This document shows, in pieces, positions 1 through 29,383 of a stretch of DNA of 29,383 nucleotides. Within the stretch, counting starts at the first letter, position 1, and each line of letters begins with the position of its first letter. The stretch is from a virus. A program made the translations under genes and the position numbers. The stretch spans positions 1 to 29,383 of IMG/VR virus record IMGVR_UViG_3300042874_000052; one strand, given 5' to 3'. The notes under the pieces were generated by a model that was not told the origin of the DNA, did no database searches, and worked only from the letters and a program-made list of their open reading frames with translations.

Positions 1-791
1 CGGCTTCTATCCCGAAGATTGCTGAGATGGGGAAGGTCCTCCAGAACGAGACCCAGCTAGCTGTCTCTGGTGAGAAGGCTAGAGTGATCGAGCGTGATCA
101 GCCTGTAGGTATTGGTGCTAACGGAGATTATCCGGCGCTAGGTGCAGTCTTTGACGAGTTCGCCGAACGGATCATTGAACTGGGTAAACCAGAAGATTAT
201 GCTGTCGGATCACTGACTACGCCGAATGACTACAAGGCATTCTCACTTCGTACCGATCGTACCTCTGCCAGGGCCAACCGCAAGAAAGCTGCAGGATCTC
301 TCGATCCTAAGAAGCGCTTCCAAGAGCGTATGGCTCAGAGTGGCGAGATGTTCGGTCCCTCTCCCGAGGAGAAATGGCTGAAGAAGAAGACTCGTATCCA
401 GAGTATCCTTGTCGATGCCCGTAAGCACGGTTGGGTTCCTGAGACGGAGATGAATACGAGGGATGCAGAGAATCTGGCTGTAAGGCCGAAGGACTTTGGC
501 CCGTTGGTTGATCTGGCCGGTGAACTCCTTCGCATGGGAAACATGAAGGCATGGACTGATGATCACAAGCGTCGTGTTGAGCTTGCCGACAAACGTCTGC
601 GTAGTGCTACCATGAAGGGCGGTATCCACCAACTGTCTGCTGATGGCGGTAAAGCCGCTAGCAAGAAGGGATACAATCCTGGTCCTGTCGGTGAAACCGA
701 GAATCCTCTTGCACCACCTGACATCAAGGCTGCTGTAGCAATCCCGATGTTGGATCGTGTGTTCGATACGGATGAACCTGTTCCGTTCTAA
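1..791 (+). CDS. 3' end of a plus-strand gene of unknown function, cut by the window edge
   Basis: The reading frame is open from base 3 with no stop before the ATG at 27, and the sequence before that ATG has no convincing ribosome binding site, so this is most likely the C-terminal part (about 262 residues) of a longer protein. The visible part is hydrophilic, rich in Lys and Arg in the middle, and ends in a short acidic tail with final residues EPVPF. I recognise no domain. It is the only gene of the left plus-strand block in view; in T7-like genomes the strand opposite the replication genes usually carries packaging and virion genes, so a late role is an inference from position only. A strong terminator follows 14 bases after the stop. 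Confidence 0.75.
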   Translation, partial: ASIPKIAEMGKVLQNETQLAVSGEKARVIERDQPVGIGANGDYPALGAVFDEFAERIIELGKPEDYAVGSLTTPNDYKAFSLRTDRTSARANRKKAAGSLDPKKRFQERMAQSGEMFGPSPEEKWLKKKTRIQSILVDARKHGWVPETEMNTRDAENLAVRPKDFGPLVDLAGELLRMGNMKAWTDDHKRRVELADKRLRSATMKGGIHQLSADGGKAASKKGYNPGPVGETENPLAPPDIKAAVAIPMLDRVFDTDEPVPF

Positions 792-804
792 GTTGTAAAA
801 TGAA

Positions 805-844
805 AAGACCCCTACTCTGTAATAGAGTAAGGGTCTTCTTTTTT
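805..844. terminator. Bidirectional intrinsic terminator between convergent genes
   Basis: AAGACCC (805-811) pairs with GGGTCTT (831-837) and TACTCT (813-818) pairs with AGAGTA (824-829), with one C/A mismatch and a five-base loop. On the plus strand a run of T follows (839-844); on the minus strand the hairpin is followed by TTTTCATTTTA. It lies between a plus-strand stop at 791 and a minus-strand stop at 848, so it can end both transcripts. Confidence 0.85.
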
Positions 845-847
845 CAG

Positions 848-1138
848 TTAGACTTGGAAGTCTTTCTGCTGGTTGCGCATTGCGGCGGCAACGGATGCTC
901 TGGCAGCATCAGCATGGATCTTCGCCAGATTCCGGGCAGCTTCTTCATCCATACCACGGGCAATGTATCCGTCCATGTTCTCGATGTACTGCTTGTGGAT
1001 CGCGGCGTCATTGATGGATGGTGTGTAGGCAACCTTCGGGTCCAGGCCTAGGGTTTCCACAACATCCATGTCGTCTACAGTATCATCACCCTGCAGGGCG
1101 AAGATGTTGTAGTTGCTTAGGGGCAGTTGCGATTGCAT
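848..1138 (-). CDS. Conserved-looking hypothetical protein, 96 aa, last gene of the long minus-strand block
   Basis: ATG start with AAGGATG a few bases upstream. The protein is soluble; the last 50 residues look helical and Ala-rich with alternating charges, and the N-terminal half is acidic around DDTVDDMDVVE. No known domain is recognised. Its 5' end overlaps the 3' end of the upstream gene by about 50 bases in another frame, and its stop is directly followed by the bidirectional terminator, making it the promoter-distal gene of the replication block. Confidence 0.65.
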   Translation of the reverse strand: MQSQLPLSNYNIFALQGDDTVDDMDVVETLGLDPKVAYTPSINDAAIHKQYIENMDGYIARGMDEEAARNLAKIHADAARASVAAAMRNQQKDFQV

Positions 1139-1319
1139 ATTGGTTCATCCTTACGATTGCTTGTTTAACTTCATCCACCTTGGTGTAGGTGAAGATGGGT
1201 ACTTCTGCTTGCAGAGTATCCCTGTAGCAGGTAGTCCACTCTTCCGGCGTGACAACTTGGTGCCAACCGTGGGTATGCAGCATGAGATACCCGGCAGGAT
1301 TACTTGCCGATTGTTGCAT
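1086..1319 (-). CDS. Hypothetical protein, 77 aa
   Basis: I place the start at the ATG at 1319, which has GGAAG four bases upstream; the longer reading needs a TTG at 1334 without a site. An alternative ATG at 1283 would avoid overlapping the upstream Dps-like gene but has a weak site. The product is a small mixed alpha/beta protein (contains HGWHQVVTPEEW and VDEVKQAIVRM). No family is recognised. It overlaps the upstream gene by 20 bases and the downstream gene by about 50, so it is less secure than its neighbours. Confidence 0.5.
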   Translation of the reverse strand: MQQSASNPAGYLMLHTHGWHQVVTPEEWTTCYRDTLQAEVPIFTYTKVDEVKQAIVRMNQYAIATAPKQLQHLRPAG

Positions 1320-1719
1320 CGATCTTCCAGGCAAGTTTCTTGATCACAGTACAGTAGGTGCCGAGCTCTGTTTCGAGGGCCGGGTCTGCGGTAGCGTATA
1401 GTTTCTCGGCAGATCCCAAGAGAACATTAAGGTCACTGCAAACAGAACCGAGCATACCCGGCACATTTTTGTCAAAGGCATCATCGGGTATAGCGGATTC
1501 ATTGATGAGATCCTTCAGGTTGAACGAATACTTTTCGCCATCTTGCCGCAGGAGCTCGACGAATGTGTCATGCCAAGCTGACAGTTTCTCGTAGACTTTT
1601 CCGAAGAGTGCATGATACTGCGGGAAGTTCGATCCGGTCACATTGAAGTGATACACCTGAGCTTTGTAGGCTGCGATGTAGTTATCGGCGATCAGGTAGC
1701 AGAGTTTATTTTTTGTCAT
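1300..1719 (-). CDS. Dps-like mini-ferritin (DNA protection / ferroxidase family)
   Basis: Dps proteins form 12-subunit shells that oxidise and store iron with hydrogen peroxide and often bind DNA. The ferroxidase signature is visible: H24 in HFNVTG, H36 in QYHALF, and D51 and E55 in AWHDTFVELL. The spacing H-12-H-15-D-4-E equals that of E. coli Dps H51, H63, D78 and E82; the position equal to D67 is Gly40. Length is 139 aa from the ATG at 1719, against about 167 in E. coli, the shortage being mostly at the N-terminus. I chose this start because GGAG lies six bases upstream; the longer reading starts 33 bases earlier. It overlaps the Tad2-like gene by 14 bases and is probably coupled to it. 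The role in infection is unknown; protection of phage DNA from oxidative damage is an inference. Confidence 0.8.
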   Translation of the reverse strand: MTKNKLCYLIADNYIAAYKAQVYHFNVTGSNFPQYHALFGKVYEKLSAWHDTFVELLRQDGEKYSFNLKDLINESAIPDDAFDKNVPGMLGSVCSDLNVLLGSAEKLYATADPALETELGTYCTVIKKLAWKIDATIGK

Positions 1720-2104
1720 TTTCTTCTCCGAAGATGAACCAGTCGTCACCAAGCAGGTCAGACTGAGAACATACCCAAGGGATCAGTGAACCGTCAGCAC
1801 AACGCAGGCATACATGATCACCATACCTGGCGATGTTGTCTCCGCCGTCGTTTGCGATTAGTGGCACACAACTGACCTTGAGAAAAGATACACGGACGTA
1901 GTACAGGAACATGTTCTTACCGTTCCAACTACGGCGCGACACCTTGTAACCGTCTCTCAATGCGTCAACAGCATGCCCGATATTCATTTTGAATTCCCTC
2001 TTCCCAGGTTGCTTCCCTTCAGGTTGCTTCTTCCCGAAGATCCTATCATAGTTCTCGTCGAACTGTTTCATATCAGCAGATCTTTGTGTGCTACCCTTGC
2101 TCAT
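1706..2104 (-). CDS. tad2-like: Tad2-like protein (DUF2829), candidate Thoeris anti-defence protein
   Basis: Residues 40-125 match the pattern of the DUF2829/Tad2 family as I know it: MNIGHAVDALRDGYKVSRR, then the W-NGK-MFL core (60-67), a variable loop, then RCADGSLIPW and SQSDLLGDDW (101-122). Tad2 proteins of other phages bind and sequester the cyclic ADP-ribose signal made by the Thoeris ThsB sensor. Here a Lys/Gln-rich extension of 39 residues precedes the domain. The ATG at 2104 has AAGGA eight bases upstream; a second ATG at 1987 with AGGGA upstream would give the bare domain, so two products are possible. The gene overlaps a 44-codon gene upstream and the Dps-like gene downstream. Family assignment is fairly firm; sponge activity is inferred. 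Confidence 0.82.
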   Translation of the reverse strand: MSKGSTQRSADMKQFDENYDRIFGKKQPEGKQPGKREFKMNIGHAVDALRDGYKVSRRSWNGKNMFLYYVRVSFLKVSCVPLIANDGGDNIARYGDHVCLRCADGSLIPWVCSQSDLLGDDWFIFGEENDKK

Positions 2105-2225
2105 CAGGGTTTCCTTCATCTTTAATCATTCGTTGCACTGACTCATTCAGGAGGATACGGAAGGTATCGTCAAAGAGAGTATCATCGGATTGTTCGTCGT
2201 ATTGCTCTTCGTAGGTGTAGTTCAT
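2091..2225 (-). CDS. Small acidic protein, 44 aa
   Basis: This short frame starts with an ATG that shares ATGA with the stop of the upstream gene, and ends inside the start region of the Tad2-like gene (14-base overlap). The product begins MNYTYEEQYDEQSDD and is strongly acidic, with a short amphipathic stretch around FRILLNESVQRMI. The ribosome binding site is weak, so translation probably depends on coupling. No family is recognised. Its position directly ahead of the Tad2-like gene makes it a possible partner, but nothing in the sequence proves that. Confidence 0.6.
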   Translation of the reverse strand: MNYTYEEQYDEQSDDTLFDDTFRILLNESVQRMIKDEGNPDEQG

Positions 2226-2602
2226 TTTTCGTCAAAGAAAGTTTCGGACAACTGTCGGATCATACGGTCATTCAGTTCGAGGAGTAGAGACATTTTCTCG
2301 TTGCGTTTCACCGTCTCGAAGTGCGAATGATAGGTCTGCCATGTATGCGTCCTACCCCTGCCATCGATATTCTTACAGTGAAGTACCTGTGCGATACCTC
2401 GATCGAAGTCATTCATCAGATACGCTGATACAATCGGCATCATGTTTACCGACTCAGGTAGCTGTTTGACGTCTTGATCTGGCTCAACCAGCATATTCAT
2501 TTGGTTGTGATTCTCTCGGCTGCGAAGATAATTCACTTCCGCCTCAGCACGTTCTACCCGACTCTTCAGGTAGGCTATCGTGACATCCTTTGATTCTTGC
2601 AT
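2222..2602 (-). CDS. Hypothetical protein with N-terminal coiled coil, 126 aa
   Basis: ATG start with AGGA about six bases upstream. Residues 8-35 look like a coiled coil (LKSRVERAEAEVNYLRSR); a His-rich segment follows (HTWQTYHSHFETV) and the C-terminus is helical. No known domain is recognised. It overlaps the upstream small gene by 28 bases and shares ATGA with the downstream 44-codon gene. Confidence 0.7.
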   Translation of the reverse strand: MQESKDVTIAYLKSRVERAEAEVNYLRSRENHNQMNMLVEPDQDVKQLPESVNMMPIVSAYLMNDFDRGIAQVLHCKNIDGRGRTHTWQTYHSHFETVKRNEKMSLLLELNDRMIRQLSETFFDEK

Positions 2603-2757
2603 TTAATTCCTACAATGTTTGGTGGGTTGTCCTGGTAACGATCCAGGCCTGCACTAGGCAACTGTTTTACAGACAGTCCCGTCTCCTTAACGGAATACCA
2701 ACCCTGGGCGATGTCCAGGATTATCAGCTCCTGTGTTCTATAAAGAACTGTCATCAT
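2575..2757 (-). CDS. Hypothetical protein, 60 aa
   Basis: Two adjacent ATG codons (2757 and 2754) could start this frame; no strong ribosome binding site is visible. The first 30 residues look like a small beta-structured segment (TVLYRTQELIILDIAQGWYSV) and the C-terminus is basic. No family is recognised. It sits 15 bases after the stop of the upstream 44-codon gene and overlaps the next gene by 28 bases. Confidence 0.5.
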   Translation of the reverse strand: MMTVLYRTQELIILDIAQGWYSVKETGLSVKQLPSAGLDRYQDNPPNIVGIKCKNQRMSR

Positions 2758-2772
2758 TGTTTGCTACTTGTA

Positions 2773-2907
2773 TTACTTATTCTTGATAAGCTTCTTCAGC
2801 TTCCTCTTTTCGGCAACCTTCATCAGTCGCTCCTTGGCAACTCCGACTTGGATCTCCTGCCACTTCGCATTGACGGCAGGGCTCGATTCGCGATCACGGT
2901 AGTACAT
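2773..2907 (-). CDS. Small basic protein, 44 aa
   Basis: An ATG at 2907 is preceded by AAGGA nine bases upstream. The product starts MYYRDRESSPAVNAKW and its second half is a Lys-rich amphipathic helix (KEERLMKVAEK-like pattern ending KKLIKNK), which suggests nucleic-acid or membrane-surface binding, though this is only inference. It fills an otherwise empty space between the ribonucleotide reductase gene and the next small gene. Confidence 0.55.
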   Translation of the reverse strand: MYYRDRESSPAVNAKWQEIQVGVAKERLMKVAEKRKLKKLIKNK

Positions 2908-2960
2908 GTCTATGTTTCCTTCAGAGGGTTTCTAGTAGGTTCCAGCTGGTGTTTGTCTAG

Positions 2961-4832
2961 TCAAATCTGGCAGGCCCCTGCTGTACAGGCAAGAGTCTGG
3001 ACACCCTCAACCCTGTCCTCAAACTCTTGGAAGTCATCCCAGTCAATCTTGGGGAAGCCCTCATTCAGGATCTGGTATGTTCCGCCACCCATTTCTTCGT
3101 ACGGTGCTTGCTTGTAGCTCCCTCCGTCATCAGGCAGGAAGCTCACACCGGTACATTCATCAAAGTGCTTATAGACCCACGCACCTACTTCCATCCACTC
3201 ATGCTCTTTGACTGAGATGGTGACAGAGGGTTTGTGCTCGCACCAATTGCGTTGGAAGGCCAGCCATAGTTCCAGGTGTTGGATAGCAGTCACATCCCTG
3301 CGGGTCAGCCCTTTAGCACGCATCAGGAAGCTGAACACGGTAGTATCATTCGGCTTCATCACGCAGGGTTCGTTAGGGATTCCTTTGCTGATCATAAACT
3401 TAGTCAGCGGATCCTTGTTATCTTGACGTACACGTCGAGTGTAGAAAGGAGCATGGTCAGGGTGTATACCACTCGGGGTCAATGTAAGTTGACTTACCGT
3501 ACCTTCAGGCTTGACACAGGTAATGGCAGCGGCAGGATTGATATCGAGAACACCAGACCAGTAACGGTTAGTCATGAAGGCAAGCGTGCGCAGGTCTTTC
3601 AGGATCTGATCACGGTCAGGTGAACTGACCAGCAGTTCATTGCTGTAGATACCTGTCATACTCACACCGAGTAGTGCTTCTTCTTGCGTATTCTGCCGCC
3701 AGATGTCCCGCAGGTACGGGAATTTCACCAGTGTGGCCTGCATTGTACCCATGATGGTTGCGTATACAACCTTCCTTTGAAGGGACTTCAGGTCGTCATC
3801 GGCACGAACAACTATGGTAGAGAGGTTGCAGAACTGATATGGCTTTAGAATAATTTCGGAACACGGATTAGTACCATAATCAATATTCTCTTCGCGCCGG
3901 CCAAACTTAGCTGCCTGCTTCTGACTGGCTTGACGGTTGAAGATACCGCGTTCGCCACTCTTGCTGTTGTAGATGCTCAGCCATTCCTTCATGAAGTCAC
4001 CGATGGACGGCTTCTCGTTGTAGACAGCGGAGTTATTGGCCAGAGCTCTTTCAGGTGCACTCTCCCACCAGTTGTCTGCCTTAGAATGTGCATGTGCGGT
4101 GTCTGCCAGATCGCCGAGACTGATCATCGCCGAACGACGAACACCACCTACGACTACTACCTCACCAATCTTGCACATGATATCATGAGCGGTCATGGTA
4201 GACATCTTTTCTGAAGTCGCACTGAAGAACTTATCCCGTGTATACTCGAAGAGGCTCACTAGGGGCTCGGGACCGCTAGCTCTTCCGCCAAAGGTCTTTA
4301 GAGGAGCTCCAGCAGGGCGTACCCCACTAACATCCCAATCACAAACAATACCACGCCAAAGATTATCAAGCAGGGTACGGTATGCATGACACCATCCTTC
4401 CTTACTGTCCTCGACGACGATAGTCTTGCCACCGGTCCTGAAATCGTAGGGGATCGGTGGAAGCTTCTTGACATATTCAGCCTCCACAGAGAAGCCGACA
4501 CCGGTACCACACAAAAGGATGTACATTGCTTCATCGAAAGATCGTGGGCTATCCACAGGCAGGTACGCACAGTTATACGCAGCCACGTTGGTACGCCTCA
4601 GTGCTTCACCCGCAGTCATGACACTGCGCATCGAAGGAAGGACTTCCAGGTCTGTCATGGCTTGCCTGAGCTCATTCCAGATAGGATGCTCAGGAGAAAG
4701 CTTGTTACTCAACTCTTCTTTGAAGAAGTCGGCCCATCGTTGCGTTGACTCGGACCAGTGTTCCCGACGGAGTTCCATAGGAAGGTAGCGACTGTAGCGG
4801 CTCTTGGCAATAAATTCTTGGTATGTGTTCAT
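2961..4832 (-). CDS. nrdJ: Class II (adenosylcobalamin-dependent) ribonucleoside-triphosphate reductase
   Basis: Reduces ribonucleoside triphosphates to deoxy forms by a cobalamin-generated thiyl radical. Key residues are visible: C324 and E326 in NPCSEI (radical Cys and Glu), C335 in QFCNLS and C88 in YNCAY (active-site thiol pair), and a C-terminal C616-X4-C621 pair for re-reduction. The 11-residue spacing C324-C335 equals that of C408-C419 in the Lactobacillus leichmannii enzyme, and GGVRRSAMISLGD and VKPEGTVSQLT are typical of this monomeric type. At 623 aa it is about 115 shorter than the Lactobacillus protein. The start codon shares ATGA with the upstream gene. A class II enzyme needs no oxygen and no second subunit, but depends on host B12. 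Confidence 0.95.
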   Translation of the reverse strand: MNTYQEFIAKSRYSRYLPMELRREHWSESTQRWADFFKEELSNKLSPEHPIWNELRQAMTDLEVLPSMRSVMTAGEALRRTNVAAYNCAYLPVDSPRSFDEAMYILLCGTGVGFSVEAEYVKKLPPIPYDFRTGGKTIVVEDSKEGWCHAYRTLLDNLWRGIVCDWDVSGVRPAGAPLKTFGGRASGPEPLVSLFEYTRDKFFSATSEKMSTMTAHDIMCKIGEVVVVGGVRRSAMISLGDLADTAHAHSKADNWWESAPERALANNSAVYNEKPSIGDFMKEWLSIYNSKSGERGIFNRQASQKQAAKFGRREENIDYGTNPCSEIILKPYQFCNLSTIVVRADDDLKSLQRKVVYATIMGTMQATLVKFPYLRDIWRQNTQEEALLGVSMTGIYSNELLVSSPDRDQILKDLRTLAFMTNRYWSGVLDINPAAAITCVKPEGTVSQLTLTPSGIHPDHAPFYTRRVRQDNKDPLTKFMISKGIPNEPCVMKPNDTTVFSFLMRAKGLTRRDVTAIQHLELWLAFQRNWCEHKPSVTISVKEHEWMEVGAWVYKHFDECTGVSFLPDDGGSYKQAPYEEMGGGTYQILNEGFPKIDWDDFQEFEDRVEGVQTLACTAGACQI

Positions 4833-5089
4833 AGGTTGATCTTGTTGTTCTCTGGAAGGATGTTGAAGGTTGCTATAGGATCCGGCTCCAGGGTCTTTAA
4901 ATGGTACATGACCCTATCTACGTACATCATCCGGGCATGTAGATCCGATCGGTATATCTTGTATGCCCTTTTCCAGATCTGCATCGGAACCCGGCAACCA
5001 TTCCACTGTGGTGTGGAATTACTGTATGTCATGTTGCCGTAGTCGCAGATGTACATTAGCACATTACCATCAGCTGAAGAAGTACTCAC
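4829..5089 (-). CDS. Hypothetical protein, up to 86 aa
   Basis: The best-supported start is a GTG at 5089 with AAGGAG nine bases upstream, inside the last codons of the RNA polymerase gene; an ATG at 5056 is an alternative giving 75 residues. The middle is basic and aromatic (MQIWKRAYKIYRSDLHARMMYV). No domain is recognised. The stop shares ATGA with the ribonucleotide reductase start, so the gene may set the translation level of the reductase by coupling. Confidence 0.6.
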   Translation of the reverse strand: MSTSSADGNVLMYICDYGNMTYSNSTPQWNGCRVPMQIWKRAYKIYRSDLHARMMYVDRVMYHLKTLEPDPIATFNILPENNKINL

Positions 5090-7274
5090 TGTCCTTCACT
5101 CCTTGAATGTCTAGTTTACCGAGAGTGGGTTTATCCATCTCGAACGTATCAGCATGGAGCATGATCTGCCCCTGTATGTAGTCGAAGAAGTTCTCGACAT
5201 CGTACTGCGCAATGAAGGTCATCTTTGTGATGTCCTGTAGGAGACGTACATCGCTAGGGTAAGTAGCGAAACTGTCATGAACTGCGGCAAATGTACCACC
5301 GAATGCGTTAATGGTATTAGCCATGTGTGCTGCATCCATACTATGCACAACGTTAGGACTGATACCAGATGCAAACGAGCGCCGACACGGAACCTTCTCA
5401 CCAGTCTCCTTAGAGAGGACATCGACTCTAACCACATGCATAATACGCCCATCTTTATTACCAGCAATACCTCTGATAGTACCACGTTGTTTCCGCTCAT
5501 GTTGAAGGTTTGCTTTGTAGATAACCGGGAATCCACTCGGTGTAGTCCACTCCAATGTCTTACGTCCGGCGTTAAGCTCGTGCTCCGCCATCTTCTGAAA
5601 GTACTTCGTAGTCTTCAGTGGGCCGGCGCAGACCTGGTTGATTGCCTTGATCAGGTTAGCTGCCAGGATCTCTGTGTCGTTCACGCCGATGTTATACTTG
5701 GCAGTGAACCCCTCGACGTGGCAGTCGTCATACATGTTCTTGGCAATACGAGTCTTACCGGCACTATACGCACGGGTCATCGATCCGCGCTTAGCAATAC
5801 CTTTCCGGATGTGCTTCATGGGAATGTTCCGTTCTTCGAACCAGTCGGGCATTAGCTTTACCAGATCTTTCGCTACGGCTACGTAGAAGTCGTTCTGCAA
5901 CTTGCTCGGGGTCAACGATACCAGGGCACCGGCCTGTTTATCCTTTGACATAGCTGCCAGATGCTGCCATCCATTGTTAGAACCATCAATCGGAATTGGA
6001 AGCCCGGAACAGTAATTCTCTTTGTCCATTTCCCATGCTGCAATCTCGTAGCACGCTGCCAGGAATGCGTAGGGCTTCTCTGCATTCGGCTGGAAGATTG
6101 GAGTACCGGTGCTCGGACACCTAAATCGATGTAAGTTTGACTCGCTCCAGTTGTACCTGTCCTGGATACTCATCTTGTCTACGCTGATCGTGTCCAGTCC
6201 CTCCTTCTTCAGATGGGCTACGTAATTTGTTGTTGCCCATTTGAGTCCTCGAAGTTGATCGATAGTGTAGCTCTCGTTATAGGCGGTAGCTGCATGGACT
6301 GAGAGCCAAAATGCGCCATCGGGGGTGACCGGCTTAACGTCATTAAAGAGAAAGAGTGATCTAGCGATATCATTTCCCTGAAACTCAAGGAAGGGTTCTG
6401 CGTAGTATACCCGTCCACGATAGTCGCAGGAGACTTCTTGGTAGAATACTCCGCCATTTTCCTTCACCATTTGTGCCTTGGAAACTACCTGATCGTACTC
6501 AAACATTTTGCTCATCATACGTTGTAGCTTGGCGTCCTTGTTCCCGAGGAATTTTGTACCATCCAAGTGATTGAGCTCGGATGGTATGTAATTCTTCTTG
6601 CAGAACTCATATCGGTGTATCTCGCCATCTTCGTCAACCAGATCCATGTAGGTATCTGGCGGGTTGCTCATCAGAACTCGCAGAACGTTTTCGTTAAGCT
6701 TCCACCCTTGTGCTCTGAGACTATTAAGAGAGCGAATGAAGGGTGCGTCAAGATACTGGTGGAACTTCTTCGCGTCGTGCCATCCCTTGATGAAGGGCTC
6801 TTTGGTGAGTGGCGATCGCAGCCCACCGATCGGCTCCAAAGGACTGAAACTAGTCCCAATAAGCACAGGCTTAATAGCATCCACATCTCCTGTAATACGT
6901 ACCATGTACGGAGCACGCCGACCCTCGTACTCCCGGAAGATCTCGATCAGATCAGCCTGCAGGAAGGTCTCCAGCATAAGGTCACCGAGACTGAGTGTTG
7001 ACTTGATATTGGTCTCATCAGTTCCAATGTCCCGTGCAATACGCTTACCGATGAGATCACTTGCGAAGGTTAGCTTGACGGAGGCGCTATATGTCGATTG
7101 TTTGTTACGTACACAGTACTTGAGAAGAGTCGCCCATGCTTCGTTGATGTAACGATCAAGGTGAACTTCCCAGTCAGGTGAACACGCAAGTAGACGTGCA
7201 CCTTCGTTATACACCTTGTCGGAATCGGGTACTACCTTACCTACTTTTTGCGACAAGTATTCTACTGGCTTCAT
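5070..7274 (-). CDS. T7-like single-subunit DNA-dependent RNA polymerase
   Basis: Transcribes phage genes from phage-specific promoters. Motif A has D430 in PIDGSNNGWQH; motif B has K495 and Y503 in AKRGSMTRAY, with the same eight-residue spacing as T7 K631 and Y639; motif C has D667 in AVHDSFATYP; the upstream CDYRGRVYY (283-291) is also typical. The C-terminus ends EYFFS, comparable with the FAFA foot of T7. Length is 734 aa against 883 for T7: about 107 residues are missing before motif A and roughly 30 between A and B. The ATG has GGAG five bases upstream and lies 18 bases after the primase-helicase stop. I see no clearly repeated promoter for it in this window. Confidence 0.97.
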   Translation of the reverse strand: MKPVEYLSQKVGKVVPDSDKVYNEGARLLACSPDWEVHLDRYINEAWATLLKYCVRNKQSTYSASVKLTFASDLIGKRIARDIGTDETNIKSTLSLGDLMLETFLQADLIEIFREYEGRRAPYMVRITGDVDAIKPVLIGTSFSPLEPIGGLRSPLTKEPFIKGWHDAKKFHQYLDAPFIRSLNSLRAQGWKLNENVLRVLMSNPPDTYMDLVDEDGEIHRYEFCKKNYIPSELNHLDGTKFLGNKDAKLQRMMSKMFEYDQVVSKAQMVKENGGVFYQEVSCDYRGRVYYAEPFLEFQGNDIARSLFLFNDVKPVTPDGAFWLSVHAATAYNESYTIDQLRGLKWATTNYVAHLKKEGLDTISVDKMSIQDRYNWSESNLHRFRCPSTGTPIFQPNAEKPYAFLAACYEIAAWEMDKENYCSGLPIPIDGSNNGWQHLAAMSKDKQAGALVSLTPSKLQNDFYVAVAKDLVKLMPDWFEERNIPMKHIRKGIAKRGSMTRAYSAGKTRIAKNMYDDCHVEGFTAKYNIGVNDTEILAANLIKAINQVCAGPLKTTKYFQKMAEHELNAGRKTLEWTTPSGFPVIYKANLQHERKQRGTIRGIAGNKDGRIMHVVRVDVLSKETGEKVPCRRSFASGISPNVVHSMDAAHMANTINAFGGTFAAVHDSFATYPSDVRLLQDITKMTFIAQYDVENFFDYIQGQIMLHADTFEMDKPTLGKLDIQGVKDSEYFFS

Positions 7275-7292
7275 TTATTCTCCGAGTAGCCG

Positions 7293-8930
7293 TTAAGCGA
7301 AGTCCATCATGTCAGTCTTAGAAAGTCGGGTAGTTTCCCGGTCATAGTATGCTGCACCGGCATCACCGGTCTGCCCTGTCTTACGTGCCTTCAACACGCG
7401 GAACTTGATCGTGTTCTTCACAACATCATCCTCTGCAGTCATATTACGTGCAAAGGCGACGATGTCAAATGAGATCTGCTTGATAGATCCACTCCCTTTG
7501 ATATCATCGATACTGGGCAGGTAACCTTCCTCGAACGGTTTACGTTCAGGACCCTTACGTAGGTGACTGATCACACCCAGCCAGATGTTATGCTTCTTCA
7601 CGACCTTCAACAGAGAACTCATGACATAGTCAATTGCCTCATTACCGGTCTTACCATCAGCACCCTCAGACACAGCAATCGTGATGTGGTCAAGGAAGAT
7701 CTTCTTGCAACCCATCAAACACAGGTACTCGATCTTGTCGATGAGGCTGTCATCACTGACCGAACCTTGGTGGTCCAGCATGATGATGCGTTCATCCGCA
7801 AACAGAGATTCCCATGCTGCTCTCTCTTCGCCCTCTACTGCGTCAACCTCAGACAGGTTCTTCCTGAGCTTCATGCCGATGAGCTTTTCTGCGGTATCGC
7901 CGATAGACTCTTCGAGAGACACGATTCCGATCTTCTCGTCAGTGTTCTCTTTCAGGTGGATGATGATCTCTTTCACCACGGTAGATTTGCCGGCACCTGT
8001 ACCCGAAGTGAACAGGACGATCTCACCGTCGCGCATACCCTTCAAGAGTAGGTTCAGTCCACCCAGACATTCAGGATACTCCAACGCCTCGACATTCTTC
8101 ATGTCCTTGTAGCGCTCCCAGATCTCTTCACCCTTGACGACACCGGCGGGACTGTACTGTTTGGCGCCCCACACAGCAGACATCAAGGCTTCAGATCCAC
8201 CCGACAGCATCACTTCGCACGGATCCTTCCCGGCGAGTTTGGCGACCTTGACTTTGTCGAATCCGATGATCTTGGCAGCTTCCGCAGTAGCTTTCTGCCC
8301 TGGTTCATCTGTGTCGAACATCAGAACAACTTCTTCAAAGGAACGCAACCATTCCCGTTGCTCCAGGAGCTGATTTGTTTGAGAAGCTGAGGCCAGGGAT
8401 ACGACTGGGTAAAACTTTTGGTACTTGTCGTACTGCGCTTGGGAAACAGCCATCGCATCCAACTCACCCTCGGTAATGATCAGTCTCTTACCGCCGGTAG
8501 CGACGTTCTGACCAAACAATTCCAGCCCTTTACCCTTGGCATCACCCACAATGTGGAAACTTTTGGGCAGAGCCCGGTGTTTATAACCGACCAACTGCCC
8601 TTTCTTCGTGTATGGGTAGAAGTGATCACTGATAGTGACACCGTCATCCTCATACGCGGCGCGGACACCGAAGTGCTCTGCAATATTCTTCCTGATATTC
8701 CGTTCCCTGAACCCGCGATGGTCCAGACCCTCGATATCTTCCAGAGACATATAGTCGCTGATCACGGTATCTTTGACAGCCTTCTTGGTAGCCATTTGTG
8801 TGCTTTCGCTTCCTTCAATCTTCGAGTTCTTACCACATGAAAAACAGTGCGCCCACTCGTCACCGTCCTTATAGGCCAGTGCATCTGAGGAGGCGCATTT
8901 AGGGCATGCTTCGTAATTCCACTGCGACAT
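7293..8930 (-). CDS. T7 gp4-like DNA primase-helicase
   Basis: Bifunctional replisome protein: an N-terminal primase lays RNA primers and a C-terminal hexameric helicase unwinds DNA 5' to 3' on the lagging strand. A zinc ribbon is visible (C9, C12, C29, C32), then TOPRIM residues E155 (TEGELDAM) and D206/D208 (FDTDEP), then Walker A GTGAGKST (310-317). Length is 545 aa, close to the 566 of T7 gp4A. An internal ATG at codon 46 (8795) lies just after the zinc ribbon with AAGGAAG upstream at a long spacing; T7 makes a helicase-only gp4B from a comparable internal start. The gene start overlaps the upstream small gene by 32 bases. Confidence 0.96.
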   Translation of the reverse strand: MSQWNYEACPKCASSDALAYKDGDEWAHCFSCGKNSKIEGSESTQMATKKAVKDTVISDYMSLEDIEGLDHRGFRERNIRKNIAEHFGVRAAYEDDGVTISDHFYPYTKKGQLVGYKHRALPKSFHIVGDAKGKGLELFGQNVATGGKRLIITEGELDAMAVSQAQYDKYQKFYPVVSLASASQTNQLLEQREWLRSFEEVVLMFDTDEPGQKATAEAAKIIGFDKVKVAKLAGKDPCEVMLSGGSEALMSAVWGAKQYSPAGVVKGEEIWERYKDMKNVEALEYPECLGGLNLLLKGMRDGEIVLFTSGTGAGKSTVVKEIIIHLKENTDEKIGIVSLEESIGDTAEKLIGMKLRKNLSEVDAVEGEERAAWESLFADERIIMLDHQGSVSDDSLIDKIEYLCLMGCKKIFLDHITIAVSEGADGKTGNEAIDYVMSSLLKVVKKHNIWLGVISHLRKGPERKPFEEGYLPSIDDIKGSGSIKQISFDIVAFARNMTAEDDVVKNTIKFRVLKARKTGQTGDAGAAYYDRETTRLSKTDMMDFA

Positions 8931-9108
8931 TCCGATTTTCCTCGTACTCGTGAGTCCAGGCTAGATCAACAAAGGTTGACCCGTTATGTAGCGGTCTATC
9001 TAACTCGATCATGATCCCGGTCTGGCAGGTGTGTTCATCTATAGAGATACGCTTCACGATCCTACGATCTATAGATCCACACCCTCGCCACCCGAAGATA
9101 TGTACCAT
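8899..9108 (-). CDS. Hypothetical small beta-rich protein, 69 aa
   Basis: I start it at the ATG at 9108, one base after the stop of the upstream gene and with TAGGTG just upstream; a longer GTG-initiated reading to 9165 would overlap that gene by 56 bases. The product begins MVHIFGWRGCGSIDRRIV and resembles a small beta-barrel with alternating hydrophobic residues. No family is recognised. Its end overlaps the primase-helicase start by 32 bases. Confidence 0.6.
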   Translation of the reverse strand: MVHIFGWRGCGSIDRRIVKRISIDEHTCQTGIMIELDRPLHNGSTFVDLAWTHEYEENRNVAVELRSMP

Positions 9109-9109
9109 A

Positions 9110-9268
9110 TCACCTACTTGCACTTGGCTTATCCTTACGACGTTCACGAGCCAATGACTTGACACGCTTCTGGTCCATCTTTTCCTTCACGATCTTTCGC
9201 TCAACAGTCTCCTGTTTGGTGTCATCGTCAGACATCATCGCATCAAGATCTCTCTTATTAAATTTCAT
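9110..9268 (-). CDS. Small highly charged basic protein, 52 aa
   Basis: The ATG at 9268 follows directly after the stop of the GIY-YIG gene (TAACATG). The product starts MKFNKRDLDAMMSDDDTK and continues as a long Lys/Arg-rich helix (VERKIVKEKMDQKRVK and LARERRKDK). There is no strong ribosome binding site, so re-initiation after the upstream gene is likely. No family is recognised; such charged helices often bind nucleic acid, but this is only an inference. Confidence 0.6.
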   Translation of the reverse strand: MKFNKRDLDAMMSDDDTKQETVERKIVKEKMDQKRVKSLARERRKDKPSASR

Positions 9269-9269
9269 G

Positions 9270-9740
9270 TTATTTTTCGATCGGTGGAAAGAACAGGTGA
9301 GTGAGGATCAGTTTGTTGATTTCGAGTGTGGGATACCCCTTGGTGATCCATCGGACGGCATCGATTCTCTTGTTGAGATATTGTGGTAGTCCCCAAACCG
9401 GGTCCACTGCAATGAGGCAGTCGAGCTTGTGGAGAATATTGGATTCTGCGTACGAGAGAATAGCTTGCGTTTGGGCGAAGAAGATGATCTCGAAGTGGAA
9501 GCATTCATGCGGGTACTCATTCAGCAGTTTGTTGACATGCTCGCTGCTAGTAGTATATGTCTTCCAATCGCTGGGACCGTACCGCCTAGTGCCTGTCTTG
9601 TTCGTTCGATGGAACTTCTTCTTCCCTATGTACATCTCACCGGTCAGGAGGAACGTTACTCGGTAGAGGAATCCGACGTGTTTTTCGGGGTCACCGTGGA
9701 ATCCAGGGACTTGCCAGTGGCCGTAGTATCCTTTTTGCAT
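9270..9740 (-). CDS. GIY-YIG family endonuclease, probably free-standing homing-type
   Basis: The nuclease core is visible: FLYRV (24-28) with MYIGKKKFH (36-44) forms the GIY-YIG pair, followed by a conserved DWKTYTTSSEHV segment (58-69) and the catalytic-type Glu at 99 in SYAESNIL. Many T7-like and T4-like phages carry such single-domain enzymes, which cut DNA and may spread their own gene. Length is 156 aa. The ATG at 9740 lies inside the 3' end of the exonuclease gene, an 85-base overlap, and has no clear ribosome binding site. The position between two essential replication genes fits an inserted homing element. Confidence 0.8.
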   Translation of the reverse strand: MQKGYYGHWQVPGFHGDPEKHVGFLYRVTFLLTGEMYIGKKKFHRTNKTGTRRYGPSDWKTYTTSSEHVNKLLNEYPHECFHFEIIFFAQTQAILSYAESNILHKLDCLIAVDPVWGLPQYLNKRIDAVRWITKGYPTLEINKLILTHLFFPPIEK

Positions 9741-10651
9741 CGTACAGGTCTCTTAGTTTCCATATAGCAGTTGATCGGAAGACTGTTGAGAAGAACCATG
9801 TCGCTGACGTCCCGGTCCTTGTGGAACAGGTAGTCAGTCTCAGGGTAGTTCCAAGACATCTTGGTCAGTATTTCTTGTTCAGTCAATGGTCGAAGCTCTT
9901 CATCAGCCTCACGCATGATGAGACAGTTGGCACTATCCAGCATACGTTGGTACCGTTTGTCGGGCGTGTTGTACCGTGTCTTGTCGTCGTCATCATTGAT
10001 GGGCCTATGACTGGTGCGCCACTCTTTGATGATAACATCCTTCATTCCACTCAACCGAGTATTATGCAGGATTTTTGCGGCGGTAGAGTCACCGACCCCT
10101 TTCAGACCGGGGATATTATCACTTGACATGTCGCCGGACAGGATCTGCCGACACATGAACGTGAAACTCTCTTCCGGCTCCATGAAGTAGAACTCCTTCT
10201 TCTTGAAGTTGAAGTGCCACCCAGGGATCATGTTGAGATCCTTGTCGATGTGGGCCACACAAGGTATCTTACCTTCGGCCATCGCCTGATACATGTGGAT
10301 CGTGGCGTAGTCGTCAGCCTCTCCTAGATGACTCTCAATAAAGTTCTTCCGGGCAAACGAGTAGAGCAGCTCCACACGGTCCATCACTTCCGGATCCATC
10401 CGTTGCTTACGGTTGGCCTTGTACTCAGGATCTACCTGATACCGGAAGTTATCCCTACCCTTGATGTATACTGTGACATCGCGTGCCTCGACAGAGTGAA
10501 TGATCTCTTCGATCTTCTGCATCAGGGATTGCTCTGCCTGCTTCTGGTTAGGCGATACCCAGGCAATCATGTACATGAGCGAATCTGCGTCTATGATACA
10601 CTCGTCGAAGTCGGGTACAGGTCGTCGTTCTTTCTCGATGAAATCAGGCAT
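9656..10651 (-). CDS. T7 gp6-like 5'-3' exonuclease (FEN-1 / PIN-like family)
   Basis: Removes RNA primers and degrades DNA from 5' ends. Metal-binding acidic motifs are visible: D21 and D23 in IIDADSL, GEADDYATI (110-118), HIDKDLNMI (134-142) and GDMSSDNIPGLKGVGDS (173-189), the last being the H3TH DNA-binding loop of the flap nuclease family. Length is 331 aa against 300 for T7 gp6. The ATG at 10651 shares TGATG with the polymerase stop; a TTG one codon earlier is less likely. The last 30 residues are polar and Thr/Ser/Lys-rich and lie mostly over the start of the GIY-YIG gene, so this tail may be a late addition. Confidence 0.93.
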   Translation of the reverse strand: MPDFIEKERRPVPDFDECIIDADSLMYMIAWVSPNQKQAEQSLMQKIEEIIHSVEARDVTVYIKGRDNFRYQVDPEYKANRKQRMDPEVMDRVELLYSFARKNFIESHLGEADDYATIHMYQAMAEGKIPCVAHIDKDLNMIPGWHFNFKKKEFYFMEPEESFTFMCRQILSGDMSSDNIPGLKGVGDSTAAKILHNTRLSGMKDVIIKEWRTSHRPINDDDDKTRYNTPDKRYQRMLDSANCLIMREADEELRPLTEQEILTKMSWNYPETDYLFHKDRDVSDMVLLNSLPINCYMETKRPVRCKKDTTATGKSLDSTVTPKNTSDSSTE

Positions 10652-12552
10652 CAATGTACCTCTGCATAGTTGTTACCCACATGGGCGTCTCCGTTCATAC
10701 ATTCCACACCGAACCACTTAGGGGCTTCTGTGAAGGATTCAATAGCCAATAGCCGTACCGTCTCAGCATGCTCCGGCGGGCACTCCACAGCGAACTCATC
10801 GTGGTAGTGCAGGAGGATGTTGTAGGGTATACCTAGGGCATCCATCTTGTCTTTGAAGTACACTACAGCAGCCTTGCAGGTGATACCCTCGGTTGTCTGA
10901 AGGCGGTAGTTGAGCACCTGGTGCTTGGAACCGACGAATACGATACGACCGTCAAGGCCACGGATGAAGGTATTCTCTTCACCGAATCGCTCCTTTGTGA
11001 CATTGAACTGCTTCGTCAGTCGTTCTTTGCACTCATTCAGTCCCGGAATCGAGTTGCTGAACTGGTCAATAGCCATCTGACCTAGGTTCTTGTCCTTGAC
11101 GCCGGCCAGGATCGATGCGATCTTAGGAGCACCGGCACCGAACAGGAACGCGTACAGGAATGGTTTAGCCAGATCACGCTGTTGCTTAGGAGTCAATCCA
11201 GCAGTCATGTACGGTACGAGCACGTTAGCGTTACGCGTGTGTACATCTCCGTCGATCACTTCTGCCGTGAACTCGTCGTTAGCTATCTCGTGGCATAGAC
11301 CCCGCATCTGATTCCCGGCGCTGTCTGCACCGACCACGACCCAACCTTCACGGGGTAGGAGCAGACTTCGCATGTCAAAGCCGTATCCACCCTCGTATCC
11401 TGTGAGGAATTTCCCAGACTTATCCGTCTGAACTTTGGGTAGATTCGCAATGACCTCGTGTCGGCATCGAAAGGTAGGTGTACCGATTGTCCACATCCTA
11501 CCGTGTAGTCGTCCGTCATATTCAACTTCCTTCAACCACCCGGCTAGAACGCCTTGCCTGTTGCTGACAGTACCATACTCGGAGATCTTCATCCCGATCT
11601 CACCGAGCTTGGACAGGCTAGATTCTGTCAGCTTAGGGCTCTTCTGAACAAAGTTACGGCCTACCTTCTCTACGTTCCAATCATCAGGTTCCCATCCTAT
11701 ACTGTAGAGCCATGCTTTGAGAATCTTGTCACTTGACAATCGTCCCGGCTCAAACTCGACACGGCAGTAATCACCATCTACAAGGCGATCATCAGTGAGG
11801 CCATTGCTAGGATCAACATCGAACCATCGAGCAGTAGAGAGAGCATACTCGCCGTTCTTTTTGAAGACTACTTCCTTGTACTCATCCGCCTTATCCTTCT
11901 TCACACATACCAGTCCGATACGTGGGTTGACTTCGGCCTCAATTTCAGCCATGCGTGCCTGCATCTCTGCCAGGAGCTTACGTGCCTGTGGCTCGTTGAA
12001 GCGCCATCCAAGACTGCGAATGTCAGCTTCGATCTTGGCAAACTGCATCTCTACCCACAGACCCTTCTTGAAGAGCGGGTTGATCTTGATGGTACGATTG
12101 GCTTCCTCGACCAGATGTGCATACACCTTAGCATTGAGGGAAACATCTCGAATACCGTAGGTCAGCATCTCATTAGAGTAGTTGAGCCAATCATCGAACT
12201 TCAGCTTAGGATATCCCAGGAAGCTGCCCCAACCTTCGAGACCGTGCTTGTGTGGTCTCTTGTATCGGAGTGTCATGGACATGATCCATGTGTCGTAAAC
12301 GACTGTCTTCGGGTCCGGTTCCCAGTCGAGCAGCTTCTTCAGGACAATGAAGTCGTACCCGATGATGTTGTGACCTGCCAGGATAGCCGCCTCGGATAGC
12401 GCCTTCAAACCTTCTTTCAGAGAGGGCAGGTCCGGATCGTGGTCGGAGTATTGCTTTTGTTCCCCGGTCACCGTATCCTCGGTCATGATGAGCCAGATAG
12501 TATCTACTTCTGGCATCAGACCGTTAGTCTCGATATCAAATATGAGTGCCAT
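10651..12552 (-). CDS. Family A DNA polymerase with 3'-5' exonuclease domain (T7 gp5-like)
   Basis: Replicative polymerase. Exonuclease metal ligands are visible as D6 and E8 (FDIETNG), D67 (GYDF) and D136 (YGIRD). Polymerase motif A has D410 (GADSAGNQMRG), motif B has R459, K463 and Y467 (QRDLAKPFLYAFLFGAG), and motif C has H584-D585-E586. Length is 633 aa against 704 for T7 gp5; the shortening is in the exonuclease domain and probably the thumb, where T7 carries its thioredoxin-binding loop, so a thioredoxin-independent enzyme is likely but unproven. Odd point: the position equal to the steric-gate Glu480 of T7 is Gln415. The ATG has GAGGA close upstream and follows the zincin stop directly. 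Confidence 0.95.
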   Translation of the reverse strand: MALIFDIETNGLMPEVDTIWLIMTEDTVTGEQKQYSDHDPDLPSLKEGLKALSEAAILAGHNIIGYDFIVLKKLLDWEPDPKTVVYDTWIMSMTLRYKRPHKHGLEGWGSFLGYPKLKFDDWLNYSNEMLTYGIRDVSLNAKVYAHLVEEANRTIKINPLFKKGLWVEMQFAKIEADIRSLGWRFNEPQARKLLAEMQARMAEIEAEVNPRIGLVCVKKDKADEYKEVVFKKNGEYALSTARWFDVDPSNGLTDDRLVDGDYCRVEFEPGRLSSDKILKAWLYSIGWEPDDWNVEKVGRNFVQKSPKLTESSLSKLGEIGMKISEYGTVSNRQGVLAGWLKEVEYDGRLHGRMWTIGTPTFRCRHEVIANLPKVQTDKSGKFLTGYEGGYGFDMRSLLLPREGWVVVGADSAGNQMRGLCHEIANDEFTAEVIDGDVHTRNANVLVPYMTAGLTPKQQRDLAKPFLYAFLFGAGAPKIASILAGVKDKNLGQMAIDQFSNSIPGLNECKERLTKQFNVTKERFGEENTFIRGLDGRIVFVGSKHQVLNYRLQTTEGITCKAAVVYFKDKMDALGIPYNILLHYHDEFAVECPPEHAETVRLLAIESFTEAPKWFGVECMNGDAHVGNNYAEVH

Positions 12553-13092
12553 TCATTCCTCTTCTTTACCAAAGGACAATAGACCGTCCCCAAATTTGGC
12601 TGCGTAGAACGACTCAAGGATTCTTGCTTCGATCTCTGTTTTATCGAAGTAGTATGCCTCTTGATCGCTCTTTGGATTGTGCTGTATGTCGGGCATATCG
12701 CTACCGTCGCGCCCTGTCAGGTGCTGCATGGTGTGCACCATCTCGTGGCAGATAGTCTCCACGAATTTGAGTACTACGTAGAAATGTTCTGTCTCACACT
12801 CGTACTCACTTTGGTAGCTGAGGGACGGATCTCTGATCTGCATCAGGATACGATCGTCTGTGTTGATAGTTACACCTAACTGGAAATTATCAGGTATACC
12901 TTCCTCTACACCGCTCACCGCTATATGCATCTTCGTACGGAAGTAATCCGTATTGAATCTCTTCGTGTAGTCGTAGAAGATGTTGGTAAATAGGGATAGC
13001 AGTTGCGTCTCGATCGGAGCAAGGAAGGCCGAACTAAATGTGATGTTACGTGGGAGTTTCCGCTTCCTCGGTTTCTTCGGAGATAAAGACAT
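12553..13092 (-). CDS. Putative zinc metallopeptidase (HExxH zincin)
   Basis: The motif ETICHEMVHTMQH gives H116, E117 and H120 of a zincin active site; EIEARILE about 33 residues later offers a Glu (153 or 155) as third zinc ligand, as in gluzincin-type peptidases. The N-terminus is basic (PKKPRKRKLPRN). Start: the ATG at 13092 has GGGA upstream; an ATG at 13119 would add nine residues but lacks a site. The gene overlaps the upstream membrane protein gene by 47 bases and its stop directly precedes the polymerase ATG. Substrate unknown; a SprT-like role on DNA-protein crosslinks, or cleavage of a host protein, are both possible. Confidence 0.7.
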   Translation of the reverse strand: MSLSPKKPRKRKLPRNITFSSAFLAPIETQLLSLFTNIFYDYTKRFNTDYFRTKMHIAVSGVEEGIPDNFQLGVTINTDDRILMQIRDPSLSYQSEYECETEHFYVVLKFVETICHEMVHTMQHLTGRDGSDMPDIQHNPKSDQEAYYFDKTEIEARILESFYAAKFGDGLLSFGKEEE

Positions 13093-13246
13093 TTTTTGAT
13101 CCCAACTCTTTAAGTTCATGGGCCATCGCCCGAATCATATCACCCATGCTCTTATTCTGGTCCTTGAGATCTGCGATCTTGCTCAGCAAGTAATGCGAGT
13201 ACATTCCCAGGCCCATTAAAGCCGCTACCAAAACCGGAATATCCAT
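13046..13246 (-). CDS. Small membrane-anchored protein, 66 aa
   Basis: One N-terminal hydrophobic segment (residues 3-21, starting IPVLVAALMGLGMY) is followed by a charged coiled-coil-like stretch and an acidic C-terminus (SEETEEAETPT), so the tail probably faces the cytoplasm or periplasm from one membrane helix. The ATG has GGAG ten bases upstream. The gene overlaps the dCMP deaminase 3' end by 95 bases and the zincin 5' end by 47, so it is largely overprinted. No family is recognised; a spanin or holin role cannot be argued without lysis genes nearby. Confidence 0.6.
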   Translation of the reverse strand: MDIPVLVAALMGLGMYSHYLLSKIADLKDQNKSMGDMIRAMAHELKELGSKNVFISEETEEAETPT

Positions 13247-13652
13247 CAGCTAGTTTCTCCGTCTTAATCCCGACGTATGTCAGGAATTGTTTACCGCGAT
13301 CGTTGGAATGCTCCGTGTCATATACTACCCGGCTAATCCCTGATTGATATGCTAGCTTGGCGCATTCAATACAAGGTGCACGGGTAACGTACATGGTAGC
13401 CGACCTAAATAGTGTCGCCGATTGGCAACCCTTGACTATGGCATTAGACTCAGCATGCAGGACGGTATCTAGAGTATTGAACTCGGAGTCCCGCATCTGA
13501 TTTGACCTGCCCGTCGGTGTTCCGTTGTAGGAGTATGACAGTATGTTTCCGCCACTTTCGATGACGCATCCGACCCTTGTCTTCGGATCGTATGACTCTT
13601 CAGCTACTCGACGAGCAATATCCATCATCAGGATATCATTCTTCTGTTTCAT
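13152..13652 (-). CDS. dCMP deaminase-like zinc enzyme
   Basis: Converts dCMP to dUMP and so feeds dTMP synthesis. The zinc site is visible: H66 and E68 in VLHAESNAI, and C94 and C97 in RAPCIECAKL. The SYNGTPTG motif (41-48) matches the nucleotide-binding loop of dCMP deaminases rather than free-base deaminases. Length 166 aa. The ATG at 13652 shares ATGA with the MazG-like gene. The last 32 residues lie over the membrane-protein gene and include a Gly/Ser/Phe-rich part (GYSGFGSGFNGPG). Together with the reductase and the pyrophosphohydrolase-like genes it forms a nucleotide-supply set. Confidence 0.9.
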   Translation of the reverse strand: MKQKNDILMMDIARRVAEESYDPKTRVGCVIESGGNILSYSYNGTPTGRSNQMRDSEFNTLDTVLHAESNAIVKGCQSATLFRSATMYVTRAPCIECAKLAYQSGISRVVYDTEHSNDRGKQFLTYVGIKTEKLADGYSGFGSGFNGPGNVLALLAEQDRRSQGPE

Positions 13653-13936
13653 TGAGCTTTAGGCTCCGTCTGGTTTACGATGTTGTGCATCGCATAGTGG
13701 AGTAGTGCGCTTTTCTTCTTGTATTTTGCAACAGAGATCACATTCTGATCAAGATCGTAGTGAACTTTCAATTCATATAGCATATGCTCAAGCTGTCCAA
13801 TCTCCTTTTCGAGGGACAACTTATTGTCATATCCTGAATTGGATGGCCCGAAGCGGATATACTTGGTAATGGCCTGAATTACCTCGGCGCATTCCTCTAT
13901 TGTTACTTCAGGGATTAGTAGGTTTAGTGGTGTCAT
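13649..13936 (-). CDS. MazG-like nucleotide pyrophosphohydrolase-fold protein, 95 aa
   Basis: Residues 14-30 (EECAEVIQAITKYIRFG) match the EExxE helix of phage MazG-like proteins, followed by LSLEKEIGQLEHM, where the second ExxD metal motif would lie. Here it reads E45-I-G-Q48, so the usual Asp is Gln, which may weaken metal binding. Start: ATG at 13936 with AAGG and GGAG upstream; the longer frame to 13990 is not supported. The stop shares ATGA with the deaminase. MazG-like enzymes hydrolyse NTPs or dNTPs to monophosphates; activity here is uncertain. Confidence 0.75.
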   Translation of the reverse strand: MTPLNLLIPEVTIEECAEVIQAITKYIRFGPSNSGYDNKLSLEKEIGQLEHMLYELKVHYDLDQNVISVAKYKKKSALLHYAMHNIVNQTEPKAQ

Positions 13937-14081
13937 TGACAGCCTTCTCCAGGTTATCCATATAGATACGTGCATCCTCGGCCGGCACATTAGCGTACCA
14001 GAAGGTAAGCGATGAATTCATGATAGTAGGGGTACACACTCGCCCCTTCATGAGGTAGTCGATGTAGGTATATTTATCCAT
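13908..14081 (-). CDS. Small protein, 57 aa, paralogue of the next upstream gene
   Basis: The ATG at 14081 has GGAG ten bases upstream and lies inside the last codons of the upstream 53-codon gene. The segment LTFWYANVPAEDARIYMDNL resembles VTVVFNIALPEKDAQEYLDAY of that gene, suggesting a tandem duplication of a small alpha/beta fold. The C-terminus overlaps the MazG-like start by 29 bases. No function is recognised. Confidence 0.65.
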   Translation of the reverse strand: MDKYTYIDYLMKGRVCTPTIMNSSLTFWYANVPAEDARIYMDNLEKAVNDTTKPTNP

Positions 14082-14235
14082 GTTCGCTGGTCTCCACGAT
14101 ATAGAACTCTCTGATCTCGCAGTTATGGTCGAAGTAGTTATCGGCGCCATTAAGGTACGCATCCAGATATTCCTGCGCATCCTTCTCGGGCAGAGCTATG
14201 TTGAATACCACTGTTACCGAAGTGATATCCCTCAT
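14074..14235 (-). CDS. Small protein, 53 aa, paralogue of the adjacent downstream gene
   Basis: The ATG at 14235 shares TGATG with the stop of the upstream gene, which strongly supports this short frame. The product begins MRDITSVTVVFNIALPEKDA, then an acidic helix (QEYLDAYLNGADNYF) and a beta-like end (EIREFYIVET). The central part resembles the neighbouring 57-codon gene. Function unknown. Confidence 0.7.
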   Translation of the reverse strand: MRDITSVTVVFNIALPEKDAQEYLDAYLNGADNYFDHNCEIREFYIVETSEHG

Positions 14236-14450
14236 CAGATCTCGCCGAACTGGATGACGGATTCCTTGATAATGTCCCCCGAAAAAACAGTCGCCTGATA
14301 CTTCGAAGATACCAGTTGGATATACCCGCCGTCAGTGTTTATGAGATGCTTGATGAGATTCATTTTCTCATCTAGTTCTTCCTTGGTCATATTGAACTCA
14401 AAAGCACCACGAGGGGTGATGATATTGATCCAAGCCTTCTTCGTAAGCAT
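14235..14450 (-). CDS. Hypothetical small protein, 71 aa
   Basis: ATG start with AGGGA about six bases upstream. The first strand-rich part (KAWINIITPRGAFEF) is followed by a helix (KEELDEKMNLIKHLIN) and a second strand-rich part (YIQLVSSKYQATVFSGDII), which suggests a compact alpha/beta domain. It is the first of three small coupled genes leading to the MazG-like gene. No family is recognised. Confidence 0.75.
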   Translation of the reverse strand: MLTKKAWINIITPRGAFEFNMTKEELDEKMNLIKHLINTDGGYIQLVSSKYQATVFSGDIIKESVIQFGEI

Positions 14451-14481
14451 TTTAATCCCTAGGTTGAGGTGGAATATTTAG

Positions 14482-15078
14482 TTATTTCAGGTTATTGCTG
14501 ACGTTGTAGAATGATCCTCGTGTGGACGCATCAAGTGCCAGCAGTAGCATAGTCTCAAGCTCGTACATGTGCTTGGCTTTACCCCACGCTAGGATGGTCC
14601 TATGAAAATCCATAGGTCGCTTGTTGAACTCCTCATTCATCATCTCGCTTGAGCAGATGTAACCGTCATCGAGCGTACCGGCGTGGTAACCGATATACTT
14701 CCTGTCGTTCAGACGGTCAATCCACATGTAGATAAACGCCTCACCTACTTCGTCTTGGCAGACTACCTTATCGACATCTGATGAATCAACACCGTCGATG
14801 TAGTTCTTCCAGAGCACCCATGAGTAGGAGAGCATGTGGTTACCCTTCGGACTCTTCCAGAGCACAATGAAGGAGGGTTTCCCTTCGTACTCTGTCAGGT
14901 GATCCTGCACCTGCTTGTTCCAGAGTCCTTTGTACTCCTTGTCACCTACCTTGACAGTGATCGATCGCCGCCCTTTGACATCACGATCTACTTCGACTTC
15001 ATCAACGACGCATGAGAAGATATCGAAGAATTTGTCACTGCCGCTTACAAAATGCTTTACGGTCTTTACGTGTTCCAT
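14482..15078 (-). CDS. GIY-YIG-like nuclease domain protein, 198 aa
   Basis: The C-terminal half carries a GIY-YIG-like core: FIYMWIDRLNDRKYIGYHAG (115-134), DDGYICSSEMM (137-147), DFHRTILAWG (157-166) and ELETMLL (173-179), matching the nuclease lineage in which a DDGYxCSS segment follows the YIG strand. The N-terminal 110 residues are beta-rich with SITVKVGDKEYKGLW and have no recognised domain; they may recognise the target. The ATG has AAGGGA close upstream. It is unrelated in overall build to the 156-aa GIY-YIG protein further along, so the two probably arrived separately. Confidence 0.75.
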   Translation of the reverse strand: MEHVKTVKHFVSGSDKFFDIFSCVVDEVEVDRDVKGRRSITVKVGDKEYKGLWNKQVQDHLTEYEGKPSFIVLWKSPKGNHMLSYSWVLWKNYIDGVDSSDVDKVVCQDEVGEAFIYMWIDRLNDRKYIGYHAGTLDDGYICSSEMMNEEFNKRPMDFHRTILAWGKAKHMYELETMLLLALDASTRGSFYNVSNNLK

Positions 15079-15096
15079 CGTTCCCTTTGGTTGTCT

Positions 15097-15354
15097 TTAA
15101 AGATCTTCGGGTACCACTATTCCATTCCGGCGAAGCATCCATATTACGTCTTTGGGGAGTTCGTAAATACCGTCGTAGTCTATGAGTTCACCTTTGTAGA
15201 ACCACAAGCCGCCACTGCTGAGTAGATCATCGTGGTTACGGTACATTTTGATACGTTCGAAGTATCCGTACTCAACCCCGAGAGCTATCTCTACGAGAGT
15301 ACCCGTTCTAGTGTTGAGGAATTGCTCCTCGTAGTAATAGACAGGATCGCTCAC
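15097..15354 (-). CDS. Hypothetical protein, 85 aa, GTG start
   Basis: The start is a GTG that shares GTGA with the stop of the upstream 64-codon gene. The protein is beta-rich and acidic with several aromatics (DPVYYYEEQFLNTRTGTLVEI, LWFYKGELIDYDGIY). No family is recognised. Its first ten codons are present again, ending at an early stop, in the neighbouring duplicated unit, so this gene lay at the edge of the duplicated segment. Confidence 0.65.
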   Translation of the reverse strand: MSDPVYYYEEQFLNTRTGTLVEIALGVEYGYFERIKMYRNHDDLLSSGGLWFYKGELIDYDGIYELPKDVIWMLRRNGIVVPEDL

Positions 15355-15545
15355 GGCAGCTTTACCATCTTGCCGGCCCAGATATCACCCACATTATAGG
15401 CGCCCGCCTCGAACTCGGTCACAATCATATAGAACTCACCCTCGTTAGCCCAACCATCACGGACCTCAAATCTAAGCTCTACTGTTTCACCGTTGTTGGA
15501 GGGTGTCCCGATCTCTCGAAGAGCCAACGTGATTACATTATCCAT
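15351..15545 (-). CDS. Small beta-rich protein, 64 aa, tandem paralogue A
   Basis: ATG with GAGG nine bases upstream. It aligns without gaps to the adjacent 64-codon gene, with about 41 identical positions by hand count; shared segments include SNNGETVE and WAGKM. Strands alternate with charged turns, suggesting a small beta-barrel or beta-sandwich. Function unknown. The stop forms GTGA with the next gene. Confidence 0.75.
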   Translation of the reverse strand: MDNVITLALREIGTPSNNGETVELRFEVRDGWANEGEFYMIVTEFEAGAYNVGDIWAGKMVKLP

Positions 15546-15549
15546 CAGG

Positions 15550-15582
15550 TTATACCTCGTAGTAATAGACAGGATCGCTCAC
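15550..15582 (-). pseudogene. Ten-codon remnant of the 85-aa gene
   Basis: GTG AGC GAT and the following codons repeat the first nine codons of the gene at 15354 (SDPVYYYE), then run into GTA TAA where the duplicated unit ends. It is a by-product of the tandem duplication and unlikely to encode a function, although it still forms GTG-to-stop overlap with the paralogue B gene. Confidence 0.7.
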
Positions 15583-15773
15583 GGTAGCTTTGCCATCTTG
15601 CCGGCCCAGGTATCATCTATCTTATTGCCGTCTGCTTCGTGCCCGGCTACAATCAGATAGAATCCACCTTGGTTAGTCCAACAATCACGGATCTCAAATC
15701 TAGGCTCTACCGTTTCGCCGTTGTTTGAAGTCTTTCCAATCTCTCGAATAGCTAATGTGATTATATTTTCCAT
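15579..15773 (-). CDS. Small beta-rich protein, 64 aa, tandem paralogue B
   Basis: Same length and fold pattern as paralogue A: begins MENIITLAIREIG and ends WAGKMAKLP. Differences concentrate in the second half (VAGHEADGNKIDDT against VTEFEAGAYNVGDI), while the N-terminal half stays close. This uneven divergence suggests altered specificity of one face rather than decay. ATG with GAGG upstream; it lies four bases after the stop of the 99-aa gene. Confidence 0.75.
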   Translation of the reverse strand: MENIITLAIREIGKTSNNGETVEPRFEIRDCWTNQGGFYLIVAGHEADGNKIDDTWAGKMAKLP

Positions 15774-15777
15774 CAGG

Positions 15778-16077
15778 TTACACCTCGTGTAGGATTCTCA
15801 TTCGGTTAGCCAGCCACCACATTCCGCCCTGCCCCTCAGGACGTTGTAGGCTATATGCATCGAAGAACTGCACGCGACACCATACGCGATTCTTTTCTGA
15901 TAGGTGTGGCGCAGACTTCTTACCGCAGATATGCCAGCCAGGTCGGTACGCGTATCCCTTTGTAGGATGGCTTTCGGCGGTATACCATTCACCTTCAGTC
16001 AGCTTCAGTTTTCTGTTTATGAACAGTGGCCCATAGGTACCGTCCACACGCTTGCGGAAGAGCTTATAACCGATCAT
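15778..16077 (-). CDS. Conserved phage protein of unknown function, 99 aa
   Basis: The sequence follows a pattern I know from many tailed phages: GYKLFRKRVDGTYGPLFINR (3-22), then GEWYTAESHPTKGYAYRPGWH (29-49), APHLSEKNRVWC (57-68) and RPEGQGGMWWLANRM (79-93). The many conserved Trp, His and Cys residues suggest a small enzyme-like or metal-binding fold, but no activity is known to me. The ATG has AAGGA four bases upstream and shares ATGA with the upstream Cys-rich gene. Confidence 0.85.
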   Translation of the reverse strand: MIGYKLFRKRVDGTYGPLFINRKLKLTEGEWYTAESHPTKGYAYRPGWHICGKKSAPHLSEKNRVWCRVQFFDAYSLQRPEGQGGMWWLANRMRILHEV

Positions 16078-16286
16078 ACATTCCTTGATAGAAAGAAAGG
16101 GCAGTCATGCACTCGATCAGGAGATACATAGCCCCGAAGTGGAACCTCGACATATCCGTATGCTATTGTGACACAGTAGGGTTGAGGCTGGGTTTGGATC
16201 TGTACAGTACACCTATATGCGCTATCCCGCAGGATCCTTTTACCGTTGGGATTATACAGGTGCACACATTTGCGGCAGGTAGTCAT
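16074..16286 (-). CDS. Cys-rich, probably zinc-binding small protein, 70 aa
   Basis: Cysteines at 4, 7, 26, 38 and 62 with an N-terminal CRKC and a C-terminal HDCPFF suggest one zinc site made from CxxC and two later Cys residues. The rest is beta-rich (YRCTVQIQTQPQPYCVTIAYGYVEV). ATG with GGTGAG upstream; both ends form ATGA junctions. No named family is recognised. Confidence 0.75.
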   Translation of the reverse strand: MTTCRKCVHLYNPNGKRILRDSAYRCTVQIQTQPQPYCVTIAYGYVEVPLRGYVSPDRVHDCPFFLSRNV

Positions 16287-16474
16287 CGTGTTCTCACCAC
16301 TTGAATAGGTTGTAGCCCGTGGAATACGTCACAGCGTACCCGTCCTGGATACATGTTATCGATCCACTGTTGGCATTGGGACGGTGACTCGAACTCAAGA
16401 TCCACTCCGAAGTGCTTCAACTCGACCCATGTCTCCTCGTCAGATAACCTGACAAATGGTTGGTAGAGCTCCAT
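16283..16474 (-). CDS. Hypothetical protein, 63 aa
   Basis: Start placed at the ATG at 16474 with AAGGA five bases upstream; the longer frame to 16603 lies antisense-like over another gene's frame and has no site. The product starts MELYQPFVRLSDEETWVEL and ends with a basic tail. It shares ATGA with the Cys-rich gene. No family is recognised. Confidence 0.7.
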   Translation of the reverse strand: MELYQPFVRLSDEETWVELKHFGVDLEFESPSQCQQWIDNMYPGRVRCDVFHGLQPIQVVRTR

Positions 16475-16502
16475 CAGTTTCCTTATACGTTGATTGGGAT
16501 GG

Positions 16503-16823
16503 TCAGATACCCTTGGCAGGATAATACTTGGCGTACAACTTGCTGTTATCCGTGGTGAAAGGCCGGCCATTTGTGAACTTGAATTTGCCCTTATTGGTCT
16601 CACCGATCTTGACCAGTGTCAATTCCTCGACATGATGTGTCTCATAACGGATAGAATACCCGATAAGCCCGGGGGTGAGAGTCTTGACATCCTTCTCTGT
16701 CTTATTGACTGCAAGGACCTTATATACACGAGTCCCGAAAGCGGTGCTGCGGGCATATCCGCCCACTTTGAAACCGGTCTGATCCTTGATCAGATTTGTA
16801 CGACGAACTTTAGGTGTCAGCAC
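16503..16823 (-). CDS. Hypothetical protein, 106 aa, GTG start
   Basis: GTG start with GGAG nine bases upstream. The protein is basic and beta-rich, with FKVGGYARSTAFGTRVYKVLAVN (18-40) recalling small SH3-like barrels and GKFKFTNGRPF towards the end. No named domain can be given. It follows the 27-codon membrane peptide gene by 22 bases. Confidence 0.65.
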   Translation of the reverse strand: MLTPKVRRTNLIKDQTGFKVGGYARSTAFGTRVYKVLAVNKTEKDVKTLTPGLIGYSIRYETHHVEELTLVKIGETNKGKFKFTNGRPFTTDNSKLYAKYYPAKGI

Positions 16824-16845
16824 GAGTGTTTACTCCAAAAATATT

Positions 16846-16929
16846 TCATGTTTCTGCTGCCAGGAATGTTACTACGAGGATGGCGAATGACGCTACCATA
16901 TAGTAGACGTATTTGAAGAATTTACTCAA
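16846..16929 (-). CDS. Mini membrane peptide, 27 aa, TTG start
   Basis: A TTG sharing TTGA with the DNA ligase stop opens a 27-codon frame, with GGAG eight bases upstream. The product has a short basic start (SKFFKYVYYM) and one hydrophobic helix (VASFAILVVTFLA), ending AET. The Shine-Dalgarno site, the coupling and the exact fit into an otherwise empty 100-base space support a real gene, but the length and rare start keep it uncertain. Confidence 0.5.
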   Translation of the reverse strand: MSKFFKYVYYMVASFAILVVTFLAAET

Positions 16930-17798
16930 CCGTCAATCTCCATATCACGTAGTCCCAGATATACAGGGTGGCGGGGCTTATCCTTGATACCGACCGGGAA
17001 GTACTTGTACTTGACCGTTTTACCGATCCAGTCCAGATTGGCTCGATCTTTGGCGTCGAACCCGGTACCGATATTGAACTCGACTCCTGTTACCAGATCA
17101 CGAACTTCGAGAGCACCCATAGTGCCCTTACCGACCATACCTGCTTGGTGGATGGATCGCTTTGTACGACCGAGTTCATTGACAGTTGCCTCATTCGTGT
17201 TCTCCATCTCTTCTGCGATACCGACCACGACAGCTTCACTGTCCATGTACCGCTTCAGCTTCCATGCATTCTGCTCTTTAAGAGTGGTTCGGCCGTACTT
17301 GTACTGGCCAGACATTGAACGGAGAACGACTCCCTCGTATCCTTCGAGTAGACACTGTTGTTCGTACGCGTTCAATTCTCGCTGATCGGAGATACGATGT
17401 GGCTTCAGGAAGATGATGTTGGGATGCAGACGATGAAGATGGTACTCAAGTTCTGTCATCCGGACATCGTAGGTATCTTTCAGGTTGTTCCAGAAGTCGA
17501 AGCAGAAGAATAGGAAGGGCTCTACTTTGTCCTGGGACATGACTACGCTGTTCGTCTTTCGGTAGACGTCCTTTGCAGTCGGTGATCCGACGATGATTTC
17601 ACCGTCCAGCCCTTCCAGGCCCATCGACCCTAGTTCATTCCTGATGTGCTTGTTCGGGATCGGCTTTAGGGTACGACTCACCGCGCCACCAGGCCATGTG
17701 GTCAGACAGCGTATGCCGTCCAATTTAGGCGTGGCGTAGAGTGGATATGGAAGTGATTCCACATCCGGGTTATCCTTACATAGTAGCATTGGTTTCAT
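16926..17798 (-). CDS. ATP-dependent DNA ligase
   Basis: Seals nicks left by lagging-strand synthesis. The nucleotidyltransferase motifs are visible: motif I TPKLDGIR with the nucleophile K25, motif III FFCFDFW (about 96-102), motif IV EGVVLRS (153-159) and motif V WKLKRY (177-182), followed by an OB-type domain with VGKGTMGALEV. Length 290 aa, compact compared with 359 for T7 ligase. The start shares ATGA with the upstream gene; the ribosome binding site is weak, so coupling probably matters. Confidence 0.95.
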   Translation of the reverse strand: MKPMLLCKDNPDVESLPYPLYATPKLDGIRCLTTWPGGAVSRTLKPIPNKHIRNELGSMGLEGLDGEIIVGSPTAKDVYRKTNSVVMSQDKVEPFLFFCFDFWNNLKDTYDVRMTELEYHLHRLHPNIIFLKPHRISDQRELNAYEQQCLLEGYEGVVLRSMSGQYKYGRTTLKEQNAWKLKRYMDSEAVVVGIAEEMENTNEATVNELGRTKRSIHQAGMVGKGTMGALEVRDLVTGVEFNIGTGFDAKDRANLDWIGKTVKYKYFPVGIKDKPRHPVYLGLRDMEIDG

Positions 17799-17983
17799 TT
17801 GGGAATGCTCTTCAGTTTTTCAGCTACGTGATCGGCTACCAACTTGCTCAGCTGGAATGCCTTCTTATCCATCATGTAGAGGCTTACCCGATCCACCCTT
17901 CGTGCCTTGGTGTATTGAGCGATGGACTCGGAGAGCTCTATAATAAGCGCTTCTCGCCAGATATTTGGCCGTTTCTCAGTCAT
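17795..17983 (-). CDS. Hypothetical helical protein, 62 aa
   Basis: ATG at 17983 with GGAGG six bases upstream, one of the strongest sites in the window; a TTG one codon earlier is not needed. The product is helical and basic (IAQYTKARRVDRVSLYMMDKKAFQLSKLV). It shares TGATG with the zinc-knuckle gene and ATGA with the ligase. No family is recognised. Confidence 0.75.
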   Translation of the reverse strand: MTEKRPNIWREALIIELSESIAQYTKARRVDRVSLYMMDKKAFQLSKLVADHVAEKLKSIPK

Positions 17984-18147
17984 CAATATCCTCCGTACAT
18001 ATCCATCCAGTCATTCATATCCGGCGGTGGCGGCACTGGTGGTGGTGGTGGTTTAGGAACGGGTGGCAGTGGAATGTCGAGAGGCCAAGGGCAATGATTC
18101 GAGTGGTGCCCTTGTCGTCCGCAGCGTACACACCACTTTTCGATCAT
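17983..18147 (-). CDS. CCHC zinc-knuckle protein with polyproline tail, 54 aa
   Basis: CVRCGRQGHHSNHC (6-19) is an exact C-X2-C-X4-H-X4-C zinc knuckle of the kind that binds single-stranded nucleic acid in retroviral nucleocapsids. It is followed by PWPLDIPLPPV, a run rich in Pro (31-42), and an acidic aromatic end (DMNDWMDMYGGY). The frame is supported by ATGA with the upstream gene and TGATG with the downstream gene. Similar CPWP-containing knuckle proteins occur in other phages. Nucleic-acid binding is an inference; the Pro-rich tail could bind a protein partner. Confidence 0.8.
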   Translation of the reverse strand: MIEKWCVRCGRQGHHSNHCPWPLDIPLPPVPKPPPPPVPPPPDMNDWMDMYGGY

Positions 18148-18347
18148 CGCATCGATTCCAGCAGGTTAAGTGCCTTCTTAATCTCGTCGTAGCGGATCAT
18201 GTCTTGCACAGAACTGATGTGGATGCTGATACCGTTACGTTCCATAGATTCACCTACCAGACGCGTAGCTTCGTGCATTGCGCAGTAGATCTCTTGGAAC
18301 TGTTGTGGTGTCAGTGTCCGCTTAACGTACTTGTGACCGGGAATCAT
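18144..18347 (-). CDS. Hypothetical helical protein, 67 aa
   Basis: ATG at 18347 with GGAGG six bases upstream, sharing TGATG with the 26-codon membrane peptide gene. The product contains KRTLTPQQFQEIYCAMHEATRL followed by charged helices (MIRYDEIKKALNLLESM). The longer frame to 18458 is not supported. No family is recognised. Confidence 0.75.
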   Translation of the reverse strand: MIPGHKYVKRTLTPQQFQEIYCAMHEATRLVGESMERNGISIHISSVQDMIRYDEIKKALNLLESMR

Positions 18348-18427
18348 CAGGCACCTCCGCCAGGTGGTTTGTTGAGAACCATGGTAGTAATCAGGAGCAG
18401 GATCGCTGCCCCGGTAAGGATTATCAT
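18347..18427 (-). CDS. Mini membrane peptide, 26 aa
   Basis: Starts with ATG sharing ATGA with the 47-codon gene and ends in TGATG with the next gene. The product is one hydrophobic helix (IILTGAAILLLITTMVL) followed by NKPPGGGA. Its last codons also carry the GGAGG site of the downstream gene. Length fits a single membrane span with a short outer tail. Confidence 0.6.
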   Translation of the reverse strand: MIILTGAAILLLITTMVLNKPPGGGA

Positions 18428-18567
18428 GTAGCCATCTTGTATAGGCCGATGTTGGCAAATGCGTAACCTAGGTAGCAGATGAACATAGGGGTGTTCCCTT
18501 TAGTCAGTTGCTCTATAGCCACGTACAGATAGATAGCACCGGTTAGTGCCACTAGCCAGCCGCTCAT
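18424..18567 (-). CDS. Small membrane protein with two hydrophobic segments, 47 aa
   Basis: The ATG shares ATGA with the upstream 94-aa gene. Two hydrophobic stretches (WLVALTGAIYLYVAI and MFICYLGYAFANIGLY) are joined by EQLTKGNTP, giving a hairpin membrane protein. The GNTP turn and the GYAFANIGL segment match a small membrane protein pattern seen in several podophage genomes. Function unknown; it could act with the 26-aa peptide encoded immediately downstream. Confidence 0.75.
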   Translation of the reverse strand: MSGWLVALTGAIYLYVAIEQLTKGNTPMFICYLGYAFANIGLYKMAT

Positions 18568-18848
18568 TTCTCTGCAATCCACCCGGCATACATTGTGGGG
18601 TAACCTTTCTTTGCAAACCTTTTCGCAGCCTTTTCAAGGTAACTTTTTTCGATGTGGCTGTCCGGATAGGCACCGTAGTTGTGAGCCATACGGAATCCAC
18701 GCAGAAGGTGGTGGACGTACCTAGGGTTCTCGTATTCGCACCTGTAATCTAGGTAGACATCCAGCAGGTACTCGCGTGCGGCATCTTCTTGCCTGTTTCG
18801 TTCCAGATCGAGATGGGCGATAAGGTTACGCTCTTCCGCGGTACTCAT
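18564..18848 (-). CDS. Hypothetical helical protein, 94 aa
   Basis: Start at the ATG at 18848, which forms ATGA with the pyrophosphohydrolase stop; an ATG six codons earlier has no site. The protein is charged and helical, with YLLDVYLDYRCEYENPRYVHHLL and a basic second half (KSYLEKAAKRFAKKGYP). No family is recognised. Confidence 0.75.
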   Translation of the reverse strand: MSTAEERNLIAHLDLERNRQEDAAREYLLDVYLDYRCEYENPRYVHHLLRGFRMAHNYGAYPDSHIEKSYLEKAAKRFAKKGYPTMYAGWIAEK

Positions 18849-19468
18849 TCGGACACCTTCTTCCATACGTTTACTCGGCGAGAAGCACCCAGGATACGAG
18901 TGTTGGGGCGATCATCCACGAAATTACCGGCGCTAATACTGTCAAGTAGAATAGCACAGCATGCCATGAGGTGACCGAGGTGATGTACGAGCGAATCCTC
19001 TGCATAGTCCTCTCCTTCCCACCAGTCCCAGTGATGGCGGTTCATTGCGTTGTGGAACACAGATGCCGTAACCCGCGATTCGCGGTAGTTGTACGGGTCG
19101 TACTTCTTGGCGCCGTCGGCCATAGCTGCACCCAGTGCGAAGACAGCTACTGAGGGGATTGCAGCGGTGTCAGCCTTGGTTGCTCCGACCGCATCCTTCT
19201 TGTTCTTCTTCATCTCGGGCATAATCGAGTTGTCCTTATCTTGTTGCCGACCGATCTCTTCATTCATCCGAGCATGGCATGTTGCTTCTGGCGCCGCGTC
19301 AAGATTTACGAAACCCGCGTTGTATTCATCTAGGAATATGGCATTATTGTCCAAATTATCCAAGATGTAACCGTCAGGGTATTGTCGGAATGCCCATGCG
19401 AAGGCGGTCCCCGGCGGTACTGCCACCTTACTTCCTCCTTTAGTATAGAACTCAAACATTGTAGACAT
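18845..19468 (-). CDS. DUF5664-type dNTP diphosphohydrolase-like protein, 207 aa
   Basis: The second half carries the pattern of this family: ALGAAMADGAKKYDPYNYRES, then HNAMNRHHWDWWEGEDYAED and VHHLGHLMACCAILLD, with the acidic and His residues expected for a metal-dependent all-alpha pyrophosphohydrolase. Related proteins hydrolyse dATP or dGTP; the MazZ enzyme of a 2-aminoadenine phage is a distant functional relative. The N-terminal 80 residues are less typical (GGSKVAVPPGTAFAWAFRQYPDG). Start: ATG at 19468 with AAGGAG seven bases upstream; the longer frame is not supported. No purZ-like gene is present in the window, so base modification cannot be inferred. Confidence 0.75.
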   Translation of the reverse strand: MSTMFEFYTKGGSKVAVPPGTAFAWAFRQYPDGYILDNLDNNAIFLDEYNAGFVNLDAAPEATCHARMNEEIGRQQDKDNSIMPEMKKNKKDAVGATKADTAAIPSVAVFALGAAMADGAKKYDPYNYRESRVTASVFHNAMNRHHWDWWEGEDYAEDSLVHHLGHLMACCAILLDSISAGNFVDDRPNTRILGASRRVNVWKKVSE

Positions 19469-19703
19469 CCCCGTTCTCCTTGATCTTCTTCTTCTCGTAG
19501 GGTACGACAGCTCGACGATAGAACTCGAGCTTGCAGCACTCAAGAGCACCTATAACCTCGTTGTAGCCGCTGTATCCGGGTTCGTTACCGTTTACTTCCA
19601 GAAATCCCAGACACAGGCAGGTGATCATATAATTCAATTCACCCGCCGTTGTCGGCTTGATTGCCTGGAGAGTTTCGCGGTCTGACTGCTTGATATAGGG
19701 CAT
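19452..19703 (-). CDS. Conserved phage protein of the MPYI...NGDVY family, 83 aa
   Basis: The start MPYIKQSDRETL, the core AGELNYMITCL, the segment YSGYNEVIGALECCKLEFYRR and the end VPYEKKKIKENGDVY match a small protein family that is common in phages and some bacteria (I believe DUF6899) and has no known activity. ATG with GAGGA six bases upstream, located inside the end of the preceding mini gene. It overlaps the pyrophosphohydrolase start by 17 bases. Confidence 0.85.
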   Translation of the reverse strand: MPYIKQSDRETLQAIKPTTAGELNYMITCLCLGFLEVNGNEPGYSGYNEVIGALECCKLEFYRRAVVPYEKKKIKENGDVYNV

Positions 19704-19704
19704 C

Positions 19705-19794
19705 TTAGATCCTCACTTTGGTTGGACTAAATAGGGTGTATAGGAGAGTGAAACACCCGAAGAATAACATACATACGAACGCTTTACTCAGCAT
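19705..19794 (-). CDS. Mini membrane peptide, 29 aa
   Basis: ATG at 19794 inside the last codons of the preceding mini gene (11-base overlap), stop one base before the next start. The product is MLSKAFVCMLFFGCFTLLY followed by a basic end (TLFSPTKVRI): a single membrane helix with two Cys residues and a positive tail. Its 3' end carries the GAGGA site for the next gene. Confidence 0.55.
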   Translation of the reverse strand: MLSKAFVCMLFFGCFTLLYTLFSPTKVRI

Positions 19795-19873
19795 CTGCTT
19801 CTATGATTACTCCATAGTACGAACTAAAGGACAGTATTGCCAGGAAACATTCCCAATAGTATTGGGGACTCAT
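19784..19873 (-). CDS. Mini hydrophobic peptide, 29 aa
   Basis: ATG sharing TAATG with the stop of the deoxyribosyltransferase-like gene. The product has a hydrophobic aromatic centre (FLAILSFSSYYGVII) and an acidic end (EADAE). With the next peptide, which has a basic tail, it forms an overlapping pair of about equal length. No separate ribosome binding site is seen, so translation would depend on coupling. Confidence 0.5.
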   Translation of the reverse strand: MSPQYYWECFLAILSFSSYYGVIIEADAE

Positions 19874-20277
19874 TACAGATACTGACCGACGATTGTGTCG
19901 CAAGCCTTCTCGACAGTGCTACGCCACTCTGTGATGAGACTTTCGAAGAACGGATGGTACTTGACGTTCTCCTTAAAGGCCACTACAGGTTTTCGCAGGA
20001 TGTAGCTGGCGTAGAACACCTCCATAGCTGTCCCGTGCTTAGGCACCTTGTCATTATTTAGATTGACGAGTACCATGTCGCAGTCGCGGATGTCCATCAT
20101 ATCTAGCTCGAAGATACGACGCATCGTCTTCTGCTCGAAGTTATGCACCCGACGGCAGGGATTTAGTGTTTGGACGCCAGCCCCTGACAAGATTGAGGTC
20201 GCGATGTTACGCCACCCGTTCATGTCGTCTGGCGACAGGTTTTCCATACCTCCTGCAAGGTAAATCTTCTTGATCAT
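19873..20277 (-). CDS. Nucleoside 2-deoxyribosyltransferase-like protein, 134 aa
   Basis: The N-terminal KKIYLAGGMENL with a following MNGWR, the DMMDIRDCDMVLVNLN segment and HGTAMEVFYASYILRKPVVAF match the nucleotide-binding and catalytic (Glu in GTAMEV) parts of the deoxyribosyltransferase / DNPH1-like fold. Family members exchange or hydrolyse the base of deoxynucleosides or deoxynucleotides. The substrate here is unknown; nucleotide salvage, or removal of an unwanted nucleotide, fits the neighbourhood. The ATG at 20277 lacks a strong ribosome binding site. Confidence 0.75.
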   Translation of the reverse strand: MIKKIYLAGGMENLSPDDMNGWRNIATSILSGAGVQTLNPCRRVHNFEQKTMRRIFELDMMDIRDCDMVLVNLNNDKVPKHGTAMEVFYASYILRKPVVAFKENVKYHPFFESLITEWRSTVEKACDTIVGQYL

Positions 20278-20311
20278 GGTTTGTTTCTGAAAGTGATTTC
20301 TGAGCTAGCTT

Positions 20312-20605
20312 TCATTCAGTATCTCCGTCTTGGTATGGACGATACAGGTGGAGTGAGCATTTAGGAGCCACACAGTTGGTGATATCCGACCTGATACCGC
20401 CGACGCATTCATTGCAGAATGCCTTGATGGCCATGATCGGAGTCATTTTGCGCTGAGCTTTCTTAATGCGCTCTTCCTCTTCCCATTTAGCCAGAGCTTT
20501 CCCACCCTTATCCTTAGCAGCGGCCTTCTTCTTGCGCCACTCAGCGAGGGCAGCAGCACCTTTGACCATCATTTCCGGACTGATAGAACGTTTCTTTTTG
20601 ATCAT
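20312..20605 (-). CDS. Basic protein with C-terminal zinc-binding motif, 97 aa
   Basis: Residues 1-55 form a very basic Ala/Lys helix (EWRKKKAAAKDKGGKALAKW). The end carries FCNECVGGIRSDITNCVAPKCSL, a Cys4 motif (C-X2-C, later C-X4-C) followed by HLYRPYQ; this Cys pattern with a closing YR is common in small phage proteins. Nucleic-acid binding is likely by composition. The start shares ATGA with the nucleotidyltransferase-like gene. Confidence 0.8.
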   Translation of the reverse strand: MIKKKRSISPEMMVKGAAALAEWRKKKAAAKDKGGKALAKWEEEERIKKAQRKMTPIMAIKAFCNECVGGIRSDITNCVAPKCSLHLYRPYQDGDTE

Positions 20606-21093
20606 GGCAGAGATAACCCCGTACTTTCTCTTGCAGTTTGGACAGCCGCTTCAGCGCTCTCATGATCCATCAACACACGATGTACTGCTATACGGATTAG
20701 TTTATTGCCGATATCGAGCAGTTGTAGTGCCTTACACACTTCTGCTGCGGCCTTGAATTTCTCCAACAAATCGTTGTATTCAGTTATCATTACATTGACT
20801 TTACCACTTCGGAAGCAGCAGAATTCAGAAGCGTAATCATTATCACCAGAAGATGGTTTGTACCCCGACGATTCTAACATTTCGGCGGCGTGGTCAAGAT
20901 CCTTGACCTGTACTACAAGATCCAGATCCATCCCTTTACCTGAGATGTAGCTGCTGCCGACATGAGCAGATTCCACAAAGCTGGTACCTACCGCAATCTC
21001 CACATGAGACAGTGCTATTTTCACTTCACTGTGGGTGAATTCAATCGGTTCCTTCTTGACCGGTGACGGTGTCAGCGTATCGGTATGGATCAT
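20602..21093 (-). CDS. Minimal nucleotidyltransferase-fold protein, 163 aa
   Basis: The segment HVGSSYISGKGMDLDLVVQV (44-63) has the GSS and DxD arrangement (D56, D58) of the Pol beta-like nucleotidyltransferase superfamily; KVNVMITEYNDLLEKFKAAAEVCKAL follows as in many phage members, where a third acidic residue would lie in the NVMIT strand. The C-terminus is helical with RIAVHRVLMDHE. Such phage proteins have unknown targets. ATG with GGAGG six bases upstream. Confidence 0.75.
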   Translation of the reverse strand: MIHTDTLTPSPVKKEPIEFTHSEVKIALSHVEIAVGTSFVESAHVGSSYISGKGMDLDLVVQVKDLDHAAEMLESSGYKPSSGDNDYASEFCCFRSGKVNVMITEYNDLLEKFKAAAEVCKALQLLDIGNKLIRIAVHRVLMDHESAEAAVQTARESTGLSLP

Positions 21094-21094
21094 C

Positions 21095-21478
21095 TCAGCC
21101 TCCAGATTGCACGGTAACGTCAGGGATGATCGTCGCCGGGTTGAAGATTACCCTGTAGTGATAGATGCTCGTTTCATTCGGCTCTATTTGTTCCACAAAG
21201 AACGTCACATTGTCAGATAGACCCAGGAAATGCTTCTTGTACAGGCCCACACCTGTTTTGCAAGTAACGGACACTTTACCGGCGGTGTCGTTGTTCCCGA
21301 GAGAACACAGACCCTCGATCGTAAGCATGTAACCGCCGGTGATACCGTTGTAGAACACTATCCGGCGGTTGATCTCGAACTGATCTGCTGCCTTGGACAG
21401 GTTGTAGGATGCTACATCGGCCTTGCTTGAACAACCGATGAGGAATGCCGCGATAATTACTGAGAGAACTGCTTTCAT
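21095..21478 (-). CDS. Small phage lipoprotein (beta-sandwich type), 127 aa
   Basis: A signal peptide (MKAVLSVIIAAFLIG) ends in a lipobox with Cys16 followed by SSK, so the protein is probably exported, lipidated and anchored in a membrane. The rest (FEINRRIVFYNGITGGYML, CKTGVGLYKKHFLGLSDNVTFFVEQI, YHYRVIFNP) matches a family usually annotated as beta-sandwich lipoprotein in tailed phages. The ATG at 21478 has AAGGA six bases upstream and shares ATGA with the RNA ligase stop. Function is not known to me; phage lipoproteins can block superinfection, and that is a reasonable inference. Confidence 0.85.
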   Translation of the reverse strand: MKAVLSVIIAAFLIGCSSKADVASYNLSKAADQFEINRRIVFYNGITGGYMLTIEGLCSLGNNDTAGKVSVTCKTGVGLYKKHFLGLSDNVTFFVEQIEPNETSIYHYRVIFNPATIIPDVTVQSGG

Positions 21479-22542
21479 TCTTTTTCCTTGAGTAGCCATT
21501 CGTTGCTGATCACTTTGAAACTGTTACTAGGTTCCTGTGTTGACTTATAGACGAGTCCTTCCCTTCGGGCGCTAGAGTTGATCATTGACGGTCCGTCTGC
21601 CTGATCTAGCAGCATCTGCAGGGTCATCTCCTTCACGCTCTGTGTCAAGGCATTGACCTTGTTGATTGCACCCCAACCATAGGGCGGAACATGGTTGAGG
21701 CCCATTTCATGCACGATTCTGCCTCGCTCACCTGCGTCAAGGTACTCTTGGGTGTCTATGTCAAAGATGTCAAACACGTAGAACTCAAGTCGTTCGAGCT
21801 TGTACGAGTTACCCTGCACACCGGGACCGACCAATTCACCTTGTAGCGCCAGTGATCTACCCAGCCCTAGCGGCGTGACTAGCACCATCAGCTTGTAGAT
21901 GATGTCATCGCGGAGCACTACCGACCAGAATGCGTTTGCAGGATCAGGCTTCAGTTCAAGGTTCCGGCTGCAGACACCGCTTTGGGGCTGGCCATCTACG
22001 TCTGGCCGGTGGTACACAGTCATGCTGGATCCGTCCAGTTTCTCTGTGATTTCGAACAGATCGGTATTGGCCCGCAGGTCTTTGTACTTGTTCTGGATTC
22101 TCTCCTGATCAGTCCTACGCAGGAATGTCGGGAAGGTACCCTTTACTGTCCCTGCCAGTTGCGTCGGGATAGGCTTTTCCCACTTCTTGATGTTGAGACG
22201 CTCCGTCAGATCTTCCCCATCATTAGGCGCTCCATATGGAGCCGTGGGAAGTAGAAGACCTTGGCTGATTTGGCCTCTGAGCCTGATTGTCCTGAGACGT
22301 TCTCCGTCAACTCCTTCGAAGATCCGTTCAGGATGTCCCGGCTTGCGGAGAAAGGGTGCCAGCTCGATTGGGATCCAAGAGTCGATCTCGAAGTAGACTG
22401 CTGTGTTACCGACATGGAATTCACCTTTCTTGACTACCACCTGCCAACCATCTACTACAGCCAGCTCAATATTGTCTGCGTCGATGATTGGGCGGATTTC
22501 ATTTACACGACGAACTGTGGCGAGCTTACGATCAAGATTCAT
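21475..22542 (-). CDS. RNA ligase of the DraRnl (Rnl5) type, 355 aa
   Basis: An N-terminal OB-like domain (ATVRRVNEIRPI, then VVVKKGEFHVGNTAVYFE) precedes the ligase core: motif I ITEKLDGSSMTVY with nucleophile K168, a VFDIFDIDTQEYLD segment (motif III region), EGLVYKS (motif IV) and FKVIS (motif V). K168 is close to K165 of the Deinococcus enzyme, which has the same layout and 342 residues. This family seals nicks with 3'-OH and 5'-phosphate ends in RNA-containing duplexes. Start at the ATG at 22542, 11 bases inside the upstream gene. In phages an RNA ligase can repair tRNA or RNA cut by host defence; that role is inferred. Confidence 0.88.
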   Translation of the reverse strand: MNLDRKLATVRRVNEIRPIIDADNIELAVVDGWQVVVKKGEFHVGNTAVYFEIDSWIPIELAPFLRKPGHPERIFEGVDGERLRTIRLRGQISQGLLLPTAPYGAPNDGEDLTERLNIKKWEKPIPTQLAGTVKGTFPTFLRRTDQERIQNKYKDLRANTDLFEITEKLDGSSMTVYHRPDVDGQPQSGVCSRNLELKPDPANAFWSVVLRDDIIYKLMVLVTPLGLGRSLALQGELVGPGVQGNSYKLERLEFYVFDIFDIDTQEYLDAGERGRIVHEMGLNHVPPYGWGAINKVNALTQSVKEMTLQMLLDQADGPSMINSSARREGLVYKSTQEPSNSFKVISNEWLLKEKE

Positions 22543-22717
22543 AGATTGTGTCCACGTCCAAGATCTCCACTTCGGTAGTTGCACATATGTGCCAGATGTT
22601 TCCCTTAGAGTCTTCGCAGTAGGAGTACATACCGTCGATGTGGAAAAAGAGAAGATCGATCGGTGTCCCTCCAGGGAGACGGATGAATGTTCTGTTAGGT
22701 ACTTCGTAGAGTCTCAT
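22532..22717 (-). CDS. Conserved small phage protein, 61 aa
   Basis: The sequence MRLYEVPNRTFIRLPGG, then DGMYSYCEDSKGNIWHICATTEVEIL, matches a small beta-barrel-like family found in many phages (pattern VPNxTF ... DGMYSYC ... TEVE) with no known function. ATG with AAGGGA five bases upstream. Overlaps the RNA ligase start by 11 bases. Confidence 0.85.
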   Translation of the reverse strand: MRLYEVPNRTFIRLPGGTPIDLLFFHIDGMYSYCEDSKGNIWHICATTEVEILDVDTIYES

Positions 22718-22758
22718 TCTATTCCCTTACATGTTGGGTTAACCATGAATGGCCTTGT

Positions 22759-23025
22759 CTAGACCACATCTCCGACAGGAAGATGGCGAGGGTTACCGTG
22801 CCAGACACACGCCTTCAGATCTTTGATTGCTGCTTGGATGCGCCGCCGCTTATCCTCATATCGCTCCCTGCGAAGAAGAACACCTTTGAATTCTGGCGAG
22901 TCGAACCCGTACGCATCCGCATTCCACGCCAGTGTTTGACGGGTATACTTGATGTTGTAGTTAAGAAGATCGATTTGATCTGCCAGTGCGGCCCGGGCCA
23001 GTGCTGCTGTAGATGGGTTGAGCAT
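22759..23025 (-). CDS. Hypothetical helical protein, 88 aa
   Basis: ATG sharing TAATG with the upstream gene, GGAG ten bases upstream. Residues 5-72 look like a helical hairpin (ALARAALADQIDLLNYNIKYTRQTL and LLRRERYEDKRRRIQAAIKDL); a short tail with CVWHGNPRHLP follows. No family is recognised. Confidence 0.75.
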   Translation of the reverse strand: MLNPSTAALARAALADQIDLLNYNIKYTRQTLAWNADAYGFDSPEFKGVLLRRERYEDKRRRIQAAIKDLKACVWHGNPRHLPVGDVV

Positions 23026-23210
23026 TAATCAGATTCTCCGAGGTAGGTACCGCTCAATTGGACGTTGTTGAGGGCACATTGTTTCAGGAGGTCCAGCACG
23101 GTCATCTTCAGGTGGCCCGAGCTGAGACCTACCCCGCCGGCTAGCTTGAGCAGATCATCCAGATTGCTGAAGCTGCCTGCAAAAGTGTCTAATTCGCTGA
23201 TATTGTTCAT
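23025..23210 (-). CDS. Hypothetical protein, 61 aa
   Basis: ATG at 23210 sharing ATGA with the upstream two-segment membrane protein gene; the longer frame begins at a TTG and is not supported. The product is Leu-rich and helical (SNLDDLLKLAGGVGLSSGHL, LDLLKQCALNNV). No separate ribosome binding site, so coupling is likely. No family is recognised. Confidence 0.65.
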   Translation of the reverse strand: MNNISELDTFAGSFSNLDDLLKLAGGVGLSSGHLKMTVLDLLKQCALNNVQLSGTYLGESD

Positions 23211-23347
23211 GGATTGATCAGAAAGAGGATTACCAGGGAAATGATGGCCGAAGCACACGACCAAGGATTGTGGTCCCTGAATGTAGAATGTGCGGTGACC
23301 GCGAATCCCGCTACGAGTAGCAGGTTGACTACAGTAAGTGAACTCAT
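23207..23347 (-). CDS. Small membrane protein with two hydrophobic segments, 46 aa
   Basis: ATG at 23347; the stop forms ATGA with the next gene. Hydrophobic stretches LTVVNLLLVAGFAVTA and ASAIISLVILFLI are joined by a polar turn (HSTFRDHNPWSC). The upstream ribosome binding site is weak, but the frame fills the space exactly. The layout is like that of the 47- and 57-codon membrane proteins of the same block. Confidence 0.65.
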   Translation of the reverse strand: MSSLTVVNLLLVAGFAVTAHSTFRDHNPWSCASAIISLVILFLINP

Positions 23348-23467
23348 CTTATTATCTTTTGTTTAGAGCACCCTGATATCCTACTACTGGCAGTCTTTCG
23401 CTTTAGGTCTCAGGCACGAGGCTTTCTTTGAGGCAGTACTGTGCTCATCAGTTATTTAGGGACCGTA
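23348..23467 (-). promoter_or_regulatory. 120-base non-coding space inside the operon, possible promoter
   Basis: No frame above 12 codons is seen on the minus strand, which is unusual in a block where genes normally overlap. Read on the minus strand, the stop codon of the upstream gene opens TAATACGGTCCCTAAATAAC (about 23453-23472), which shares its first seven bases with the T7 promoter and has a TAAATA block in place of the initiation box. Two GCCTC direct repeats lie nearby. No second copy of the motif was found, so this is only a candidate. Confidence 0.25.
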
Positions 23468-23680
23468 TTATTCGTCTTCTTCGTCTTCAGGCGGGCTATT
23501 TAGCAGGTCTTCTTCGCAGCATGGACTGAGCCAGTGGATATCGATGTCATTGCCGACACTTCCCCAAAACTCGTTCAGACCTATACCTAGATCCACTTTA
23601 ACTGCCGCACAATAGTTGCCGCAGTACGCGCAGTACCCTGTCTGCATGTAGTCACCGTCGTAAACGCTTCGTCTACTCAT
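23468..23680 (-). CDS. Cys-rich conserved small phage protein, probably zinc-binding, 70 aa
   Basis: CAYCGNYC (17-24) and SPCCEEDLL (52-60) provide two Cys pairs for a zinc site, with LNEFWGSVGNDIDIHW between them; this pattern (CxxC, E-F/Y-W-G, then SPCC) is common in small phage proteins. The C-terminus is very acidic (PPEDEEDE). ATG sharing TAATG with the upstream gene and AAGGGG five bases upstream. Confidence 0.85.
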   Translation of the reverse strand: MSRRSVYDGDYMQTGYCAYCGNYCAAVKVDLGIGLNEFWGSVGNDIDIHWLSPCCEEDLLNSPPEDEEDE

Positions 23681-23940
23681 TACAACCCCTTGATGGATTC
23701 TATTGCTACTAGTGCCAGGACAGCTAACACTAGTGTTCCTGGTTCGGGTGCGTTATACTCGACCTCCCCCTTCATCCAACACAGGCGTTCCCCAAGTGAC
23801 TGCAGGAAGTTCTTTTGGCTGGACTTTTTCAGTGCCCTTTTTGACTTCGCTGACATTACGGCATACGGTGGGAATGGCAGGGCAGAATCCGCGCCCACAG
23901 TAGATCCGTCCAAGCTCTCGATGTTAGTTACACTGTCCAC
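23680..23940 (-). CDS. Small protein with C-terminal hydrophobic helix, 86 aa, GTG start
   Basis: The GTG at 23940 lies two bases after the stop of the 57-codon gene and has GGAG about ten bases upstream; an ATG at 23856 would give 58 residues. The middle is basic (AKSKRALKKSSQKN) and the end is one hydrophobic helix (GTLVLAVLALVAIESI), so the protein may be tail-anchored, with its bulk in the cytoplasm. No family is recognised. Confidence 0.6.
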   Translation of the reverse strand: MDSVTNIESLDGSTVGADSALPFPPYAVMSAKSKRALKKSSQKNFLQSLGERLCWMKGEVEYNAPEPGTLVLAVLALVAIESIKGL

Positions 23941-23942
23941 TG

Positions 23943-24116
23943 TCAGAAACTCCAGATTAGAGCTATGATGGAGCCGACGGCCGTGATGGCACTGCTGAAG
24001 AAGAGCAGTACTACTGCCAGTGCCAGCCATGTCGGATCATCCTCGTCTGTCGCCTGAACCAGGAACAAACTGATTATTAGTGTGATTGCTGCGGTTACTA
24101 CTATCTTAAGGATCAT
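23943..24116 (-). CDS. Small membrane protein with two hydrophobic segments, 57 aa
   Basis: ATG at 24116 with AGGA seven bases upstream. The first segment (LKIVVTAAITLIISLFLV) and the second, longer one (WLALAVVLLFFSSAITAVG, continuing SIIALIWSF) are joined by a strongly acidic turn (QATDEDDPT). The clear ribosome binding site makes this the best supported of the small membrane protein genes. A holin-like build is possible, but no endolysin is nearby. Confidence 0.75.
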   Translation of the reverse strand: MILKIVVTAAITLIISLFLVQATDEDDPTWLALAVVLLFFSSAITAVGSIIALIWSF

Positions 24117-24138
24117 GCTAGTTCCTACGGATGTTTAA

Positions 24139-24166
24139 CCCCCACACCGTGTTAGGGTGTAGGGGG
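24139..24166. terminator. GC-rich hairpin downstream of SSB, possible partial terminator
   Basis: CCCCCACACC (24139-24148) pairs with GGGTGTAGGGGG (24155-24166) with one bulged base and a short loop. It lies between the SSB stop and the 57-codon gene on the minus strand. Only two T follow on the minus strand, so it may slow or process the transcript rather than end it; SSB, needed in large amounts, could thereby be expressed above the following genes. Confidence 0.6.
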
Positions 24167-24200
24167 CATTGGTGGGTACTACTTAGATGAACTACCTAGA

Positions 24201-24785
24201 TCAGAACGGGATGTCGTCATCTTCGTCGAAGCTGACCTTAGCTGCAGGCTTACGACCGGGTTTACCCTTGACGGCAGCTTCCTTGGCACTGGCCGGGATA
24301 CGCTCGTCAGCAACCGGCTCTTCGTCATCGAAGTCGAAGTCGGCGCCGTTAGCCTTCGGAACATACTCGATCAGATCCGTGACTTGGACAGCCACGAGCA
24401 TGACTTGAGTACCTTCCTTAGTCACGTTACCCTTCGGACCCCGGATCTCGTAGTCACGCAGCATGACCTTGACATTGCCGGTAGAACCGTTACCGAGGAT
24501 CTTCGAGTCCACTTCCTGACCGGTACGATCGACAAGCTTGACCTTCATGGCCGGCTCACCGTCCTTCTTGACAGCCTTCTTCTTCAGGTTGATCGAGTAC
24601 ACACCTGCTGCGTCAGTCTCCTTGACCTTACCGTACTGCTCCATCTCCTTGATACGCTTCTTGGGGAAACGGATCTGGATCTCCCACTGCAGAGTACCGA
24701 ACGGCTCGACAGGCTTGTCCAGCTTGGCCCAGAACAGGCAGACATCCTTGATGATGGCGTTGGTGGCTTCGTTGACGTTAGACAT
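24201..24785 (-). CDS. gp2.5-like single-stranded DNA-binding protein
   Basis: Coats ssDNA during replication and recombination. The N-terminal body (KLDKPVEPFGTLQWEIQIRFPKK-type segment, 22-43; DRTGQEVDSKILGNGSTGNVKVML, 86-109) is the OB-fold of the T7 gp2.5/DUF2815 type. A charged linker leads to an acidic tail ending SFDEDDDIPF. T7 gp2.5 ends in an acidic tail with final Phe that binds phage replication proteins; here the last six residues are identical to the tip of bacterial SSB (DDDIPF). Length 194 aa. ATG with AGGA seven bases upstream; first gene of the long minus-strand block. Confidence 0.92.
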   Translation of the reverse strand: MSNVNEATNAIIKDVCLFWAKLDKPVEPFGTLQWEIQIRFPKKRIKEMEQYGKVKETDAAGVYSINLKKKAVKKDGEPAMKVKLVDRTGQEVDSKILGNGSTGNVKVMLRDYEIRGPKGNVTKEGTQVMLVAVQVTDLIEYVPKANGADFDFDDEEPVADERIPASAKEAAVKGKPGRKPAAKVSFDEDDDIPF

Positions 24786-24894
24786 TGTTGATTCCTATGG
24801 AAAAAGATACTACGGGTATGATCTAGTCGGAACCTATCAGGACATAGCCGACTCGCGTGGCCGGTCTGACAAGTAACTAACTAGGAGTGCCACT
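24786..24894. promoter_or_regulatory. Divergent control region between SSB and the plus-strand gene
   Basis: Two genes start outward from this 109-base space, so it should hold promoters for both. On the minus strand TTCCGA and TATCTT lie 17 bases apart upstream of SSB, a poor but possible host-type promoter; no T7-like promoter consensus is evident. The plus-strand gene has AGGAG eight bases before its ATG, and the SSB gene has AGGA. Confidence 0.45.
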
Positions 24895-25422
24895 ATGGCT
24901 AAAGGTTCACATGCAAAAGGCCCGACGGACGATCTTCCGCGTGCCCCTGAGGACGATTCTCGACAGTTCAATATCGATAAGGATCCCTCTGAGATGACCC
25001 CTCGTGAGAGGTCGTTATCCAATCTTCGCAAGATTACTGGCGAAGGTCGTGCCTTGGGTCGTCAGCGTCAGCTAGAAACCCAGATGCTTGACAAGGCGAT
25101 AGCAAGAAATTTCAAGAAGAATGCTAGGGCATACAAACGTGTCCTTGACAGCGTACCTGAACTATCCGCTCTCGATGTCATTCGTATGACCATTCATATG
25201 GCTCTTCAGGAGAACGACTACGAGAGTGCTGCTCGATGGGCTAAGGAGCTTGCCGAGTACGAGAAACCTAAACTTCAACGAGTCGAGAAGATCGTGAAGA
25301 ATGAGCTCTCTGATATGACAGAAGAACAGCTGATGGAGAGAGCGATAGCAGAAGGATTGCTCCCTAAGGTTGCACTGATGAAGCTCCCTAAAGAGGCTTA
25401 CAATGAGATCGGGGTACATTAG
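24895..25422 (+). CDS. Helical DNA-binding-like protein, candidate small terminase subunit, 175 aa
   Basis: The only complete plus-strand gene of the window. ATG with AGGAG eight bases upstream. A polar N-terminus (to about 40) precedes a mostly helical body; the pair ALQENDYESAARWAKELAEYEKPKLQRVE (about 104-132) resembles the end of the helical core in several phage small terminases, where a cell-end PKL-x-x-E motif is frequent, and the C-terminus has LSDMTEEQLMERAIAEGLLP. It shares strand with the left-edge gene, which would be a late gene. I hold the terminase idea only loosely; a regulator of the neighbouring repeat region is another option. Confidence 0.7.
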   Translation: MAKGSHAKGPTDDLPRAPEDDSRQFNIDKDPSEMTPRERSLSNLRKITGEGRALGRQRQLETQMLDKAIARNFKKNARAYKRVLDSVPELSALDVIRMTIHMALQENDYESAARWAKELAEYEKPKLQRVEKIVKNELSDMTEEQLMERAIAEGLLPKVALMKLPKEAYNEIGVH

Positions 25423-25427
25423 AGAGA

Positions 25428-25606
25428 TACTTTAAGGGTACTTTAAGGATACTCTTTACAGTATATACTTAAAGTATATCCTAAGAGTATTATACTCTTT
25501 AAAGTAGATCATAAAAGAATAATGTTCTTTAATGATTTATTCTTTACAGTATTATACTCTTTAAAGTAGATCATAAAAGAATAATGTTCTTTAATGATTT
25601 ATTCTT
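25428..25606. repeat. AT-rich repeat region with an exact 59-bp direct duplication
   Basis: Two identical 59-base copies lie at 25486-25544 and 25548-25606. Each contains CTCTTTAAAGTAGATC and AAAGAATAATGTTCTTT, which can fold on itself. Ahead of them are two copies of TACTTTAAGG at 25428 and 25439 (11-base period) and the palindrome at 25463-25479. The composition is far more AT-rich than the genes around it. No gene is seen in 25423-25704. Candidate replication origin, or a short-repeat array like those near T7-family genome ends. Confidence 0.8.
25463..25479. repeat. Perfect palindrome ATATACTT-A-AAGTATAT
   Basis: Eight-base arms around one central A, within the AT-rich region. The same core (CTTTAAAGTA) recurs in both 59-base copies, so this may be one binding site of a repeated operator or initiator element. 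Confidence 0.6.
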
Positions 25607-25620
25607 ATTAGGAATATTAA

Positions 25621-25645
25621 AGGGATACCTATTATGGGTATCCCT
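25621..25645. terminator. Bidirectional hairpin terminator between convergent genes
   Basis: AGGGATACC (25621-25629) pairs perfectly with GGTATCCCT (25637-25645) around a seven-base loop. AT-rich sequence follows on both sides (AAAATATTCTT on plus; TTTAATATTCC on minus). It lies between the plus-strand stop at 25422 and the minus-strand stop at 25705, so it probably closes both units. Confidence 0.75.
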
Positions 25646-25693
25646 AAAATATTCTTATAAGAGTTCTTCTAAGAGTCTCTCTTAAGGTACCGG

Positions 25694-25730
25694 CTAGTTC
25701 TCTGCTAGTTCTCTGCTAGTTCTCTGCTAG
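25694..25730. repeat. Three tandem copies of the 11-bp unit ctagttctctg
   Basis: Copies at 25694, 25705 and 25716 with a partial fourth. The array covers the stop codon and last codons (SRELAEN) of the minus-strand gene ending at 25705. Since 11 is not a multiple of three, gain or loss of a unit inside the frame would change the C-terminus. Confidence 0.85.
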
Positions 25731-25953
25731 GCTTTTCCATCATGTCAAGTTCCTTCCAGATGTTCACGATGGTGTCCTCGAGAGCGTGGATCTCTTTTGC
25801 ATGGAGGTAGGTCATTTTATCGACTGCATCTGACACTACTCCACTGTAGCGTCCCATCTTGTACAGACCCCAAAAGAGCCCTGGAGAGTGGACTTCGATG
25901 GTGATCTTGAAGGGAGTGAACCCGTCGATCTTCTCTGTCTTGACGTTTGACAC
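25705..25953 (-). CDS. Small protein of the FxPFxI family, 82 aa, GTG start
   Basis: GTG start with only a weak site (GAGAA). The core FTPFKITIEVHSPGLFWGLYKM matches the two related small genes further right (positions 27463 and 27728): a PF or PI turn, a beta strand of alternating hydrophobics, then a helix. The family is frequent in phages, with unknown function. The C-terminal SRELAEN is encoded by the 11-bp tandem array. Confidence 0.7.
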   Translation of the reverse strand: MSNVKTEKIDGFTPFKITIEVHSPGLFWGLYKMGRYSGVVSDAVDKMTYLHAKEIHALEDTIVNIWKELDMMEKPSRELAEN

Positions 25954-25966
25954 TATTTGTTCTCTT

Positions 25967-26161
25967 TCAGTGCATGAAGGGTTCTTCTGTCACATAGATG
26001 ACGGTGTTCCTGACGAGACGGTACACTTCACCGTTCATTGTCAGGTAGAACCCGTCAACTGCTTCCGGTCCCCAAGCTGACCTGTCAGACCAGTTCTTGG
26101 GCGCCCATTCGATGAGTATCATGCAGAATGTGACACCTTGTGTACCGAGTACCTTGATCAT
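25967..26161 (-). CDS. Hypothetical beta-rich protein, 64 aa
   Basis: ATG with AAGGA six bases upstream. The product alternates hydrophobic strands (VTFCMILIEW, VDGFYLTMNGEVYRLVRNTVIYV) and contains the Trp-rich turn APKNWSDRSAWG. No family is recognised. It ends 13 bases before the next gene. Confidence 0.7.
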   Translation of the reverse strand: MIKVLGTQGVTFCMILIEWAPKNWSDRSAWGPEAVDGFYLTMNGEVYRLVRNTVIYVTEEPFMH

Positions 26162-26204
26162 TTCATTTCCTTCTTGGATTACTTAATGGGACAACCACAG
26201 TTGT

Positions 26205-26648
26205 TTAGTAGTAGGACAACACAGGTACTCCATGCTTTTCACGGTAGTACCACTCAGCATCGCATTTGCCATCGTAGAGCAGGACATGGACGATCTTGGT
26301 ATTGCGGCATTCCTTCCGGATCTCCGTGACGACATGCTCCAGGGTATCCCCTGATACTATCAGATCATCCAGGAAGACGCCCCTGTACACAGCCGCAGGG
26401 TTGACACCTTCCACTGTTCCATGCGAATGATTCTCCTCCCCCTGTTTCCGGACCATCACCACGTTGTAACCGTCCATCACCAGGTGCGCAGCCAACCATG
26501 ATCCCGAAGTGCCGCAGACTGCTATGAAGTCATAGTCGACACCGTCCTGCTTCAGCTTAGAGAGACCCTCTCGGACCCTCTTCAGTTTGAGTTCCACCTG
26601 CTCCTTGTCGTACTTCCAGGCAGCATAGCTCAAAGTCCTCAACTTCAT
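26205..26648 (-). CDS. Type I phosphoribosyltransferase-like protein, 147 aa
   Basis: The PRPP-binding loop is visible as VFLDDLIVSGDTLEHV (91-106) with the acidic pair D94-D95, after AVCGTSGSWLAAHLV (43-57) and VVMVRKQGEENHSHGTVEG (63-81), the flexible-loop region. The fold is that of the orotate/adenine phosphoribosyltransferase group. The acceptor base or other substrate cannot be read from sequence. ATG with GAGG upstream; the leader ACCAAGAGGTA is shared with the gene at the far right edge. Confidence 0.82.
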   Translation of the reverse strand: MKLRTLSYAAWKYDKEQVELKLKRVREGLSKLKQDGVDYDFIAVCGTSGSWLAAHLVMDGYNVVMVRKQGEENHSHGTVEGVNPAAVYRGVFLDDLIVSGDTLEHVVTEIRKECRNTKIVHVLLYDGKCDAEWYYREKHGVPVLSYY

Positions 26649-26689
26649 GGTTACCTCTTGGTTAGTTGGCAGGTTGGTTAGTTGTTCAG

Positions 26690-27208
26690 CTAGCTAATGC
26701 GATGCGACCAAGGATCAGTGATGACAGCAACCCCTGTCTTCTCCCGATACATGACGTTCGCTCCACCGAGGTCATTGTTGAGATTGAACAGCCCGGTGGT
26801 GGACTCGACTACTCTCCTGACTCCTTTGAAAGAAGGGCTGTCCTCACTGACTTCAAGTTTGTACGAATGGATAAGCCTTTCCATGACAGTGATTCGATGG
26901 CCCTTGTACTCGATCGTCTCGTAGATTCTTGGGAGATGCCTACGCATGAGTGGAGGGAGGATGGGTCGTACTGCCATGACCCATTTGACGTACTTGTGGT
27001 AGCCGTCCACGGTGGACATTGTGATCTTCGTGACCTTGTCCTTATGTTTGTGGTCGATCACAAAGCTGTATGATCCAGCCCTTCGCAGGTAGTTACCTGT
27101 CAGATCCTTGTAGACACGCTCCTGTTCGCTGGTCTTGGCGTAGTTGTTACGCGACTTGAACCTGTCAAGGGCTCTAAAGACTGAATCAGGAATCAGGGTT
27201 GTTTCCAA
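26690..27208 (-). CDS. Protein-kinase-like fold protein, 172 aa, TTG start
   Basis: Sequence order follows the phage kinase-like family: GSYSFVIDHKHKDKVTKIT (45-63) as glycine-loop strand with K61, DGYHKYVKW (68-76), LPRIYETIEYKGHRITVMERL (92-112) as hinge region, then NNDLGGANVMYREK (144-157) with D146 and N151, and VITDPWS (162-168) as the metal-binding strand. Length is about half a full kinase, as usual for these. No ATG exists before residue 64, and the TTG at 27208 has AGAGG six bases upstream, so a TTG start is needed. In T7 an early kinase (gp0.7) alters host RNA polymerase; a similar role here is inferred. Confidence 0.75.
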   Translation of the reverse strand: METTLIPDSVFRALDRFKSRNNYAKTSEQERVYKDLTGNYLRRAGSYSFVIDHKHKDKVTKITMSTVDGYHKYVKWVMAVRPILPPLMRRHLPRIYETIEYKGHRITVMERLIHSYKLEVSEDSPSFKGVRRVVESTTGLFNLNNDLGGANVMYREKTGVAVITDPWSHRIS

Positions 27209-27414
27209 TTTACACCTCTCACCTTTTCTGTGCCTTCGATCTTGCCGTTGAAGAAGTACCGCCTGATCCCGGTCTCAGGATCAAACTGAACTGTCCGCAG
27301 ACGCCTTAGGTTAGCTCTACAACGGACAAGGAGTTCGTCATAGATTCTCTGTGAAGCGGGACCGAACGGTGGTTCCGGTATATGGTCCCCATCGAATGAC
27401 GTCAGAGATCCCAT
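27193..27414 (-). CDS. Hypothetical protein, 73 aa
   Basis: ATG with AAGGAG five bases upstream. The product is Arg-rich in the centre (RCRANLRRLRTVQFDPETGIRRYFF) and ends with a basic tail; the N-terminus is Pro/Gly-rich. No family is recognised. It overlaps the kinase-like gene by 16 bases. Confidence 0.75.
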   Translation of the reverse strand: MGSLTSFDGDHIPEPPFGPASQRIYDELLVRCRANLRRLRTVQFDPETGIRRYFFNGKIEGTEKVRGVNWKQP

Positions 27415-27462
27415 TTGGGCTCCTTTTAAAGGTAACTGCCTATTGCCTACCGAAGATCGATA

Positions 27463-27699
27463 CTACGCATCGACGTCCGGGCCACACAACTGCTCATGGA
27501 GGGCATGGAGGAAACTCCTCACCACTCCAAAAGAGTAGTCCTTGCTGATGGTTCTGTAGTTGGACACCGCTTCAGGAATGGATGAGTCCATCTCGCACAT
27601 GTCCCTCAACGTGACGAGCTCCCCTCGCGTCTCAACCTTGATCACGATCTCGATTGGACGAAAAGGTTCGACGGCTGGCCTCTGTGTGTAGATCAGCAT
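27463..27699 (-). CDS. Small protein of the FxPFxI family, 78 aa
   Basis: ATG with AAGGAG eight bases upstream. EPFRPIEIVIKVETRGELVTL aligns with the two relatives at 25705 and 27728. After the strand-turn-helix core comes SSIPEAVSN and a C-terminal helix (GVVRSFLHALHEQL). Function unknown. Confidence 0.75.
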   Translation of the reverse strand: MLIYTQRPAVEPFRPIEIVIKVETRGELVTLRDMCEMDSSIPEAVSNYRTISKDYSFGVVRSFLHALHEQLCGPDVDA

Positions 27700-27727
27700 T
27701 ACACATTCTCCTTGATCAGGTTGAAGA

Positions 27728-27997
27728 TCACTTCAGGTAGCAGGTCTCTGTAGACGTATTCCTATTGCCCTCACCCAGCTGGCCCTCCACGCAGTTGAGT
27801 TGCGCCCTGACACCGTTGAGGAATTCGAAAGCGGTATCAGCTGCATCGGCACCGACACGTTCCCTCACTGCATTAGGGATGGAGATGTTCAGACCGACCA
27901 CGTTGATCAGCTCAAGGAGCTCACGCTCAGTCTCGATGAGGACCATCAGCGTGAATGGCTGGAAGGCTCTTTCAGGTTGTTCTCTGTCAAACATCAT
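27728..27997 (-). CDS. Small protein of the FxPFxI family, 89 aa
   Basis: Two adjacent ATG codons; AGGAG nine bases before the first. RAFQPFTLMVLIETERELLEL and ISIPNAVRE match the neighbouring relative at 27463, so the two form a tandem pair; the C-terminal helix (TAFEFLNGVRAQL) is followed by a polar tail. Function unknown. Confidence 0.75.
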   Translation of the reverse strand: MMFDREQPERAFQPFTLMVLIETERELLELINVVGLNISIPNAVRERVGADAADTAFEFLNGVRAQLNCVEGQLGEGNRNTSTETCYLK

Positions 27998-27998
27998 G

Positions 27999-28199
27999 TT
28001 ACATCACTCCTTTTTCAAAAGAAAATTCGATACGGATCACATCATCCGCGTCGATCGAACGAACATTGCCGACGAATCCCTGCTTACGCAGGTACGTGGA
28101 CATTCCACGGATCTTCTCCAAGTAATCACTTGTCATGGTGATCCTGGAGTATCCGTCGTGGGCATCCAGGTGGTACTTCCGATTGTCCCTCATGTCCAT
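27999..28199 (-). CDS. Hypothetical protein, 66 aa
   Basis: ATG at 28199 with AAGGGG seven bases upstream, one base after the upstream stop; the longer frame to 28571 runs over another gene and is not supported. Strand-rich start (KYHLDAHDGYSRITM) then helix (DYLEKIRGMSTYLRKQGFV) and a final strand (DVIRIEFSFEKG): a compact alpha/beta domain of unknown role. Confidence 0.75.
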   Translation of the reverse strand: MDMRDNRKYHLDAHDGYSRITMTSDYLEKIRGMSTYLRKQGFVGNVRSIDADDVIRIEFSFEKGVM

Positions 28200-28200
28200 C

Positions 28201-28620
28201 TCAAAACCCCTTGGTTTGATGGTATATGTTACGGGCCACGAGTTGACGACACATCCAGTTGACCCAGTTGATCCGGGTTTGGACGAGATCATCGTTGAAG
28301 ACAGGTTCAGCTGTTCTTCGCTTGACCCACTCATTGAGAGTCGTGCAGTCTCCGAGTAGTTTGTGGATAACCATCCGCATCTTTTCTTGGACTGCCCACT
28401 TAATGTCCATACCTGAGATGATGTAACACAGGTAGTACTCGTTCTCGTCACCGAGGGCAGGCCCGTGGACGAGTTGATCATGGAGGATATCCCTGATCTG
28501 ACCCAGGATGGGATACATGACAGGCACCCACTCGATATCCAGTTCCCTGAATTCCTGGCAGAGCGCTTCATCCCCCATGATCCCCTCGCAGTATTCCTCC
28601 TCCAGCATCATCATACTCAT
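28201..28620 (-). CDS. Hypothetical helical protein, 139 aa
   Basis: ATG with AAGGAG six bases upstream. The protein is acidic at the N-terminus (MLEEEYCEGIMGDEAL) and helical throughout, with Met, Trp and Cys scattered (WVNWMCRQLV). No domain is recognised. A perfect hairpin lies in its leader. Confidence 0.75.
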   Translation of the reverse strand: MSMMMLEEEYCEGIMGDEALCQEFRELDIEWVPVMYPILGQIRDILHDQLVHGPALGDENEYYLCYIISGMDIKWAVQEKMRMVIHKLLGDCTTLNEWVKRRTAEPVFNDDLVQTRINWVNWMCRQLVARNIYHQTKGF

Positions 28621-28649
28621 GACAACTCCTTTAATCCCACTTGGAAAGG

Positions 28650-28679
28650 CCCATGATATACTGCGAAATATATCATGGG
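28650..28679. promoter_or_regulatory. Perfect 11-bp inverted repeat in the leader of the 139-aa gene
   Basis: CCCATGATATA (28650-28660) pairs with TATATCATGGG (28669-28679) across an eight-base loop. No T-run follows, so it looks more like an operator, promoter element or RNA-processing site than an intrinsic terminator. Beside it lie direct repeats with 11-base period (GAGAATCTTCC at 28682, GAGAATCTTCT at 28693) and a further inverted repeat TCTGAG/CTCAGA (28701-28718). Confidence 0.6.
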
Positions 28680-28713
28680 ATGAGAATCTTCCGAGAATCT
28701 TCTGAGTACTATC

Positions 28714-29073
28714 TCAGAGAACTGCCTCGCTGACAATCATCTGGTCGTAGATCGCAGCTGCCTCCACCATGACACCGCCAATGTCGTAGGCAGTACACAA
28801 CTGCTCGAGAGTCTCCTTGCTACGCGCACGGGCATAGAGCAAGAGTTCCTTGCCGGTATCGACCAGCATGACGCCAATCCCGAGTGCTTGGAGCTCGGTA
28901 CACATCCGAGATTCCATCCCCTGCCGATACCCGAAGAGCTCCGCAGAGAGGGGACTCAGGAGGATGTAGTCGGGTTGCTTGACGGGTACTGCCAGTTCCT
29001 TCTTCATGATCTTCTCCCTGTGAATGTTGAGGATGTCACCCAGTGTGCCTTGGGGCTTGCTGATCGATCCCAT
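28714..29073 (-). CDS. Hypothetical protein, 119 aa
   Basis: ATG at 29073 with AAGGAG eight bases upstream, just after the upstream stop; the longer frame is not supported. The first 40 residues are basic and polar; the rest is an alpha/beta domain (IGVMLVDTGKELLLYARA, helix ETLEQLCTAY, VMVEAAAIYDQMIV). No family is recognised. The stop lies over a small inverted repeat. Confidence 0.75.
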   Translation of the reverse strand: MGSISKPQGTLGDILNIHREKIMKKELAVPVKQPDYILLSPLSAELFGYRQGMESRMCTELQALGIGVMLVDTGKELLLYARARSKETLEQLCTAYDIGGVMVEAAAIYDQMIVSEAVL

Positions 29074-29078
29074 GACGG

Positions 29079-29366
29079 TTACTCCTTCAGAAATGCGTTG
29101 GGGACGAACCACGTGGGTCCACCCGCATTGTTGTTGATCACGACGAACTGGAACCACTCGTAGCCGACCTCCTCGGCAATGTCGAAGAAAGCTTCAGTAC
29201 TGATCAGGTGATCGTACTCTTCCTGAGTCTCCACAACATGGACATCTCCGCCGAGAGACCACATGAAGTCCTCGATGAGGTCACTTGCGGAGAGATGCTT
29301 GTTGATGATGTCGGCCAGTTCGGGATGGTCGTCGGCGAGCGTGGTAATACGGGTGTAGACTTGCAT
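29079..29366 (-). CDS. Conserved phage protein of unknown function, 95 aa
   Basis: ATG with AGAGG six bases upstream. The C-terminal part (EEVGYEWFQFVVINNNAGGPTWFVPNAFL) matches a small family I know from other phages (pattern NNAGGPxxFxP) with no known role. The N-terminus is acidic and helical (HPELADIINKHL). First gene visible on the right edge; its promoter lies outside the window. Confidence 0.8.
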   Translation of the reverse strand: MQVYTRITTLADDHPELADIINKHLSASDLIEDFMWSLGGDVHVVETQEEYDHLISTEAFFDIAEEVGYEWFQFVVINNNAGGPTWFVPNAFLKE

Positions 29367-29383
29367 GATGTACCTCTTGGTTG

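Follow-up and report, generated by a model that had tools for sequence, protein, structure and literature searches.

The analyzed stretch of DNA, referred to as the window, is one IMG/VR virus record of 29,383 bases, which derives from metagenome data and represents a T7-like phage. It contains a gene that probably encodes a two-part protein, in which a signal sponge of the Tad2 family is fused to a microprotein resident at the same locus. The name SKGS was coined in this analysis for the microprotein family. One more Tad2 member would be ordinary, as Tad2 is already a known counter-defence protein. The new aspect is that the domain is joined to a microprotein which hundreds of environmental phages conserve and which has no match among the family models searched. 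The main value lies in this widespread, uncharacterised microprotein, which is exposed by a new architectural variant of a counter-defence family. The features of the locus are listed in Table 1.

Table 1. Coordinates of the SKGS-Tad2 fusion gene, its parts and its downstream neighbour in the window.
Feature	Position	Strand	Remarks
SKGS-Tad2 fusion gene, 132 aa (MSKGST...NDKK)	1706..2104	-	stop codon at 1706-1708
SKGS module, 26 aa, MSKGSTQRSADMKQFDENYDRIFGKK	2027..2104	-	profile of 31 other members, E 2.5e-13
Linker, 13 aa, QPEGKQPGKREFK	1988..2026	-	unstructured by prediction; its DNA includes the GAGG upstream of the internal ATG
Tad2-like domain, 93 aa, internal ATG (MNIGHAV...) to last codon	1709..1987	-	PF11195, PDB relatives, AlphaFold2 model, Foldseek
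Candidate internal translation start, ATG at 1987	1985..2001	-	GAGG about 9 bases ahead, anti-Shine-Dalgarno pairing -6.9 kcal/mol
Preferred upstream start, ATG at 2104	2104..2118	-	AAGGA seven to eight bases ahead, -5.7 kcal/mol
Dps/ferritin-like gene, directly downstream	1303..1719	-	PF00210, E 2.3e-8; synteny anchor

The reading frame, its strand and its domain motifs agree with a preliminary description of this DNA, as judged by the ORF itself, the profile match and the invariant residues. The frame stays open up to a further ATG at 2119, which would give a form of 137 amino acids. The start at 2104, already chosen in that description, is preferred over it, because its Shine-Dalgarno duplex is stronger (-5.7 versus -1.7 kcal/mol) and because the protein then begins exactly with MSKGS, the conserved N-terminus of the module in 185 sequences. 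The end of the fusion gene is overlapped by the Dps/ferritin-like gene.

Toward its C-terminus, the protein has a true domain of the Tad2 family. The Pfam model PF11195 covers residues 40-124 of the 132-residue protein (45-129 of the 137-residue form) with an E-value of 3.5e-20, and the score of 72.8 bits compares with a curated cut-off of 25. For the 93-residue domain the E-value is 1.1e-20. Sequence searches recovered the solved relatives ModTad2, HgmTad2, SptTad2, and SPO1 Tad2. The residues that are invariant among the relatives (A, G, R, WNGK, M, W, SQ, D, DW), as defined on 12 and on 26 of them, are all kept in the window protein. An AlphaFold2 monomer model was built from 26 sequences; an alignment that combined modules with Tad2 domains placed them incorrectly and was left out of the fold prediction. 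The domain was modeled with a pLDDT of mostly 89-96, and a Foldseek search at E<0.001 returned 24 chains, all of the Tad2 family and including entries titled AcrIIA7, and nothing else. Membership in the Tad2 family, proposed earlier from the motifs, is thus borne out by the profile, by similarity to solved Tad2 proteins and by the predicted fold.

Among the solved structures, ModTad2 from a Myroides odoratus prophage (PDB 8v3e, 9eib) is the best match by sequence (E 4e-16) as well as by fold, with the hisADPR-bound entry at the top of the Foldseek list (E 8.6e-10). It shares with the window domain a loop of similar length between the beta strands, but has only 88-89 amino acids and lacks the N-terminal module. 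SPO1 Tad2 (gp34.65; PDB 8sme-8smg, 8wje), the founding anti-Thoeris protein, has the same Pfam domain and fold, but it is a bare domain with a very short N-terminus and is about 34% identical. The same fold is also found in HgmTad2/AcrIIA7 (8kbi-8kbm), which differs by a longer insertion, and in AcrIIA7 (9kzr). The latter has 158 amino acids with the Tad2 domain at about 50-150 and is, like the window protein, N-terminally extended, but no search aligned its extension to the SKGS module.

The Tad2 family includes binders of gcADPR, His-ADPR, and cyclic dinucleotides, and some members are named AcrIIA7. Because of these mixed ligands and the AcrIIA7-named members, the family name does not tell exactly which signal is bound. 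It is very unlikely that the window protein acts as an anti-CRISPR of the AcrIIA7 kind instead of as an anti-Thoeris protein. The AcrIIA7-named chains are indeed Tad2-like (E about 1e-10 to 4e-12), but according to the structure titles the deposited HgmTad2/AcrIIA7 binds cADPR and cGG, so that a nucleotide sponge suits both names, and ModTad2 with hisADPR is the nearest of the solved relatives.

It had been suggested in the preliminary description that an extended Tad2 would be new. For extended Tad2 proteins as such this does not hold, as they are common. In phrog_1048, phrog_872, and phrog_30130 the Tad2 domain is located at the C-terminus. Among 74 relatives with a readable start, 41 have at most 8 residues ahead of the domain; in 13 others this stretch exceeds 60 residues if the first possible start is used. 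Many of the long IMG/VR relatives have a common N-terminal domain of about 75 amino acids (YGTK...YRGW...GYLVEY...GYISWSPK). In this phrog_1048/phrog_872 type (L001, L002, L010, L011, L293) the Tad2 domain likewise lies C-terminal to an extra domain, but the extension (YGTK...GYISWSPK) is not SKGS and is absent from the window protein. The novelty stands for the SKGS extension, which was not found in any of about 80 other Tad2 relatives that were checked, nor in particular in the 74 with a readable N-terminus. IMG/VR yielded no second SKGS-Tad2 fusion when it was searched with a joint DNA pattern that allowed 12-22 residues of spacing.

The extension of 39 residues had been described as rich in lysine and glutamine, and 8 Lys and 4 Gln were counted. 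The conserved module in its first 26 residues had been missed. These residues fit the microprotein profile M[S/G]KGSxxRP...Fxx-N[W/Y/F]D-x-IFGKK, with a serine in the window module where proline is usual after Arg8. A profile of 31 other members, from which the window was excluded, found the extension at E 2.5e-13 among 2,803 sequences, whereas the best of 2000 shuffled extensions reached E 0.05. Low-complexity filler is ruled out by this test. According to the AlphaFold2 model, the module is a single helix over residues 4-23, at modest confidence, and the linker lacks secondary structure (pLDDT about 64). When isolate phages were searched with only the extension as the query, there was one weak match, an unannotated ORF of 30 residues (MGKGSSRRPTDMDKFSTNYDNIFGKK) in a metagenomic podovirus record, and a motif was therefore suspected.

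The SKGS module is carried by at least 305 IMG/VR stretches (L013-L197, L318-L437). They were collected with three degenerate DNA patterns for M-S/G-KGS ... N-W/Y/F-D-x-I-F-G, which matched at least 120, 65, and at least 120 stretches, respectively. When 257 Gb of GTDB genomes were scanned with one of the patterns, it matched only once, which indicates for this pattern that chance matches are rare and that bacterial chromosomes nearly lack the module. The two halves of the motif are separated by 24, 25, or 26 codons, and the codons of fixed residues differ in their third positions. Conservation thus acts on the protein and not on the DNA, since the spacing changes in whole codons and the third positions are degenerate. 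Most copies are stand-alone ORFs of 27-60 amino acids, and some are located N-terminal to a glutaredoxin (PF00462, E 7.9e-13) or to several cysteine-rich domains. No family for the module part was found at E<=1 in Pfam, PHROGs, and NCBIfam, a profile search of the PDB gave no match to it, and neither MSKGS nor IFGKK turned up in phage-related papers in the literature search.

A fixed operon partner of the module was ruled out, as its neighbours vary and comprise nuclease-like, portal, terminase, HNH, and Dps genes, with names read from the sequence. At about 28 loci, among them L429, L107, and L079, a stand-alone SKGS gene directly precedes a large portal-like gene, and a terminase-like gene is often found upstream. 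At about 30 other loci it directly precedes a short gene that reads as nuclease-like.

The combination with unrelated domains (glutaredoxin, several cysteine-rich domains, Tad2) and the strong conservation of a short helix-forming peptide would fit a docking peptide, which binds a conserved partner in the host or the virion and delivers the sponge, e.g., to where the immune signal is made. This reading is considered unlikely, as most copies stand alone in many contexts (portal, terminase, nuclease, and Dps), for which an activity of its own would fit equally well. The proposed two-part protein is open to both roles, i.e., the module may be an independent activity that is carried along or a docking peptide, and it could also be inert once fused.

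The origin of the fusion was traced by comparing loci. Over the length available for each locus, the gene order in L099, L101, and L025 corresponds to that of the window: RNA polymerase, ribonucleotide reductase (RNR), small genes, the module, the Dps-like gene, a gene of 85-97 amino acids, and a gene on the opposite strand. The module is a stand-alone gene of 32-43 amino acids in these three loci; a fourth locus, L116, follows this order up to its module, where it ends. PF11195 had no match in the records of L099, L101, L116, and L025, which are fragments. The stand-alone microproteins of related phages (L099, L101, L025, L280, and others) show the same module in the same position before the Dps-like gene, but comprise 30-67 amino acids without a Tad2 domain.

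Furthermore, a scan of IMG/VR with the Dps-like protein gave 37 loci, and only one record was found among 50,697 phage records. A stand-alone module lies directly before the Dps-like gene, always at most 350 bases upstream, in 30 of the 36 assessable loci, which is not a tally of independent events because several contigs are near-identical or repeat earlier loci. Twenty-four of the 30 were recognized by pattern and six by ORF reading (L281, L302, L305, L306, L307, and L311), and one of the 37 loci (L303) was not assessable. A separate Tad2 gene of 169 amino acids was identified in the interval between the RNR and Dps genes of a related phage (L293:2335-2841). Its N-terminal domain is of the GYISWSPK type, an SKGS module is lacking, and its position points to a recurrent slot for counter-defence between the two genes. 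Based on the stand-alone module before Dps in most loci and on this separate Tad2 gene, the Tad2 domain appears to have been fused to a resident microgene. In the simplest scenario, the RNR-Dps interval gains Tad2 genes, one of which was joined in frame to the microgene in the window phage.

The internal ATG with its own ribosome binding site, which had been pointed out before, could be verified. GAGG precedes position 1987 with a spacing of 9 bases, and the pairing energy is at least equal to that of most real starts in the window. It is matched by about 10% of the 225 internal ATGs in other genes. Weaker pairing (+1.2 to -6.1 kcal/mol) is seen at the corresponding site of 17 other Tad2 proteins with N-terminal extensions. 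The methionine at the start of the domain is the natural start of bare Tad2 proteins, but on its own it is no proof of internal initiation, because many other fused Tad2 proteins keep it as well. Dual products from 2104 and 1987 are plausible from the sequence and may be regarded as possible only, as a Shine-Dalgarno match of this strength could arise by chance and the methionine is often kept in fusions.

Less probably, though with some weight, the locus could be read as two genes sharing one frame, with bare Tad2 from 1987 as the main product and the long form as tolerated read-through. The internal Shine-Dalgarno sequence is stronger than the one ahead of 2104 and than the corresponding site in the 17 other extended proteins, MNIG aligns to the natural start of bare Tad2 proteins, and AAGGA precedes the internal ATG in SKGS-glutaredoxin fusions, too. 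However, the linker is in frame and free of stop codons, although stops would not be selected against if only the bare domain were used, and a comparable Shine-Dalgarno sequence occurs at one in ten internal ATGs.

According to a review of the family (PMC12043709), gcADPR is sequestered by Tad2 tetramers, some of which have a second site that binds cyclic dinucleotides. ModTad2 was reported to bind His-ADPR (PMC13299392). For the preferred two-part protein, the SKGS microprotein would have been the resident gene of the locus before the fusion. The Tad2 domain would then have arrived behind this microgene, and both frames would have been joined by the short flexible linker. The Tad2 domain most likely forms the usual homotetramer, which most likely captures a nucleotide that serves the host as an immune signal and thereby keeps the effector inactive. 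This signal would most likely be the product of a Thoeris TIR protein, with His-ADPR and a glycosidic cyclic ADP-ribose as the candidates. The tetramer would bear four modules as protruding short helices, which would keep their own binding activity. As the start codon of Tad2 and its ribosome binding site were retained, bare Tad2 may be produced as well. It is rather improbable that SKGS is a docking peptide used phage-wide, by which enzymes and sponges are placed at one conserved partner, with an addressed sponge next to a free form from 1987.

The fusion gives the first functional hint for the microprotein family, and a partner shared by the stand-alone and the fused forms would provide a handle on it. 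In addition, the RNR-Dps interval stands out as a site of counter-defence gene gain in this phage group.

The window phage had no match in a near-identity search of phage isolate records. Its RNA polymerase is closest to that of Roseobacter phage CRP-7 among phage proteins, with 32% identity. Besides this T7-type RNA polymerase, the window encodes a primase-helicase, a DNA polymerase, RNR, and many small genes. With few exceptions, they lie on the minus strand. The gene names were read off the translations and are backed by neighbour clusters. A homing endonuclease of the SegE-type GIY-YIG group is encoded at 9270-9740 on the minus strand (PF19835, E 4.5e-21), and a second, weak match to this type was found at 14482-15078. 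The adjoining minus-strand genes at 15351-15545 and 15579-15773, each coding for 64 amino acids, are clearly alike in sequence and probably go back to a local duplication. Finally, two adjoining small genes on the minus strand (27463-27699 and 27728-27997) share a common pattern (EPFRPIEIVIKVETRGELVTL and RAFQPFTLMVLIETERELLEL, respectively) and are apparently paralogues.
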